DNA of 64,000 nt. Source: Roseobacter sinensis (GTDB taxonomy: Bacteria; Pseudomonadota; Alphaproteobacteria; Rhodobacterales; Rhodobacteraceae). The notes below the pieces were generated by a model. The model ran no database searches. It saw nothing but the letters and a program-made list of their open reading frames with translations, and was not told where the DNA came from. The stretch is taken from contig NZ_JALIEB010000001.1 in assembly GCF_025755255.1 (NCBI RefSeq), positions 186,001-250,000 on the forward strand, in the 5' to 3' direction. Numbering within the stretch: position 1 is the first letter of the stretch; each line of letters opens with the position of its first letter. The position numbers and the translations under genes are program-made. Shown here one piece after another: positions 1 through 64,000 of this stretch.

Positions 1-1
1 G

Positions 2-184
2 AGCGGGATCGATACGGTGGGCAAGGGGCTGCTGTCGGGTCTTGGGATCGGGCTCTTCCTCGTCAGCCCGTGGATCGCGACATTCTACAGCTTCGGCGCC
101 AAACCGCGCCGCCTCATCCTGATCGACGGCGGATACGCGACGTTCGGCTGCACCGTGATCGGAACGGTCTTGACGTTGTTCTGA
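2..184 (+). CDS. DUF1761-like membrane protein, C-terminal end (partial)
   Basis: The left edge of the window cuts this gene; only the last 60 residues and the stop are present. They form two hydrophobic stretches joined by a short polar segment with FGAKPRR and LIDGGY, which resembles the end of small DUF1761 integral membrane proteins, a family of unknown function. A strong hairpin follows 35 bases after the stop, so the transcript probably ends here. The family call rests on a short piece and is tentative; that it is a membrane protein is clear. Confidence 0.6.
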   Translation, partial: SGIDTVGKGLLSGLGIGLFLVSPWIATFYSFGAKPRRLILIDGGYATFGCTVIGTVLTLF

Positions 185-218
185 GTTGTTCTGAATTGGG
201 GGATTTCAGAAGTCCATG

Positions 219-247
219 AAGGGTTCTGGCGCCAAGCCAGAACCCTT
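219..247 (+). terminator. Rho-independent terminator after the DUF1761-like gene
   Basis: A perfect 12-bp stem (219-230 pairing with 236-247) with a five-base loop is followed by a pyrimidine-rich stretch. It lies just downstream of the stop at 184. Confidence 0.8.
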
Positions 248-374
248 CTTCACCCCACGTGCTTCCTATTCCCACCGCACGTGTCTGAAACTGGTCCTGG
301 CCTTGCTAGCCGGATGTCCAAGAGATACAGGCCACAGCCGAAAATTGCAAATTTTCAGTGTTTTAAATGCGGTC

Positions 375-410
375 CAAAAAAGAAACGCCCCCTTAAGAAA
401 AGGAGGCGTC
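375..410 (-). terminator. Rho-independent terminator of the DUF2853 gene
   Basis: Read on the minus strand, a 10-bp stem with one mismatch (positions 385-394 and 400-409) is followed by a T-rich run over 375-384. It sits 23 bases past the stop of the minus-strand DUF2853 gene. Confidence 0.8.
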
Positions 411-432
411 CGGTCGGTCTCTCGGATCCGGA

Positions 433-774
433 TCAGCTGTAGACAGCTTCCTTTCCGAAATGCTTGGTCAGCATGTAATAGACCACCGCGCGATACTTGT
501 TCCGCTCGGATTTTCCGTAGGTTTCGATCACCGAGTTGATCGCGGCGTCAAGCTCTGGTCCATCGGAGAGGCCCAGCTTCTTGATCAGGAAATTGTTCTT
601 CACGGTCTCGATCTCGCCCGCCTGGCTGGAGGCCACTGTGGCCGCATCGGCATCATAGATCGAGGGCCCGCAGCCGATGGTCACTTTCGTGAGCAGGTCC
701 ATGTCCGGCGACATGCCACATTTGTTCTTCAGATCATCTGCATATTGCGCGATCAAATCGTCCCTTTTGCCCAT
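433..774 (-). CDS. DUF2853 family protein
   Basis: This is a small soluble protein of 113 residues. It begins MGKRDDLIAQYADDLKNKCG and carries the segment TIGCGPSIYDADAATVA, both typical of DUF2853, a family common in alphaproteobacteria with no assigned biochemical role. A longer reading starting at 825 exists, but the start at 774 has GGGAGA about seven bases upstream and matches the usual N-terminus of the family. No signal peptide or membrane segment is visible. It is a single gene with its own terminator, convergent with the preceding membrane protein gene. Confidence 0.85.
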   Translation of the reverse strand: MGKRDDLIAQYADDLKNKCGMSPDMDLLTKVTIGCGPSIYDADAATVASSQAGEIETVKNNFLIKKLGLSDGPELDAAINSVIETYGKSERNKYRAVVYYMLTKHFGKEAVYS

Positions 775-987
775 AAATCTCTCCCAGTTGGCAAGTTTGA
801 CCAGTTCCTCCGGCCTTCGTGCCACAGGTTAACCACTATATTGCTGTTCACAAAAGGAGTTTTTGTAGCGCCAGTTCCCCGGCGCGGCGTCTTGCTGCGG
901 CGATCCTGCACGAGTGCGGTCGCGTGAACCGGACGAGGGCCCCGTCGATGCAGGGCCCTGCTGTCGCGTGGTCGTGAGCCCAGCGCG

Positions 988-1611
988 TCAGGAGATCTGG
1001 TCGATCACCATGTCTTCCGGCACGCTCTGGATACCGGTTTCATCGAACTCGGGCTGGGCTTCAAGCTCTGCCTCAGTCCAGGATGCCAGCTTCAGCGTGC
1101 CGTCCTCGCCGGCCATGCTGAACTCGCTCAGCGGAATCGCCACCGTATACTCACCAAAGCCGAGAAACCCGCCGATACCGATCACGGCCGCCAGCGCATC
1201 ACCCTCACGAACGACATAGTCGATCTCACCGATGACGTCGCCGTTGGCTTCGGCCACATCCATGCCGATCAGATCACCGACGACCATGCCGGACATCTCG
1301 GCTTCGGCATTTGGATCCGGTGTGTCCGTGGCGTAATCGGTTGCCTCCTCCACCGCGTCGGTCGTCGCGGCCACGGCGCCTTCGGCAGTATCTTCAACCG
1401 CCTGCGCTGCATCCGATGCGGCCTCGGTCGTGGCGTCGATAGCGTCTTCGGTCGCCTCGGCTGCATCACCTGCCAGCTCCTGCGTCTCCTGAGCGGCGTT
1501 TTCGACGGCCGTCTCGGCCGTGATCTCTGCCTCGGGCGAAACGGATGTCCCGGCAAGAGCGGTCCCTGCAGTAAGGGCGAGAATGGCGACTGTAGCTTTC
1601 AGATGGGTCAT
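988..1611 (-). CDS. Exported PRC-barrel domain protein with Ala/Glu/Thr-rich linker
   Basis: The 207-residue protein starts with a Sec signal peptide (MTHLKATVAILALTAGTALA). A highly acidic, Ala/Thr/Glu-rich low-complexity region follows from about residue 25 to 105. A C-terminal PRC-barrel-like domain holds the segments VVGDLIGMDVAEANGDVIGE and VIGIGGFLGFGEYTVAIPL. Such proteins are widespread and periplasmic in alphaproteobacteria, often linked to envelope stress, but no precise role can be given. The start at 1611 is preceded by GGAGGT at ideal spacing; an upstream in-frame start at 1698 would bury the signal peptide. It is probably monocistronic. Confidence 0.8.
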   Translation of the reverse strand: MTHLKATVAILALTAGTALAGTSVSPEAEITAETAVENAAQETQELAGDAAEATEDAIDATTEAASDAAQAVEDTAEGAVAATTDAVEEATDYATDTPDPNAEAEMSGMVVGDLIGMDVAEANGDVIGEIDYVVREGDALAAVIGIGGFLGFGEYTVAIPLSEFSMAGEDGTLKLASWTEAELEAQPEFDETGIQSVPEDMVIDQIS

Positions 1612-1715
1612 GGTTACCTCCATTTGGGTTACGTGCAGGCAACACCCTCGGGCCGCAAATCGTTCCACCCGCCAGTCCGAAAAAGGACGTAAAACCAAAA
1701 ATTTAGTGAATTGAA

Positions 1716-1749
1716 CAAAAACGCCGCCTCCGCGGGAACGGAGACGGCG
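1716..1749 (-). terminator. Rho-independent terminator of ahcY
   Basis: On the minus strand an 11-bp GC-rich stem (1739-1749 with 1722-1732, one wobble pair) is followed by a run of T residues at 1717-1721. It lies 27 bases past the ahcY stop. Confidence 0.85.
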
Positions 1750-1775
1750 CGTCAGGCGTTTTCGCCAGTTGCGGC

Positions 1776-3164
1776 TCAGTAGCGATAATGCTCGGACTTG
1801 AACGGGCCTTCAGGCGCCACACCGATATAGGCCGCCTGCTCCGGGTTCAGCGTGCTCAGCTTCACGCCGATTCGGTCGAGGTGCAGGCGGGCCACTTTCT
1901 CATCGAGGTGCTTCGGCAGGATGTAGACCTCGTTCTTGTATTGATCGCCCTTGGTCCAGAGTTCGATCTGCGCCAGCACCTGGTTCGTGAAAGAGGCGGA
2001 CATCACGAAGGACGGGTGGCCCGTCGCGTTCCCGAGGTTCAGCAAACGACCTTCGGAGAGCAGGATCAGACGGTTGCCGTTCGGCATCTCGATCATGTCC
2101 ACCTGCTCTTTGATATTGGTCCACTTGTGGTTCTTGAGGGCGGCGACCTGAATTTCGTTGTCGAAGTGGCCGATGTTGCCGACGATGGCCATGTCCTTCA
2201 TCTCGCGCATGTGCTCGATGCGGATCACGTCCTTGTTGCCGGTCGTCGTGATGAAGATATCGGCGGTGGAAACCACATCTTCGAGCAGCACGACCTCGAA
2301 GCCGTCCATGGCCGCCTGCAGCGCGCAGATCGGGTCAATCTCGGTGATCTTCACCCGCGCACCGGCGCCGCGCAGCGAGGCGGCGGAGCCTTTGCCCACA
2401 TCGCCGTAGCCCATAACGACGGCAACCTTGCCGGCCATCATCGTATCGGTCGCGCGGCGGATCCCGTCGACCAGCGATTCCTTGCAGCCATACTTGTTGT
2501 CGAACTTCGACTTGGTGACCGAGTCGTTCACGTTGATCGCGGGGAAGGGCAGCTGGCCCTGCTTCACCAGATCATAGAGGCGATGCACGCCGGTCGTTGT
2601 CTCCTCCGAGACACCGATGATCTGATCGCGGGTCTTGGTGAACCAGCCAGGCGACTCGGCCATGCGTTTCTGGATCTGAGCCTTGATCACGGTTTCTTCT
2701 TCGGAGCTGGGGACAGGGATGATCTCTTCCCCGGCCTCCGCGCGCGCGCCGAGCAGCACGTAAAGCGTCGCGTCGCCACCATCATCGAGGATCAGGTTGG
2801 GGCCGTCCTCGAACAGGAAGGATTTGTCGAGGTAGTCCCAGTGCTCTTCGAGCGACTGGCCCTTGACCGCAAAGACAGGTGTGCCGCCTGCGGCGATCGC
2901 GGCGGCCGCATGGTCCTGGGTGGAAAAGATGTTGCACGACGCCCAGCGCACCTCCGCGCCCAGCGCCACCAGTGTCTCGATCAACACCGCGGTCTGGATC
3001 GTCATGTGCAGCGAACCGACGATCCGCGCACCCTTGAGCGGCTTGCTCTCGCCGTATTCGTCGCGCAGCGCCATCAGCCCTGGCATTTCGGTTTCGGCGA
3101 TGTCGAGCTCCTTGCGGCCATAGTCCGCAAGCGAGATGTCTTTCACGATGTAGTCGGTGGCCAT
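1776..3164 (-). CDS. ahcY: Adenosylhomocysteinase (S-adenosyl-L-homocysteine hydrolase)
   Basis: This NAD-dependent cytosolic enzyme splits S-adenosylhomocysteine into adenosine and homocysteine, removing the inhibitor left by methyltransferases. The 462-residue protein matches the family in length. It shows the substrate-domain segment [17 protein letters not shown], the NAD-binding glycine motif [20 protein letters not shown] and the C-terminal segment ending KSEHYRY. Two ATG codons six bases apart are possible; AGAGGA is spaced correctly for the inner one at 3164 and too close to the outer one at 3170. It has its own terminator. The leader upstream shows no SAH riboswitch that I could recognise. 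Confidence 0.97.
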
Positions 3165-3343
3165 CTGCATGTCCTCTTCAACCGGGGGTTCGGTGTGTTC
3201 AACTCATAGTTTGACCGGGGGCATAGCACTCCACCGGAAGGCCAGCAATCCCCTGTATTTTCGTTGGAAAACACTCTGTTTACTTTTGAAATCTGTTTGT
3301 CAAATGGTAGTCTCCTTTGGGGATTTTTTAGAAGGGTACATAG

Positions 3344-3988
3344 ATGAGAGTCGTTTCATTACTCAAAACCATCGCGTTTTCCGCCGGCCTTGCGCTGGCC
3401 GCAACAGCCTCGCAGGCGGCCACTGTGGCAACGTTCAGCTCAGGCGGGACCGTCACCTCGGCGACCAATGGCACGGGCTATGCCGCGCAAGGCACCTTCA
3501 CGGGTCAGTTCCTCGATCCGGGGCTGAATCCGTTTGCCAAGGACAATTACCGCCTGAATGCGACACTGACCGTGAACAGCGTGACGGTGTTCTCGGGCGT
3601 CGAGACCGCCCAGAACAGCACGATTTTCGAACTGCGGCCGCTGATTTTTGCAGGGGTGGTCTCGCTGGAGCCCAGCTTCGTCCCGGCGGTGCCCGGCATC
3701 CTGGCCGTTGTCTCTGCCAACACGGGTGCCATCACGCCGGTTGGCGGCGGGATCTTCTCCTCCTTTTCGAGCACGGGGCCGATCCCGCAACCGGGCGGCT
3801 TCACCGAGAGTTTCTCGGGCTATGTGGGCGATGTCATGAGCCCGATCTTCAACAGCCAGCCGATGACCTACAGCCTGTCGGTCGACATCGAGCGTGTGGC
3901 GCCGGTTCCGCTGCCTGCGACACTGCCGATGCTGGCGCTCGCGGGCCTTGGGCTTGGCGCCATCGCACGGCGCCGCAAGACCGGCTGA
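3344..3988 (+). CDS. VPLPA-CTERM sorting domain-containing exported protein
   Basis: The 214-residue protein has an N-terminal signal peptide (about residues 1-26). Its C-terminal tripartite signal consists of the motif VPLPA, a hydrophobic helix (LPMLALAGLGLGAIA) and an arginine-rich tail (RRRKTG). This is the VPLPA-CTERM signal, a rhodobacterial variant of PEP-CTERM that is recognised by a dedicated exosortase. The central part is rich in Gly, Ser, Thr and Val and has no catalytic motif that I recognise. It is probably a surface or matrix protein. The sorting enzyme is not in this window. AGAAGGG precedes the start. Confidence 0.85.
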   Translation: MRVVSLLKTIAFSAGLALAATASQAATVATFSSGGTVTSATNGTGYAAQGTFTGQFLDPGLNPFAKDNYRLNATLTVNSVTVFSGVETAQNSTIFELRPLIFAGVVSLEPSFVPAVPGILAVVSANTGAITPVGGGIFSSFSSTGPIPQPGGFTESFSGYVGDVMSPIFNSQPMTYSLSVDIERVAPVPLPATLPMLALAGLGLGAIARRRKTG

Positions 3989-4020
3989 GACCGGAACGGT
4001 CACACGACAGGGACCGAGCC

Positions 4021-4039
4021 CCGGGTGGCCCGGTTTTTT
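4021..4039 (+). terminator. Rho-independent terminator after the VPLPA-CTERM gene
   Basis: A compact 5-bp GC stem with a three-base loop (4021-4033) is followed by six T residues (4034-4039), 32 bases past the stop at 3988. It also limits how far upstream the next gene can start. Confidence 0.75.
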
Positions 4040-4085
4040 CATGCGCGCTCTTGCCGATCCGGCGATGGGGCGGCACAACACGAGG

Positions 4086-4691
4086 ATGGCCCGAACCCAG
4101 AAATCTCGCCGTGCGTGGCAGCGGATGCTGTCGGGACGGCGCCTCGATCTGCTCGACCCAACGCCGGTGGATATCGAGATCGAAGACATTGCCCATGGGC
4201 TCGCCTTCGTGGCGCGCTGGAACGGGCAGACACGGGGAGAGCATGCCTATTCCGTCGCCGAGCACTCGCTGCTGGTCGAGACGTTGTTCGGGCGGATCGC
4301 GCCAAAGGCCCCCGCCAGATGGCGCCTCGCCGCGCTTCTGCACGATGCGCCCGAGTATGTGATCGGCGATATGATCTCACCCGTGAAGGCAGCCGTCGGG
4401 CCGGGCTATGAGGCGCTGGACGAACGGCTGGCCGCTGCGGTGCATCTGCGGTTCGGACTGCCCGCCGCGATCCCGCAGCAGATCAAGCGGCAGATCAAGA
4501 AAGCCGACAAGATCAGCGCCTGGATGGAGGCCACGCAGATTGCCGGCTTCTCCGAGACAGAGGCCAGCAGGTTCTTTGGCACACCGGACCCGCAGGTGAC
4601 CGAAACCCTGCAGATCGTGCTGCGCCCGCCGCTGGAGACGAGGCGCGCCTTCACCCAGCGCCACGCAGCACTTCTGAAGGAGATGGGATGA
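4086..4691 (+). CDS. HD-domain hydrolase, YfbR-like
   Basis: About 201 residues carrying a metal-dependent HD phosphohydrolase domain. The metal ligands are visible as H in GEHAYSVAEHS, the HD pair in LLHDAPEYVIGD and a later D in KKADKISAW. The family includes the 5'-deoxynucleotidase YfbR, so nucleotide hydrolysis is the likely activity, but the substrate is inferred. The start is uncertain: ATG codons at 4041, 4065 and 4086 are all in frame. The first is directly after the terminator of the previous gene; the last fits similar proteins best. The stop overlaps the next gene by four bases (ATGA), so the two are translationally coupled. Confidence 0.82.
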   Translation: MARTQKSRRAWQRMLSGRRLDLLDPTPVDIEIEDIAHGLAFVARWNGQTRGEHAYSVAEHSLLVETLFGRIAPKAPARWRLAALLHDAPEYVIGDMISPVKAAVGPGYEALDERLAAAVHLRFGLPAAIPQQIKRQIKKADKISAWMEATQIAGFSETEASRFFGTPDPQVTETLQIVLRPPLETRRAFTQRHAALLKEMG

Positions 4692-5173
4692 TCCAGGTCC
4701 GCCCCGCCATGACGCTCGATTGCGCTTCCATGGCGCAGCTTCTCAACGAGATCATCCAGATCGGCGGCACAACGGCTCTGACCCGGCCCGTCACCGGCAC
4801 CGACCTTGCCGAATGGATGCAGGATGAGCCGGATCGGTCCGCCTGGCATGTGGCGGTGAACGCGGAAGAAGCGGTGGTCGGCTTTCAGTGGATCGCGCCG
4901 AACGCGAGCCTTCCGGAGGGTGCGGCGGATATCGCCACATTCGTGCAGGTGGGGCAGACCGGCCTGGGCATCGGCTCGGCGCTCTTTGCCGCCACGGCGA
5001 AGGCCGCAAAACTGCTGGGCTACAGATGGATCAACGCAACCATCCGCGCCGACAACACAGGCGGCCTGACCTATTATCAGAGCCGCGGTTTCCGCGATTG
5101 GCGGTTCGACGAAGATGTGACCCTCGAAAGCGGGCAGCGTGTCGACAAGATCAGCAAGCGCTATGATCTTTGA
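4688..5173 (+). CDS. GNAT family N-acetyltransferase
   Basis: A 161-residue single-domain GNAT acyltransferase. The central acetyl-CoA loop is visible as QTGLGIGSALFAATAKAAKLLG, and the late strand-helix region as NTGGLTYYQSRGF. GNAT enzymes transfer an acetyl group from acetyl-CoA to an amine; the acceptor cannot be told from sequence. The start ATG overlaps the HD hydrolase stop in an ATGA junction, which suggests a two-gene operon. The operon ends at the long hairpin at 5177-5258, convergent with regA. Confidence 0.85.
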   Translation: MIQVRPAMTLDCASMAQLLNEIIQIGGTTALTRPVTGTDLAEWMQDEPDRSAWHVAVNAEEAVVGFQWIAPNASLPEGAADIATFVQVGQTGLGIGSALFAATAKAAKLLGYRWINATIRADNTGGLTYYQSRGFRDWRFDEDVTLESGQRVDKISKRYDL

Positions 5174-5176
5174 GAC

Positions 5177-5258
5177 AGGGGTGGCCTGAAAGCCCACCCC
5201 ACCTGCCAGCACGACCGGTCGGATCCGGCGGGTGGGGTGGGCTTTCAGGCCACCCCTT
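5177..5258. terminator. Long inverted repeat between convergent genes, probable bidirectional terminator
   Basis: Two arms of about 31 bases (5177-5207 and 5227-5257) are inverted copies with a single internal T/C difference (a G-U pair in RNA), separated by a 19-base loop. The hairpin fills the gap between the GNAT gene and regA. It has no clear T-tract on either side, and its arms are much longer than in an ordinary terminator. Confidence 0.65.
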
Positions 5259-5268
5259 GCCAAACTGT

Positions 5269-5823
5269 CTATCGCGGCGAGCGTTTCGCGAGGATACGCT
5301 GGAGTGTGCGCCGATGCATGTTCAGCCGCCGCGCCGTTTCGCTGACATTTCGATCGCAAAGCTCGAAGACCCGCTGGATGTGTTCCCAGCGCACGCGGTC
5401 CGCGCTCATCGGGTTTTCGGGCGGCGGCGGCAGGTCGTCCCCCCGCGCAAGCAGCGCGTTCACGATATCCGCCGCGTCAGCTGGCTTTGAAAGATAGTCG
5501 GTCGCTCCGATCTTCACCGCAGCCACAGCAGTTGCAATGGCACCATATCCCGTCAACACCACGACGCGGACGTCGGAGCGTTTCTCGCGCAGCACCTCAA
5601 CCACATCCAGACCATTGCCGTCCTCAAGGCGCAGATCGACCACCGCATAGGCCGGCGGCCGCGCCGTTGCAATCGCCGTGCCGGCCGCTACCGAATCCGC
5701 CATCTCGACGGCAAAACCCCGTTTTTCCATGGCCTTCGCTAGGCGCCGCAGGAAGGGCTCGTCGTCATCGACCAGCAACAAACTGTTGTCGTCGTCCGGG
5801 TTCAGCTGCACAGCATCTTGCAT
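5269..5823 (-). CDS. regA: Redox response regulator RegA/PrrA (ActR family)
   Basis: The 184-residue protein has an N-terminal receiver domain with the acidic pocket DDDE (residues 19-22), the phospho-acceptor Asp63 in VVDLRLEDGNGLDVVE and a conserved Lys in YLSKPAD. The C-terminus is a Fis-type helix-turn-helix (NVSETARRLNMHRRTLQRIL). This length and near-invariant HTH are the signature of RegA/PrrA/ActR, the global redox regulator of photosynthesis, respiration, carbon and nitrogen fixation genes in Rhodobacteraceae. Its kinase regB lies 0.8 kb away on the opposite strand with senC between them, the classical arrangement. Confidence 0.95.
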   Translation of the reverse strand: MQDAVQLNPDDDNSLLLVDDDEPFLRRLAKAMEKRGFAVEMADSVAAGTAIATARPPAYAVVDLRLEDGNGLDVVEVLREKRSDVRVVVLTGYGAIATAVAAVKIGATDYLSKPADAADIVNALLARGDDLPPPPENPMSADRVRWEHIQRVFELCDRNVSETARRLNMHRRTLQRILAKRSPR

Positions 5824-5908
5824 GGGGCGTCTTTCTTAGAACGTGTCCTTTGCCCCACCTATATGTGGCAGTCCGGTACCGTCGTCAAACGCTGCGACAG
5901 TTTGCGCC

Positions 5909-6526
5909 TCAGGCGTTTTCGGCAAAACAGGCGACCGTGTCCGCGATGTCCTGTGCGGTTGCTTCGCGGCGGAAGAACTCGACAAACCCGTGCTCGGGCA
6001 GCACGAGGTAGCTGAAGGTCGAGTGATCGACGAGATAGAAATCGTCCCCGCTGTCATGCGCCTTGTAATAGGTCCGGTAGGCTTCACTTGCCGCCTTGAC
6101 CTGCTCGGGAGAGCCAGTGAGCCCGATCATCCGCTCGTGCAGGTTTGCTGCGAAGTCTCCGACAACATCCGGCGTGTCCCGCTTGGGATCGACGGAGATG
6201 AAAACCGGCGTTGTCGAGATGTTGCGCTCCGCGAGCATATCGACCGCAACTGCGTTCCGCGCGGCATCGATCGGGCAGACATCGGGACAGAAGGTGTAGC
6301 CGAAATAGATCAGCGTGGGTTCGGTGATGACATCCTGGTCCGTCACCGTCTCGCCTGCGGCATTGACCAGCTCGAATGGCCCGCCAATGCTTGCCGCACC
6401 CCCGGCGATCTGGCTCGCGCGGCACTGCGCGAAGCTGTCACCCCCATCGCGCGGCTGGGTGGCGAACCAGATGCCCCCGAGAAGACCCACAATGGCGATG
6501 GCGGCAAGGGCTGCGATGTTGCGCAT
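5909..6526 (-). CDS. senC: SCO1/SenC family copper chaperone
   Basis: A 205-residue protein with one N-terminal membrane anchor (about residues 5-22) and a periplasmic thioredoxin-like domain. Copper ligands are visible as Cys80 and Cys84 in FCPDVCP and His168 in VDHSTF. SenC/PrrC delivers copper to the CuA or CuB site of cytochrome oxidase; in Rhodobacter it also influences the RegB/RegA redox signal. The start at 6526 has AGGAG 11 bases upstream; a longer start at 6568 would add an unlikely polar extension before the anchor. It lies between regA (same strand) and divergent regB. Confidence 0.93.
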   Translation of the reverse strand: MRNIAALAAIAIVGLLGGIWFATQPRDGGDSFAQCRASQIAGGAASIGGPFELVNAAGETVTDQDVITEPTLIYFGYTFCPDVCPIDAARNAVAVDMLAERNISTTPVFISVDPKRDTPDVVGDFAANLHERMIGLTGSPEQVKAASEAYRTYYKAHDSGDDFYLVDHSTFSYLVLPEHGFVEFFRREATAQDIADTVACFAENA

Positions 6527-6621
6527 GGGTGTCGCGTCTCCTGATTTGTTATAGGGTGGTTTTATCACTTCGCAGTCCTACCGTCCTGCGACATCTGTGC
6601 AACTCAACATGTGGTGAGCCG

Positions 6622-8010
6622 ATGCCCGAGAGCACCGTCAGCCCCTTCAGCGGTCGTACGCGCGCCAACTGGATCCGGCTGCGCACCATGATCCTGCTGC
6701 GGTGGTTTGCGATCGCCGGCCAACTGACGGCGATCACCGTGGCGCAGCACTGGTATGGCCTGCAGCTGGAGCTGGGGTTGTGCTACCTCGCCATTGGCGC
6801 ATCGGTGATCGCCAACCTCGTCGCGATTTTCGTCTTCCCCGAGAACAAACGGCTGAGCGAGGTCGAGAACATGCTCATGGTGCTGTTCGACCTGCTTCAG
6901 CTCAGCGTTCTGCTGTTTCTGACCGGCGGACTGCACAATCCCTTTGCGCTGCTCATGTTGGGGCCGGTGACGATCTCGGCGGCAGTGCTCACGCTCAGAT
7001 CGACAGTTCTTCTGGGCAGCACGGCGATCCTGATGGTATCGATCCTGTCACAGTTCCACCTGCCGCTGCGCACCGAGGCCGGGCTGATTCTGGAGTTCCC
7101 GCAGCTTTTCGTCTTTGGCAACTGGATCGCGCTGATCATCGCGATTGTCTTTATCAGTGCCTATTCCGTCCGGGTCACATCCGAGATCAACTCCATGTCC
7201 GACGCACTCGCCGCCACCCAGATGGCTCTGGCGCGCGAGCAGAAACTGACCGACCTCGGCGGCGTGGTGGCCGCAGCCGCGCATGAGCTGGGCACGCCGC
7301 TCGCGACCATCAAGCTGGCCAGCGGCGAGCTGATCGAAGAGCTGGCCGACCGACCAGAGCTGCGCGAAGACGCCGTGCTCATCCGCGAGCAGGCAGATCG
7401 CTGCCGCGACATCCTGCGCAACATGGGCCGGGCCGGCAAAGACGATCTGCACATGCGCCAGGCGCCGCTGATGGCCGTCGTGGAAGAGGCTGCCGAGCCG
7501 CATATGGCGCGCGGCAAGACCGTTCATTTCCACCATCTGGAAAACCCCAAGCAGCAACCCGATATCCTGCGCAAGCCCGAGATCATTCACGGGCTGCGCA
7601 ATCTCATCCAGAACGCCGTCGACTTTGCCGAACTGGACGTCTGGATCGAAGCGGGCTGGACCGAAACCGAAGTGTCGCTGCGGATCATGGACGACGGCCG
7701 CGGCTTTCCGCCTCACCTGCTGGGGCGCATCGGCGATCCCTTCATGCGCCGCCGCCCCGGCAATCCGGAACGGCGTCTGCGCCCCGGTTACGAAGGCATG
7801 GGCCTCGGTCTTTTCATCGCGAAGACCCTACTGGAACGCTCGGGCGCCGAGTTGCGCTTTGCCAACGGTCGCGACCCGGCGGTGCCGTCCGAAGGGTCAC
7901 ACTCCGACCTCGGTGCGATTGTCGAGGTGACTTGGGCACGCGACCGGATTGATGTCAAAGCTGTCGATCAGAGCCGTGTGCTGGGCGAGAATCGCCCCAT
8001 CACAGCGTGA
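6622..8010 (+). CDS. regB: Redox sensor histidine kinase RegB/PrrB
   Basis: The 462-residue kinase has six N-terminal transmembrane helices. The quinone-sensing loop GGLHNPF is at residues 102-108 and the H-box His221 sits in AAAAHELGTPLA. A redox-active cysteine, Cys261, lies in the dimerisation helix. The ATPase domain has N-box NLIQNAVDFA, DDGRGF and GMGLGLFIA. These match RegB of Rhodobacter, where quinone status and cysteine oxidation turn off autophosphorylation. It phosphorylates RegA, encoded nearby. The start was chosen at the ATG at 6622, which gives the family length; a longer in-frame reading would overlap senC. Confidence 0.95.
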   Translation: MPESTVSPFSGRTRANWIRLRTMILLRWFAIAGQLTAITVAQHWYGLQLELGLCYLAIGASVIANLVAIFVFPENKRLSEVENMLMVLFDLLQLSVLLFLTGGLHNPFALLMLGPVTISAAVLTLRSTVLLGSTAILMVSILSQFHLPLRTEAGLILEFPQLFVFGNWIALIIAIVFISAYSVRVTSEINSMSDALAATQMALAREQKLTDLGGVVAAAAHELGTPLATIKLASGELIEELADRPELREDAVLIREQADRCRDILRNMGRAGKDDLHMRQAPLMAVVEEAAEPHMARGKTVHFHHLENPKQQPDILRKPEIIHGLRNLIQNAVDFAELDVWIEAGWTETEVSLRIMDDGRGFPPHLLGRIGDPFMRRRPGNPERRLRPGYEGMGLGLFIAKTLLERSGAELRFANGRDPAVPSEGSHSDLGAIVEVTWARDRIDVKAVDQSRVLGENRPITA

Positions 8011-8023
8011 GTCGCCCGGCCCG

Positions 8024-8038
8024 TTAACCAGCCATTAA
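8024..8038. promoter_or_regulatory. CtrA-type binding site (TTAA-N7-TTAA) upstream of the DivL-like gene
   Basis: Two TTAA half-sites at 8024-8027 and 8035-8038 are separated by exactly seven bases, the full recognition pattern of the response regulator CtrA. The site is 56 bases before the chosen start of the PAS-domain gene and 14 bases after the regB stop. It matches the motif exactly; binding is inferred. Confidence 0.65.
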
Positions 8039-8093
8039 CCAGCGTACGCAGATATTGAGCGGGTCTTCACTTCACGTAAGGATCCGCAGGCTC

Positions 8094-9644
8094 ATGCCGA
8101 TTTGGGACATTGCAGCCGTGATTGCTGCTGCTGCGCTCAGCACGGGCGCCGCACTGTTCTGGATAGTGCGGTCCATCCAGGCCGCGCCGCCCGCAGGGCC
8201 CGGAACCGGGGGCGAAAGCCGCCCTGACGGCATCTCCTTTCTGTTTGACAAAGAGAATCTGCATCACGCCTCGGAAACCGCGCAGCAGCTCTATCGGCTG
8301 GTCCCGGGCCAGGACGACTGGGAGACATGGCGCGAACGCATGCTGAACCGCTTTCCGGGGCTTCCGGAACGTCCCTTGCCCAATCAGCCGGGCGATCTCA
8401 CCATTGCGGCGCGACATGCAGAGGACACCGCAACACTGAAACTGACCAGCCGCGGTCAGTTCACGCAGATCCACATGGATGACGACCGCATGATCAACGC
8501 GGCCCAGTCCCAGAAACTGCGTGCGCTGCACCGCGAACTGGCCGACTTGCGCCGCGCGAGCGATACGACCCCGCACGCGGTCTGGCAGGTGGACACAGCG
8601 GGCAAGGTAACCTGGCACAATGCAGCCTACGAAGATCTCTACACTCGGCTGCACAACACGGCGCCGCAACCGACGGCGCCTGTCTTTGATGTGGCCGACG
8701 CTCTGAACGAAAAGACCGGACGGCAGCGGGTGTCGACGAAATCCGCGATCGACGGCAAGAAGGATTGGTATGACGTCAATGCGGTGACGGTCGGTGACAT
8801 CACCATCTTCCACGCGGTCGACGTAAACGCGGTGGTGAAATCCGAGGTGGCTCAGCGCAATTTCGTGCAGACCCTGGCCAAGACCTTCGCGCAGCTGTCG
8901 ATCGGCCTTGCGATCTTCGACCGCAACGGCCAGCTGGCCCTCTTCAACCCCGCGCTGATCGATCTGACGGACCTGCCGGCAGACTTCCTGAGCGGTCGGC
9001 CCACGCTGCTGTCGTTCTTCGACCGGATGCGCGAGAACCGGCGAATGCCCGAACCCAAGAACTACCACTCCTGGCGGCAGGAGATCTCCGAGGTGATCGC
9101 CGCGGCCACCGACGGGCGCTATCAGGAGACCTGGACGCTGGAGACCGGCCAGACGTATCGCGTCCGCGGCCGCCCGCACCCCGACGGGGCGATTGCCTTT
9201 CTGATCGAGGATATCAGCGCCGAGGTGTCGCTGACCCGCAACTTCCGGGCCGAGCTTGAATTGGGGCAGTCCCTCATGGATACATTCGAGGAGGCACTCG
9301 TTGTCTTCTCGTCCACCGGAGTGCTGACGTTCTGCAACCGCGCCTATCGCGAGCTTTGGGGGCTGGACCCGGACAACTCCTTCGCCGACGTCACCATTGC
9401 GGATTCGGTGCAGGAGTGGAAGCGGCAGTGCAAGCCCGGCGCACGCTGGGCAGCGTTGACCGACTTCGTCCGCGGCTATGGCGAGCGGACCAGCTGGGAC
9501 ATGCCGGCGACCCTCGTCAAGGGGCCGGTTCTGGCCTGCACCGTCTCGCGGATCGCATCGGGTGCCACGGTAATCCGGTTCATCAGCGACGACACCGAAA
9601 AGAGCCGCTCGAGGCTCTCCGGACACATCCAACGCAGCGCCTGA
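8094..9644 (+). CDS. divL: Membrane-anchored multi-PAS protein, DivL-like
   Basis: The 516-residue protein has one N-terminal transmembrane helix (about residues 4-26), a polar region and then at least three PAS-type segments: HAVWQVDTAGKVTWHNAAYE, LSIGLAIFDRNGQLALFNPA and EALVVFSSTGVLTFCNRAYR. No histidine-kinase H-box or ATPase domain follows; the protein ends after the third PAS. From memory, the Rhodobacter capsulatus PAS protein called DivL, which affects CtrA phosphorylation and gene transfer agent production, is encoded next to the regB region; this gene is the likely equivalent. An in-frame start at 8055 is possible. The DivL name is inference. Confidence 0.65.
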   Translation: MPIWDIAAVIAAAALSTGAALFWIVRSIQAAPPAGPGTGGESRPDGISFLFDKENLHHASETAQQLYRLVPGQDDWETWRERMLNRFPGLPERPLPNQPGDLTIAARHAEDTATLKLTSRGQFTQIHMDDDRMINAAQSQKLRALHRELADLRRASDTTPHAVWQVDTAGKVTWHNAAYEDLYTRLHNTAPQPTAPVFDVADALNEKTGRQRVSTKSAIDGKKDWYDVNAVTVGDITIFHAVDVNAVVKSEVAQRNFVQTLAKTFAQLSIGLAIFDRNGQLALFNPALIDLTDLPADFLSGRPTLLSFFDRMRENRRMPEPKNYHSWRQEISEVIAAATDGRYQETWTLETGQTYRVRGRPHPDGAIAFLIEDISAEVSLTRNFRAELELGQSLMDTFEEALVVFSSTGVLTFCNRAYRELWGLDPDNSFADVTIADSVQEWKRQCKPGARWAALTDFVRGYGERTSWDMPATLVKGPVLACTVSRIASGATVIRFISDDTEKSRSRLSGHIQRSA

Positions 9645-9706
9645 CGCCCTTTGCCTCTTGCGGCGGCTCTCGGGCGCGGTAAGCATGGGGCATGGGTGCG
9701 GGCAGT

Positions 9707-10162
9707 ATGACTCTCAACATTGATGGCAGCGACGCAACCGCCCGTTTTGCGGCGGCGCTCGGCGCGCAGCTGCATCCCGGGGACACCGTGCTGCTGAACG
9801 GCCCGGTGGGCGCGGGCAAGACCCATCTTGCCCGGCATCTGATCCAGTCGATCCTGCCGCACCCCGAGGATATCCCCTCGCCGACCTTCACCATCGTACA
9901 GACCTACGAGACCACCCGCGGGCCGCTCTGGCATGCCGATCTCTACCGCATCGGAACCGTGGACGAGGTCGAGGAGCTGGGCCTGGCCGATGCCTTCGAG
10001 ACCGCGATCTGCCTCGTGGAATGGCCGGATCGGCTCGGCGCCCTGCGGCCTGACGGCGCGCTCGAGATCTGGCTCGACGCTGGCGCATCAGACAACGACC
10101 GCATTCTGCGCGCCCTCTGGCAGGCGCCGCAGTGGCAAGAGAGGCTGAAGACAGCGGCATGA
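9707..10162 (+). CDS. tsaE: tRNA threonylcarbamoyladenosine biosynthesis ATPase TsaE
   Basis: A 151-residue P-loop protein with Walker A GPVGAGKTH, the family segment SPTFTIVQTYE and the Asp/Tyr motif WHADLYRIGTVDEVEELGL. TsaE binds the TsaB-TsaD complex and drives the cycle that makes t6A37 on ANN-decoding tRNAs. The start at 9707 gives the usual MTL... N-terminus; an ATG at 9692 would add five residues and neither has a strong ribosome site. Its stop overlaps amgK (ATGA), so translation is coupled. The tsaE-amgK-murU order is common in alphaproteobacteria. Confidence 0.93.
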   Translation: MTLNIDGSDATARFAAALGAQLHPGDTVLLNGPVGAGKTHLARHLIQSILPHPEDIPSPTFTIVQTYETTRGPLWHADLYRIGTVDEVEELGLADAFETAICLVEWPDRLGALRPDGALEIWLDAGASDNDRILRALWQAPQWQERLKTAA

Positions 10163-11181
10163 CGGCGCGCGCAGCGGATCTGGCACAGTTCATAGCCCAA
10201 GCGGGCTGGTCTGCGGCGGAGCGGGCGCCATTGGCGGGCGATGCCTCGAACCGCCGCTACGAGCGGCTCTGCCTGCCGAATGGTACGCGCGCTGTCCTGA
10301 TGGACGCCCCTCCGGACAAAGGCGAAGACGTGCGGCCCTTCGTGCAGATTGCCACCTATCTTACCGGTCTCGCGCTGAGCGCCCCGGAGATCTTCGCCCA
10401 GGACCCGGCGCGCGGCTTTCTGCTTCTCGAAGATCTTGGAGATGCGCTCTTTGCGCGGGTGCTTGAGACAAAGCCCGAGCTTGAAACCCCGCTCTACGAG
10501 GCAGCTACCGACGCGCTGCTGCACCTGCATCGCGCCGAACCGCTTGCGCTGGCACCCTACGATGCGGCGACCATGGCGCCGCTCGCTGCGCTTGCCTTTG
10601 ACTGGTATCAGTTCGGCATCACGGGCGCAGTGGACGAAGCCGCGCGGGAGCAGTTTCTCGCCGCCATCACGCCGCTTTTGTCGAGGCTCGACGAACAGCC
10701 ACGCGTGCTGATCCAGCGAGACTATCACGCGGAGAACCTGCTGTGGCTGCCGGATCGGACAGGAGTTGCCCGGGTCGGGCTGCTCGACTTTCAGGACGCG
10801 ATGCTGGGCCATCCGGCCTATGATCTGGTCTCGGTGCTGCAAGACGCGCGCCGGGATCTTCAGCCCGAAACCGAAGCGCGGATGATCGCGCGCTTTCTCG
10901 CGCAGACCCCGCAGCAGGACAGCAGCTTCCGAGAAGCCTACGCGATACTGGGCGCCCAGCGCAATCTGCGCATTCTTGGCGTCTTCGCGCGGCTCTGCCT
11001 GCGGGATGGAAAGGCGCACTACGTCGATCTGATTCCCCGCGTCTGGGCGCATATCGAAACCAATCTCGCCCATCCGGCGCTGGCCCCCGTCGCCGCCATC
11101 CTTCGCGAGGCGCTGCCAAAACCGACACCGGACGTTCTGACCGCACTGAGGACAAAATGCGCGACCTGCCCGGATCGGTGA
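10159..11181 (+). CDS. amgK: N-acetylmuramate/N-acetylglucosamine anomeric kinase AmgK
   Basis: A 340-residue aminoglycoside-phosphotransferase-fold kinase. It shows the nucleotide loop GDASNRRYERL, the catalytic loop LIQRDYHAENLLWLP (Asp and Asn) and the metal-binding LLDFQDAMLGHPAYDL. AmgK phosphorylates the anomeric carbon of MurNAc or GlcNAc during peptidoglycan recycling, bypassing de novo UDP-MurNAc synthesis. The assignment from the general APH family to AmgK rests on the next gene, murU, its pathway partner. The start ATG overlaps the tsaE stop by four bases; the 3' end overlaps murU. Confidence 0.9.
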   Translation: MTARAADLAQFIAQAGWSAAERAPLAGDASNRRYERLCLPNGTRAVLMDAPPDKGEDVRPFVQIATYLTGLALSAPEIFAQDPARGFLLLEDLGDALFARVLETKPELETPLYEAATDALLHLHRAEPLALAPYDAATMAPLAALAFDWYQFGITGAVDEAAREQFLAAITPLLSRLDEQPRVLIQRDYHAENLLWLPDRTGVARVGLLDFQDAMLGHPAYDLVSVLQDARRDLQPETEARMIARFLAQTPQQDSSFREAYAILGAQRNLRILGVFARLCLRDGKAHYVDLIPRVWAHIETNLAHPALAPVAAILREALPKPTPDVLTALRTKCATCPDR

Positions 11182-11849
11182 TGCTCTTTGCAGCGGGCTT
11201 CGGGGCGCGAATGCGCCCGCTGACCGACGACCGGCCCAAGCCGCTGGTCGACGTGGCGGGGCGACCGCTGATCGACCACGCGCTCGATCAGATCACCGGC
11301 ATTCCACCGGAACGCATCGTCGCCAATCTGCACTACCGGCCCGACCAACTGGCCCGGCATCTGGCCGAGCGCGGGGTACAGACCGTGCTGGAGCACCCCG
11401 AGATTCTCGACACAGGCGGCGGCCTGCGCAACGCCCTTCCGCAGCTTGGCGCAGGCCCCGTCTTCACCCTCAACACCGACACGATCTGGAAAGGCCCAAG
11501 CCCGCTTGATGTGCTGCGCGCTGCCTGGCAGCCGGACATCATGGATGCGCTGCTGATCTGTGTGCCGCTGGCCCAGACGCATGCGTATGCCGGGCAGGGC
11601 GACTTCGTTCTGGATGCGGAGAACCGGCTCGGACGGGGGGCGGGGCACGTCTATGGCGGGGCCCAGATCATCCGGACGGACCGGCTGGCCGAGATCCCCG
11701 AGGCGGCCTTTTCGCTCAATCGCATCTGGGACCTGATGCACGCCGAGGGCCGACTCTTCGGTGTCCGCTATCCGGGGCGGTGGTGCGATGTCGGCCATCC
11801 TGCGGGGATCGCCGCCGCCGAGGCGCTGCTGGCGGACCCGCATGTTTGA
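11157..11849 (+). CDS. murU: N-acetylmuramate alpha-1-phosphate uridylyltransferase MurU
   Basis: A 230-residue sugar nucleotidyltransferase. The signature is LFAAGFGARMRPLTDDRPKP, with the nucleotide-binding Lys in PKPLVDVAGRPLIDHAL and the metal-binding pattern TLNTDTIW. MurU converts MurNAc-1-phosphate and UTP to UDP-MurNAc, the step after AmgK. The start at 11157 keeps eight residues before the glycine loop, as in relatives. A second ATG at 11181 overlaps the amgK stop by one base and is the alternative. The end overlaps addB by eight bases. Confidence 0.9.
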   Translation: MRDLPGSVMLFAAGFGARMRPLTDDRPKPLVDVAGRPLIDHALDQITGIPPERIVANLHYRPDQLARHLAERGVQTVLEHPEILDTGGGLRNALPQLGAGPVFTLNTDTIWKGPSPLDVLRAAWQPDIMDALLICVPLAQTHAYAGQGDFVLDAENRLGRGAGHVYGGAQIIRTDRLAEIPEAAFSLNRIWDLMHAEGRLFGVRYPGRWCDVGHPAGIAAAEALLADPHV

Positions 11850-14799
11850 CGACGACGCGCATCCGCGGGTCTTCGGCGTCGCACCCGGGGTGGATTTTCC
11901 GAAAGCCCTGGTCAACGGGCTGATGGCGCGCATGTCGGGCCAGCCGCCCGAGGCCATGGCGCGCGTGCAGCTGATCGTCAACACCCGGCGCATGCAGCGG
12001 CGGCTGCGGGCCCTCTTCGAGACGCAGGGCGCGATGCTGCTGCCGCGTCTGCGGCTGATCACCGAGCTCGATGCGCTTGATCCGGGGCTGGCTATCCCGC
12101 CACCGCTGCCGCCCTTGCGACGGCGGCTGGAGCTCATTGCCCTTGTCTCGCGCCTGCTGGAGCGCGAAAAGGATCTCGCGCCGCACACCTCGCTCTATGA
12201 CCTGACGGACAGCCTCGCGGCTTTGATCGACGAGATGCAGGGCGAGGGGGTCAGTGCCGAGCGTATCGCGGCGCTCGACGTGACCGATCAGTCGGGTCAC
12301 TGGCAGCGTGCGCTTCAGTTCATCCGGATCGCGCAGGCCTATCTCGACCAAAGCGGGACGGCTCCCGATCAGGAAGCCCGGCAACGCCTGCTCGTGATGG
12401 CACTGGCCGAGACATGGGCCGCCCATCCGCCTGCGGATCCGGTCCTGATCGCAGGCTCCACCGGATCGCGCGGGACGACCGCGGTGCTGATGCAGGCTGT
12501 GGCCGCCCTGCCGCAAGGGGCGCTGATCCTGCCGGGGTTTGACTTCGACATGCCCGCCACGGTCTGGGCGAGGCTCGGCGACGCGCTCCTGTCCGAAGAT
12601 CACCCGCAGTACCGATTTCACAAGCTTCTGTGTGCGATGGGCCGCGCCTCATCGGATGTGCGCCTCTGGGACAGCCAGCCGCCGCCGTCGGCCGCGCGCA
12701 ATGCGCTCGTCTCGCTTTCGCTGCGCCCCGCGCCGGTGACCGATGCCTGGCTGACCGAAGGCGCGCGGCTCACCGGCATTGCCGAGGCCACGGCCGATGT
12801 CACCCTGCTCGATGCCCCGAGCCCGCGCGACGAGGCGCTGGCCATCGCCCTGCGCCTGCGTCTGGCTGCCGAGCGGGGCGAGACCGCGGCGCTGATCACC
12901 CCTGACCGGGTGCTGACCCGCCAGGTCACCGCCGCCCTCGATCAGTGGGACATCCTGCCCGACGATTCCGCAGGCACGCCGCTGCACCTCACGCCCCCGG
13001 GGCGGTTCCTGCGGCATGTGGCCCAGCTTTTCGTCCGGCGACTCGATGCCGAGGCGCTGCTGACGCTGCTCAAGCATCCGCTGACCCATAGTGGTGCTGC
13101 GCGCGGGCCGCATGTGCTGAACACCCAGCGGCTCGAATTGAGCATCCGCCAACGCGGGCTGCCCTACCCGGATCAGGACGGGCTGCGACGCCTGTTGCAA
13201 AACGCCGTCCGCACGCCGGCCGAGCAGGACAGCCTGCTCGCCTGGGCCGATTGGGTCGGCCAGACGTTCACGGGTTTGGACCACAGCGGCGCGCGGCCGC
13301 TTGAGCATTGGGTCTCCGATCACATCGCGCTGGCCGAACGCATCGCCGGTGGACCCGACAGCACGGACGCGGGCGAACTATGGCAAAAGAAGGCCGGGCA
13401 AGGCGCGCAGCAGGCCATGACCACGCTGGCCGATCAGGCCGCTTTCGGAGCGCCCATGACCGCCTCTGACTATGCCGATCTCATCGGCGCACTCCTCTCT
13501 GACGGTGAGGTCCGCGACCGTGACGCGCCGCACCCCGACATCATGATCTGGGGCACGCTGGAGGCGCGGGTGCAGGGGGCCGATCTGGTGATCCTGGCCG
13601 GGCTCAACGAAGGCACCTGGCCCGAGGCGCCCGCCCCCGACCCCTGGCTCAACCGGGCGCTGCGCCACCAGGCCGGTCTGCTGTTGCCGGAACGGCGGAT
13701 TGGCCTCTCGGCCCACGATTACCAGCAGGCCATTGGCGCAAAGGAGGTCTGGCTCACCCGATCCATCCGCTCCGATGACGCCGAAACCGTGGTATCGCGT
13801 TGGCTCAACCGGCTGCGCAATCTGCTGGACGGTCTGCACGCGCAGGGCGGGCCCGAGGCACTGGCCGGGATGCTGGCCCGCGGCGACGACTGGCTGGGGC
13901 GGGTGCGCGCCTTCGAGGCTGTTGCGCCCGTAGCCCCGGCGCACCGTCCCTCGCCCAAACCGCCCAAAGCCGCCCGGCCGAGCACCCTGTCCGTGACCGA
14001 CATCAAGCGGCTCATCCGGGACCCTTACGCGATCTACGCGCGCCATGTCCTGCGGCTGAAGGACTTGGGCCCGCTGGTGCAAAGCCCCGATGCGCTGATG
14101 CGTGGCACCCTGGCGCATGACATTCTCGAACGGTTTGTCCGGAACACGCAAAGCGACCCCGGAACGCTCACCGCCGATCACCTGATGCAGGTGGCACGGG
14201 CGGTCATGCTGGACCACGTTCCGTGGCCGGCCGCGCGCGCGATGTGGCTGGCGCGGATCGAGCGGATCGCACAGTGGTTCGTGGCGCACGAACAGGGGCG
14301 GCAGCGCACGGCAACCCCCGTGGCCTTCGAAGATCAGGCCAAGGGGCGGTTGGTCTGGCCCGATATCGGCTTCACCCTGAACGCACGCGCGGACCGGATC
14401 GACCGAAACGCCACGGGCGAATTCCTGATTTACGACTACAAGACAGGCAAGCCGCCCACGGCCCGGCAGCAGGCGACCTTTGACAAGCAGCTGCTGATCG
14501 AAGCGGCGATGATCGAAGAGGGCGCCTTCACCGAGATCGGAGCGGGGCCGGTTGCCCTCGCGCGGTTCATCGGGCTGGGCGCGGATCCGACAGAAGTCGA
14601 TGCGCCGCTCGACGCCGAGCCGCCCGCCCGCGTTCTGAGCAACCTGCGCGCGCTGATCGAGGCCTATCTCGATCCCGGTCAGGGCTTCACCTCGCGGCGG
14701 ATGATGCAGCAGGACGCCAATGCGGGCGACTACGATCAGCTCGCCCGCTTCGGCGAATGGGATGTAACGGACGATCCGCAGCCGGAGGATCTGTCGTGA
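11842..14799 (+). CDS. addB: Double-strand break repair protein AddB (alphaproteobacterial type)
   Basis: A 985-residue subunit of the AddAB helicase-nuclease, the alphaproteobacterial counterpart of RecBCD, which resects double-strand breaks for RecA. The N-terminal part is a degenerate helicase-like region (VQLIVNTRRMQRRLRALFE). The middle has LVILAGLNEGTWPE. The C-terminus carries the RecB-family nuclease core, ADRIDRNATGEFLIYDYKTG, with Asp and Lys catalytic residues. The start at 11842 gives MFDDDAHPRVFGV and overlaps murU by eight bases. The stop overlaps the addA GTG start (GTGA), so the two subunits are translationally coupled. Confidence 0.93.
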   Translation: MFDDDAHPRVFGVAPGVDFPKALVNGLMARMSGQPPEAMARVQLIVNTRRMQRRLRALFETQGAMLLPRLRLITELDALDPGLAIPPPLPPLRRRLELIALVSRLLEREKDLAPHTSLYDLTDSLAALIDEMQGEGVSAERIAALDVTDQSGHWQRALQFIRIAQAYLDQSGTAPDQEARQRLLVMALAETWAAHPPADPVLIAGSTGSRGTTAVLMQAVAALPQGALILPGFDFDMPATVWARLGDALLSEDHPQYRFHKLLCAMGRASSDVRLWDSQPPPSAARNALVSLSLRPAPVTDAWLTEGARLTGIAEATADVTLLDAPSPRDEALAIALRLRLAAERGETAALITPDRVLTRQVTAALDQWDILPDDSAGTPLHLTPPGRFLRHVAQLFVRRLDAEALLTLLKHPLTHSGAARGPHVLNTQRLELSIRQRGLPYPDQDGLRRLLQNAVRTPAEQDSLLAWADWVGQTFTGLDHSGARPLEHWVSDHIALAERIAGGPDSTDAGELWQKKAGQGAQQAMTTLADQAAFGAPMTASDYADLIGALLSDGEVRDRDAPHPDIMIWGTLEARVQGADLVILAGLNEGTWPEAPAPDPWLNRALRHQAGLLLPERRIGLSAHDYQQAIGAKEVWLTRSIRSDDAETVVSRWLNRLRNLLDGLHAQGGPEALAGMLARGDDWLGRVRAFEAVAPVAPAHRPSPKPPKAARPSTLSVTDIKRLIRDPYAIYARHVLRLKDLGPLVQSPDALMRGTLAHDILERFVRNTQSDPGTLTADHLMQVARAVMLDHVPWPAARAMWLARIERIAQWFVAHEQGRQRTATPVAFEDQAKGRLVWPDIGFTLNARADRIDRNATGEFLIYDYKTGKPPTARQQATFDKQLLIEAAMIEEGAFTEIGAGPVALARFIGLGADPTEVDAPLDAEPPARVLSNLRALIEAYLDPGQGFTSRRMMQQDANAGDYDQLARFGEWDVTDDPQPEDLS

Positions 14800-17700
14800 C
14801 CCGGCGCGATGAGGCGACCACAGCGCAGGTGCGCGCGGCCCGGCCCGATGCCTCGACCTGGCTCGCAGCAAATGCCGGGTCCGGCAAGACGAGGGTGCTG
14901 ACCGACCGGGTGGCGCGGCTGTTGCTCGATGGCGTCGAGCCGCAGCACATCCTCTGCCTCACCTACACCAAGGCTGCCGCCTCCGAAATGCAGAACCGTC
15001 TGTTCCGCCGTCTCGGCGCCTGGGCGATGCTGCCGGAGGCGCAGCTTCAGCAATCGCTCCGCGAACTTGGTGTCGAGGGCGATATCGACAGTGCTCGGCT
15101 GATGGGCGCGCGGACCCTCTTCGCCCGTGCCATCGAGACGCCGGGCGGGCTGAAGATCCAGACGATTCACTCCTTTTGTGCGGCTCTATTAAGGCGATTC
15201 CCGCTCGAATCACGGGTGAGCCCCCAGTTCACCGAGATTGAAGACCGGGCCGCCGACCTGCTGCGTGCCGAGGTTGTCGACCAGATGGCCGACGGTGCTG
15301 ACGCTGCGCTGATCGAGGGGCTGGCGCGGCACTATACAGGCGAAGACTTCAGCAAGCTCACCCGAATGGTCGTGCAGCACCGCGAGGGGTTTGCACAACC
15401 GATGACGAGGGCCGATCTTCTCGCGCTCTTCGATCAGCCTGCCGATCTGAGCGAGGCGCAGATTGCACGTAACGTGTTCCATGGCGGCGAAGACGATCTG
15501 ATCGCGTCGATCCTGCCCGCCATGCGGGACAAGGGTGGCAACGACGGCAAGGCGGCAGAGAGGCTCGCGCTGCTTGGTCCCCTCGGATACGACCAATTGC
15601 CCGCGCTGGAGAATATCTTCCTGACCGGAGCTTCCGCGAAAGAGCCCTTCACGGCCAAAGTGGGTCGGTTCCCGACAAAGGCGACACAGGAGGCTTTGAG
15701 CGCACAGATGCCCGCCCTCGAAGCCCTGATGCAGCGCGTCGAGGACGCGCGCGACGCCCGGCTCGCCCTCGGCGCTGCCCGCAAGAGCCTCGCCTTGCAC
15801 CAGTTCGCCGGGCGGTTCATCGCGCTTTATGAAGAACAGAAACTCCTGCGCGGCTGGCTCGACTTCGACGATCTGATCTTCAAGGCGCGCGACCTGCTGA
15901 CCGATCCCGCCGTCGCCGCCTGGGTGCTCTTCCGGATCGACGGCGGGATCGACCACATCCTCGTCGACGAGGCGCAGGACACAAGCCCGGCGCAGTGGGA
16001 TGTGATCCGCAAGCTCGCCGCCGAGTTTTCCAGCGGCGAAGGCGCGCGGAAGGAGGTGCTGCGCACGCTCTTTGTCGTCGGGGACAAGAAGCAGTCGATC
16101 TACTCCTTTCAGGGTGCCGACCCGCGCGAATTCGACAGGATGCACGCCGAGTTCAAGACCAAGATGCAAGCCGCAGGCCAGCGATTCCAGAGCCTAACAC
16201 TGGCCTATTCGTTCCGATCCTCGCCCGCGGTCCTGGACGTGGTGGACGCCGCGCTGGCCGAAAAACCCGAAGCGGGCTTTGACGATGAGGCGGCGCACAA
16301 GGCCTTCAAGGCCGCCTTGCCAGGACGGGTGGACCTCTGGCCCGTGATCGAACCCCAGGAGGACAGCGACGACCGAAAATGGTTCGAGCCCCTCGACCGG
16401 CGCGGCGCGCGACATCACACTGTCATCCTCGCCGAGCAGGTCGCGGATCAGATCCGGCAGATGATCGACGGCGGAGCGACCATCCCCACAGATGCCGATG
16501 GCGGCCATGCCAAGCGGCCGGTCACTCCGGGCGACTTTCTCATCCTTGTGCAGCGCCGCTCGCAGCTCTTTGCCGAGATCATCCGCGCCTGCAAGACCCG
16601 CGATCTGCCTATTGCCGGGGCGGATCGGCTGAAGGTGGGCGGCGAACTGGCGGTGCGGGATCTGGCCGCGCTGCTGTCCTTTCTGGCCGTCGCTGAGGAC
16701 AGCCTCTCGCTTGCCACGGCCCTGCGCTCGCCGCTCTTCGGATGGAGCGAGAAGCAGCTTTTCGACCTCGCGCATGGTCGGCAGGAGGAGCACCTGTGGC
16801 AAACCCTGCGGGCACAGTCCGAGGCCCACGGCGAAACGCTCGCCGTGCTGAACGATCTGCGGGCCAATGTGGACTTCCTTCGACCCTATGATCTGATCGA
16901 GCGGATTCTGACCCGGCACGGCGGGCGCAAACGGCTGTTGGCCCGGCTGGGCCGCGAGGCCGAAGATGGCATCAATGCGCTGCTGTCCCAGGCGCTGGCC
17001 TACGAGCGCAACGCGGTGCCCAGCCTGACTGGCTTTCTGGTCTGGATGGAGACGGACGATCTCGAGATCAAACGGCAGGTCGACAATGCCTCCGACCAGG
17101 TCCGGGTGATGACCATCCACGGCGCGAAGGGTCTGGAGGCGCCCATCGTCATCCTGCCAGACATGGGCAAGCGCGACATCCAGATCAAGGATGAGATCGT
17201 CACAGTGGGGCCTCACCCGCTTTGGAAGACCGCCGCGGTAGAGATGCCCCAGGCAATGGCGCGCCGCGTGGACGAGATGAAGGAGGCACAGTTCGAGGAA
17301 CGGATGCGCCTGCTCTATGTGGCTCTAACACGGGCGGAAAAGTGGTTGATCGTCGCGGCGGCAGGTGCCTTGTCACCGCGTGACGACAGCCTCTACCAGA
17401 TCGTCGCCGCAGCGATGGACCGTCTGCCGACCGTCGAGCTTGCGTTTCAGGGGTTGAGTATCCGCCGCCATTCTCATGAAGACTGGGACGCGCTGCCCGA
17501 TGCTCACGTGGCCGCCCGGGACATCCCGTCACCGCCGCTCGACCCGCTGTTCGCGCGCACAGCGCCGGCACCGGCCCAGCCGGTTGAAACGCTTTCACCC
17601 TCCGATCTTGGCGGCACCAAGGCGCTGCCCGGCGAGACCGGTCGCGATGAAGAGGCGGCGAAAGCCTATGGCACGCTCGTGCATCGCTATCTGGAAGTCC

Positions 17701-18176
17701 TCAGCACCGCAGTACGGGCCAACTGGCCCGACATCGCAGCCGTCGTGCGCACCTCAGACCCAGACGCGCCCGATCATGTGGAGGCTTTCGCCGAAGCGAC
17801 CGCTGTTCTGAAGGAGTCGCGGCTCGCGATGCTCTTCGCGAAGGATACCTTGGCCGAGGTCCCCATCTCCGCGCCCTGGGGACCCAAGCGCCTGTCCGGT
17901 GTGATCGACCGTCTGATCGTGTCGGAGGGCCGCATCCTCGCCGTCGATTTCAAGACCAATCGCGCCGTGCCGCCCTCTGTCGAGACCTGTCCGGTGGGTC
18001 TGCTGCGCCAGATGGGGGCCTATGCCCACGCGCTGTCGCTGATTTACCCGAACCACCGGATCGAGACCGGGATCCTCTGGACCCGCACGCAAGCGCTGAT
18101 GATGCTTCCGCACGAAATCGTGACGCAGGCGTTAGAAAGCGCGCAACATCTTGACGCCGGACCAAGGCCTACCTAG
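14796..18176 (+). CDS. addA: Double-strand break repair helicase-nuclease AddA
   Basis: A 1126-residue UvrD-type helicase with a C-terminal nuclease. Walker A is AANAGSGKTRVL, motif Ia CLTYTKAAASEM, Walker B ILVDEAQDTSPAQWDV, motif III VGDKKQSIYSFQGA and motif V/VI MTIHGAKGLEAPIV and RLLYVALTRAE. The nuclease site is LSGVIDRLIVSEGRILAVDFKTN. The start is GTG at 14796, inside a GTGA overlap with addB and preceded by GGAGG at seven bases, which is far better than the upstream ATG at 14757. It forms the AddAB complex with the preceding gene product. Confidence 0.95.
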   Translation: MTRRDEATTAQVRAARPDASTWLAANAGSGKTRVLTDRVARLLLDGVEPQHILCLTYTKAAASEMQNRLFRRLGAWAMLPEAQLQQSLRELGVEGDIDSARLMGARTLFARAIETPGGLKIQTIHSFCAALLRRFPLESRVSPQFTEIEDRAADLLRAEVVDQMADGADAALIEGLARHYTGEDFSKLTRMVVQHREGFAQPMTRADLLALFDQPADLSEAQIARNVFHGGEDDLIASILPAMRDKGGNDGKAAERLALLGPLGYDQLPALENIFLTGASAKEPFTAKVGRFPTKATQEALSAQMPALEALMQRVEDARDARLALGAARKSLALHQFAGRFIALYEEQKLLRGWLDFDDLIFKARDLLTDPAVAAWVLFRIDGGIDHILVDEAQDTSPAQWDVIRKLAAEFSSGEGARKEVLRTLFVVGDKKQSIYSFQGADPREFDRMHAEFKTKMQAAGQRFQSLTLAYSFRSSPAVLDVVDAALAEKPEAGFDDEAAHKAFKAALPGRVDLWPVIEPQEDSDDRKWFEPLDRRGARHHTVILAEQVADQIRQMIDGGATIPTDADGGHAKRPVTPGDFLILVQRRSQLFAEIIRACKTRDLPIAGADRLKVGGELAVRDLAALLSFLAVAEDSLSLATALRSPLFGWSEKQLFDLAHGRQEEHLWQTLRAQSEAHGETLAVLNDLRANVDFLRPYDLIERILTRHGGRKRLLARLGREAEDGINALLSQALAYERNAVPSLTGFLVWMETDDLEIKRQVDNASDQVRVMTIHGAKGLEAPIVILPDMGKRDIQIKDEIVTVGPHPLWKTAAVEMPQAMARRVDEMKEAQFEERMRLLYVALTRAEKWLIVAAAGALSPRDDSLYQIVAAAMDRLPTVELAFQGLSIRRHSHEDWDALPDAHVAARDIPSPPLDPLFARTAPAPAQPVETLSPSDLGGTKALPGETGRDEEAAKAYGTLVHRYLEVLSTAVRANWPDIAAVVRTSDPDAPDHVEAFAEATAVLKESRLAMLFAKDTLAEVPISAPWGPKRLSGVIDRLIVSEGRILAVDFKTNRAVPPSVETCPVGLLRQMGAYAHALSLIYPNHRIETGILWTRTQALMMLPHEIVTQALESAQHLDAGPRPT

Positions 18177-18212
18177 GTTCATCGCCCAAGCATTGCCTGT
18201 CAGGAGAGCATC

Positions 18213-18533
18213 ATGGCCACCCTCGCCGTCACCGACGCAACATTCGACGCTGAAGTCAAAAATTCCGACATCCCGGTTGTCGTTGATTTCTGGGCGGAGT
18301 GGTGTGGTCCCTGTAAGCAGATCGGTCCCTCGCTCGAAGAGCTGTCGGACGAGATGAACGGCAAGGTCAAGATCGTGAAGGTGAATGTCGACGAGAACCC
18401 GAATTCGCCCGCACAAATGGGCGTGCGCGGCATTCCAGCGCTCTTCATCTTCAAGGATGGGCAGGTTGTCTCGAATATGGCGGGCGCCAAGCCCAAGGCC
18501 GCGCTGCAGAGCTGGATCGAAGATTCCATCTGA
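18213..18533 (+). CDS. trxA: Thioredoxin
   Basis: A 106-residue cytosolic thioredoxin of standard length, with the active site WAEWCGPCK and the cis-proline segment [11 protein letters not shown]. It reduces disulfides in ribonucleotide reductase, methionine sulfoxide reductase and other targets, and is recharged by thioredoxin reductase. CAGGAGAG precedes the ATG. It follows addA by 36 bases, so it may be read from the same transcript; a GC-rich hairpin lies after it. Confidence 0.97.
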
Positions 18534-18557
18534 CCTCGGACTGACATCGAAATCGGG

Positions 18558-18580
18558 AGGGCGCCTGCTGTGGGCGCCCT
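18558..18580 (+). terminator. Probable terminator after trxA
   Basis: An 8-bp GC-rich stem (18558-18565 with 18573-18580) is followed by a T-containing stretch, 25 bases past the trxA stop. The T-tract is weak. Confidence 0.55.
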
Positions 18581-18641
18581 TTGTCGTTTGGCGCATGGGG
18601 CTGACCAGCGACCCTTGTAGGCCCCAAAACACCGCGCCATA

Positions 18642-18744
18642 TAGAGCATGTTGCGTTTTGCGCAGATCAAAAATGACCCAAACACGCGTTCGAGCGGAGC
18701 GAGAGGCAGCGTTTTTGGGTTCCGGACGAACGCAACCTGCTCTA
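18642..18744. repeat. Nested palindromic intergenic repeat, MITE-like
   Basis: Outer arms of 16 bases (18642-18657 and 18729-18744) are inverted copies with one mismatch. Inside them a second 12-base inverted pair (18676-18687 and 18709-18720) also has one mismatch. The centre contains a short GAGCGGAGCGAG segment. The structure fills the gap between trxA and hslV and encodes no protein. It looks like one copy of a dispersed palindromic element; other copies in the genome cannot be checked here. Confidence 0.6.
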
Positions 18745-18770
18745 GAGCAGCACGACACGAGGAGAGCGAT

Positions 18771-19328
18771 ATGGCGCAGGATGACTTCCCCGGATGGCAC
18801 GGGACCACGATCATAGGCGTGAAGAAGGCCGGTGAGATTGTGATCGCAGGCGACGGGCAGGTCTCGCTCGGCCAGACCGTCATCAAGGGAACTGCCCGCA
18901 AGGTGCGCCGCCTCAGCCCCGGCGGGTTTGACGTGGTGGCGGGCTTTGCCGGCTCGACCGCCGATGCCTTCACGCTGCTGGAACGGCTGGAAGCCAAGCT
19001 CGAAGCCACACCCGGACAACTGGCCCGCGCCAGTGTCGAGCTGGCCAAGGACTGGCGCACCGACAAATACCTGCAAAAGCTCGAAGCGATGCTGATCGTG
19101 TCAGACGGGAAAGACCTTCTGGTGATCACCGGGGCAGGTGATGTGCTGGAACCCGAGCACAATGTGGCGGCCATCGGCTCCGGCGGGAACTATGCGCTGG
19201 CCGCGGCCCGCGGCATGATGGAGAGCGACCGCTCCGCCGAGCAGGTGGCGCGGGATGCCATGGCCATTGCCGCCGACATCTGCGTCTACACCAATGGAAA
19301 CCTGACGGTGGAGACGATCTCCGCATGA
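18771..19328 (+). CDS. hslV: HslV, peptidase subunit of the HslUV (ClpQY) ATP-dependent protease
   Basis: A 185-residue threonine peptidase. The mature protein should start at Thr12 (GTTIIGVKK) after an 11-residue propeptide. The proteasome-like features [32 protein letters not shown] and [15 protein letters not shown] are present. HslV forms a double ring that HslU caps and feeds with unfolded substrates. GGAGAG precedes the ATG. The stop overlaps the DUF2157 gene by four bases (ATGA), and hslU follows that gene. Confidence 0.96.
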
Positions 19329-20401
19329 TCGAGCGCGACGATCTTCGCGCCTCCGTCAGCGCCGGTATTCTGACCGAAGCGCAGGCGGCAGCACTTGTCA
19401 GCCTCGCGCACAGCCGCAGCGGCGCCCGCGAAAACCTCGCACCCGGCGACGAGCCCTTCGAGCTCTTCCGCGGATTCAACGAGATCTTCATCGTTGTGGG
19501 CATGGCCATTCTGGCCATGGGCTGGATCGGCATCGTGACCTACTGGATTGCGGAAGATCCCATCCGCCTGCGCGATATCCTGATCTACGCGAGTCTTGCA
19601 GGGGCCGTCGTGCTCTGGGGGTTGTCGGAGTATTTCATTCGCCGCCGCCGCATGGTCGCACCCGCCATCGCGCTCGCCGTGCTTTTCGCCGTGAACGCCG
19701 CCTATGGCCTGGCGGGCGCCTTCTCCGAGGTTTTCATGGTGGCGCAAGGTGACAACAGCAGCCTGCCCTTGCCCTTCGCGCTCGCCACCTTCGCGCTGCT
19801 GCTCTTCTGGTTTCGGTTTCGCGTCCCCTTTGCGCTGGCGCTGATCGCGCTCGGCGCGTTCGGAGTCGCGATCCTGATCGCGGGCAACAGCAGCGGGTCG
19901 CCACAGTCGCTTGACGAGCTGTTCCTGCTCTCCGCCGGCGGCCCCTTCGCCTGGATCACGCTGGCGCTTGGCCTTGTGGTCTTCGGCGTCGCGATGGCAT
20001 TCGATATGTCCGATCCGCACCGCGTGACGCGCCGCGCAGCCAATGGCTTCTGGCTGCACGTGGTTGCAGCCCCGGCGCTTGTGAACACCATCGCACTCAC
20101 GTTGCTCGACCGCGAGGAGAGCTGGTCCAACACCGCTTTGATCGCTGTGCTGACCCTCTTTGCGCTTGTGGCGATCATCATCGACCGCCGATCCTTCCTC
20201 ATTGCCGCCATCGGCTACACCGTGATCCTGACCGCCACGATTTTCGAAGGCGATGGCGCTGTCTTCACCGTGTTCTTCCTCGGTGTCGTGTTGCTCTTTC
20301 TCGGCGCGCGGTGGGAGAAGATCCGCGCGCGCCTGCTGGCGCTGCTGCCGGGCTTTGTCCCGCTGCACCGGCTGCCGCCCTCTCATATGACAAAGGCCTG
20401 A
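19325..20401 (+). CDS. DUF2157 domain-containing polytopic membrane protein
   Basis: A 358-residue protein with a short soluble N-terminus ([19 protein letters not shown]) typical of DUF2157, followed by about ten hydrophobic helices from residue 55 to 345. The family's function is unknown. The gene sits between hslV and hslU with a four-base overlap upstream and three bases between its stop and hslU. It must be co-transcribed with the protease genes, which suggests a link to envelope or heat stress, though this is only inference. Confidence 0.8.
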
Positions 20402-20404
20402 TCC

Positions 20405-21709
20405 ATGACCGACCTGACCCCCCGCGAGATCGTCTCGGAACTCGACCGTTTCATCATCGGGCAGAAGGACGCCAAGCGCGCGGTTGCCGTAGCGCTGCGC
20501 AACCGCTGGCGGCGCAAGCAGCTGGGCGATGACCTGCGCGAGGAAGTCTACCCCAAGAACATCCTGATGATCGGGCCCACCGGCGTCGGCAAGACCGAGA
20601 TCAGCCGCCGCCTGGCCAAGCTGGCCCGCGCGCCCTTCCTCAAGGTGGAGGCGACGAAGTTCACCGAAGTCGGCTATGTGGGCCGCGATGTGGAGCAGAT
20701 CATCCGCGATCTGGTGGACAGCGCCATTGTCATGACGCGCGAGCATATGCGCGAGGACGTGAAGGCAAATGCGCACCGTGCAGCGGAAGAACGCGTGATC
20801 GACGCGATTGCAGGTACGGACGCACGCGAAGGCACGCGCGAGATGTTCCGCAAGAAACTCAAGGCGGGTGATCTCGACGACCAGATGATCGACCTGGAAG
20901 TTGCCGACACCTCGAACCCCTTCCCGATGATGGACATTCCGGGCCAGCCGGGGGGTATGAACATGCTGAACCTCGGTGACATCTTCGGCAAAGCGCTGGG
21001 GGGGCGAACCACGCGCAAACGGCTCTCGGTGGCGGAAAGCTATGACATTCTGATCGGCGAGGAGGCGGACAAGCTGCTCGACGATGAAACCGTGACCAAA
21101 GCCGCCATCGAAGCGGTGGAGCAGAACGGCATCGTCTTCCTGGACGAGATTGACAAGGTGTGCGCCCGCACGGACGCGCGCGGGGGCGATGTGAGCCGCG
21201 AGGGCGTGCAGCGCGATCTGCTGCCCCTGATCGAAGGCACCACCGTCAGCACCAAGCACGGGGCCGTGAAGACGGACCATGTGCTCTTCATCGCCTCCGG
21301 CGCGTTCCACATCGCCAAACCCTCCGACCTGCTGCCGGAGCTGCAGGGCCGGCTGCCGATCCGGGTGGAACTGCGCGCGCTCACCGAAGAGGACTTCGTG
21401 CGCATCCTGACCGAGACGGACAACGCGCTGACGCTGCAATATACCGCGCTCATGGGCACGGAAGAGGTGACCGTGACCTTCGAGCCCGAAGGCATCGCAG
21501 CTCTGGCCAAGATCGCCGCAGACGTGAACCAATCCATCGAGAACATCGGCGCGCGGAGGCTTTACACGGTGATGGAACGGGTCTTCGAAGAGCTGTCCTT
21601 CAACGCGCCGGACCAGGCGGGCGAGACCGTCACGGTGAACGCCGAGTTTGTCGAGAAAAACCTCGGCGAGCTGACGAAATCCACCGATCTCAGCCGCTAC
21701 GTGCTTTAG
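20405..21709 (+). CDS. hslU: HslU, ATPase subunit of the HslUV protease
   Basis: A 434-residue AAA+ unfoldase of normal length. Walker A is [19 protein letters not shown], Walker [14 protein letters not shown], the pore motif GYVG lies in [18 protein letters not shown], and sensor 2 is [20 protein letters not shown]. An intermediate I-domain spans about residues 110-230. It unfolds proteins and passes them to HslV. It ends in the family's conserved LSRYVL tail, which docks into HslV and activates it. Confidence 0.97.
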
Positions 21710-21747
21710 CGCTTCCCTTCCACGCTTTTGCCTGCGACATCAGGCGG

Positions 21748-22974
21748 ATGGGCTACATCCGTTTCCTGATCGACAACCGGCTCTTTCTCCTCGCCGGCTT
21801 CTTGCTGTCGTTCACGTCATCCTACGGCCAGACCTTCTTCATCGCGCTTTTTGCCGGTGATGTGATGCGCGACTTCGGCCTGACCGACGGGCAATGGGGC
21901 GGGCTATACACGCTCGGCACAACGCTGTCTGCGGTAACGATGATCTGGGCGGGCGTGCTGACCGACCGCTTCCGCATCCGAAACCTGTCCTTATTGGTGA
22001 TGCTGCTGTTGGCGCTGGCGTGCCTTGCGATGACGCTGAGCCATGGGTGGGTCGTGTTAATGCTCACCATCTACGCGCTGCGGCTGCTTGGGCAGGGCAT
22101 GATGTCGGAACTTGCGTATATCGCCATGGCGCGCTGGTTTGTGGCAGCACGCGGGCGGGCGATTTCCATCGCGTCCATGGGGTTCGCCGCAGGGCAGGCC
22201 GTGTTGCCGATCCTCTTTGTCGCCTTGCTGGCGGTGGTCAGCTGGCGCACATTGTGGATCCTGGCTGCGGTTCTGGTGCTGATGACGATCCCCGTGATTC
22301 AGTCGTTGTTGCGGCAGGAGCGGACCCCGCAGTCTCTCGCGGAGAGCAGCACCAGCCTCGGTATGGCAGGGCTGCACTGGACGCGGGTCGACGTGCTGAG
22401 GCATCCGCTCTTTTACCTGCTCATCCCGCTGATGGTCGGCCCGCCGGCCTGGGGGACCGCGCTTTTCTTTCAGCTGGTTCATTTGACCGAAGTGAAGGGC
22501 TGGAGCCTGGTCGCCTTCGTTTCGCTTATGCCGCTCCTGACGCTGTCGATGATCGCCTTCACCTTCGTCACGGGCTGGGCGGTGGATCGCTTCGGGGTCA
22601 CACGCGTTCTGCCCTTCCAGCTGCTGCCCTTCGCTTTAGCCTTCGTGGTGCTCGGTCTTGCCGACACCCTCTTGGCCGCCGGTATCGGCCTTGTGATCTT
22701 TGGGATCGGCCAGGGCATGCACGGCACGGCGATCACAGCGTTCTGGCCGGTGTTTTACGGCACTCGACACCTCGGGGCGATCAAGGCGGTGGTCGCGGCC
22801 TTTGCGGTCTTTGGCTCCGCGATCGGGCCGGGGATCAGCGGTGCGCTGATCGACTATGGCATCATCTTTCCGCAGCAGATGATCCCCTACGCCGCTTTCT
22901 ATCTTCTCGGCGCTGGGCTGGTGACGCTTGGCATACTGCGCTATCAGCGCGACCTGCCTAACGCTGCCGCCTGA
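21748..22974 (+). CDS. MFS transporter
   Basis: A 408-residue protein with about twelve predicted transmembrane helices and the loop 2-3 pattern WAGVLTDRFRIRNLSLL, a version of the major facilitator GxxxDRxxRR motif. The N-terminal part SSYGQTFFIALFAGDVMRDFGL is shared with other uncharacterised alphaproteobacterial MFS proteins; the substrate cannot be told. The start at 21748 is 38 bases after hslU, and an upstream extension would run into hslU. Its end overlaps the convergent smr gene by 17 bases. Confidence 0.85.
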   Translation: MGYIRFLIDNRLFLLAGFLLSFTSSYGQTFFIALFAGDVMRDFGLTDGQWGGLYTLGTTLSAVTMIWAGVLTDRFRIRNLSLLVMLLLALACLAMTLSHGWVVLMLTIYALRLLGQGMMSELAYIAMARWFVAARGRAISIASMGFAAGQAVLPILFVALLAVVSWRTLWILAAVLVLMTIPVIQSLLRQERTPQSLAESSTSLGMAGLHWTRVDVLRHPLFYLLIPLMVGPPAWGTALFFQLVHLTEVKGWSLVAFVSLMPLLTLSMIAFTFVTGWAVDRFGVTRVLPFQLLPFALAFVVLGLADTLLAAGIGLVIFGIGQGMHGTAITAFWPVFYGTRHLGAIKAVVAAFAVFGSAIGPGISGALIDYGIIFPQQMIPYAAFYLLGAGLVTLGILRYQRDLPNAAA

Positions 22975-23554
22975 GATAGACGTAATAGGCGCCGCCACCA
23001 CCGTGGCTGATATGCGCTTCGCTCACCTGCATCACGACCGAGGCAAGCGGCGGAGCGGAGAGCCATTGCGGCACCTGATGGCGCAGCACCCCGTGCCGCA
23101 CCGGGATCGGCCCGCCCTCATCCCGGTTCTTGCCCTTGCCGGTGATCACCAGCACCAGCCGTTTGCCGGACCCATGCGCGGACAAGATGAATTTCATCAG
23201 AACGCCATGGGCGCGGTCGAGCGTCATGCCGTGCAGGTCGATCCGCGCCTCGGGCTTCAGCTTGCCCCGTTTCATCTTCCCGAAGGCTTTGCGATCCATC
23301 TGCACCGGTGCCGCTTGCAGCCGGTCGGGCAGCGACGGCGCCAGATCGAAGCTCGTCTTCCGCGGTTCGGGCTTTGCGGGAAAGCTCTTGCGAAGCTTTC
23401 CGAACTCCGGAGACGCACGGCGATCTGCCGCCGATTTGGGCTGCGGCGCAAAGGCATTGGGATCGAAGGTGTCACGCCGGTCCAGCGCCGTGGTCCGCTC
23501 GGCCACCTTCTGCCAGAGCGCCTTTTCCTCCGCCGACAGTTTGCGACGTGTCAC
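22958..23554 (-). CDS. Smr/MutS2-type domain endonuclease-like protein
   Basis: A 198-residue protein with a charged, disordered N-terminal half and a C-terminal Smr domain (about residues 98-195). The hallmark DLHGMT is visible along with LVLVITGKGKN and HISHGGGGAYYVYLRR. Smr domains nick nucleic acids or cleave mRNA, as in E. coli SmrB acting on collided ribosomes; the target of this one is unknown. The gene overlaps mltA upstream by four bases and is convergent with the MFS gene. Confidence 0.88.
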   Translation of the reverse strand: MTRRKLSAEEKALWQKVAERTTALDRRDTFDPNAFAPQPKSAADRRASPEFGKLRKSFPAKPEPRKTSFDLAPSLPDRLQAAPVQMDRKAFGKMKRGKLKPEARIDLHGMTLDRAHGVLMKFILSAHGSGKRLVLVITGKGKNRDEGGPIPVRHGVLRHQVPQWLSAPPLASVVMQVSEAHISHGGGGAYYVYLRRQR

Positions 23555-24588
23555 AGCGGGCTGTCCGGCGCCATTGCATAGGCCCGTTGGATCGGTAGCA
23601 GAACAATCATGCGGCCCGGATCCTTCAGCCGGCCCGCGGCACGCCCCGCGGCGTCGCCCGTCCCGAAGAAGACATCTGCCCGTTGCGCCCCCTTGATGGC
23701 CGAGCCGGTGTCCTGCGCGATCATCAGGCGGCGCAGCGGGTCCTCGCCGTCCTTCTCGATCCAGACCGGAGCGCCGAGCGGCACATGGGCCGGATCCACC
23801 GCAATGGTCCGCATCGGCGTGACCGACCGATTCATCGCCCCGAGCGGCCCCTTGTCGGCCGGCACGTCGCTGACCTCACGGAAAAACACATATGACGGGT
23901 TGTGAAACAGCAGCTCGCGCCCTGCGGCCGGGTTGCGACGCACCCAGTTCTTGATCACGTCGGCGCTGACCTGATGCGGCTCATAGGTGCCGCGGCGGAC
24001 CAGCTCCATCCCGATGGACCGATAGGTGTGGCCGTTTGCGCCGGCATACCCGACCCGCAGCTTGTCGCCATCGGCGAGGTTGACCCGACCAGAGCCCTGC
24101 ACCTGAAGAAAGAACAGCTCGACCGGGTCATCGACCCATGCAATCTCAAGCCCGCGGCCTTCCAGCACGCCGCCGTCGACGATCTGCCGCCGCGAATACC
24201 ACAGATCGGTCCCTTTCGCCTCGGGCGGCATCGCGTAGAGCGGGTAGCGGAAGCGGGCACTGCGCTGGCGCGCACCATCGAGTTCCGGCTCGAAGTACCC
24301 GGTGAAGAGCGCGGGCGTTCCGTCCTCGATCAGCACGGGCCGGAAGAACAGCTCGAAAAAGGCCTTGGGATCGGGCTCGGAAGTGGCATAGGCGCACATC
24401 GTCTGCCAATCCGGATCGTCCATATCGAGACAGGTGTTGCGAAAGGTCTCGAAGGCGGCAGCGTGATCGTCCTGCGCCCATCCGTCGAGATCGTCGAAGG
24501 ACAGGACGCTGATTTGCGTCTCGCTCTCAGCGGGGCCGGGCAAGTTCAGAAATCCGGCCAGAAGGGCCGCCGTAACGGTTGGCCTCAC
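23551..24588 (-). CDS. mltA: Membrane-bound lytic murein transglycosylase A
   Basis: A 345-residue exported enzyme that cleaves the MurNAc-GlcNAc bond of peptidoglycan to leave 1,6-anhydro-MurNAc, feeding the recycling route that amgK-murU may serve. It has a signal peptide (about residues 1-22), the MltA domain (LFTGYFEPELDGAR, PLYAMP) and a 3D domain ending in RTIAVDPAHVPLGAPVWIEK and IAQDTGSAIKGAQRADVFFG, which holds the catalytic Asp. The preferred start is GTG at 24588 in a GTGA overlap with the upstream gene; a TTG at 24612 is an alternative. No lipobox cysteine is seen. Confidence 0.93.
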   Translation of the reverse strand: MRPTVTAALLAGFLNLPGPAESETQISVLSFDDLDGWAQDDHAAAFETFRNTCLDMDDPDWQTMCAYATSEPDPKAFFELFFRPVLIEDGTPALFTGYFEPELDGARQRSARFRYPLYAMPPEAKGTDLWYSRRQIVDGGVLEGRGLEIAWVDDPVELFFLQVQGSGRVNLADGDKLRVGYAGANGHTYRSIGMELVRRGTYEPHQVSADVIKNWVRRNPAAGRELLFHNPSYVFFREVSDVPADKGPLGAMNRSVTPMRTIAVDPAHVPLGAPVWIEKDGEDPLRRLMIAQDTGSAIKGAQRADVFFGTGDAAGRAAGRLKDPGRMIVLLPIQRAYAMAPDSPL

Positions 24589-25244
24589 GCGTCTGTCGAA
24601 ACAAGCAGCCAATTCGGATCGTCCGATCCCATTGTCCGGGCAAACGACCAGGTGTCCTTCTGGCGCTTGATCTCTTTGGCGCTGCCGTCGATCACTTCGC
24701 CGTCGGCATTGCGCACCACCGAGGTCAGCTCAGCCACGAAGCGGATCGTCAGCTCGGCCTCTTGCGTATCGTCATCGAAGGTGGCCTCGACCAGCTTCAA
24801 CTCGCGCACGCCGATGAAGTTCGATTCCACCGTCAGGCCCTGATCTTCCCGCGCGGCAATGCCATCGACGAAAGATTCGTAGATATCTTCGGCGAGGAAG
24901 GGCTGGATGTCGGACAACTCGCCCTTCTCATAGCCCATCACGATCATCTCATAAGCGCTGCGCGCACCGCCCAGGAATTCGGTCACATTGAACGACGGCT
25001 CCACCCGCTTCATCGCGGCAAGCGCCTCGGCGGCGCTGCTGCCTTCGTCCACGTGATCCACGATATCGAGATCGGGGCCACCGTCGATCACCTCGAACTC
25101 GGGGCCGGAACGGCCACGCGCCTGTGGTTTGGGCAGTGGTGGCTGCTCGAATCCATCCCGCGTCCCGAGCACGTTCTTAAGGCGCAGGATCAGGAAAACA
25201 GCGATGCCAGCCAGCACCAAAAGCTGTATCAGGGGCGAATTCAT
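24585..25244 (-). CDS. Tim44/TimA family membrane-anchored protein
   Basis: A 219-residue protein with an N-terminal transmembrane helix (SPLIQLLVLAGIAVFLILRL), a polar linker and a C-terminal Tim44-like domain (about residues 75-215) with GARSAYEMIVMGYEKGEL. Alphaproteobacterial relatives resemble the mitochondrial import component Tim44 and probably bind the inner membrane and proteins there. It lies next to mltA and close to fxsA and secB, as is usual in the order. Confidence 0.88.
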   Translation of the reverse strand: MNSPLIQLLVLAGIAVFLILRLKNVLGTRDGFEQPPLPKPQARGRSGPEFEVIDGGPDLDIVDHVDEGSSAAEALAAMKRVEPSFNVTEFLGGARSAYEMIVMGYEKGELSDIQPFLAEDIYESFVDGIAAREDQGLTVESNFIGVRELKLVEATFDDDTQEAELTIRFVAELTSVVRNADGEVIDGSAKEIKRQKDTWSFARTMGSDDPNWLLVSTDA

Positions 25245-25349
25245 AGGAACCTCATGCCGGGTGAGTCATGGAAACAGGCGTTCATCTCTCTTATGTAGGG
25301 GGAGGGTCTGCGCAAGTCCACTCTGCGGCCTCGGAAAGGAAGCTTCAAA

Positions 25350-25826
25350 ATGTGGCTGTTCATTGCATTTCTGGCTGTGCCACTGATCGAGATCGCCCTC
25401 TTCATCCAGATCGGCGGTGCAATCGGGCTTGGATGGACGCTGGTGACCGTCGTTCTGACGGCCATCGCGGGCACCTGGCTGGTCCGCAACCAGGGCCTTC
25501 TGGCGATGAGCGAGCTGAAGTCGTCCTTTTCCGATCTGCGCGATCCAACCGAGCCGCTGGTCCACGGCGCGATGATCCTGTTTTCGGGGGCCTTGCTTCT
25601 GACGCCTGGGTTCTTCACCGATGCAATCGGGTTTCTGCTGCTGATCCCGGCGGTGCGGATTGCGGTGTTCAAGGCCGTGCGGGCGCGCGTCACCGTCCAG
25701 ACCTTCCAGAGCGGGCCGCCCCCGCGGAGACCCCATCCGCGCGATGATATCATCGACGGAGACTACACCGAGGTTCCGCCCGAGCGCGACCGCATCAGGC
25801 GCCCCTCCAAGTGGACCGACCATTGA
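25350..25826 (+). CDS. fxsA: FxsA family membrane protein
   Basis: A 158-residue small inner-membrane protein with four hydrophobic helices. Its first segment, WLFIAFLAVPLIEIALFIQI, and WLVRNQGL are diagnostic of FxsA. In E. coli, overproduction suppresses F-plasmid exclusion of phage T7; the normal role is unknown. The C-terminal 40 residues are polar and proline/arginine-rich. AAGGAAG precedes the ATG. It is divergent from the Tim44-like gene and upstream of secB. Confidence 0.9.
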   Translation: MWLFIAFLAVPLIEIALFIQIGGAIGLGWTLVTVVLTAIAGTWLVRNQGLLAMSELKSSFSDLRDPTEPLVHGAMILFSGALLLTPGFFTDAIGFLLLIPAVRIAVFKAVRARVTVQTFQSGPPPRRPHPRDDIIDGDYTEVPPERDRIRRPSKWTDH

Positions 25827-25885
25827 GAACCCCAAGCCAAGCTGGTAAGGCTCGCCCGATTTCATATTGACGGTAGGAGACACCG

Positions 25886-26365
25886 ATGGCAGACGCCGAA
25901 GCACAACAACAAGGACCGCAAATGCGGGTCCTTGGCCAGTTCATTCGAGACATGTCGTTCGAAAACATCATGGCGCAAAAGGGTGCGCCGGCCGATGTGA
26001 CACCTGACGTTCAGGTGCAGGTCAATCTGGACGCGAAGAAGCGTAGCACCGAGGGGCAGTATGAAACCTCGATCAAGCTGAACGTCACCTCCAAGGCCAA
26101 GGACGGGGATGCGACGCTCTTCGTGCTCGAGATTGACTATGCGGGGATCTTCCACATCGACAACGTTCCGGAAGAGCAGCTGCATCCCTTCCTGTTGATC
26201 GAATGCCCGCGGATGATCTTCCCCTTCCTGCGGCGGATCGTCAGCGACGTCACCCGCGACGGCGGCTTCCCGCCGCTGAACCTCGAAAATATCGACTTCC
26301 TTGCGCTCTATCGCAACGAGATCGCACGCCGTCAGGCGGAAGACGCGCCCAAGATGGACGCCTGA
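25886..26365 (+). CDS. secB: Protein-export chaperone SecB
   Basis: A 159-residue cytosolic chaperone that keeps precursors unfolded and hands them to SecA. The family pattern is clear in YETSIKLNVTSKAKDGDATLFVLEIDYAGIF, LLIECPRMIFPFLRRIVSDVTRDGGFPPLNL and the acidic surface that binds SecA. The start is preceded by TAGGAG. It is convergent with dnaQ, with only three bases between the two stops. Confidence 0.97.
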   Translation: MADAEAQQQGPQMRVLGQFIRDMSFENIMAQKGAPADVTPDVQVQVNLDAKKRSTEGQYETSIKLNVTSKAKDGDATLFVLEIDYAGIFHIDNVPEEQLHPFLLIECPRMIFPFLRRIVSDVTRDGGFPPLNLENIDFLALYRNEIARRQAEDAPKMDA

Positions 26366-26368
26366 GCG

Positions 26369-27055
26369 TCAGGACTTGAGCCAAAGCGCATCGTCGCCCA
26401 GTGTCGCCACAAAGGCAGCATGGGCGGCGGCTTCCTTCTCGGACAGCCTGGATTTCAGCGGGGTGGGCCGCGGGCGCGGCACCCAGGCCTCGCCGCTGCC
26501 GTCGGTGCCATCCTGCACCGTGGTCGACAGGCCGAAGTCCGGCTGACGACCGCCGATCAGCTCCAGATAGACCTCGGCGAGGATTTCGCTGTCGAGCAGG
26601 GCGCCGTGCAGCGTCCGCTCTGAATTGTCGATGCCAAACCGTCGGCAGAGCGCATCAAGCGAGGCAGGCGAGCCCGGAAACCGCTTGCGGGCAATCTCCA
26701 ATGTATCGATGGCCTGCTCCCAGGGGATTTGCGGCAGACCCATCCATTTCAGTTCGGCATTCAGGAACTTGATGTCGAAGGCCGCGTTATGGATCACCAG
26801 CTTCGCATCCCCGATGAACTCAAGAAACGCGTTGCCGATTTCGGCAAACTTCGGTTTGTCCTTCAGGAAGTCATCGCCGAGACCGTGCACCTGGAATGCC
26901 TCTTCCGGCATGCTGCGTTCGGGATTGATGTACTGATGATAGGTCTTGCCCGTCGCCACGTGACGCAACAGCTCCACCGCGCCGATCTCGACGATCCGGT
27001 CGCCTGTCTCGGGGTCGAATCCTGTCGTTTCGGTGTCGAGCACGACTTCACGCAT
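26369..27055 (-). CDS. dnaQ: DNA polymerase III epsilon subunit (3'-5' proofreading exonuclease)
   Basis: A 228-residue DEDDh exonuclease. Exo I is VLDTETTGF (Asp and Glu), exo [12 protein letters not shown] and exo [17 protein letters not shown] with the catalytic His. It proofreads for the replicative polymerase. The C-terminal tail after residue 180 is polar and would hold the polymerase contact. Its start overlaps the coaE stop by eight bases, so it is the last gene of the minus-strand set maf-aroE-coaE-dnaQ. Confidence 0.96.
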
Positions 27056-27638
27056 GGCTCAGCTTCTCCCTGATCTGCCTGACCACATCCTGAACCTGCG
27101 CACGGGCATGTTCAACCGTATCCGTGACGATCACGAAATCGGACCGTGCGCATTTCTCGTCATTGGGCATCTGGTTGGCCCGGATCTTGTCAAACTCGGC
27201 GCGGGTCATCGTGCCGCGTGCCAGAACCCTCTGCTCCTGGATCTCGGGCGGCACCGACACACAGACCACTGCATCCATCTCGCGCTCGCCCCCTGTCTCG
27301 AAGAGCAGCGGGATGTCGAAGACAATGATCTCCGCCTGCGTCTGATCGGTGAATGTACCGCGGTCCTGAACGACGAGGGGATGCACGATTTGCTCGATGG
27401 TCTTCAGAGCAGTGTCGTCTGCGGCGATGCGTTCGCGCAGAGCGGCCCGCGAAATCGCTCCCTCTTCGACCGCTTCGGGGAATACGGCGCCGAGCGGGGT
27501 CACCGCCAGCCCGCCCTTGCTATAGAGCCGATGCACCGCCGCGTCTGCATCCCAAAGCGCGCAGCCTTCGTCGACGAACATCTGCGCCGTGGTCGATTTG
27601 CCCATGCCAATCGACCCGGTCAGACCCAGTCGGAACAT
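27048..27638 (-). CDS. coaE: Dephospho-CoA kinase
   Basis: A 196-residue P-loop kinase that adds the 3' phosphate in the last step of coenzyme A synthesis. Walker A is [22 protein letters not shown] and [14 protein letters not shown] are family motifs. The start is the ATG at 27638, which overlaps the aroE stop by one base (TGATG); an upstream in-frame reading from 27695 would lie inside aroE and lacks support. Confidence 0.95.
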
Positions 27639-28486
27639 CAGCGCAGCACCGCGGCGCGGGTTTCGGCATCGACATCCGGCCGGGGCCCGAACCACCGTTC
27701 GAATCCGGGCACGGCCTGGTGCAACAGCATGCCCAAACCATCGACAGTCACGCAGCCACGCTCTTCCGCCACCTCCAGAAGCCTTGTTTTCAAGGGCGTA
27801 TAGACCAGGTCGGTCACCACCGCGGTCTTCTGAAGCCCGTCGAGCGGCACGCGCATCTCAGGCTTGCCCACCATCCCGAGCGAAGAGGTGTTTACGACCA
27901 GCTGCGCGTCTTCCAGCATGTTGCCGGCCTGCACCCAGTCGACCACGGTGATCCGGTTGCCGAAATCCGCCTGGAGCTTCTCGGCCCGCACGCGGGTCCG
28001 GTTCGCCACCATGATTTCGGGCACACCAGCTTCGAGAAGCGAGGCCAGCACAGCGCGGGCGGCGCCGCCTGCACCAATGACCGCGGCAGGACCGCTCTGC
28101 GGTGTCCAGTCCGGGGCGCCCGACTTCAGGTTCTCGACAAAACCATACCCATCCGTATTGTCCGCATGGATCTTGCCATCAGCCCGGAAAATCAACGTGT
28201 TTGCCGCGCCGATCAAGGTGGCCCGGTCGGTCACGAGATCGGCAATTTCCAGCACCGCCTCCTTATGGGGTATCGTGATGTTGACTCCGACGAACCCCGC
28301 CTTGGGCAGGGTCATCAGCACGTCACGCAGATCGCGCGCATTGACGTCCATCGGAACATAAAAGCCCTGTACGCCATATCTCACCAGCCAATGCCGATGC
28401 AGGAGGGGCGATTTCGAATGCGCGATGGGCGATCCGATCACCCCTGCAAGCGGGATTTTTTCCGGCGACAGCTCGGGCGCACTCAT
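27638..28486 (-). CDS. aroE: Shikimate dehydrogenase
   Basis: A 282-residue NADPH-dependent enzyme that reduces 3-dehydroshikimate to shikimate in aromatic amino acid synthesis. The shikimate site is seen in GVIGSPIAHSKSPLLH and in VNITIPHKE with its catalytic Lys; the dinucleotide loop is AVIGAGGAARAVLASLLE with NRTRVRAE. It overlaps maf upstream by four bases and coaE downstream by one, indicating coupled translation. Confidence 0.96.
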   Translation of the reverse strand: MSAPELSPEKIPLAGVIGSPIAHSKSPLLHRHWLVRYGVQGFYVPMDVNARDLRDVLMTLPKAGFVGVNITIPHKEAVLEIADLVTDRATLIGAANTLIFRADGKIHADNTDGYGFVENLKSGAPDWTPQSGPAAVIGAGGAARAVLASLLEAGVPEIMVANRTRVRAEKLQADFGNRITVVDWVQAGNMLEDAQLVVNTSSLGMVGKPEMRVPLDGLQKTAVVTDLVYTPLKTRLLEVAEERGCVTVDGLGMLLHQAVPGFERWFGPRPDVDAETRAAVLR

Positions 28487-29082
28487 TGTTCCAGATCTCC
28501 CCGTAAGGTCAGATAGGCCAGAAGCTCCAGCAGCGGCAGGCCCAGCACGTTGAAGTAATCCCCTTCGATGCGGGTGAACAGCCGCACGCCTTCCTCCTCC
28601 AGCTTGTAGGCGCCAACCGCATGTTGGATCCCCGCCCAGTTCCGCGCAACGTAGCTTGCGATGTAACTGTCGGACGCGTTCCGCATGTGCAGACGAACCT
28701 GCCCCACATGCCGCCAGATGGGCTTTCCGGCCTCGCAGATCACGGCGGCGGAAAGCAGCATGTGCCGATCGTTGCGCAAGGCTTTCAGTTGTGTCTCCGC
28801 CTCTTCGGGAGAGCTAGGCTTGGAGAGCAGCGCACCCCGATGATCGAGCACCTGATCACAGCCCAGAACGAGCGCCTCCGGATGCTTTTCACTCACCTTC
28901 CGGGCTTTCAATTCGGCAAGCGCGTCAGCAATATCACGGGGCGGGGCCACTTCGGCCAGCATGGCGTCGCGGACCATCTCTTCGTCGACACGCGCCGGCG
29001 CAACCGTGAAATCGACCGCCGCCTGACGCAAAAGCTGCGCACGGATCTCGGAGGACGACGCCAGAATGATCGGCTGGGCCAT
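28483..29082 (-). CDS. Maf family nucleotide pyrophosphatase
   Basis: A 199-residue Maf-like protein beginning QPIILASSSEIRAQLLRQA, with VLGCDQVLDHRG (catalytic Asp) and AYKLEEEGVRLFTRIEGDYFNVLGLPL. Maf proteins hydrolyse dTTP, UTP, CTP or modified nucleotides and are proposed to sanitise nucleotide pools or slow division. It is the first gene leftward from the putative origin, matching the Caulobacter-type layout in which maf-aroE-coaE-dnaQ lies beside oriC. Confidence 0.92.
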   Translation of the reverse strand: MAQPIILASSSEIRAQLLRQAAVDFTVAPARVDEEMVRDAMLAEVAPPRDIADALAELKARKVSEKHPEALVLGCDQVLDHRGALLSKPSSPEEAETQLKALRNDRHMLLSAAVICEAGKPIWRHVGQVRLHMRNASDSYIASYVARNWAGIQHAVGAYKLEEEGVRLFTRIEGDYFNVLGLPLLELLAYLTLRGDLEQ

Positions 29083-29104
29083 GTGGGTAAGCCTGTGAAT
29101 ACGG

Positions 29105-29119
29105 TTAAGGATTTCTTAA
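29105..29119. promoter_or_regulatory. CtrA-type binding site in the putative origin
   Basis: TTAA at 29105-29108 and 29116-29119 with exactly seven bases between them gives the full CtrA pattern. It lies within an AT-rich stretch just upstream of maf. In Caulobacter, CtrA sites in the origin block initiation; whether that holds here is not known. Confidence 0.6.
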
Positions 29120-29227
29120 TATGTTCTTCTGGGGAAATTGGCCGGATCGCGCAAGAGGAACAAATCTCATGGGCAAGTCTCGGCCCCGCCTGCGCTTCCC
29201 CCCTGGGAGGAAGGATAACCCGAGGCC

Positions 29228-29236
29228 TGTGCATAA
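29228..29236 (-). promoter_or_regulatory. DnaA box (exact TTATNCACA match)
   Basis: Read on the minus strand this is TTATGCACA, an exact fit to the DnaA-box consensus. It sits near the middle of the putative origin and is bracketed by an 8-bp inverted repeat. Confidence 0.7.
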
Positions 29237-29394
29237 GGCCCATTGATGAGATCTGCACACAAGGTTATCCCGGAGCGAAATTGGTCAACGCGCACCGACC
29301 CATCTGATAATCAAGGCGTTTCTCCCGACGTGAAAAGATATCCGTTTCCGGTCTGGCGGTTTTCCCCAAGCGGATAAGCCGAGGTACAAACGCC

Positions 29395-29403
29395 TAATCC
29401 ACA
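29395..29403 (+). promoter_or_regulatory. Near-consensus DnaA box
   Basis: TAATCCACA matches eight of nine DnaA-box positions. It lies close to the AT-rich stretch next to hemJ, which is the more likely unwinding region. Confidence 0.45.
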
Positions 29404-29486
29404 GAAAGCGCTGCCCCTACAATATCATCATCCTTTTCTCTTTCTTTATTAATGAATAAGAGAGGCCGACGGATCGGAGCGTTTCA

Positions 29487-29936
29487 ATGTCAGACCTGCT
29501 CATCGTGGCATATCCCTGGATCAAGGCGTTTCACATCATGGCGGTGATTGCCTGGATGGCCGGATTGTTCTACCTGCCACGGCTCTTCGTTTATCACGCA
29601 GAGCAGGTCGGACAAAGCGGCGAGACGCATGCGCTCTTTCAAACCATGGAGCTCAAGCTGCTTCGCGTGATCATGAACCCCGCCATGATCGCGACATGGG
29701 TTTTTGGGCTTTGTCTGGTCTTCACGCCAGGCATTGTGAGCTGGGCCGAGATCTGGCCCTGGACGAAAGCGGCCGGTGTTCTGGGAATGACCTGGTTTCA
29801 CCATTGGCTGGGGCTGCGGCGCAAGGATTTCGTCGCCGCCACGAACGCGCGGTCGGGCCGACACTATCGCTTAATGAACGAGGTGCCGACGCTGCTCATG
29901 GTGCTGATCGTTCTATCCGTGGTCGTGCGCTTCTGA
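29487..29936 (+). CDS. hemJ: Protoporphyrinogen IX oxidase HemJ
   Basis: A 149-residue integral membrane protein with four helices and the family-specific start YPWIKAFHIMAVIAWMAGLFYLPRLFVYH, whose histidines bind haem. HemJ oxidises protoporphyrinogen IX to protoporphyrin IX in haem and chlorophyll synthesis. It is the first gene rightward from the putative origin. CGGAGC precedes the ATG. The haem genes hemW and hemH are elsewhere in the window. Confidence 0.92.
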   Translation: MSDLLIVAYPWIKAFHIMAVIAWMAGLFYLPRLFVYHAEQVGQSGETHALFQTMELKLLRVIMNPAMIATWVFGLCLVFTPGIVSWAEIWPWTKAAGVLGMTWFHHWLGLRRKDFVAATNARSGRHYRLMNEVPTLLMVLIVLSVVVRF

Positions 29937-30061
29937 ATCAATTGACTTGCGTGAGGCACCTGCTTATGTACGGCGCACCGCCCCGTCCGGGGATGGCGCA
30001 GACCTGACATCACCATTTGCAAGACAGCCACGGACAGCCGCGGCTGATCACGGGTATTTCC

Positions 30062-31369
30062 ATGACCACAGATATGACCGACACGCCGACAGTCCCCGAT
30101 ACGCTGGAGACGTTGAACCTCGCCGACCTGAAGCGGAAAAGCCCGAAGGATCTTCTGTCGATGGCCGAAGATCTGGAGATCGAGAACGCCTCGACCATGC
30201 GCAAGGGCGAGATGATGTTCCAGATCCTGCGCGAGCGCGCGGATGAAGGCTGGGAGATCTCCGGCGACGGCGTGCTCGAAGTTCTTCAGGACGGATTCGG
30301 CTTTCTGCGCTCGCCCGAGGCAAACTATCTGCCCGGCCCAGATGACATCTACGTTTCGCCCGAGATGATCCGAAAGTATTCGCTGCGCACGGGCGATACG
30401 ATCGAAGGTGTGATCAAGGCGCCCGATGACAACGAGCGTTACTTCGGCTTGCTGGATGTCACGCAGATCAACTTCGAGGACCCGGAAAAAGCCCGCCACA
30501 AGGTGGCTTTCGAGAACCTGACGCCGCTTTATCCGGATGAACGTCTGACGATGGAAACGGACGATCCCACGGCGAAGGATCGCTCAGCGCGGATCATTGA
30601 TCTGGTGGCGCCCATCGGGAAAGGCCAGCGCTCGCTCATCGTTGCACCGCCGCGGACCGGCAAGACCGTTCTGCTGCAGAACATCGCCAACTCCATCGAG
30701 CGCAATCACCCGGAATGCTATCTGATCGTGCTTCTGATCGACGAGCGGCCCGAAGAGGTGACGGACATGCAGCGCTCGGTCAAGGGCGAGGTGGTGTCAT
30801 CGACCTTTGACGAACCGGCCACCCGGCACGTCGCCGTGTCTGACATGGTGATCGAAAAGGCCAAGCGGCTCGTCGAGCACAAACGTGACGTGGTGATCCT
30901 GCTCGATTCGATCACGCGTCTGGGCCGCGCCTTCAACACTGTGGTGCCGTCGTCGGGCAAGGTCCTGACCGGCGGTGTCGATGCGAACGCCTTGCAGCGG
31001 CCCAAGCGCTTCTTCGGGGCCGCGCGGAATATCGAGGAGGGCGGCTCGCTCACGATCATCGCAACCGCCCTGATCGATACCGGCAGCCGGATGGATGAGG
31101 TGATCTTCGAAGAATTCAAAGGCACCGGTAATTCCGAGATCGTGCTCGACCGCAAGATCGCGGACAAGCGGGTCTTCCCGGCGATGGACATCCTCAAATC
31201 CGGCACAAGAAAAGAAGACCTGCTGGTGGACAAGGTCGATCTGCAAAAGACATTCGTTCTGCGACGGATTCTGAATCCGATGGGGACGACGGACGCCATC
31301 GAGTTCCTGATTTCCAAGCTGAAGCAGACAAAGACCAACTCAGACTTCTTCGATTCGATGAACACATAA
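30062..31369 (+). CDS. rho: Transcription termination factor Rho
   Basis: A 435-residue hexameric RNA helicase. An N-terminal Rho domain ([21 protein letters not shown]) is followed by the cold-shock-like RNA-binding domain ([22 protein letters not shown]). The ATPase has Walker [12 protein letters not shown], Walker [16 protein letters not shown] and the Q/R loop segments. The ATG at 30062 is preferred; 30074 is possible, while a TTG at 30017 would add residues not seen in the family. The gene order rho-mnmE-mnmG-rsmG-parA-parB is conserved in alphaproteobacteria. Confidence 0.96.
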
Positions 31370-31398
31370 CTTATTGTTATATAACAGTGGGTTAGACT

Positions 31399-32685
31399 AT
31401 GGATACGATTTTTGCGCTGGCAACGGCCCAAGGTCGGGCCGGTGTGGCGGTCGTGCGGATCTCGGGCCCTGATGCGGTCCAGACAGGTCGTATCCTCGCG
31501 GGGTCAATGCCTCCTCCACGCCAATGCGCGACGCGTGTTTTGCGCGACGCAGCGGGCCAGGTGCTGGACCGCGCGCTGGTCCTGAGGTTCCAGGGGCCGC
31601 AGAGCTTCACGGGTGAAGATGTGGTTGAATTCCATCTGCACGGCAGTGTGGCTGTCGTCCGGGCCGTGCTGGAGGAGCTGCGCGTGTCGGCGCGTGCGCG
31701 GCTTGCAGAACCAGGCGAGTTCACGCGAAGGGCGATGGAAAACGGCAAGGTCGATCTGGCGCAGGTCGAAGGTCTGGCGGATCTGATCGATGCCGAAACG
31801 GAGGCGCAGCGCAAGCAGGCCGTGCAGGTGTTCTCGGGTGCGCTGGGAGACCGGGTGGAGCGCTGGCGGTCGAGCCTCATCCGCGCTGCCGCACTGCTGG
31901 AAGCCACCATAGATTTTGCGGATGAAGAGGTGCCCGTCGATGTCAGCCCCGAAGTGGGGGAGCTACTCCGCAGCGTTGAGGCTGAATTGGCGGAGGAGAT
32001 TTCCGGCAGTTTCGTTTCCGAGCGGATTCGCACCGGGTTCGAGGTGGCGATTGTCGGCCCGCCGAATGCCGGAAAGTCGACGCTGCTGAACCGACTGGCT
32101 GGCCGGGAAGCGGCAATCACCTCGGAGATTGCGGGAACGACGCGGGATATCATCGAGGTCCGCATGGACCTGGATGGCTTGCCGGTGACATTTCTGGATA
32201 CCGCCGGGTTGCGAGAGAGCAAGGATGCCATTGAGGCGATTGGCGTGTCGCGGGGCATAGCGCGGGCCGAGACAGCGGATCTGCGGGTGTTCCTGGCATA
32301 TCCGGGCGAGCAGTTGCTGATGACACCGCAACCTGATGACATCGTCGTTCAGCCGAAGGCCGATCTTCATCGAAATACTGTAGGAGGTATTTCAGGAACC
32401 ACCGGATATGGTGTATCAACACTAGTTGAGCGTATTCAGGACATCCTCGCGAGGCGGGCGTCGCATGCTGGTGTGGCCACGCACGAGCGGCATCGCTCGG
32501 CGATGGAAAAGGCGCAGACCGGACTGCTCGCCGCACGCCAGATCGTTGCACATGGACCCGAGCAGTATGATATAGCTGCAGAGGAGTTGCGGCACGCGAT
32601 TCGAGCGTTGGAATCGCTCGTGGGTCGGGTGGATGTCGAAAATCTTCTGGATGAGATCTTTGCAAGCTTCTGCTTGGGGAAATAG
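31399..32685 (+). CDS. mnmE: tRNA uridine-5-carboxymethylaminomethyl modification GTPase MnmE
   Basis: A 428-residue protein with an N-terminal folate-binding domain ([21 protein letters not shown]), a helical domain and an inserted GTPase domain with G1 [12 protein letters not shown]2 TTRD and G3 DTAGLRE. The C-terminus ends in FCLGK, whose cysteine is the family hallmark. With MnmG it builds the (c)mnm5 group on U34 of some tRNAs. The coding region ends five bases before the mnmG start. It is slightly shorter than E. coli MnmE, mainly at the G4/G5 region (no clear NKxD is seen; QPKAD stands there). Confidence 0.94.
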
Positions 32686-32689
32686 CGGA

Positions 32690-34561
32690 GTGTTTCACGT
32701 GAAACATTTTGATGTGATTGTCATTGGTGGTGGACATGCGGGCGTCGAGGCGGCGCATGCGTCAGCGCGGATGGGTGTGCAGACAGCGCTCGTCACACTG
32801 ACAGAGGCGGGAATCGGCGTCATGTCCTGCAACCCGGCCATCGGCGGGCTCGGCAAGGGCCATCTGGTACGGGAGATTGACGCACTTGATGGCGTCATGG
32901 GTCGTGTTGCCGACAAGGCAGGTATTCAGTTTCGCCTTCTCAATCGGCGCAAGGGCCCCGCAGTCCAAGGCCCACGGGCCCAGTCTGACCGCCAGATTTA
33001 CCGCACCGAGATGCTGTCTGAGATGAGATCGCAGGAGCACCTGACGATCATTTCGGGTGAGGTCATTGACTTCCGCATGAGCGGCGATCGGGTAGCTGGC
33101 GTTGTCTTGCATGATGGCAGTGAGATTTCAGCGAAATGCGTGGTTCTGACGACCGGGACGTTCTTGAGAGGCGTTATTCATATCGGAGATGTGGCCCGGT
33201 CGGGTGGACGAATGGGCGAAAAGGCCTCGGTCAAGCTGGCGGAACGGATTGATTCCCTTGAATTGCCGCTGGGCCGGCTGAAAACGGGAACACCCCCGCG
33301 CTTGGACGGAAAAGGCATCCGCTGGAACGATTTGGACGCCCAGCCCGGTGATGCGGAGCCGGTCCTGTTCTCCTTCCTCTCCGAGGGGGTTTCTGCGCGG
33401 CAGGTCTCCTGCGGGATCACGCATACAAATGAGCGGACGCACGAGATCATTCGCAAAAACCTGGACCGATCCGCCATGTATGGCGGCCATATCGAAGGAA
33501 TTGGCCCTCGATACTGCCCATCCATCGAGGATAAGATCGTCCGCTTCGCGGATAAGACCTCGCATCAGATCTTCCTGGAGCCCGAGGGGTTGACGACGGA
33601 TACCGTCTATCCCAACGGCATCTCGACCTCACTTCCGGAGTCGGTTCAGGAAGAGTACGTGCGATCGATCTATGGTCTTGAGGAGGCCGTCATACTCCAG
33701 CCGGGTTATGCGATCGAATATGACTATGTCGATCCGCGGGCGTTGGACGCCACGCTGGCGCTTCCTCGGGTGCCGGGCCTATATCTTGCGGGTCAGATCA
33801 ACGGAACTACAGGATATGAGGAGGCCGCGGCACAGGGGCTTGTCGCGGGGCTAAATGCGGCCTTGGCCGTGCATGGCCGCGAGCCAGTCATATTCTCCCG
33901 GTCAGAAAGCTACATCGGCGTGATGATTGACGATCTGACCACCCGGGGTGTCAGCGAGCCCTACCGCATGTTCACCTCTCGAGCGGAGTTTCGGCTGTCT
34001 TTGCGGGCTGATAACGCCGATCAACGCTTGACCCCATTGGGGCTCACAATTGGTTGCGTTGGGGAACAGCGCCGGGAGAGCTTCGAGGCGAAGTCGCGGG
34101 AGCTGGAAAGCGCGCGCATGATGCTGACCGCGCAAGAGTTCACCCCCACAATGGCCGGGATGGCTGGAATCAAGGTCAACCAGGACGGTACGAAGCGGAC
34201 AGCCATGCAGCTTTTGGCCTTTCCGGATGTTTCCTTTGCGCAGATTACCGCCTTGGATGCGGCTCTTTCGACGATTTCACGAGATATCCAGGCGCAGATG
34301 GAGAGAGAGGCGCTCTACGCGAACTATATTGAGCGTCAGCAGAAAGATATCGCGCTGTTGCAGAAGGATGAGGGGCACCGGATCCCGGAAGATTTCGATT
34401 ATGCCGGGCTTGACGGTCTATCGAACGAGCTGACAGCCAAGCTGGATGCGGTCCGGCCGACGTCGCTCGCGCAAGCATCGCGGATCGACGGGATCACACC
34501 GGCAGCTCTGACCTTGATTTTGGCGAAGCTCCGTCAGGCTGAGCGGAGACGACGCGCGTGA
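32690..34561 (+). CDS. mnmG: tRNA uridine-5-carboxymethylaminomethyl modification enzyme MnmG (GidA)
   Basis: A 623-residue FAD enzyme partnering MnmE. FAD-binding [17 protein letters not shown], the segments [22 protein letters not shown] and [11 protein letters not shown], and the late GxG motif [18 protein letters not shown] are all present. The start is GTG, at 32690 or 32699; GGAG is better spaced for 32699, but 32690 gives the FHVKHFDV N-terminus seen in relatives. Either way initiation takes place inside a parS site. The stop overlaps the GTG start of rsmG. Confidence 0.95.
32691..32706. promoter_or_regulatory. parS: parS centromere site 1
   Basis: The 16-base perfect palindrome TGTTTCACGTGAAACA, the consensus parS bound by ParB, lies across the first codons of mnmG and is read there as F-H-V-K-H. 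It is 3.2 kb from the putative origin and 3.3 kb before parB. Confidence 0.95.
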
Positions 34562-35163
34562 CAGTTCAGACTTCGGATGTTTCACGTGAAACACTGGAGA
34601 GGTTGGGCCGGTACCACGACTTGCTGCTCAAATGGTCGTCTCGGATCAATCTGATATCAAAATCCAGTACCTTCGATGTCTGGAACCGCCATATATGGGA
34701 CTCGGCACAAGTGTATCGTCTGGCGGACTCTAAGATGCGCTGGGCAGATCTCGGAAGCGGCGGTGGCCTGCCGGGCGTGGTACTGGCAATCTTGACGAAA
34801 GAAAACGCGCCTGACACAACATTCACCTTGGTCGAGAGCGATGTTCGGAAGGCGACCTTCCTCAGAACCGTCATTCGTGAGCTGGATTTGAACGCAACTG
34901 TCATCGTCAGCCGAATTGAGGCTGCAACGCCTTTGGACGCTCAAGTGCTGACTGCGCGGGCCCTGGCAGATCTTTCCGATCTTTTGTCCTTCGCCCAGCG
35001 TCATCTCAGCCCAGATGGGCAGGCGCTGTTTTTGAAGGGTGAAACCTGGGAAAAAGAGGTCGAAACTGCCCGGGAATCGTGGTCTTTTGAGCTTGCGGCG
35101 CATAAAAGCAAAACCAACCCGAATGCCGCCATTCTTGAGGTGAGAGAAATCGAACGTGTCTGA
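34558..35163 (+). CDS. rsmG: 16S rRNA (guanine(527)-N(7))-methyltransferase RsmG (GidB)
   Basis: A 201-residue class I methyltransferase making m7G527 in 16S rRNA. The AdoMet motif I is [17 protein letters not shown], followed by [15 protein letters not shown] and SRIEA. It starts with GTG at 34558, overlapping the mnmG stop by three bases (GTGA). Residues 7-13 (DVSRETL) are encoded by the second parS site. The 3' end overlaps parA by eight bases. Confidence 0.95.
34578..34593. promoter_or_regulatory. parS: parS centromere site 2
   Basis: A second exact copy of TGTTTCACGTGAAACA lies inside the rsmG coding region, read as V-S-R-E-T, a different frame from site 1. The two sites are 1.9 kb apart and flank mnmG. 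Confidence 0.95.
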
Positions 35164-35965
35164 CTTGTCACGCCCTGAAGGCCCCAAGATCATTGCAGTT
35201 GCCAACCAGAAAGGCGGCGTCGGCAAGACCACAACAGCGATAAACCTGGCCGCAGCACTTGCGGAAGCAGGGCGGAAGGTCCTCGTGATCGACCTCGATC
35301 CTCAGGGCAACGCGTCGACAGGTCTTGGCATCGACGTCGAGGACCGCGCCTATACGACCTATGATCTGCTTCTGGAAGATGTCGATCTGAGTGAGGTGAT
35401 CAGGCCAACACTGACGCCTGGGCTGATGATCGTGCCGGCCACCGTCGATCTGAGCTCGGCCGATATCGAGTTGATCGCAAATGAAAAGCGCAGCTTTTTG
35501 CTGCATGATGCGCTGCGGCAGACGGCGATGGATGCGTTTGGTTTTGAATACATCCTGATCGACTGTCCGCCGTCGCTCAATCTTCTGACGGTGAATGCGA
35601 TGATCGCGGCGCATTCCGTCCTTGTCCCGTTGCAGAGCGAATTCTTCGCGCTCGAAGGGTTGTCGCAGCTGATGCTGACGATTCGCGAGGTGCGGCAAAG
35701 CGGAAATAGGGACTTGCGGATCGAAGGTATTGTGTTGACCATGTTCGACAGACGCAACAACTTGTCTTTGCAGGTCGAACAGGATGCGCGCGACAATCTG
35801 GGAGAGCTGGTGTTCAGCACCCGTATTCCACGGAACGTCCGGGTCAGCGAGGCACCGTCTTTTGCGATGCCGGTGCTGTCATATGACACCGCATCGAAGG
35901 GCGCGCAGGCGTACCGGGACCTTGCGCGGGAAGTTCTGAACAGAAACACGAAGACGGCGGCATAG
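35156..35965 (+). CDS. parA: Chromosome partitioning ATPase ParA
   Basis: A 269-residue Walker-type ATPase with the deviant P-loop [17 protein letters not shown] (signature Lys), A' motif [14 protein letters not shown] and Walker [14 protein letters not shown]. It binds DNA nonspecifically as an ATP dimer and pulls ParB-parS complexes apart after replication. It overlaps rsmG and is one base from the longer parB reading frame, so the genes form one unit. Confidence 0.97.
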
Positions 35966-35975
35966 GGTGGCAGAT

Positions 35976-36872
35976 ATGGCAGGTGGAGCAGATCGGAAAC
36001 GCGGCTTGGGCCGAGGTCTGTCGGCCTTGATGTCGGACGTGGCCGAGACCGAGAGCGTCGTACGTGCGGGGCCTTCTGCAGCCGAGCGGCTGATCCCGAT
36101 CGAACAGATTTCGCCAAACCCTGATCAACCCCGGAAGCGGTTCGCAGAAGGGGACCTCGACGATCTCACGGCGTCGATCCGTGAGAAAGGGGTAATTCAA
36201 CCTCTGATTGTACGCGCCATCGGTGAAGACCGGTTCGAAATCGTCGCGGGAGAGCGGCGCTGGCGTGCAGCGCAGGCGGCAAAGCTGCATGAGTTGCCGG
36301 TGGTTGTCCGTAGCTTCACCGATGTTGAAGTGCTGGAAGTGGCGATCATCGAGAATATCCAACGTGCCGATCTCAACCCCGTTGAAGAGGCGGCGGGCTA
36401 TCGGCAGTTGATGGACCGTTTTGGGCACACTCAGGAGAAGATGGCCGAAGCCTTGGGCAAGAGCCGGAGCCATATCGCAAACCTGCTGCGGCTGCTGAAT
36501 CTGCCGGAAAGCGTTCTGGAGATGGTGCGCAAGGGCGATCTGAGTTCGGGGCACGCGCGGGCGCTGATCCCCGCCGACGATCCGCTGAAGCTGGCGCAGA
36601 TGATCGTGAAAGGCGGGTTGTCGGTGCGTGCGACAGAAGCGCTGGTCAAGAAACAGGCGGCGTCGGACGACGAGGCGCCGGTGCAGACGAGCCGACCGAT
36701 GACCGAGGCGAAGGACGCGGACACGAAGGCGTTGGAGGGCGATCTGTCGGCCGCGCTGGGTATGAAAGTGGTGCTCAGCCACAAGCCGGGCGGTGAGTCG
36801 GGTCAGATGACGGTGCATTACAAATCGCTCGACGATCTCGACGAGCTCTGCCGGGTCTTGAGCGGACGCTAG
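35976..36872 (+). CDS. parB: Chromosome partitioning protein ParB
   Basis: A 298-residue parS-binding CTP switch protein. It shows the N-terminal ParA-contact segment RGLGRGLSALMSD, Box I ISPNPDQPRKRF, the CTP-binding GERRWRAAQAAKL and ENIQRADLNPVEEA, and a helix-turn-helix (TQEKMAEALGKSRSHIANLLRLLNLP). Its targets are the two parS sites in this window and any others. ATG at 35976 has GGGTGG at suitable spacing; a GTG at 35967 would add three residues. The end overlaps convergent hemW by four bases. Confidence 0.96.
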   Translation: MAGGADRKRGLGRGLSALMSDVAETESVVRAGPSAAERLIPIEQISPNPDQPRKRFAEGDLDDLTASIREKGVIQPLIVRAIGEDRFEIVAGERRWRAAQAAKLHELPVVVRSFTDVEVLEVAIIENIQRADLNPVEEAAGYRQLMDRFGHTQEKMAEALGKSRSHIANLLRLLNLPESVLEMVRKGDLSSGHARALIPADDPLKLAQMIVKGGLSVRATEALVKKQAASDDEAPVQTSRPMTEAKDADTKALEGDLSAALGMKVVLSHKPGGESGQMTVHYKSLDDLDELCRVLSGR

Positions 36873-38026
36873 TGCCGCAACAGCTCTTCAATGACCGCGT
36901 TCAAGACCATAATACCCTGATCTGAAACACTTAATCTGCTTTCCAGAACAGTGATCAGCCCCAGTTCGCTGAGGTGATCGACAGCCTGCGGCGCAAGCGG
37001 CGCGCCGTTGAGCGCTTCGAACCGGTGCAGATCGACCCCCTCCTTCAGACGCAGGCCCATCAACAGGAATTCGCTGGCCTGATCCTGTGGTGAGAGCAGA
37101 ACACGGGGCTTTTCGCTGTCAGTTTCGGCGATGGAGGACAGCCATCGCGCCGGGTTGGCGTGGCATTCCGTGGCCCACCGTTGGCCCGCGAGGGTCAGCC
37201 GCCCATGTGCGCCGGGGCCGATGCCGAGGTAATCTCCGTATCGCCAATAGATCAGATTGTGCCGAGACTGCGCGCCGTCGCGGGCGTGGTTGGACACTTC
37301 GTAGGCGGGCAGGCCGTGCGCGCCGCACAGCTCCTGGGTCATGGTGAAGAGATCGGCGCTGAGGTCTTCGTTGGGCAGGCCGCGCAGCTTGCCGGCCTTG
37401 TACCGATCGCCGAAGGCGGTGCCCTCTTCGATCGTGAGCTGGTAGAGCGACAGGTGATCGACAGCCATGGCAAGCGCGCGTTCAAGTTCGGTGCGCCAGT
37501 CCGCAATCGACTGGCCTTGCCGCGCATAGATCAGATCAAAACTCACCCGGTCGAAGCAGGCGCGCGCGATGTCGAAGGCGGCCATGGCCTCCTTCGCGGT
37601 ATGCAGCCGTCCGAGCCGTTTCAGGTCGGCATCGTTCAGCGCTTGCACCCCCATCGAGATCCGATTGACCCCGGCGGCGCGAAACGCGCGGAACCGCCCG
37701 GCTTCGACCGAGCCGGGGTTTGCTTCGAGCGTGATCTCCAGATCGTTGGCGCAGGGCCAGAGCGCACGGATCTTTTCGATGATACGGGCCACCGTCGCGG
37801 GCACCATCAGGCTGGGGGTGCCGCCGCCGAAAAAGACCGCGTGCAAGACTCGGCCCGGCGTTTCGGCCGCGGCGCGGTCAAGCTCGCTAAGGTAGGCCTC
37901 GCACCAGGCGGCCTGGTCGATCTGCCGGCTGACATGGCTGTTGAAATCGCAATAGGGGCACTTCGCCTCGCAGAATGGCCAGTGCAGGTAGAGGCCGAAA
38001 CCGCCGGCTTGCCAATCCTCAGCCAA
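36869..38026 (-). CDS. hemW: Radical SAM haem chaperone HemW-like protein
   Basis: A 385-residue radical SAM protein. The 4Fe-4S motif is FCEAKCPYCDFNSH (CxxxCxxC), followed by FFGGGTPSLM and GVQALNDADLKRLGR. The protein resembles HemN but, like HemW, lacks the N-terminal extension of true coproporphyrinogen oxidase; HemW binds haem and delivers it to membrane enzymes. It starts with TTG at 38026, with GCAGG six bases upstream, overlapping the rdgB stop by eight bases. Confidence 0.9.
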   Translation of the reverse strand: MAEDWQAGGFGLYLHWPFCEAKCPYCDFNSHVSRQIDQAAWCEAYLSELDRAAAETPGRVLHAVFFGGGTPSLMVPATVARIIEKIRALWPCANDLEITLEANPGSVEAGRFRAFRAAGVNRISMGVQALNDADLKRLGRLHTAKEAMAAFDIARACFDRVSFDLIYARQGQSIADWRTELERALAMAVDHLSLYQLTIEEGTAFGDRYKAGKLRGLPNEDLSADLFTMTQELCGAHGLPAYEVSNHARDGAQSRHNLIYWRYGDYLGIGPGAHGRLTLAGQRWATECHANPARWLSSIAETDSEKPRVLLSPQDQASEFLLMGLRLKEGVDLHRFEALNGAPLAPQAVDHLSELGLITVLESRLSVSDQGIMVLNAVIEELLRH

Positions 38027-38630
38027 AACAACCTGCGATCAGCTTCTTGAAGGCATCGGCCCGATGGCTGATCCGGTTCTTTTCGGCGGGATCCATCTCT
38101 GCGAAGGTGATGTCATAGCCGTCGGGCTGGAACATCGGGTCATAGCCATGTCCCGTACGCCCCCGTATGGGCCAGACGAGGCGGCCGGAGACCGTGCCTT
38201 CGAAAATCTCTTCATGCCCGTCGGGCCAGGCGAGGACCAGCGTGGCGCAGAACCGTGCGGAGCGTGGCTCGCGGGCCCCGCGCTGCTCCAACATCTCGTG
38301 GGTCTTGGTCATGGCCATCACAAAATCCCGGCCATTCGGCGTTTCGGCCCAATCCGCCGTGTAGACGCCCGGCTGACCGTCAAGGGCGTCGACCTCAATC
38401 CCGGAGTCATCGGCGAGCGCCGGCAGGCCGGTTGCAGCGACGGCGGCATGCGCCTTGATCCGGGCGTTTCCGATAAAACTGGTTTCGGTCTCCTCTGGCT
38501 CGGGCAACGCCAACTCGGCCGCGCCCACCACGGCGACGCCATGGGGTTCGAACAGCTGACGCATCTCGTCCAGCTTGCCCGCGTTATGCGTGGCAATCAG
38601 GATGCGCTGACCGTCGAACCGCCGGCTCAC
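38019..38630 (-). CDS. rdgB: XTP/dITP diphosphatase (RdgB/HAM1 family)
   Basis: A 203-residue house-cleaning enzyme that hydrolyses dITP, XTP and dXTP to monophosphates. Family motifs are [41 protein letters not shown] and the C-terminal [11 protein letters not shown]. It starts with GTG at 38630 inside a GTGA overlap with rph. The set rph-rdgB-hemW on one strand is a standard alphaproteobacterial operon. Confidence 0.95.
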
Positions 38631-39340
38631 GCGGTTGCCGCTGTCTGGGCAGCGATGAGTTCGGCCACGCCTTTCTCGGCCAGATCCATCAGCGTGTTCA
38701 TCTGGTCGCGCGAGTAGGTCGCCCCCTCGGCACTCATCTGCACTTCAATGAGCTGGCGCGAGCCAGTCATGATGAAATTGCCGTCCACGCCGGCCTCGGA
38801 ATCTTCCGGATAGTCGAGATCCAGCACCGGCTGGCCCGCGTAGATGCCGCAGCTGATCGCCGCAACCGGATCGAGCATCGGGTCGCTGATCACGTCACCG
38901 GATTTCATCAGCTTGTTCACCGCTAGGCGCAGCGCCACCCAACCCCCTGTGATCGAGGCACAGCGGGTCCCGCCGTCGGCCTGCAGCACGTCGCAATCGA
39001 CGGTGATCTGCCGTTCGCCGAGCGCCACGCGGTCGACACCGGCCCGCAGGGACCGCCCGATCAGCCGCTGGATCTCGATGGTCCGGCCGCCTTGCTTGCC
39101 GGCGCTGGCCTCGCGACGCATCCGCGTGTTCGTCGCGCGGGGCAGCATGCCGTACTCCGCCGTCACCCAACCGAGGCCCGATCCCTTGATGAAGGGAGGA
39201 ACCCGGTCTTCGACCGTCGCCGTGCACAGCACATGCGTATCACCCATCCGGATCAGGGCCGAGCCTTCGGCATGTTTCGTGAAATCCGTCTCGATGGAAA
39301 CGGGGCGCATCTCGTCCAGAGCTCGACCGGAGGGTCGCAT
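38627..39340 (-). CDS. rph: Ribonuclease PH
   Basis: A 237-residue phosphorolytic 3' exoribonuclease that trims tRNA precursors. Start [20 protein letters not shown], phosphate-binding and hexamer segments [18 protein letters not shown] and [18 protein letters not shown], and [18 protein letters not shown] are diagnostic. AAAGGAT precedes the ATG. It is divergent from hrcA with 113 bases between them. Confidence 0.97.
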
Positions 39341-39401
39341 GGGATATCCTTTCCTCGTGTACTCCCGGATACCGTCCCGCGGCGGCGAGATGCAAGCCCG
39401 A

Positions 39402-39430
39402 TTGAATTCTCACCATTTCATGCTTTTATA
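39402..39430 (+). promoter_or_regulatory. Predicted promoter of hrcA-grpE
   Basis: TTGAAT (39402-39407) and TTTATA (39425-39430) are separated by 17 bases, a good fit to a housekeeping sigma promoter, 23 bases before the hrcA ATG. No CIRCE inverted repeat is present in this gap. Confidence 0.5.
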
Positions 39431-39453
39431 CCGCCGCAGCTAGGATCATCTTC

Positions 39454-40518
39454 ATGAGCGACGCGTCACATATCCTTGCCGAAATGAACGACCGGTCACG
39501 GGAAGTGTTCCGGCGGGTGGTCGAAGGCTATCTGGAAGATGGCGCGCCTGTCGGTTCGCGCACCCTGACCCGCGATTTCAGCGAAAAGGTCAGCGCGGCG
39601 ACGATCCGCAACGTGATGCAGGATCTGGAGTACCTCGGCCTGCTCGACAGCCCGCATGTGAGCGCCGGGCGCGTGCCCACGCAACTGGGGTTGCGCATGT
39701 TCGTGGACAGCCTGCTCGAGATCGGGAGCCCGGACGAAACCGACCGCGAGAAGATCGACGCGACCTTGGGTGAGAATGAGCAAGATGTGAGCGGCTTGCT
39801 CGACCGTGTGGGCTCGGTGCTGTCCGGCGTGACGCAGGGTGCCTCGCTTGTGCTGACCCCGAAACACGAGGCGCCCATCAAGCATATCGAATTCGTATCG
39901 CTCTCGCCTGACCGCGCGCTGGTCGTCCTGGTCTTTGGGGACGGTCACGTGGAGAACCGGCTCTTCACCCCGCCGCCCGGGCAGACGCCGAGCTCGATGC
40001 GGGAGGCTGCAAACTTCCTGAATGCGCTGATTGAAGGCAAAACCCTCAGCGAGCTGCATGCCACGATCCAGGCCGAGATCAGCATGCGGCGGCAGGAGAT
40101 CGATTCGCTTGCACAGGAGCTGGTGCAAAGCGGGCTTGCCGTGTGGGAAGGCGAAGGCGATCAGATCGAGCGATTGATCGTGCGGGGCCGGGCCAATCTG
40201 TTGAGCGCGGACGGCGAAGGCGAGGATCTGGAGCGGATCCGCAGCCTCTTTGACGACCTGGAACGCAAACGGGACATCGCCGAATTTCTGGAACTTGCCG
40301 AGCAGGGCGAAGGTGTGCGCATTTTTATCGGCTCTGAGAACAAACTTTTTTCACTTTCGGGTTCCTCTCTGGTGGTTTCCCCATATATGAACGCTGATCG
40401 AAAGATCATTGGCGCGGTTGGCGTCATTGGTCCGACACGACTGAATTATGGACGCATTGTGCCGATCGTGAACTACACGGCGCAGCTGGTCGGAAAGCTG
40501 GTCTCCGACCGGAGCTAG
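39454..40518 (+). CDS. hrcA: Heat-inducible transcription repressor HrcA
   Basis: A 354-residue repressor of groESL-type genes that binds the CIRCE element. It has an N-terminal winged helix (VGSRTLTRDFSEKVSAATIRNVMQDLEYLGLLDSPHVSAGRVPT), a GAF-like middle (KHIEFVSLSPDRALVVLVFG) and the C-terminal segment VVSPYMNADRKIIGAVGVIGPTRLNYGRIVPIVNYTA. It is followed ten bases later by grpE, a frequent pairing. Confidence 0.96.
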   Translation: MSDASHILAEMNDRSREVFRRVVEGYLEDGAPVGSRTLTRDFSEKVSAATIRNVMQDLEYLGLLDSPHVSAGRVPTQLGLRMFVDSLLEIGSPDETDREKIDATLGENEQDVSGLLDRVGSVLSGVTQGASLVLTPKHEAPIKHIEFVSLSPDRALVVLVFGDGHVENRLFTPPPGQTPSSMREAANFLNALIEGKTLSELHATIQAEISMRRQEIDSLAQELVQSGLAVWEGEGDQIERLIVRGRANLLSADGEGEDLERIRSLFDDLERKRDIAEFLELAEQGEGVRIFIGSENKLFSLSGSSLVVSPYMNADRKIIGAVGVIGPTRLNYGRIVPIVNYTAQLVGKLVSDRS

Positions 40519-40527
40519 AGGTGAACT

Positions 40528-41091
40528 ATGGCAGAGCCCAAAAACGAAGAGTTTCTGGACGATATCGAAGACGCGGAAGCCGAGGCTTTCGCGGACGAAA
40601 TGGAAGAGATTGATGACGACGCACTGGAGATCGACCAGCTGCGGGCTGAGCGCGATGATCTGAAGGACCGCTTCATGCGGGCGCTGGCCGATGCCGAGAA
40701 CGCACGCAAACGGTCCGAACGGGACCGGCGCGAGGCCGAGAACTATGGCGGTGCGAAACTCTCGCGCGATATGCTTTCTGTCTACGACAATATGAAGCGC
40801 GCGCTTGAGACGATCACGGACGAGCAGAAAGACGCGAATTCCGCGCTCATCGAGGGGATCGAGCTGACGATGCGGGAGCTTCTGAGCGTCTTCAAGAAGC
40901 ACGGGATCGAGATGATTGCTCCTGAGGTGGGCGACCGCTTCGATCCGCAGCAGCATCAGGCCATGTTCGAAGCGCCTGTGCCCGGCACCAAGGCCGGCGA
41001 TATCATCCAGGTCGCGGCCGAAGGCTTCATGCTGCATGACCGGTTGCTGCGCCCCGCGCAGGTTGGGGTGTCCTCCACACCGGCCAGCTGA
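40528..41091 (+). CDS. grpE: Nucleotide exchange factor GrpE
   Basis: A 187-residue DnaK partner that releases ADP. It has an acidic N-terminus, a long coiled-coil helix (DQLRAERDDLKDRFMRALADAENARKRSERDR) and the C-terminal beta domain ending DIIQVAAEGFMLHDRLLRPAQVGVS. It lies in an operon with hrcA and is convergent with mutS. The dnaK and dnaJ genes are not in the window. Confidence 0.96.
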   Translation: MAEPKNEEFLDDIEDAEAEAFADEMEEIDDDALEIDQLRAERDDLKDRFMRALADAENARKRSERDRREAENYGGAKLSRDMLSVYDNMKRALETITDEQKDANSALIEGIELTMRELLSVFKKHGIEMIAPEVGDRFDPQQHQAMFEAPVPGTKAGDIIQVAAEGFMLHDRLLRPAQVGVSSTPAS

Positions 41092-41143
41092 GGATTTTCT
41101 CCGCCGTTGGAATATGAGTATTTTTGGACGGGTGAAGACGCAG

Positions 41144-43780
41144 TCAGGATTTGGCCGCGTCTTTCAGTGTGTAGAGCGCCTCGAGCGCTTGTCGTGGGGT
41201 CAGCTCATCGGGGTGGATGTCGGCCAGAAGTGTCTCTAGTTCGGAGGTTTGTGGCGCGGCCGGTGATGGAACCGGCGCTGCGGAGAAGAGCGGCAGATCG
41301 TCGATCAGGGTTTTCTGCGTGGCGCCGCCTTCACGCTCGCCTTTCTCCAGCGCCTCAAGCACGACGCGCGCACGGGCGATGACCTGCGGAGGCAACCCCG
41401 CGAGTTGGGCCACCTGAACACCGTATGACCGGTCGGCGGCGCCTTTGCGCACCTCGTGCAGGAAGATCACCTGGCCCTCCCACTCCTTGACGGTCACGGT
41501 GGCATTCTCGACGCCGGGCAGCTTCCCGGCCAGCGCCGTCATCTCATGGTAGTGGGTGGCGAAGAGTGCGCGGCTCTTGTTCACGTCATGCAGGTGTTCC
41601 AGCGTCGCCCAGGCGATGGAGAGCCCATCGTAAGTAGCTGTGCCCCGGCCGATTTCGTCGAGGATGACCAGCGCACGATCATCTGCCTGATTGAGGATCG
41701 CGGCGGTTTCCACCATTTCGACCATGAAGGTGGACCGCCCGCGTGCGAGATCGTCGGAGGCGCCCACGCGGCTGAAAAGCTGGCTGATGAGCCCGATATG
41801 AGCGGCGTCCGCTGGGACGAAACTGCCCATCTGGGCCAGCAGGGCGATGAGCGCATTCTGCCGCAGGAAGGTTGATTTGCCCGCCATGTTGGGCCCGGTC
41901 AGTAGCCAGATGTTGGCGGCGTCTCCTTCCGCGCTGAGGTCACAGTCATTTGCGATGAAGGGTTCACCCGCACCGGTCTTGAGCGCGTGTTCCACCACAG
42001 GATGACGGCCGTTTGTCACGTGGAACGCGCGGCTGGTGTCGACCCTGGGCGCGACCCAGTTTTCCGCGACAGCGAGCGTGCCCAGCGCGCTGGCCAGATC
42101 AAGCTCGGCCAGCGCCTTGGCGGCTTGGGCGATCCTGGCGGCCTCGGTCAGGGCGGTGTTGCAGAGCTCTTCGAAGATCCGCTTTTCGATTTCCAGCGCG
42201 CGGGACCCGGCGTTGAGAATCTTAGTCTCCATTTCCGACAGCTCGACCGTCGTGAAGCGCACCTGATTGGCGGTGGTCTGGCGGTGGATGAAGGTCTCCG
42301 ACAACGGAGCGGACAGCATCTTCTCCGCATGGGTCGCGGGGGTTTCGATGAAGTAGCCCAGTACGTTGTTGTGTTTGATCTTCAGAGACGAAATGCCCGT
42401 GTTAGAGACGTATTCGGCCTGCATCCGGGCAATCACGGCGCGACCTTCATCGCGCAGCTGGCGCGCTTCGTCGAGGTCCGGGTCGTGATCAGGTGCGATG
42501 AAACCACCGTCGCGGGCAAGCAGCGGTGGCTCCGCCACCAAAGCGGCGTCCAGATGGTCGATGAGGGTGTCATGGCCTTTCAGATCCGACAGCGCGTCGG
42601 CGATAAGATCAGGCAGATCCGCAGCTGAAAGCGCACCGTGGATCAAACCGGCCTGGGTCAGCCCGTTGCGGATGGCCGCCAGGTCGCGGGGGCCGCCGCG
42701 CTCCATCGAAAGCCGCGACATCGCGCGGTCGAGGTCGGGGACCTTGCGCAAGGCCTCTCGTATTCTCTCGCGCTGGGCGGTTTGCTCGACGCACCAGAAC
42801 ACGGCGGCCAGCCGCGCCTGTACCAGATCGAGCACGCGGGACGGGCTGGAGAGCCGCCGTTCGAGCAGCCGGGCACCGCCTGCCGTGACCGTCCGGTCGA
42901 TCACCGACAGGAGGGATCCGGCGCGCCCGCCAGAGAGCGCCTGCGTTAGCTCCAGGTTCCGGCGCGTGGCGGCGTCGATCTGAACCGTGCGCGCTTCGGC
43001 TTCCTTCTGCGGCGGGCGCAGGAGCGGCAGTTTGCCTTTCTGTGTGATCTCCAGATACTGCAGGATCGCGCCCATGGCCGAGACCTCCGCACGCGAGAAA
43101 CTGCCATAGGCGTCGAGCGTTTCGACGGCAAAGAGTGTGCAAAGCCGCGCCTCGCCGCCGGTGCTGTCGAAGGCGGAGCGGGCCAGCCCGGTCAGGGCGA
43201 TGCCGAAATCCTCGGCGGTCTCGCGCAGGTCGGGTTCCTTGCTCTCTGACACGATCAGCTCCGAGGGCGCCAGTCGGGCGAGTTCCGGCCCCAGACGCAG
43301 ATCGCTCAGCGGCATGACATGGAAGGCGCCGGTCGAGATATCGACCCAGGCCAGCGCCTGCGAATCGCGCACCTCGGCGAAGGCGGCGAGATAGTTGTGC
43401 CGCCGCGCTTCCAGAAGGCTGTCTTCGGTGAGCGTGCCGGGGGTGACGAGCCGCACGACGTCGCGCTTCACCACGGATTTGGAGCCGCGCTTCTTCGCTT
43501 CGGCCGGGCTTTCCATCTGTTCGCAGACCGCGACGCGAAAGCCTTTGCGGATCAGCGTGAGCAGATACCCTTCGGCGGCATGCACCGGCACGCCACACAT
43601 GGGGATATCGGCACCATCGTGCTTTCCGCGTTTGGTCAGCGCGATGTCCAGCGCTTCGGCCGCGGCAACCGCGTCGTCAAAGAACATCTCGTAGAAATCG
43701 CCCATGCGATAGAACAGCAGTGCGTCCGCATATTCGGCTTTCAGATCGAGATATTGCGCCATCATGGGCGTGACGGTCAT
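41144..43780 (-). CDS. mutS: DNA mismatch repair protein MutS
   Basis: An 878-residue protein with the N-terminal mismatch-recognition Phe-x-Glu region ([17 protein letters not shown]), the core and clamp domains, and the C-terminal ATPase: Walker [17 protein letters not shown], Walker [18 protein letters not shown] and [13 protein letters not shown]. It recognises mispairs and recruits MutL. The length is typical for alphaproteobacteria. It is divergent from maeB. Confidence 0.97.
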
Positions 43781-43915
43781 GGAGCCTCCCGGCAGTTTCC
43801 GCAGACCTTACAAATGCGCGCCATCGGGCGAAACCCTCAAATGCCGATGGCTTGAGGCCGGGTGCCTGCTGGGCTAGAGGTTACCCGCTCAGACCGTCAG
43901 AAAAGGCCAGACCCC

Positions 43916-46171
43916 ATGTCGAAAACCCGTGTGACGCCCGAGGAGGCGCTGGCCTTCCACCTGGAACCGACCCCCGGCAAGTTCGAGGTGACGGCGACGG
44001 TCCCCATGACGACGCAGCGCGATCTGAGTCTGGCCTATTCGCCCGGTGTTGCCGTGCCCTGCGAGGCCATCTCGGAAGATCCAGAGACCGCCTATGACTA
44101 CACCAACAAGGGCAATCTGGTCGCTGTGATTTCCAACGGCACCGCCGTTCTGGGCCTGGGGAATCTGGGCGCTCTGGCGTCGAAACCGGTGATGGAGGGC
44201 AAGGCGGTGCTCTTCAAGCGGTTCGCGGATGTGAACAGCATCGACATCGAGCTGGACACCGAAGATACGGATGCGTTTGTCGACGCGGTCAAGCTGATGG
44301 GTCCGACCTTCGGCGGTATCAACCTCGAAGACATCAAGGCGCCGGAGTGCTTCATCATCGAGCAGCGTCTGAAAGAAGAGATGGACATTCCCGTCTTCCA
44401 TGACGACCAGCACGGCACGGCGGTGATCTGCGCGGCGGGTTTGCTGAATGCGTTGAAGCTCTCGAACAAGAAGATCGAGGATGTGCGCATCGTGTTGAAC
44501 GGCGCAGGCGCGGCGGGCATTGCCTGTCTGGAGCTGTTGAAGGCGATGGGCGCCAAACACCAGAATTGCATCATGTGCGACACCAAGGGTGTGATCTATC
44601 AGGGCCGCACTGAGGGCATGAACCAGTGGAAGTCGGCCCATGCGGTGGCCACCGAGTTGCGCACGCTTGAAGAGGCGATGAAAGATGCGGATGTTTTTCT
44701 GGGCGTCTCGGTCAAAGGGGCCGTGACGCAGGATATGGTGGCCAGCATGGCGGATGATCCGGTGATCTTTGCGATGGCGAACCCGGACCCGGAAATTACA
44801 CCGGAAGACGCGCATGAGGTCCGGCCCGACGCGATTGTGGCGACCGGGCGCAGTGACTACCCCAACCAAGTCAACAATGTGCTGGGCTTTCCCTACCTCT
44901 TCCGCGGGGCGCTCGACATCAACGCGCGGGCGATCAATGACGAGATGAAGATCGCCTGCGCCCATGCGCTGGCCAATCTCGCGCGGGAAGATGTGCCGGA
45001 TGAGGTGGCGCTGGCCTATGGCAAGAACCTCAGTTTCGGGCGCGACTATATCATTCCCACGCCCTTTGATCCGCGTCTGATTCACCGGGTCCCGCCTGCC
45101 GTGGCGCGCGCGGGCATGAACACGGGCGCCGCGCGGCGACCGATCATCGACATGGAGGCCTATGAGCTCTCGCTCAAGTCCCGGATGGACCCCACAGCCA
45201 GCATCCTGCGGGGTATCAATGCACGGGCACGGGCCAATCAGGCCCGAATGATCTTTGCCGAAGGCGACGATCCGCGGGTGCTGCGCGCGGCCGTCATGTA
45301 TCAGCGTGCAGGCCTTGGCAAAGCGTTGGTTGTCGGGCGGGCGGATGATGTCAAAGCAAAACTCGCGGAGGCCGGGCTCGAAGGCGCGGACCGCGAGATC
45401 GAGGTGGTGAATGCGGCCAATACGCTTCATCTGGAGACGTATAAGCAGTTTCTCTACGACCGGCTGCACCGGCGTGGTTTCGATGCGCAGGACATCCATC
45501 GCCTCGCCGCGCGCGACCGGCACGTGTTCTCGGCGCTGATGTTGCAGCATGGGCATGGCGACGGGCTGGTCACCGGGGCGACGCGCAAGTCCGCACATAT
45601 TCTCGATCGCATCAACCACGTCTTCGATGCGGACAAGGATCATGGCGTTGCAGGCATCACGGCGCTGCTGCACAAGGGCCGCATTGTCTTCATCGCGGAT
45701 ACCATCGTGAACGAATGGCCCGATGAGGAGGATCTTGCGAACATCGCCGAACGCGCCGCCACGGTGGCGCAGAACATGGGGCTTGAGCCGCGGGTCGCTT
45801 TCGTGAGCTTCTCGACCTTCGGCTACCCCGTGTCCGAGCGGGCGGAGAAGATGGCGAAGGCTGCGGATGTGCTGGACCGGCGCGGGGTCACCTTCGAGTA
45901 CGAAGGCGAAATGACGGTGGACGTGGCGTTGAACAGTCGCGCGCAGGAGGCCTATCCGTTCTCACGGCTTACCGGGCCCGCAAACATCCTGATCGTACCG
46001 GCCCGCCACTCGGCCAGTATCTCGGTCAAGCTGATGCAGGAGATGGCGGGGGCAACGGTGATCGGACCGATCCTCGCAGGCGTCGATGGATCGATCCAGA
46101 TCTGCTCCACCGTGTCGACGGCCAACGACATTCTGAACATGGCCGTGCTGGCCGCCTGCAAGGTCGGCTGA
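43916..46171 (+). CDS. maeB: NADP-dependent malic enzyme with C-terminal phosphotransacetylase-like domain
   Basis: A 751-residue fusion protein. Residues 1 to about 430 form malic enzyme (LSLAYSPGVAVPCEAI, VFHDDQHGTAVICAAGLLNAL, dinucleotide loop VLNGAGAAGIACLELL). Residues from about 440 resemble phosphate acetyltransferase (ARANQARMIFAEGDDPRVLRAA), a regulatory or inactive domain in this family. It decarboxylates malate to pyruvate with NADP. The start at 43916 matches family N-termini; a start at 43862 would add 18 unrelated residues. Confidence 0.94.
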   Translation: MSKTRVTPEEALAFHLEPTPGKFEVTATVPMTTQRDLSLAYSPGVAVPCEAISEDPETAYDYTNKGNLVAVISNGTAVLGLGNLGALASKPVMEGKAVLFKRFADVNSIDIELDTEDTDAFVDAVKLMGPTFGGINLEDIKAPECFIIEQRLKEEMDIPVFHDDQHGTAVICAAGLLNALKLSNKKIEDVRIVLNGAGAAGIACLELLKAMGAKHQNCIMCDTKGVIYQGRTEGMNQWKSAHAVATELRTLEEAMKDADVFLGVSVKGAVTQDMVASMADDPVIFAMANPDPEITPEDAHEVRPDAIVATGRSDYPNQVNNVLGFPYLFRGALDINARAINDEMKIACAHALANLAREDVPDEVALAYGKNLSFGRDYIIPTPFDPRLIHRVPPAVARAGMNTGAARRPIIDMEAYELSLKSRMDPTASILRGINARARANQARMIFAEGDDPRVLRAAVMYQRAGLGKALVVGRADDVKAKLAEAGLEGADREIEVVNAANTLHLETYKQFLYDRLHRRGFDAQDIHRLAARDRHVFSALMLQHGHGDGLVTGATRKSAHILDRINHVFDADKDHGVAGITALLHKGRIVFIADTIVNEWPDEEDLANIAERAATVAQNMGLEPRVAFVSFSTFGYPVSERAEKMAKAADVLDRRGVTFEYEGEMTVDVALNSRAQEAYPFSRLTGPANILIVPARHSASISVKLMQEMAGATVIGPILAGVDGSIQICSTVSTANDILNMAVLAACKVG

Positions 46172-46834
46172 TCAGCTGTTCACGAAGGGGGCGTCGCTGC
46201 CCCAAAGCTCCTTGACCCGCGCATCCCGCCCGCAGGCCTCGCGGTAAGCAGTGTAGGCCGAGGCCTGGCGTTTCGGCCCGAAGCGCGTGATCACCAGCTG
46301 ACGGCCCTTGTAGTAATCCTGGTGATATTCATCCGCGGGGTAGAACTCCGACGCGGCCAGGATCGGGGTCACGATCGTCTGACCCAGATCAGCCGCAGCC
46401 TTGGCCTTGGCGGCCTGCGCGGTTCTTTCCTCTGCCGAACCGCTGGTGAAAATCGCGGTGCGATAGCTTTCCCCCCGGTCGCAGAACTGCCCGCCCGCAT
46501 CGGTCGGATCAACGGACCGCAAGAACAGATCGAGCAGCGCGCGGCGGCTCACGACATCGGCGTCGAAGGTGATCTGCACCGCTTCATAGTGCCCGGTGCC
46601 ACCCGAGGTTACCTGTTTGTAGGTCGGGTTCGCGACAGTCCCGCCTGTGAATCCGGAGACAGCCTCCTTCACGCCGCGCACCTTTTCGAAATCCGCCTCG
46701 ACGCACCAGAAGCATCCGCCGGCAACGGTGAGTGTCTGCAGAGTCTCGGCATGGGCCGTTTTGCTTTGCGCCACGAAGCCGATCACGATCATGCCGGCCA
46801 ATGCGATGGATTTGAGTGTTTCCCATTTGGACAT
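46172..46834 (-). CDS. msrA: Peptide-methionine (S)-S-oxide reductase MsrA, with signal peptide
   Basis: A 220-residue enzyme that reduces methionine S-sulfoxide in proteins. The catalytic motif is GGCFWCVEADFEK, followed by FTGGTVANPTYKQVTSGGTGHYEAVQITFD, and EYHQDYY near the end. Residues 1-29 (SIALAGMIVIGFVAQSKTAHAE) form an export signal, so it should act in the periplasm, unlike the usual cytosolic form. GGAGATACGCT precedes the ATG. It is convergent with maeB with no gap between the stops. Confidence 0.92.
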   Translation of the reverse strand: MSKWETLKSIALAGMIVIGFVAQSKTAHAETLQTLTVAGGCFWCVEADFEKVRGVKEAVSGFTGGTVANPTYKQVTSGGTGHYEAVQITFDADVVSRRALLDLFLRSVDPTDAGGQFCDRGESYRTAIFTSGSAEERTAQAAKAKAAADLGQTIVTPILAASEFYPADEYHQDYYKGRQLVITRFGPKRQASAYTAYREACGRDARVKELWGSDAPFVNS

Positions 46835-46924
46835 AGCGTATCTCCTTTGCCCGTAAATCTGTCGGGTCTCGGCACATCGGACAATTCACGAGCCTGCGAT
46901 GTCACGAGCTGGTGAGGTGAGTTT

Positions 46925-46947
46925 ACGGGCTTGGCTTCGAAGCCCGT
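46925..46947 (+). terminator. Orphan terminator-like hairpin between divergent genes
   Basis: A perfect 8-bp stem (46925-46932 with 46940-46947), seven-base loop and then CTTTTCT on the plus strand. No plus-strand gene ends upstream; msrA points away and the next plus gene begins at 47019. It may end a short leader or small RNA. Confidence 0.5.
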
Positions 46948-47018
46948 CTTTTCTAGCGTCAACTGAAACATGCGGGGGGCGGTTCCATGCCATTTGAAAC
47001 AATCACCGGTGCGACGCG

Positions 47019-47714
47019 ATGAGGATCGCCATGTGGTCCGGGCCGCGGAACCTGTCGACCGCAATGATGTACAGCTTCGGGGCGCGCGCGGACTTTTCGG
47101 TGATGGATGAGCCGTTCTATGCCGCTTACCTGGCCACGTCCGGGGTGGACCACCCGATGCGGGCCGAGATCCTGGCGGCGCACGAGACTGATCCCGCGCG
47201 GGTTGCCGAGATCTGTTCCGCCGATCCGCCGACACCGCATCTCTACATGAAGCACATGCCGCATCACATGTTGGGTGGCTTCCCGCTGGACTGGGCGCGG
47301 GGCTGCGTGAACGTGCATCTGATCCGCCACCCCGCCCGGGTCATCGCCAGCTATGCCGCCAAGCGCGAACGCCCGACGCTGGATGACATCGGCTTTGCCC
47401 AGCAGGTCCGGCTCTACGAGGCGCTGGGCGGGGTGGTCATCGACAGCACCGACATTCGCGCCGACCCGGAGCGGATGCTGCGCCGGCTCTGCGATGCCAT
47501 CGATCTGCCCTTCGACCCGGCCATGCTGCGCTGGCCAGCCGGCCCGCGCGCCGAAGACGGTGTCTGGGCCGCGCATTGGTACGGGGCTGTGCATCAAAGC
47601 ACGGGCTTCGCTGGAGCTGAGGGGGATTTGCCTCGGTTAGAGCCTGATCTCCAGCCACTTATGGTTGAGGCGATGCGATACTACACCGCGCTCCAAACCG
47701 AAAAACTGAAGTAG
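47019..47714 (+). CDS. Sulfotransferase-like P-loop protein
   Basis: A 231-residue protein beginning MRIAMWSGPRNLSTAMMYSF, which has the sulfotransferase-type phosphate loop. A later segment VNVHLIRHPARVIASYAAKRE resembles the second PAPS-binding motif (R and S). Relatives are annotated as sulfotransferase family or HAD-like, without known substrate. Neither ligand nor pathway can be deduced from neighbours (msrA, argG). Confidence 0.7.
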   Translation: MRIAMWSGPRNLSTAMMYSFGARADFSVMDEPFYAAYLATSGVDHPMRAEILAAHETDPARVAEICSADPPTPHLYMKHMPHHMLGGFPLDWARGCVNVHLIRHPARVIASYAAKRERPTLDDIGFAQQVRLYEALGGVVIDSTDIRADPERMLRRLCDAIDLPFDPAMLRWPAGPRAEDGVWAAHWYGAVHQSTGFAGAEGDLPRLEPDLQPLMVEAMRYYTALQTEKLK

Positions 47715-47718
47715 CGGT

Positions 47719-48936
47719 CTACTTCAACCGGCGGTCCCGCGCCGCAAGCAGCTTCAGGCGCAGCGCGTTCAGTTGGATGAATCCTGCGGCGTCCTTCTGG
47801 TCGTAGGCGCCGGCGTCATCCTCGAAGGTCACATGCGCTTCGGAGTAAAGGCTGTGATCGGACCAGCGGCCCACGGTGCGCGCGTGGCCCTTGTAGAGTT
47901 TCAGGCGCACAGTGCCGGTCACATGGGTCTGGCTCGCGTCGATGGCTGCTTGTAGCATGGTGCGTTCGGGCGAGAACCAGAAACCGTTATAGATGAGTTC
48001 CGCATAGCGCGGCATCAGCTCGTCCTTGAGGTGCATGGCGCCCCGGTCGAGTGTGATGGATTCGATGGCCCGATGCGCCTCCAGCAGCAGCGTGCCGCCG
48101 GGCGTTTCGTAGATGCCGCGCGACTTCATCCCGACGAACCGGCCTTCGACCAGATCAAGCCGTCCGCAGCCATGCTTGCCACCCAACTCGTTCAGCTTGG
48201 TGAGCAGCGTGGCGGGCGACATCGCCTCGCCATTGATGCTGACCGCATCGCCGCCCTCGAACCCGATTTCGACGTATTCCGGCGTATCTGGCGCGTCCTC
48301 GGGATGCACCGTGCGTTGATAGACATAGTCGGGCGCATCGACGGCCGGATCTTCCAGCACTTTGCCTTCCGAGGACGTGTGCAGCAGGTTCGCATCCACG
48401 CTGAAGGGCGCTTCTCCGCGTTTGTCCTTGGCGATGGGGATCTGGTTCTTCTCGGCGAAGTCGATAAGCCTGGTGCGGCTCGACAGGTCCCATTCGCGCC
48501 AGGGGGCAATGACCTTGATCTCGGGGTTCAGCGCATAGGCGGCCAGCTCGAACCGCACCTGATCGTTGCCCTTGCCGGTCGCACCATGGGCGACAGCATC
48601 CGCGCCGGTTTCCTCGGCGATCTCGACAAGACGCTTGGAAATCAGGGGCCGCGCAATTGAGGTGCCGAGCAGGTAGAGCCCCTCATAGACCGCATTGGCG
48701 CGGAACATCGGGAAGACGAAATCGCGCACGAACTCTTCGCGCAGATCCTCGATGTAGATGCTTGTCGCGCCCATCATCTCGGCCTTCTTGCGCGCCGGTT
48801 CCAGCTCTTCGCCCTGGCCGAGGTCGGCGGTGAAGGTGACCACCTCGCAGCCATACTCCGTTTGCAGCCACTTCAGGATGATGGAGGTATCCAGCCCGCC
48901 GGAATAGGCGAGCACGACTTTCTTGGGCGCAGACAT
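47719..48936 (-). CDS. argG: Argininosuccinate synthase
   Basis: A 405-residue ATP-dependent ligase joining citrulline and aspartate in arginine synthesis. ATP loop [16 protein letters not shown], the segments [29 protein letters not shown] and [20 protein letters not shown] are diagnostic. It stands alone, with the sulfotransferase-like gene ending four bases from its stop on the other strand. Confidence 0.97.
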
Positions 48937-49068
48937 GAGCGGTTCCTTCGTCTCGAAATCGGGGCTGCGATAGCGGGTTTTTCAAGGCGCAGCAAGGCAG
49001 ATGCGCGTTGACCGGATCGCCGCACGCGCCTACTGATCGAAGCTCTGGATGGCAGGAGGATGACACCG

Positions 49069-50304
49069 ATGCGCGCTTCGGCGTTTGCAGAAGCTGCCCG
49101 TGCGGCGGAGCGGGACATGCGGGCGGTGTTTCCGCCGACGCCGCTGTTGCGCAACGATCATCTGTCAGAGCGGTGCGGGGCCGATATCTGGCTGAAACGC
49201 GAGGATCTGAGCCCGGTGCGGTCTTACAAGCTGCGTGGCGCATTCAATGCGATGCGCAAGGTGATCCCCGACCGGACGCTCTTTGTCTGTGCGAGCGCGG
49301 GCAATCACGCGCAGGGCGTGGCGTTCATGTGCCGGCATTTCGGGGTGCGGGGCGTCGTTTTCATGCCGGTGACGACGCCGCAGCAAAAGGTTCAAAAGAC
49401 CCGGATGTTCGGTGGCGATCAGGTCGATATCCGGCTGATCGGCGACTATTTCGATGCAACGCTTGCCGCAGCACAGGAGTTTTGTTCAGCCGAGGGGGGC
49501 CATTTCCTGTCGCCTTTCGACGATGAGGATGTGATCGAAGGGCAGGCGTCCGTGGCGGTGGAGATTGAAGCGCAGCTTGGTCGCGCCCCCGACCGCATCG
49601 TTCTGCCGGTAGGTGGAGGTGGCTTGTCAGCCGGCGTGCGCAGCTACTTCGGCGATCAGGTGGACTATACCTTTGTCGAGCCGACCGGAGCGCAGAGCCT
49701 TGGGCGCGCGCTCGAAGAGGGCGCACCGGTCGATGTCTCGCCGATCAACAGCTTTGTCGACGGGGCGGCGGTGGCCAAGCTGGGCGTGCGGACCTTCGAG
49801 CGGTTGCGCGATGTGGCTCGCGCGGACGTACGGCATCTTTCCGAAGACCGGATCTGCACCACGATCATCGACATGCTGAATGTCGAAGGCATCGTGCTCG
49901 AGCCCGCGGGTGCGCTGGCCATCGAGGCACTGGCCGATCTGCGTGATGAGATCGCTGGCAAGACGGTTGTCTGCGTGGCCTCGGGCGGCAACTTCGATTT
50001 CGAGCGACTGCCGGAGGTGAAGGAGCGGGCGCAGCGCTACTCGGGTGTGAAGAAATACTTTATCCTGCGCATGCCGCAGCGTCCGGGGGCGCTGAAAGAG
50101 TTTCTCAATATTCTCGGGCCGGAGGATGACATCGCGCGCTTTGAGTACCTCAAGAAATCGGCACGCAATTTCGGCTCGGTTCTGATCGGGATCGAGACGA
50201 CGCATCCAGACAACTTCACCCGGTTGCGCGGGCATCTGGACCAGGCCGGGTTCACCTACACCGACATTACCAATGACGAGACGCTGGCTCAGTTTGTGAT
50301 CTGA
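49069..50304 (+). CDS. ilvA: Threonine ammonia-lyase (threonine dehydratase)
   Basis: A 411-residue PLP enzyme converting threonine to 2-oxobutanoate for isoleucine synthesis. The PLP lysine is in VRSYKLRGAFNAM, the glycine-rich phosphate loop is VLPVGGGGLSAGV, and one C-terminal ACT-like regulatory domain (about residues 325-411, RMPQRPGALKEFLNILG) replaces the longer two-domain form of E. coli. AGGAGG is nine bases before the ATG at 49069, so the ATG at 49060, which directly abuts it, is unlikely. Confidence 0.93.
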   Translation: MRASAFAEAARAAERDMRAVFPPTPLLRNDHLSERCGADIWLKREDLSPVRSYKLRGAFNAMRKVIPDRTLFVCASAGNHAQGVAFMCRHFGVRGVVFMPVTTPQQKVQKTRMFGGDQVDIRLIGDYFDATLAAAQEFCSAEGGHFLSPFDDEDVIEGQASVAVEIEAQLGRAPDRIVLPVGGGGLSAGVRSYFGDQVDYTFVEPTGAQSLGRALEEGAPVDVSPINSFVDGAAVAKLGVRTFERLRDVARADVRHLSEDRICTTIIDMLNVEGIVLEPAGALAIEALADLRDEIAGKTVVCVASGGNFDFERLPEVKERAQRYSGVKKYFILRMPQRPGALKEFLNILGPEDDIARFEYLKKSARNFGSVLIGIETTHPDNFTRLRGHLDQAGFTYTDITNDETLAQFVI

Positions 50305-50380
50305 GAGCCTGGGCCGATGCGTTCCACGTCCCCTGTGGTCGTGACCCGCGGAAGGCGGCTCGGGTGTTGGCCTGCCGGGA

Positions 50381-50713
50381 TCAACTTACCAGTCTGATCG
50401 GAAGGTCCGAGAGAAATGCCGCGCGCGACTGCGCATAACACTGCAGAATCTCATTCAAATCGACCACGGCATCGGGCGTGCTGGCGGCTGCTGCTTCACC
50501 AGCCTGGCAGAGATCGGAGAAGGAGCGAAAGCCCAAGCTGAGCGCGCTGCCTTTCAGGAAGTGAAGCTTTGCTTCAAGGTCGTCGTGCTGCTGTTGCGCC
50601 GCTAGAGCGTCGATGGCCGAATCGACCTCTTCGAGGAACAGATCAACCACTTCGTCGAAATCTTCAGCGCCCACCTCATCCTTCAGTGTCGCGACCCTGT
50701 CCCAGTCAATCAT
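50381..50713 (-). CDS. Stand-alone Hpt phosphotransfer protein
   Basis: A 110-residue all-helical protein consisting of a single histidine phosphotransfer domain; the phospho-accepting residue is His51 in LHFLKGSALSLGF. Such proteins shuttle phosphate between hybrid kinases and response regulators. It is divergent from the receiver-phosphatase gene at 50866 with 152 bases between starts, which suggests that they belong to one phosphorelay. No kinase is encoded nearby. Confidence 0.85.
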   Translation of the reverse strand: MIDWDRVATLKDEVGAEDFDEVVDLFLEEVDSAIDALAAQQQHDDLEAKLHFLKGSALSLGFRSFSDLCQAGEAAAASTPDAVVDLNEILQCYAQSRAAFLSDLPIRLVS

Positions 50714-50865
50714 CGCAGTTTCTCCGGCCTCAATTTGCGAGACTTTGGCACAGGGGGCCTAACGCGGCGTATGCGCCAAGGGATTTTTTCTCGCGAATTT
50801 TAGATTTCACCAGACGTTAAGATTTGCCCGCGTAGAACGCCGAACAAAGAAGGCCGAGCCTGTTT

Positions 50866-52146
50866 ATGAAGATTGAAGCGTGCGCACCTGAGATAACGGG
50901 CTCGTCCGATCACGCGGATGGCGGCAAGCTCGTGCTTGTCGTCGATGACAGCCGTTTGCAACGGAAGATCCTGTCGAGCTCGCTGAAGCGTTGGGGCTAC
51001 GACGTGATCGAGGCCGAGTCGGGCGAGGCGGCCCTTGCAGCCTGCCAGGCCCGGGCTCCGGAACTGATCCTCAGTGACTGGATGATGCCCGGCATGTCCG
51101 GGATCGAGTTCTGCAAGGCCTTCCGCGAGATGTCCGGCGAACGTTACAGCTACTTCATCCTGCTCACGTCGAAGAGCGAGAAAAACGATGTGGCGGCTGG
51201 TCTTGATGCGGGGGCGGACGACTTTCTGACCAAACCTGTCGACGGCAACGAGCTGCGCGCGCGGCTGACGGCGGGTCAGCGCATCCTCGAGATGCAGCGC
51301 GAACTGACACTGAAGAACCACGTGATCACCGAGACGTTGGACGAATTGCAGCGGCTCTACAATTCGCTGGACAGCGATCTGATCGAGGCGAAACAGCTGC
51401 AGCAGTCGCTGGTGCCGGAACGCTGCAAGTCCTTCGAGGGCGGTGATCTGTCGCTGCTGCTGCGGTCAAGCGGTCACGTAGGTGGCGATCTTGTCGGCTT
51501 CTTTCCCGCCGCCGAAGGCCATCTTGGTCTGTTCGCCATCGACGTCTCGGGGCACGGTATCAGTTCCGCGCTCATGACCGCGCGCCTTGCGGGCTACCTG
51601 TCGGCAACCGCACTGGACCAGAACATCGCGCTGGAACGGACCGAGACGGGATATCGCTCGCGCCCCCCGGCGGAAGCGATCGAGACGCTGAACGAGCTGG
51701 TTCTGGATGAGATGGAGACGGAGCATTACTTCACGATGATGCTGGCGGATATCGATCTTGCCACGGGCGCGGTGGTGATCGGACAGGCCGGGCACCCGCA
51801 TCCCGTTATCCAGCGCGCAAACGGGTGCCTCGAACAGGACGGCACGGGCGGCTTTCCGGTCGGGCTGATGTCGGGCGTCACCTTCTCGCAGTTCGAGATG
51901 CAGCTGCATCCGGGTGATCGGCTCCTGATCCTGTCGGATGGCGTGACCGAATGCCCCAACCACGAGGGCGACCTGCTGGGTGAAAATGGGCTTGAGCAGC
52001 TCTTGGCAATGCACCGGGATGTGCAAGGCGCCGCCCTTTTCGACGCGATCCTGCAGTCGATGACGGATTTCTCGGGTCTGTCGGAGTTCCCCGACGATGT
52101 CTCGGGTCTTCTGTTCGAGTTTTCGGGACCTGCTCACGAAAAATAG
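50866..52146 (+). CDS. Response regulator with PP2C/SpoIIE-type phosphatase output (RbaY-like)
   Basis: A 426-residue protein with an N-terminal receiver (acidic pair at residues 27-28, phospho-site Asp71 in ILSDWMMPGMSG, Lys in FLTKPVD), a coiled-coil linker (about 140-185) and a PP2C-like SpoIIE phosphatase domain with GHVGGDLVGFF, LFAIDVSGHGISSAL and DRLLILSDGVTE. These proteins dephosphorylate anti-anti-sigma factors in partner-switching. Rhodobacter RbaY, which affects gene transfer agent production, has this plan, but no rbaV or rbaW lies nearby, so that name is only a suggestion. Confidence 0.85.
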   Translation: MKIEACAPEITGSSDHADGGKLVLVVDDSRLQRKILSSSLKRWGYDVIEAESGEAALAACQARAPELILSDWMMPGMSGIEFCKAFREMSGERYSYFILLTSKSEKNDVAAGLDAGADDFLTKPVDGNELRARLTAGQRILEMQRELTLKNHVITETLDELQRLYNSLDSDLIEAKQLQQSLVPERCKSFEGGDLSLLLRSSGHVGGDLVGFFPAAEGHLGLFAIDVSGHGISSALMTARLAGYLSATALDQNIALERTETGYRSRPPAEAIETLNELVLDEMETEHYFTMMLADIDLATGAVVIGQAGHPHPVIQRANGCLEQDGTGGFPVGLMSGVTFSQFEMQLHPGDRLLILSDGVTECPNHEGDLLGENGLEQLLAMHRDVQGAALFDAILQSMTDFSGLSEFPDDVSGLLFEFSGPAHEK

Positions 52147-52571
52147 CGCGCCAGAAACAGCCGGTCGCCGTCGTTGCCCATGCTCGCCACGGCGTCCTCG
52201 GGCGTCAGGGCTAGCGTCTCGTGGTCGGGCTCCGACGGCTCGGCCAGCTGCCGGACCGGGCGCGCGATGTAGACATGGCAAAGCTTCTCCGCCCAGAGGT
52301 CGTATTCCGGCATGAAGGCAAACCTGCGAAAGGCGCCCAGCCGCCGGGGGTTGGAGATCCGCCAGCCGGTTTCCTCCATGACCTCGCGATGCAGCGCCCG
52401 GATCGGACTTTCGCCCGGGTCGATGCCGCCGCCCGGAAGCTGAATATCCACGATATGGGAGATCTGCGCGGTGAGGAGAACCCGCTGCCCCAGCGGCAGA
52501 ATTGCATAGGCGCCGGGCCGCAGACGGTATCTCTGGTCTGTGCGGGGTGCATGGCCGATGCGCCTGATCAT
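52134..52571 (-). CDS. Nudix hydrolase
   Basis: A 145-residue single Nudix domain; the box is read in LPGGGIDPGESPIRALHREVMEETGW (GX5EX7REXXEEXG). The substrate is not predictable. ATG at 52571 is preceded by AGAGGG at 11 bases. A much longer open frame extends to 53735 opposite hslO but has no features of its own. The 3' end overlaps the receiver-phosphatase gene by 13 bases. Confidence 0.85.
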   Translation of the reverse strand: MIRRIGHAPRTDQRYRLRPGAYAILPLGQRVLLTAQISHIVDIQLPGGGIDPGESPIRALHREVMEETGWRISNPRRLGAFRRFAFMPEYDLWAEKLCHVYIARPVRQLAEPSEPDHETLALTPEDAVASMGNDGDRLFLARYFS

Positions 52572-52652
52572 TCTGGCTTGCCCTCTTTTCAACAGACCCC
52601 TGACGGTTATATGGAGCCGGTATGCCAACCCCTTGGCGATAAGGAAACCCCA

Positions 52653-53642
52653 ATGACACTCGGACACCAGATCGCGTGGGACGATACTGTCCTGCCTTTC
52701 CAACTCGATGCCAGTGATATCCGCGGCCGTGTTGTGCGGCTCGATGGTGCGTTGAACGGGATCCTCAAGCAGCACGATTATCCGCCGCTGGTCGAAGCGC
52801 TGGTGGCCGAGATGGCGCTGCTGACGGCGCTGATCGGACAGACCATCAAGCTGCGGTGGAAGCTGCAGCTGCAGGTCCAGTCGAAAGGGGCCGTGCGCAT
52901 GATCGCCACCGACTACTACGGCCCGGAGACCGAGGGCGACCCGGCCCGGATCCGCGCCTATGCCAGCTACGATGCGGACCGGCTGACCGAGACGGCGCCT
53001 TTCGATCAGGTGGGCGAGGGGTACTTCGCGATCATGATCGACCAGGGCAAGGGCATGACACCCTACCAGGGGATCACGCCGCTGGAAGGCGGATCGCTGG
53101 CCGCCTGCGCCGAGACCTATTTTGCCCAGTCCGAGCAGCTGCCGACGCGCTTCTCGCTGAGTTTCGGCAAGTCGACCGAGCCGGGCGTCGCCGAGCATTG
53201 GCGCGGCGGCGGGGTGATGCTCCAGCACATGCCCAAGGCGTCGCCCTTCGTGGCCGACGGTGAGGGCAACGGCGAAACCCTCTCGGCCGCGGATCTGGTG
53301 CAGGACGATGAAGCGGAGAACTGGAACCGCGCCAACATCCTGCTCGACACCGTGGAGGATATGGAGCTGATCGGGCCATCGCTGGCGCCGAACGACCTGC
53401 TGTTGCGTCTCTTCCACGAGGAACAGCCGCGGGTGTTCGACAGCCAGACGGTTCGGTTCGGCTGTACCTGTTCGGAGGATCGGGTGCGCCAGAGCCTGTC
53501 GATCTATTCGGCCCGCGACATCGAGAAGATGACAACGGACGAAGGGCGGGTGACGGCAGATTGCCAGTTCTGCGGGGCACATTACGACCTCGATCCGGCG
53601 ACCGTCGGGTTCGAGGCCGATCAAGGCAGCCATGACGCATGA
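52653..53642 (+). CDS. hslO: Redox-regulated holdase chaperone Hsp33
   Basis: A 329-residue chaperone activated by oxidation. The N-terminal Hsp33 fold shows GQTIKLRWKLQLQVQSKGAVRMIATDY, and the C-terminal zinc-redox switch has the cysteines FGCTCSEDRV and DCQFCGAHY (CxC and CxxC). Under peroxide or bleach stress the zinc is lost and the protein binds unfolding clients. AAGGA precedes the ATG at 52653. The stop overlaps the next Nudix gene by 11 bases. Confidence 0.95.
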   Translation: MTLGHQIAWDDTVLPFQLDASDIRGRVVRLDGALNGILKQHDYPPLVEALVAEMALLTALIGQTIKLRWKLQLQVQSKGAVRMIATDYYGPETEGDPARIRAYASYDADRLTETAPFDQVGEGYFAIMIDQGKGMTPYQGITPLEGGSLAACAETYFAQSEQLPTRFSLSFGKSTEPGVAEHWRGGGVMLQHMPKASPFVADGEGNGETLSAADLVQDDEAENWNRANILLDTVEDMELIGPSLAPNDLLLRLFHEEQPRVFDSQTVRFGCTCSEDRVRQSLSIYSARDIEKMTTDEGRVTADCQFCGAHYDLDPATVGFEADQGSHDA

Positions 53643-54228
53643 TATAGAGACGCTCCGGGCCGCGTTGGCGCGCCCGGGGCGGCCATCGTCCGATTTCGAT
53701 CTCAACCCCGAAACCGTTCTGCCGGAAGGGCGCAAGCTGCGCCCGGCCGGTGTGCTGGCGCCGATTGTCGAACTCGAGGGCGCACTTCACTTGCTGCTCA
53801 CCAAGCGGTCCTCGGCCCTGAAGCACCATCCTGGCCAGATCGCATTCCCCGGCGGCAAGCAGGACGAGGGCGACGACGATGTGGTGGCGGCCGCCCTGCG
53901 CGAGGCCAGCGAGGAAATCGGCTTGCCGCGTGATCGGGTCGAGGTGTTGGGCACGCTGCCCGCGCATGAAACGGTCACAGGCTTCATCGTCACGCCGGTC
54001 ATTGGCCGGGTCACGCGGCCGTTCGACATCGTGCCGGAAGCGGGAGAGGTCGACGAGGTCTTCTCTGTCCCGCTCGGCCATGTGCTGTCCGAGCCGAACT
54101 ATATCATCCAGTCGCGCTGGTGGCGCGGGCAGCAGCGATCCTATTTCGCGGTGCCCTATGGCCCCTATTACATCTGGGGTGCAACTGCGCGTATGTTGCG
54201 GGCATGGACCGACCAGATCTCCAGATGA
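53632..54228 (+). CDS. CoA pyrophosphatase (NudL-like Nudix hydrolase)
   Basis: A 198-residue Nudix protein of the CoA pyrophosphatase subgroup, recognised by LLLTKRSSALKHHPGQIAFPGGKQDEGD immediately before the Nudix box REASEEIGL. It should cleave CoA and acyl-CoA to 4'-phosphopantetheine and 3',5'-ADP. It is coupled to hslO upstream and the CCA enzyme downstream by overlaps. Confidence 0.88.
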   Translation: MTHDIETLRAALARPGRPSSDFDLNPETVLPEGRKLRPAGVLAPIVELEGALHLLLTKRSSALKHHPGQIAFPGGKQDEGDDDVVAAALREASEEIGLPRDRVEVLGTLPAHETVTGFIVTPVIGRVTRPFDIVPEAGEVDEVFSVPLGHVLSEPNYIIQSRWWRGQQRSYFAVPYGPYYIWGATARMLRAWTDQISR

Positions 54229-55382
54229 TCCCGCCCGAAACGGACTGGCTGACGGATGCGTCGGTCCAGACCGTGTGCAGGGCCATCGCGGCGGAGGGCG
54301 CGCCAGTCTACATGGTGGGCGGCTGCGTGCGTGATGCGGTTCTGCGGCTGAGCGGTTCTGATGTCGACATGGCCACACCCGCCCGTCCGCAGGAGGTGAC
54401 ACGGCTGGCCGAAGCTGCGGGGCTGAAGGTTGTGCCGACGGGTATTGATCATGGCACCGTGACGGTTGTCGTTGACGGGACCGGCTTCGAAGTGACGACC
54501 TTCCGCAAGGATGTGCAAACCGATGGTCGCCGCGCGGTTGTCGCCTTCTCGGAGGATATCGCCGAGGACGCGCGCCGCCGGGATTTCACGCTGAACGCGC
54601 TCTACGCGACCCCGCAGGGCCAGATCGTGGATCCGCTCGGCGGGCTGCCCGACTGCCTGGCACGGCGCATCCGGTTCATCGAGAACGCCGACGACCGGAT
54701 TCGCGAGGATTACCTGCGCATCCTGAGGTTCTTCCGGTTTCACGCCTGGTATGCGGATGCCGCGAAAGACTTCGATGCCGATACTCTGCACGCGATCGCG
54801 TCCAATGCATCCGGGCTCGAGACGCTTTCGGCCGAGCGGGTCGGGCAAGAGGTGCGCCGTTTGCTGGCCGCGCCGGACCCGGTGCCGGCCCTCGCCACGA
54901 TGCAGCAGGCGGGTGTGGTGCAGCGCATTCTGCCGGGAGCGGATCTGCGCCTGATCGGGCCGGCTGTGCATCTCGAGGCGGAGCTCGGGCTCACGCCCGA
55001 CTGGCTGTTGCGACTGGCCGCTTTGGGCGATGCAGAGGCGGCTGGCCGACTGCGGCTGAGCCGCAAGCAAGCAGCCGCGCTGGAGGACATGCAGCGCGCG
55101 CTCGGCGAGATGATGCCGGTGCGGGAAGTGGCGTACCGATACGGCTATGAGATGGCCCGGCGCATCCTGATCCTGCGCGCTGCGCTCAGCGGCGAAGGCT
55201 GCGACCGGGACGCGCTCGACCCCTTGAAAGACGCGGCCGCAGCGCGTTTGCCCGTGAGCGCGAAGGACTTCATGCCGGGGCTCAGCGGCAAGGCGCTGGG
55301 CGCGCATCTCGCCAGGCTCGAAGCACGATGGATCGCCTCCGATTTTCGCCTCACGCGTGAAGAGTTGATGACAGGGACCTGA
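54225..55382 (+). CDS. cca: CCA tRNA nucleotidyltransferase
   Basis: A 385-residue class II nucleotidyltransferase. The catalytic head has YMVGGCVRDAVL and SDVDMATPARPQEV (metal Asp pair), then VTTFRKD, RRRDFTLNALYATPQGQIVDPLGG and RFIENADDRIREDYLRILRFFRFHA. It adds or repairs the CCA end of tRNAs; a poly(A) polymerase role is possible in the family. ATG at 54225 forms an ATGA overlap with the previous stop; an ATG at 54204 would add seven residues. Confidence 0.92.
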   Translation: MIPPETDWLTDASVQTVCRAIAAEGAPVYMVGGCVRDAVLRLSGSDVDMATPARPQEVTRLAEAAGLKVVPTGIDHGTVTVVVDGTGFEVTTFRKDVQTDGRRAVVAFSEDIAEDARRRDFTLNALYATPQGQIVDPLGGLPDCLARRIRFIENADDRIREDYLRILRFFRFHAWYADAAKDFDADTLHAIASNASGLETLSAERVGQEVRRLLAAPDPVPALATMQQAGVVQRILPGADLRLIGPAVHLEAELGLTPDWLLRLAALGDAEAAGRLRLSRKQAAALEDMQRALGEMMPVREVAYRYGYEMARRILILRAALSGEGCDRDALDPLKDAAAARLPVSAKDFMPGLSGKALGAHLARLEARWIASDFRLTREELMTGT

Positions 55383-55409
55383 AGTGGTCGACAGCGCGCG
55401 ACTTCTCTT

Positions 55410-55424
55410 GTAAGTAGCACTTAC
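55410..55424. promoter_or_regulatory. Operator-like palindrome upstream of the ABC exporter pair
   Basis: GTAAGTAGCACTTAC is a 6-3-6 perfect inverted repeat with partly symmetric flanks (CTTG/CAAG). It lies just before the leader ORF and its ribosome site. It looks like the binding site of a small dimeric repressor; the regulator is unknown. Confidence 0.5.
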
Positions 55425-55443
55425 CAAGACGGAGGAATACGAA

Positions 55444-55470
55444 ATGTATCGCGGGATCTGGTTTAACTGA
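55444..55470 (+). CDS. Possible eight-codon leader peptide (MYRGIWFN)
   Basis: A very short frame, ATG to TGA, preceded by a perfect GGAGG eight bases upstream (55431-55435). It ends 77 bases before the ABC exporter start, which itself lacks a visible Shine-Dalgarno sequence. Such strong initiation for eight codons suggests a translated leader controlling the downstream gene. It could also be chance; no expression evidence is available. Confidence 0.45.
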   Translation: MYRGIWFN

Positions 55471-55547
55471 CCCTGTCATAACCATGCTCCGGATGGCCTG
55501 TACCGCAGCGCCTGATCTTTTCGTATTTCTACCTGAGACTTCCCGCC

Positions 55548-57392
55548 ATGCTCCGTTTCTTCGAAGGTCTTGTTGACCCCTACTGCGCCTATACCGAGAC
55601 CGACCGACCGCCCCAGACCCTCTGGCGCTTCCTGCTGCAATACGCAGGGCCGTTCAAAACCGTCTTCTGGCTGACCGGCATCATGTCGGTGGTGGTGGCC
55701 GCCATCGAGATCTGGCTGATCTATTACATGGGGCGGGTCGTCGACCTTCTGGGAGATGAGCCACAGACCATGTGGCAGCAATACGGCACCGAGCTGATTC
55801 TCGTGGCGCTGTTCATTCTGATCATGCGGCCGCTGCTGCAGGCGATCGATGTGGCCCTGCTGAACAATACGATCCTGCCGAACTTCGGCACCATGATCCG
55901 CTGGCGGGCGCACCGGCAGGTTCTGCGGCAGTCGGTCGGCTGGTTCGAGAATGATTTTGCCGGGCGGGTGGCCAACCGCATTATGCAGACACCCTCTGCG
56001 GCAGGCGAAGTCGTGTTTCAGGTCTTCGACGCGATCTCGTTTTCCCTCGCCTATCTGTTGGGGGCTGCGATATTGCTGTCCTCGTCCGATCCGCGCCTGC
56101 TGATCCCGCTTTTGGGCTGGTTCGTGCTCTATGGCCTGCTTATGCGGTGGACGATCAAGCGCGTGGGGCCTGCGTCGCAGGCGGCCTCGAATGCCCGCTC
56201 CGTTGTTACGGGCCGTGTGGTGGATGCCTATACCAACATCCATTCAGTCAAGATGTTCGCCCATCATGACCAGGAACTCGCCTACGCCAAGGAAGCCATC
56301 GAGGAGACCCGCAAGACCTTCCAGGCCGAGATGCGCATCTTCACCATCATGGATGTCACCCTGGTTCTGTTGAACGGCGTGCTGATCATCGGTGTCGTGG
56401 GCTGGGCGATCCTGCTCTGGATGCAGGGGAGCGCCAGTGTCGGAGTGGTGGCCGCGGCGACGGCGCTGACCCTGCGGCTGAATGCCATGACCGGGTGGAT
56501 CATGTGGGCGCTGACAACCTTCTTCCGTGAGCTTGGCGTGGTTTCCGAAGGCATGGAAACCATCGCGCAGCCGATCACGCTGACGGACGACACGGATGCC
56601 AAGCCGCTGAAACTGACCGAGGGCAAGATCGAGATCAAGGGCGTGTCGCACCACTATGGGCGCGGCTCCGGCGGGCTCGACAACGTCGATCTGACCATCC
56701 GGCGGGGCGAGAAGATCGGCCTTGTCGGACGCTCGGGTGCGGGCAAATCCACGCTCGTCAAGCTTCTGTTGCGGTTCTACGATGCCGAGCGCGGTCAGAT
56801 CCTGATCGACGGGCAGGACATCGCGCGGGTGCAGCAGGACAGCCTGCGTCTGGCCATCGGCATGGTGCAGCAGGACAGCTCTCTGTTGCACCGCTCGGTG
56901 CTGGATAATATCCGCTATGGCCGTGCAGATGCGACCGAGGAGGAGGTTTACGCCGCGGCCCGGCAGGCGCAGGCGCATGACTTCATCCTCGATCTCGAAG
57001 ACCCGGAAGGCCGGCGCGGCTATGCGGCGCAGGTGGGCGAGCGGGGCGTGAAGCTCTCTGGCGGTCAACGGCAGCGGGTCACCCTGGCACGTGTGATCCT
57101 GAAGGATGCGCCGATCCTGCTGCTGGACGAGGCGACCAGCGCCCTGGACAGTGAGGTGGAGGCTGCCATTCAGGACACGCTCTACGGCATGATGGAAGGC
57201 AAGACGGTGATTGCCATTGCGCATCGCCTCTCGACCATCGCGCAGATGGACCGCATTCTGGTGCTGGATCAGGGGCGGATTGTCGAAGACGGCAGCCATG
57301 ACGCGCTTTTGGCGCGGGGCGGACTATATGCAGAGTTCTGGGCCCGACAATCGGGCGGATTTCTGGCCGCGGATATCGAGGAGGCGTCTTGA
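55548..57392 (+). CDS. ABC exporter half-transporter, subunit 1
   Basis: A 614-residue protein with a six-helix type I exporter membrane domain (about residues 40-340) fused to an ATPase domain: Walker A VGRSGAGKSTLVKLLLRF, signature VKLSGGQRQRVTLARVIL, Walker B ILLLDEATSALDSE, and the H-loop IAHRLSTIAQMD. It overlaps the next ABC gene by four bases and probably pairs with it as a heterodimer. The substrate is unknown. No good ribosome site is seen before the ATG at 55548. Confidence 0.88.
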   Translation: MLRFFEGLVDPYCAYTETDRPPQTLWRFLLQYAGPFKTVFWLTGIMSVVVAAIEIWLIYYMGRVVDLLGDEPQTMWQQYGTELILVALFILIMRPLLQAIDVALLNNTILPNFGTMIRWRAHRQVLRQSVGWFENDFAGRVANRIMQTPSAAGEVVFQVFDAISFSLAYLLGAAILLSSSDPRLLIPLLGWFVLYGLLMRWTIKRVGPASQAASNARSVVTGRVVDAYTNIHSVKMFAHHDQELAYAKEAIEETRKTFQAEMRIFTIMDVTLVLLNGVLIIGVVGWAILLWMQGSASVGVVAAATALTLRLNAMTGWIMWALTTFFRELGVVSEGMETIAQPITLTDDTDAKPLKLTEGKIEIKGVSHHYGRGSGGLDNVDLTIRRGEKIGLVGRSGAGKSTLVKLLLRFYDAERGQILIDGQDIARVQQDSLRLAIGMVQQDSSLLHRSVLDNIRYGRADATEEEVYAAARQAQAHDFILDLEDPEGRRGYAAQVGERGVKLSGGQRQRVTLARVILKDAPILLLDEATSALDSEVEAAIQDTLYGMMEGKTVIAIAHRLSTIAQMDRILVLDQGRIVEDGSHDALLARGGLYAEFWARQSGGFLAADIEEAS

Positions 57393-59221
57393 ACATATCG
57401 AATTGGATCAAGGCGTTCCGTCCGGCAGAAGGGCCACCGCCACAGAGCCTCGGGGCCTTCATGCGGTGGTGTCTCACGGGCGCCTGGCCCGCGCTGTGGC
57501 TGGCGGCCTTTCTGTCCGCTGCTGCGGGCGCGATGGAGGCGGGCACAGCGCTGATCCTCGGTATGGTCATCGACGCCACCGTCGCGGCAGGACCCGAGGC
57601 GTTCTTCGATGGATCGAACCTTGGCCTTGTGGTCGCGGCCGTGGCCTTCTTCATGATCGCGCGGCCGCTGCTCTTCGGTCTGTCGGCCTCTGCCAACGCG
57701 ATCATCGTGCAGCCCAACGTGAACCCGCTGGTGCTGTCCCGGCTGCACCGCTGGACGCTGGGGCAGACTGTCGGGTTCTTCGATGACGATTTCGCAGGCC
57801 GTATCGCGCAGAAGCAGATGCAATGCGCGCGGGCCGTCACCGATGTGGTCTCAGAGGTCATCAACGTGGTCGCCTTCGCGCTGGCCTCTCTGGCGGGCTC
57901 GGTGCTGCTGCTGTTCGCCATCGACTGGCGTGTCGCCCTGGGCTTTGGCGTCTGGCTGATCGGCTATTTCGCGATGATCAACTGGTTCCTGCCGCGGGTT
58001 CGGAAACGCTCGGCCGGGCGGGCCGGCGCGCGGGCCATGGTCTCGGGCCAGGTGGTGGACACGATCACCAACATCAAGACGGTGAAGCTCTTCGCGCATG
58101 CGGAGCACGAGGATCAGGCGGCGCTGCGCGCCATGCAGAGCTTCCGGCAGCGCGCGGTCGAATTCGGCTATCTGTCTGCGGGGTTCCGCTTCGCGCTCAT
58201 GACCATGGCAGGGATTCTGCCGGTGGTTCTGCTCGGCGGCACGATCCTGCTGTGGCAGTCGGGGCAGGCCACGCAGGGCGATATCGTTGCCGCGGGCGCC
58301 GTGGCGATCCGGATTGCGCAGATGACCGGCTGGGTCAGCTTCACGCTGATGGCGATTTACTCCAATATCGGGGAAATCGAAGACGGCATCCGCACGCTCA
58401 CACCCCGCAACCGCGTCGAGGATGACGCCGACGCCCAGCCTCTTGCGGTGTCGCGGGGCGAGATCGCGCTTCGGACTGTAGGGTTTGCCTACGGGCGCGA
58501 CACCGGGGGCGTGCGCGGGATCGACTTGACCGTCCGGCCGGGCGAGAAGCTGGGGATCGTGGGCGCTTCGGGTGTCGGGAAGTCGACCCTGGTTGCGCTT
58601 TTGCTCCGGCTCTATGACGCCGAAGAGGGTGCCATCGAGATCGACGGGCAGGACATCACCAAGGTCACCCAGGAAAGTCTGCGCCAAAGCATCGGCATGG
58701 TCACCCAGGAGACCGCGATGTTCAACCGCTCGGCGCGCGACAACATCCTCTACGGCAGGCCGGATGCGTCGGAGGCCGAGATCGTCGCGGCCGCGCGCAA
58801 GGCCGAAGCGCATGACTTCATCGTGGATCTGCTCGATCACGCGGGCCGAGAGGGCTATGATGCGCATCTGGGCGAGCGCGGCGTGAAGCTGTCGGGCGGC
58901 CAGCGCCAGCGGATCGCTTTGGCGCGCGCGATCCTGAAAGATGCCCCAATCCTCGTGTTGGACGAGGCCACAAGTGCGCTCGACAGCGAGGTCGAAGCCT
59001 CCATTCAAGCCGCGTTGGAGCGGGTCATGCAAGGCAAGACCGTGCTCGCCATCGCGCATCGGCTCTCGACTCTGACCGAGATGGACCGGATCGTGGTGAT
59101 GGACGACGGCCAGATCGTCGAGAGTGGCAGCCACGACACGCTTCTGGCGAAAGGCGGGCTCTACGCGCAGTACTGGGAGCGTCAGTCGGGTGGATTCATC
59201 CGGACACAGGCGGCGGAATAG
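57389..59221 (+). CDS. ABC exporter half-transporter, subunit 2
   Basis: A 610-residue homologue of the preceding gene with the same layout: membrane domain to about residue 330, Walker A VGASGVGKSTLVALLLRL, signature VKLSGGQRQRIALARAIL, Walker B ILVLDEATSALDSE and IAHRLSTLTEMD. Both subunits keep the catalytic Glu after Walker B, so both ATP sites look competent. It starts with TTG in a TTGA overlap with subunit 1, with GAGGAGG four bases upstream. Confidence 0.88.
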   Translation: MNISNWIKAFRPAEGPPPQSLGAFMRWCLTGAWPALWLAAFLSAAAGAMEAGTALILGMVIDATVAAGPEAFFDGSNLGLVVAAVAFFMIARPLLFGLSASANAIIVQPNVNPLVLSRLHRWTLGQTVGFFDDDFAGRIAQKQMQCARAVTDVVSEVINVVAFALASLAGSVLLLFAIDWRVALGFGVWLIGYFAMINWFLPRVRKRSAGRAGARAMVSGQVVDTITNIKTVKLFAHAEHEDQAALRAMQSFRQRAVEFGYLSAGFRFALMTMAGILPVVLLGGTILLWQSGQATQGDIVAAGAVAIRIAQMTGWVSFTLMAIYSNIGEIEDGIRTLTPRNRVEDDADAQPLAVSRGEIALRTVGFAYGRDTGGVRGIDLTVRPGEKLGIVGASGVGKSTLVALLLRLYDAEEGAIEIDGQDITKVTQESLRQSIGMVTQETAMFNRSARDNILYGRPDASEAEIVAAARKAEAHDFIVDLLDHAGREGYDAHLGERGVKLSGGQRQRIALARAILKDAPILVLDEATSALDSEVEASIQAALERVMQGKTVLAIAHRLSTLTEMDRIVVMDDGQIVESGSHDTLLAKGGLYAQYWERQSGGFIRTQAAE

Positions 59222-59260
59222 GGCTTTTTCCGCACCACACCCTGCCGTAAGGCCTGTGCC

Positions 59261-60490
59261 ATGACGGACTACACGATCAGACATCTGGGCTTGCAGGGGG
59301 ACGGTGTTGCCGACGGCCCCGTCTTTGCGCCGCTCACGCTGCCCGGTGAGGTGGTGACAGGCACGCTTGAGGGCCAACGGCTGATGGACATCAAGGTGCA
59401 GCAGCCCTCGGACCGGCGCGTGTCTGCGCCCTGCCGCCACTTTCGCGCCTGCGGTGGCTGCCAGCTGCAGCACGCGGATGATGGCTTCGTGGCAGACTGG
59501 AAGGTCGACGTGGTCCGCCGCGCCTTGGCGGCGCAGGGGCTCGAGGCGGCCTTTCGCCCGATCCAGACCTCGCCGGCCGGATCGCGGCGGCGGGCCGGGT
59601 TTGCAGCGCGGCGGACGAAGAAAGGGGCCTTGGCCGGGTTCCACGGGCGGGCGTCAGACACCATCGTGTCCATCCCTGGGTGCACGCTGATCGATCCGGC
59701 GCTGCGCCGGGGGCCGGAGGTGGCCGAGACCCTTGCGACGATCGGCGCCAGCCGGAAGACCGCGCTCTCGGTCCTGGTCACGGTGACGGAGACCGGGCTC
59801 GACGTGGCGGTGAGCCAGGGCAAACCCTTGGACGGACCTTTGCGCCAGCAACTCGCGGCCGCCTGCGCAAAGCTGGATCTGGCCCGCCTCTCCTGGGACG
59901 GAGAGCTGATCGCGATGCAACAGCCGCCGGTGCACAGGTTCGATGGGATCTTGGTGACCCCGCCGCCTGGCGCCTTCCTGCAAGCGACCACCCATGGCGA
60001 GGCCGCCTTGCGCCGGGCTGTGCAGGAGATCACCGAAGGGGCCGGCCGGATCATTGATCTCTTCGCCGGATGCGGCACCTTTGCGCTGCCGCTCGCACGC
60101 GACGCGGATGTGCACGCGGTGGAGGGCGAGGCCGACATGATCGCGGCGCTCGACCAGGGCTGGCGCACCGCTGAAGGGCTGAAACGGGTGACGACCGAGG
60201 TGCGCGATCTCTTTCGCAGGCCGCTTTTGCCGGACGAGCTGCGCGGGGTCGGGGCCGTGGTGCTCGATCCCCCGCGGGCCGGGGCCGAGGCACAAGTCGC
60301 CGAGCTGGCGCGTGCTGAGGTGCCGCGCATCTCCTACGTCTCGTGCAACCCGGTGAGTTTTGCGCGGGACGCCCGCGCGCTGGTCAACGCGGGCTTTACT
60401 CTCGATTGGCTACAAGTCGTGGACCAATTCCGCTGGTCCGCACATGTGGAGCTTGTCGCCTGCTTCACATCGCCCCATATGCGCGGTTGA
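59261..60490 (+). CDS. RNA (uracil-5-)-methyltransferase, RlmD/RumA family
   Basis: A 409-residue class I methyltransferase. The N-terminal 4Fe-4S cysteines are CRHFRACGGCQLQ with a further Cys (PGCTLID). The AdoMet loop is IIDLFAGCGTFALPLA, and the catalytic segment is VLDPPRAGAEAQ followed by ISYVSCNPVSFARD with the nucleophilic Cys. It makes m5U in rRNA or tRNA; which site cannot be assigned. The TRAM-like N-terminus is short. Confidence 0.9.
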   Translation: MTDYTIRHLGLQGDGVADGPVFAPLTLPGEVVTGTLEGQRLMDIKVQQPSDRRVSAPCRHFRACGGCQLQHADDGFVADWKVDVVRRALAAQGLEAAFRPIQTSPAGSRRRAGFAARRTKKGALAGFHGRASDTIVSIPGCTLIDPALRRGPEVAETLATIGASRKTALSVLVTVTETGLDVAVSQGKPLDGPLRQQLAAACAKLDLARLSWDGELIAMQQPPVHRFDGILVTPPPGAFLQATTHGEAALRRAVQEITEGAGRIIDLFAGCGTFALPLARDADVHAVEGEADMIAALDQGWRTAEGLKRVTTEVRDLFRRPLLPDELRGVGAVVLDPPRAGAEAQVAELARAEVPRISYVSCNPVSFARDARALVNAGFTLDWLQVVDQFRWSAHVELVACFTSPHMRG

Positions 60491-60507
60491 TGAATGAGGA
60501 GAGGCAG

Positions 60508-61287
60508 ATGACGCTGCGGCAGAGACTGGATGTCTGGCTGGATCAGACCTGGGTGGTGAACATGGTCATAGCCGTGATCATCTTCAACGCCGTTCTTCTG
60601 GGTATGGAGACCTCACCGACCCTCATGGCGCAGGCGGGCCCCTTGATTGTCGCCCTCGATACCGCCTGTCTGGGGTTCTTCATCGCCGAGCTTCTGCTGA
60701 AGATCTTCGCGCGCGGCACCCGATTCTTCAAAAGCGGCTGGAACCTCTTTGATCTGGCGATCGTGACGGCGGCGCTCATCCCCGGCTCGCAGACCATGTC
60801 GGTGCTGCGGGCGCTGCGGATCCTTCGGGTTCTGCGCGTGATCTCGGTTGCTCCGCGGTTGCGCCGGGTGGTCGAAGGCTTCGTGACCGCGCTGCCGGGC
60901 ATGGCCAGTGTGTTCCTGTTGATGGCGATCATCTTCTATATCGGCGCGGTGATCGCGACAAAGCTCTTTGCTGCGAGCTTTCCGGACTGGTTCGGCTCGC
61001 TTCCCTTGAGCGGCTACACGCTCTTCCAGATCATGACGCTGGAAAGCTGGTCGATGGGCATCGTCCGGCCGGTCATGGAGGTCTATCCCTATGCCTGGGC
61101 CTTCTTTGTGCCCTTCATCATGATCACCACCTTCGCGGTGGTGAACCTTCTGGTCGGTCTGATCGTGAACTCGATGCAGGACGCCCATCAGGAGGAAGCG
61201 GGCGCGGTCACGGATGCCTACCGCGACGAGGTGCTGACCCGTCTCATTGCAATCGAGAAACGTCTGGACGAAAAATCGGATAAATGA
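60508..61287 (+). CDS. Bacterial voltage-gated sodium channel (NavBac family)
   Basis: A 259-residue single-domain six-helix channel that forms tetramers. The S4 voltage sensor has Arg101, Arg104, Arg107 and Arg110 at three-residue spacing (LRALRILRVLR). The selectivity filter is TLESWS (residues 177-182, Glu179), followed by MGIVRPVMEVYPYAW as in NavAb-like channels. A C-terminal coiled coil (RDEVLTRLIAIEKRLDEK) should hold the tetramer. GAGG eight bases before the ATG at 60508 fixes this start; an ATG at 60490 overlaps the previous stop. Confidence 0.95.
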   Translation: MTLRQRLDVWLDQTWVVNMVIAVIIFNAVLLGMETSPTLMAQAGPLIVALDTACLGFFIAELLLKIFARGTRFFKSGWNLFDLAIVTAALIPGSQTMSVLRALRILRVLRVISVAPRLRRVVEGFVTALPGMASVFLLMAIIFYIGAVIATKLFAASFPDWFGSLPLSGYTLFQIMTLESWSMGIVRPVMEVYPYAWAFFVPFIMITTFAVVNLLVGLIVNSMQDAHQEEAGAVTDAYRDEVLTRLIAIEKRLDEKSDK

Positions 61288-61372
61288 CAAATTTGTGAGA
61301 TATTTAACCATTTTTCCATGGTAGCCGTGTCAAAAGAGCAGAACGTCGAAAAGACACATGGGGCAGTAAAAG

Positions 61373-61873
61373 ATGCGTCGCAGAGACTTGATTACGACCA
61401 CCGCCGCCGCGTTGGCGCTGGGCGGGTGCGCAGGCAGTTCGAAATTTCGCAGGTACGACGGGCCGGAAGTCACCTATGTGGTGGTGAACAAGGCGCAGAG
61501 GCGGATGCATCTTCTGCATCACGAGTCGCTGCTGAAAAGCTATGACATCCAGCTTGGCTTCGCACCGGTCGGGCACAAGCAGTTCGAAGGGGACGGGCGG
61601 ACACCGGAAGGCGTGTACCGGATCGACCGCCGCAATCCGAACTCGGAGTTTCACCTCTCGCTCGGCATCTCCTATCCGAACGTGAACGATGTGGCCGCGG
61701 CCAAAGCCGTGGGCAAATCCGCGGGCGGCGACATCTTCATCCATGGACAGAAGAGCGCGTTCCGCACGGGGAAAGGCGACTGGACCTGGGGTTGTATCGC
61801 GGTCACCAACGACGAGATCGAGGAGATCTATGCGATGGTACCGGACGACACGCTGATCGTTCTGAACGCCTGA
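61373..61873 (+). CDS. L,D-transpeptidase (YkuD domain) lipoprotein
   Basis: A 166-residue exported protein with a lipobox (ALALGGCAG, Cys20 lipidated) and a YkuD domain. The catalytic histidine and cysteine lie in IFIHGQK and TWGCIAVTNDE. It forms 3-3 peptidoglycan cross-links or attaches envelope proteins. It is convergent with the CAP lipoprotein gene, three bases apart. Confidence 0.88.
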   Translation: MRRRDLITTTAAALALGGCAGSSKFRRYDGPEVTYVVVNKAQRRMHLLHHESLLKSYDIQLGFAPVGHKQFEGDGRTPEGVYRIDRRNPNSEFHLSLGISYPNVNDVAAAKAVGKSAGGDIFIHGQKSAFRTGKGDWTWGCIAVTNDEIEEIYAMVPDDTLIVLNA

Positions 61874-61876
61874 CGG

Positions 61877-62404
61877 TCAGACCGGGCCGGCCCCAAGAGT
61901 GCTGCTGCCCGTAACGAGTGTCCACCAGATCTTGCCGTTGCTCTCCTGAAACCAGGAAAAGCCCATCTGCGTTGCGTCCGGCGACAGGATCACCCGGCGC
62001 GTATCGGGTTTTTCCATCCAGGCCGCCAGGGTCTCAAGTTCGGATTCGTAGGTTTCCGAGATGTTCTCGCCCACGAGTTTGCCAGCGTAGCCGACCCGTT
62101 GCACCCGGTCGATCGGGGAGGAGCCATCGGAGCCGAAATGCCAGGGTCGGTTCTGAATCGACATGTCGCGGGCATGTGTCGCGGCGGCCGCGTTCAGCTT
62201 CGGATCCAGCTCCAGCGGGGCTTGGCCGGAGGCACTGCGCAGTGCATTGACGGAATCAAGCATACGGAATTGTATCTTGCCGGTATCGCCACGGCTGATT
62301 CGGTAGATCTGGCCCCCGCTTGATCCATCCGACGCCACCGGGCCCTGCCCACAGGCGGCGAGCGTCAGCCCAAGCGCCATGAAAATCGAAATCAGACGGA
62401 TCAT
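61877..62404 (-). CDS. CAP (SCP/PR-1) domain lipoprotein
   Basis: A 175-residue lipoprotein with signal and lipobox (LTLAACGQG, Cys18) and a CAP domain: LDSVNALRSASGQAPLELDPKLNAAAATHARDM, GENISETYESELETLAAWM and a final strand IWWTLVTGS. The family role is uncertain; the fold is associated with lipid or peptide binding in the envelope. It lies between two L,D-transpeptidase genes. Confidence 0.85.
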   Translation of the reverse strand: MIRLISIFMALGLTLAACGQGPVASDGSSGGQIYRISRGDTGKIQFRMLDSVNALRSASGQAPLELDPKLNAAAATHARDMSIQNRPWHFGSDGSSPIDRVQRVGYAGKLVGENISETYESELETLAAWMEKPDTRRVILSPDATQMGFSWFQESNGKIWWTLVTGSSTLGAGPV

Positions 62405-62571
62405 TTTGCACTCCCAGAACGTTAGGTTACCGCATACCCTGCGGCACGTTGCAATTCAAACGCACATCAAGCCAGGAAGTTCTGATGACAAGTGTTTGAT
62501 TTGCGACTGCGGCTTTCGCGCAATAAAATGCGCAGGTCTGGACACGAGTCCGTGCATATTGGAGGCATTTG

Positions 62572-63183
62572 ATGTCTGTGAAAGGTTTTAAAGGTCCGAG
62601 CCGCCGCGCGTTTCTGGCAGGCGGTGCGGCGATGCTGGCGACACCGGCGATTGCGCAGGACGCAACCGCGGTGAACTCTGCGGCAACGACGCAAGGCGAG
62701 CGTGATCTCAGCGAGTCGGTCCGCCGCAACATATCGAGCTTCCGGACACTGGACTGGCGACCTTATTTCTCGAACCTGAGAAACGGTGCCGTCTTGGTCG
62801 ATATCGACAGCCGAGCGCTGCATTATTGGTCGGAAGATGAAAGCTTCTACAAGCTGTATCCCTCGAGCGTGCCACTGACTGAGGAGCTGACGCGCCGCGG
62901 CCGGACCAAGGTGGTGCGTAAGGTCGAAGGCCCCAGCTGGCGCCCGACCCCCTCGATGCTGAAGCGCAACCCGGAATGGCCCGAGTTTATTCCCCCGGGG
63001 CCAGATAACCCTATGGGAACACACGCACTTTATCTCAGCTGGACCTATTATCGTATTCACGGCACGCATGATACGCGGAAAATCGGGCGGCAATCGTCGA
63101 ACGGCTGTATCGGGCTTTACAACGAGCATATCGCGGAGCTTTACGCGCTTACGAAGGTCGGAACACAAGTGTTGCTTATTTGA
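62572..63183 (+). CDS. L,D-transpeptidase (YkuD domain) with Tat-type signal
   Basis: A 203-residue protein with a twin-arginine-like signal (PSRRAFLAGGAAMLATPAIAQ) and a YkuD domain, with the catalytic motif IHGTHDTRKIGRQSSNGCIGLYNEH. It differs from the neighbour at 61373 in its export route and its lack of a lipobox. GGAGG precedes the ATG at 62572 with six bases; a TTG directly upstream is not needed. Confidence 0.88.
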   Translation: MSVKGFKGPSRRAFLAGGAAMLATPAIAQDATAVNSAATTQGERDLSESVRRNISSFRTLDWRPYFSNLRNGAVLVDIDSRALHYWSEDESFYKLYPSSVPLTEELTRRGRTKVVRKVEGPSWRPTPSMLKRNPEWPEFIPPGPDNPMGTHALYLSWTYYRIHGTHDTRKIGRQSSNGCIGLYNEHIAELYALTKVGTQVLLI

Positions 63184-63323
63184 CGACATTGGTCCCGATC
63201 TGCTGATCGATTCCAGAATCGAGTTTGCAAACATCACGTTATGATGCTTTACCGAAAATCACGAGGTAAGTCTTTGGTGCGTTCTATCGCTATGCGTGGT
63301 TCGCCGATTCTGGAGGTTATGAC

Positions 63324-63500
63324 ATGAAGAAACTCGTTCTCGCTGCTGCATTGACAGCTGCCGCATCGACAGCATACGCCGGTTCGCTGGCCGAGCCGGT
63401 CGTTGAAGCACCGGTGGTCGTCGAAGAAGCAGAAAGCTCGTCCACAGGCGTGCTGCTGCCGATCCTGCTGCTGATCATCGTCGCCGCAGCTGTCTCCTAA
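63324..63500 (+). CDS. Small exported membrane peptide, 58 residues
   Basis: A short gene with GGAGG eight bases upstream. Residues 1-19 form a signal peptide (KKLVLAAALTAAASTAYA). An acidic Val/Glu-rich middle follows (EPVVEAPVVVEEAE), and a C-terminal hydrophobic helix (TGVLLPILLLIIVAAAVS) ends the protein. Similar short proteins are found next to hemH in Rhodobacteraceae, as far as I recall, without assigned function. It is followed by a strong terminator, so it is probably expressed as a single short transcript. Confidence 0.75.
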   Translation: MKKLVLAAALTAAASTAYAGSLAEPVVEAPVVVEEAESSSTGVLLPILLLIIVAAAVS

Positions 63501-63521
63501 TCGGACGACAGTATCGCATAG

Positions 63522-63552
63522 AAAAGGCGGTGCGTTCTGCGCCGCCTTTTTT
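63522..63552. terminator. Bidirectional Rho-independent terminator
   Basis: A 9-bp stem (63522-63530 with 63542-63550) flanked by A and T runs on both sides can stop transcription from the small peptide gene on the plus strand and from hemH on the minus strand. Confidence 0.8.
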
Positions 63553-63618
63553 CATGTCTGGCCGTTGGTGCCAGCCAAGCCTGATCCTGGCGTTGTCTGA
63601 GCCGTCTCGCTCGACAGC

Positions 63619-64000
63619 CTAGCGCAGCCATCCCTTCAGATTGTCGTCGATCACGTTCGACAGGGCCGTGATGTGCGCGTCATCATCGTTGAGGCAGGGG
63701 ATATAGGTGAAGGTCTCGCCGCCCGCCTCCTCGAAACTCTCCTTGATCTCTTCGTTGATCTCTTCAAGCGTCTCGATGCAGTCCGCCGAGAAGGCAGGCG
63801 CGCAAACGGCGATGTTCTTCTTTCCGGCCTCGGCCAGCCGCGCGACTTCCTCGACCGTATAGGGTTGCAGCCACTCTTCGGGGCCGAACTTCGACTGGAA
63901 AGTGGTGGTGATCTCGGTGTCCGACCAGCCCAGACGTTCCTTCAGCAGCCGCGTCGTCTTCTGGCACTGGCAATGGTAGGGGTCGCCCTCCATCAGGTAT
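63619..64000 (-). CDS. hemH: Ferrochelatase, C-terminal part (partial, continues beyond the right edge)
   Basis: At least 126 C-terminal residues of ferrochelatase, which inserts iron into protoporphyrin IX. Visible are YLMEGDPYHCQCQKTTRLL (the conserved segment before the helix), TTFQSKFGPEEWLQPYT and VCAPAFSADCIETLEEI. The reading frame is open to the window edge (Y-L before the Met), so the ATG at 63993 is internal, not the start. It uses the product of HemJ, encoded at 29487. Confidence 0.95.
   Translation of the reverse strand, partial: YLMEGDPYHCQCQKTTRLLKERLGWSDTEITTTFQSKFGPEEWLQPYTVEEVARLAEAGKKNIAVCAPAFSADCIETLEEINEEIKESFEEAGGETFTYIPCLNDDDAHITALSNVIDDNLKGWLR

Follow-up and report, generated by a model that had tools for sequence, protein, structure and literature searches.

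The locus and its conservation

The window analysed here is a 64-kb stretch of DNA (G000:C16:186001–250000) from a 566,434-b contig (C16, the 566-kb contig) of a 4.9-Mb genome assembled in 77 contigs (G000). Within it, maf (start at 29082, minus strand) and hemJ (start at 29487, plus strand) diverge around a 404-b intergenic region at 29083–29486, a candidate oriC. The non-coding gap that an initial annotation of this DNA had proposed as a chromosomal replication origin is therefore real and runs from one gene start to the other. The gene names assigned to the surroundings hold for maf, aroE, coaE, dnaQ, hemJ, rho, mnmE, mnmG and parB, all nine of which exceed the curated NCBIfam cut-offs; the name parA is less secure, as the only matches are to ParA/MinD families and all fall below the cut-offs. 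The parA and parB genes occupy 35156–36872 on the plus strand. Two parS sites had been placed within 5.5 kb of the gap, and exact copies indeed occur at 32691–32706 and 34578–34593 (3.2 and 5.1 kb from the gap), the sole exact copies on the contig. The gap thus lies near both parS and parAB, with parA called below cut-off. The parS sites are situated at the 5′ ends of mnmG, in which the family match begins just past the site, and of the next open reading frame, a putative rsmG.

The gap measures 400–404 b in all 19 genomes of the genus, this one included, though much of its sequence differs, and in the genus alignment conserved blocks adjoin both start codons. The near-constant length of about 400 b suggests a single folded or looped nucleoprotein complex, the geometry of which must be kept. 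To set this in the context of the family, we used the best 80 of 572 confirmed loci from a HemJ alignment search (one of them, L113, is a copy of genus genome G018). The divergent maf–gap–hemJ arrangement is not special to this strain, as it is found in 75 of these best 80 loci. Gap length is 364–452 b in 73 of the 80, with others at 509 b (L188) and 1211 b (L180); match edges were extended to the first residue of the query, so lengths are approximate where a match starts inside. Two loci (L150 and L185) have too little left flank for a maf call, and within the available flanks of three Paracoccus loci (L168, L177 and L184) there was no maf match near hemJ. The gene order around the origin may be disrupted in these three loci; upstream of hemJ in L168 there is an open reading frame resembling a TRAP transporter. 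In 9 out of 9 genomes (including this one) the parS sites keep distances of about 3.2 and 5.1 kb to the gap, and exact parS sites are present in 66 of 71 full-length family loci.

DnaA boxes and other elements

Only three sites in the 64 kb are within one mismatch of TTATCCACA (29082, 29228 and 29395), and all are in the gap or at its edge. Their number is unremarkable (3 observed compared with 4.2 expected from shuffles); it is their grouping that marks the gap. Across the entire contig there are 46 sites with at most one mismatch and no exact TTATCCACA, and three within 500 b occur solely at the gap. The same applies to a 400-kb stretch of each of two other genomes (G006 and G009), in which the homologous gap holds the sole group of three boxes in 500 b. 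When two mismatches are allowed, two other places on the contig reach the same top density as the gap (5 per 400 b), and by this looser measure the gap is not distinctive. The non-coding region thus carries a cluster of at least three boxes, the leftmost of which shares one base with the maf start codon.

This leftmost box-like site (TTACCCACA, 29082–29090, minus strand) has at most one mismatch in 17 of the 19 genus genomes, and a box of that quality lies over the maf start codon in 32 of the 75 family gaps. It was overlooked in the initial annotation, although it is better than the weak second left box that was listed at 29094–29102 (minus strand). The latter scores 8/9 against TTATNCACA, as had been stated, but only 7/9 against TTATCCACA, with two mismatches here and two to five across the genus. 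Likewise, the central box TTATGCACA (29228–29236, minus strand), described as exact, is exact with respect to TTATNCACA and one base off TTATCCACA. The right box at 29395–29403 is confirmed as TAATCCACA on the plus strand, matching at 8/9 positions. Aligned across the genus, sites with at most two mismatches fall into fixed slots at gap positions 146 (the central box, 16/19 genomes), 171 (13/19) and 311–314 (the right box, 19/19); the slot at position 171 is absent as a box in this genome, in which the corresponding 29253–29261 (plus strand) reads CTGCACACA. No position rose above 2 in 100 shuffled sets.

The inverted pair reported around the central box is present, with its halves at 29213–29220 (GGATAACC) and 29263–29270 (GGTTATCC). 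An IHF-like site at 29309 also stands as a match (12 of 13 positions of WATCAANNNNTTR, which we take to be the IHF consensus and used for scoring), but it is not conserved in the alignment of 19 genus genomes. IHF-dependent bending was rejected on these grounds.

The motif TTAA-N7-TTAA at 29105–29119 is a candidate CtrA site that adjoins the left boxes without overlapping them. It is exact and in the same place in 12 of 19 genus genomes, occurs three times on the 566-kb contig, and is found at gap position 22 in 3 of 75 family gaps. The motif fits the CtrA site described for Caulobacter (PMC4285127, PMC10225481), but it could just as well belong to the maf promoter. According to PMC8116508, losing the CtrA phosphorelay is not lethal, apparently with reference to Rhodobacterales. 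Further to the right, TTTTCCCCA at 29360–29368 of the window contains the hexamer TCCCCA, with similar letters in several genus genomes; TCCCCA is described as a weak W-box hexamer of Caulobacter (PMC4285127).

A right-end module next to hemJ

The two AT-rich stretches noted in the gap are both seen. One includes the least stable 40-mer of the window (29421–29460; the lowest of 63,961), a candidate unwinding element that provides the gap with an easily melted stretch. The other lies in the middle of the gap (29283–29347); in 12 of the 19 genus genomes, this one not among them, the 40-mer of lowest stability within the gap begins there (gap positions 201–226). Stability thus points to the middle stretch as the melting site in those 12 genomes and to the right end here.

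The right end has a recognizable order of elements. In a number of family members, two boxes in tandem (TAATCC.CA and then TTATCCACA) come first; after them there are about four letters, mostly G/C, and next CTAC, repeats of the ATC type and an AT-rich tract. In the window, the right box is followed by a 9-nt slot (29404–29412, plus strand), which is not box-like here and is occupied by the second tandem box in those family members, and then by CTAC plus ATCATCATCCTTTTC (29417–29438, plus strand), trinucleotide repeats that resemble DnaA-trios. Across the genus the second box is unrecognizable, yet the spacing from AATCC to CCTAC is identical in 17 of 19 genomes. We scored this core in 100 gaps: 19 from the genus, 8 flanked by a regulator gene (described below) and 73 from the family, that is, the 75 gaps minus L113 and L180, which has about 800 b extra. 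A score of at least 10 was reached in 58 of the 100 gaps (17/19 genus, 36/73 family and 5/8 regulator-type) compared with 3.5% of shuffles; a few of the 58 are probably off the true core (for example, L131, at 131 b from hemJ). At least three tandem ATC units are present in 26 of the 58 core-scoring gaps, for which the shuffle fraction rounds to 0.00. Lower-strand NAN runs of at least three were found in 42 of the 58, yet also in 49% of shuffles, and therefore say little. Across the whole genome of the window, a strict version of the core pattern had a single match, located at the gap, and none in the reverse reading. As a family marker this strict pattern was discarded as too narrow (8 of 197 genomes).

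The module resembles the basal unwinding system (BUS; DnaA-boxes 6/7 plus DnaA-trios), as described in PMC8287927 and PMC6669920, in having a box, a second box or its slot, a short GC stretch, repeats and an AT-rich tract in the same order. It differs in that the second box is unrecognizable in the genus, and in that the genus lower-strand repeat, read 3′ to 5′, is TAG as opposed to the BUS consensus GAT; some family members have AAC repeats, which lack the middle A on the lower strand. The published rule requires a box with at most 2 mismatches, a spacer of 0–16 and at least three 3′-NAN-5′ trios. It gave no match in the gap of this genome, in which the repeats begin 20 nt past the box as opposed to the limit of 16, and we therefore rejected strict BUS membership of this gap. 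Applied to whole gaps, the rule matched 5/19 in the genus (shuffle mean of 3.2), 43/73 in the family (10.1) and 2/8 of regulator type (0.8). Within the last 115 b of the gap the counts were 0/19 for the genus and 25/73 for the family, rising to 17/19 and 40/73 with a spacer of up to 20. The stricter trio [G/A]A[T/A] gave 0/19, 2/73 and, for regulator-type gaps, 0/8. Judged from its layout, the right-end module may work like a BUS, and we do not file it as one.

These elements are compatible with the following course of initiation. DnaA would bind the left and central boxes together with the invariant right box (29395–29403). Starting there, a filament of ATP–DnaA would extend across the GC stretch and then the trinucleotide repeats, and would melt the AT-rich tract before hemJ, where the helicase would be loaded. 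ParB at the two parS sites could then separate the new origins. An origin that instead melts at the middle AT-rich stretch, by an Escherichia coli-like loop-back with IHF and not through a right-end filament on the repeats, would draw on the IHF-like site at 29309 and on the position of the least stable 40-mer in the majority of the genus. We consider this unlikely: the IHF-like site is unconserved in the genus, whereas the box, CTAC and the ATC repeats are conserved, and in this genome the least stable stretch is at the right end.

GC skew and the position of the origin

The GC skew of the window changes sign at about 29–30 kb, and within the 200–230-kb stretch of the contig the cumulative skew reaches its minimum at window position 29444 (−3711), within the gap. 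A skew minimum elsewhere in the replicon had been named as the observation that would speak against an origin here, and on this point the genomes differ. In G009, a single 5.08-Mb contig of which 400 kb were covered, the minimum (2,701,993) falls within the gap (2,701,631–2,702,034). The overall lowest value on the window's contig (−3764) is at C16:158139, 57 kb to the left of the gap and 8 kb from dnaA (166190). The G006 curve, followed over 400 kb, bottoms out in a flat trough at a distance of about 98 kb from the gap. When twenty 20-kb samples were taken around each chromosome, those of G006 clearly carried one sign per side, with flips near the chromosome start and near 2.0–2.3 Mb, the pattern that an origin at 77 kb would give; in G009 this held only noisily. 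Skew by itself is decisive in one of the three genomes (G009, and not C16 or G006).

A flat skew trough of some 60–100 kb lies beside the gap in two of these genomes, from about −20 kb to 77 kb in G006:C1 and at C16:158–215 kb (from dnaA to the gap). The stretch looks as if it had been turned around in the past.

The skew profile of the contig allows an origin near dnaA (C16:158–167 kb), with the gap reduced to a divergent promoter region that has a few DnaA-regulated sites. We regard this as very improbable. The dnaA region has no box cluster, the only sites within 10 kb of the skew low point or of dnaA being TCATCCACA (155345) and TGATCCACA (166567, inside dnaA); the two low points of the skew differ by 53 units, where the trough is about 3,700 deep; and both the parS sites and the G009 minimum point to the gap. 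A plasmid origin was also considered and rejected, as blastn against 72,556 plasmid records found nothing that matched the gap and the contig carries dnaA, rho and mnmEG.

Exchange of the flanking genes

The initial annotation remarked that the pyruvate phosphate dikinase (PPDK) regulator and hemE do not flank this gap, and this is correct: the regulator was not found in the assembly, and hemE is on a contig other than C16. We surveyed the regulator in 198 genomes drawn evenly from the larger family group, taking PF03618 to be DUF299/COG1806, the family of the regulator. It is present in 8 of the 198 genomes and flanks the corresponding gap in all 8. Three of these (G022, G072 and G119) have both flanks of the Caulobacter type, with the order regulator, gap, hemE and then hemJ; in the other five (G019, G033, G075, G092 and G180) the regulator alone is kept and the gap is followed directly by hemJ. 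These regulator-type gaps measure 408–475 b from match edge to match edge. In the five genomes with hemJ directly at the gap, and in five other genus genomes examined, hemE is away from hemJ. The last 125 b of the long L180 gap are identical to those of G033, from which L180 probably has the order maf, regulator, gap, hemJ. Read from gene orders rather than from a tree, the succession would be that hemE left first, the regulator was then lost, and maf is now beside the origin. The view of this locus as a shortened Caulobacter arrangement is therefore right in substance, as relatives keep the regulator and hemE. Comparison of the loci indicates that the origin stayed in place while its neighbours changed.

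These exchanges bear on whether the gap is conserved solely for the promoters and leaders that maf and hemJ share there. Although it lies between divergent genes and its conserved blocks adjoin both start codons, we give this almost no credence: a mere promoter set is unlikely to persist through flank swaps, whereas a gap of similar length remains when the regulator replaces maf or hemE replaces hemJ, the core score is reached in five of the eight flank-swapped gaps (against the low fraction of shuffles), and promoters leave the box cluster, the constant length in all 19 genus genomes and the skew turn unexplained. That only five of the eight regulator-type gaps pass the core score also counts against the origin reading itself.

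Taken together, the cluster of three boxes, the parS sites, the conserved gap and the exchange of flanks point to an origin, as does the published maf-adjacent oriC (PMC4793288). We conclude with high confidence that the 404-b gap is a chromosomal origin, as was proposed initially, and the single oriC. More tentatively, and with somewhat less than even confidence in the whole, we propose that an origin module of about 400 b, shared across the family, has outlived the stepwise exchange of both its neighbours, and that the genus has a variant unwinding system, made up of the invariant box, a 9-nt second-box slot that has lost its sequence and 3′-TAG-5′ repeats, together with a CtrA-type site beside the outer boxes.

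Relation to described origins

A few further alphaproteobacterial origins have been identified since 2007. In that year, the Caulobacter origin was described as the only one identified experimentally among alphaproteobacteria (PMC1914354). For Rickettsiales, the same source describes the location at hemE/COG1806, gap lengths near 400 b and an exchange of boundary genes. The locus studied here resembles the origins of Caulobacter crescentus (Cori) and Rickettsia in that a gap of about this length combines DnaA sites with AT-rich DNA. It differs from Cori in that hemE is elsewhere and the regulator is absent, so that the gap lacks the hemE/COG1806 flanks, in having one TTAA-N7-TTAA motif compared with the five CtrA sites reported for Cori (PMC1914354), and in that its IHF-like site is not conserved.

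The gap adjoins maf, as is typical of Rhodobacteraceae, in which an oriC adjacent to maf is conserved according to DoriC (PMC4793288). In this respect the origin is well supported but ordinary, because a maf-adjacent oriC has already been published for this family. In the relevant parts of that paper, the predicted oriCs on the maf side in Ketogulonicigenium vulgare and DoriC come with no name for the gene on the other side and no element map. The present analysis adds the hemJ side, the almost unvarying length, the boxes in fixed slots, the module at the right end and the exchange of flanks. For 101 Rhodobacteraceae strains, oriCs were predicted with Ori-Finder from skew, boxes and parAB (PMC6699656); these are from the same family, the choice rested, as here, on the skew minimum, a local minimum of GC and proximity to parAB, and by term count the main text contains neither 'maf' nor 'hemE'. 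Judged by titles and the starts of abstracts, in a search that left most subscription journals outside, we found no description of an element map, the hemJ side or stepwise flank exchange in Rhodobacteraceae.

With its conserved element map, this 404-b candidate is defined precisely enough to be targeted in marker-frequency, melting and mutation tests. It can reveal whether DnaA is guided by the length of the slot or by the sequence of the box, and whether CtrA makes contact with the origin in members of the Roseobacter group.
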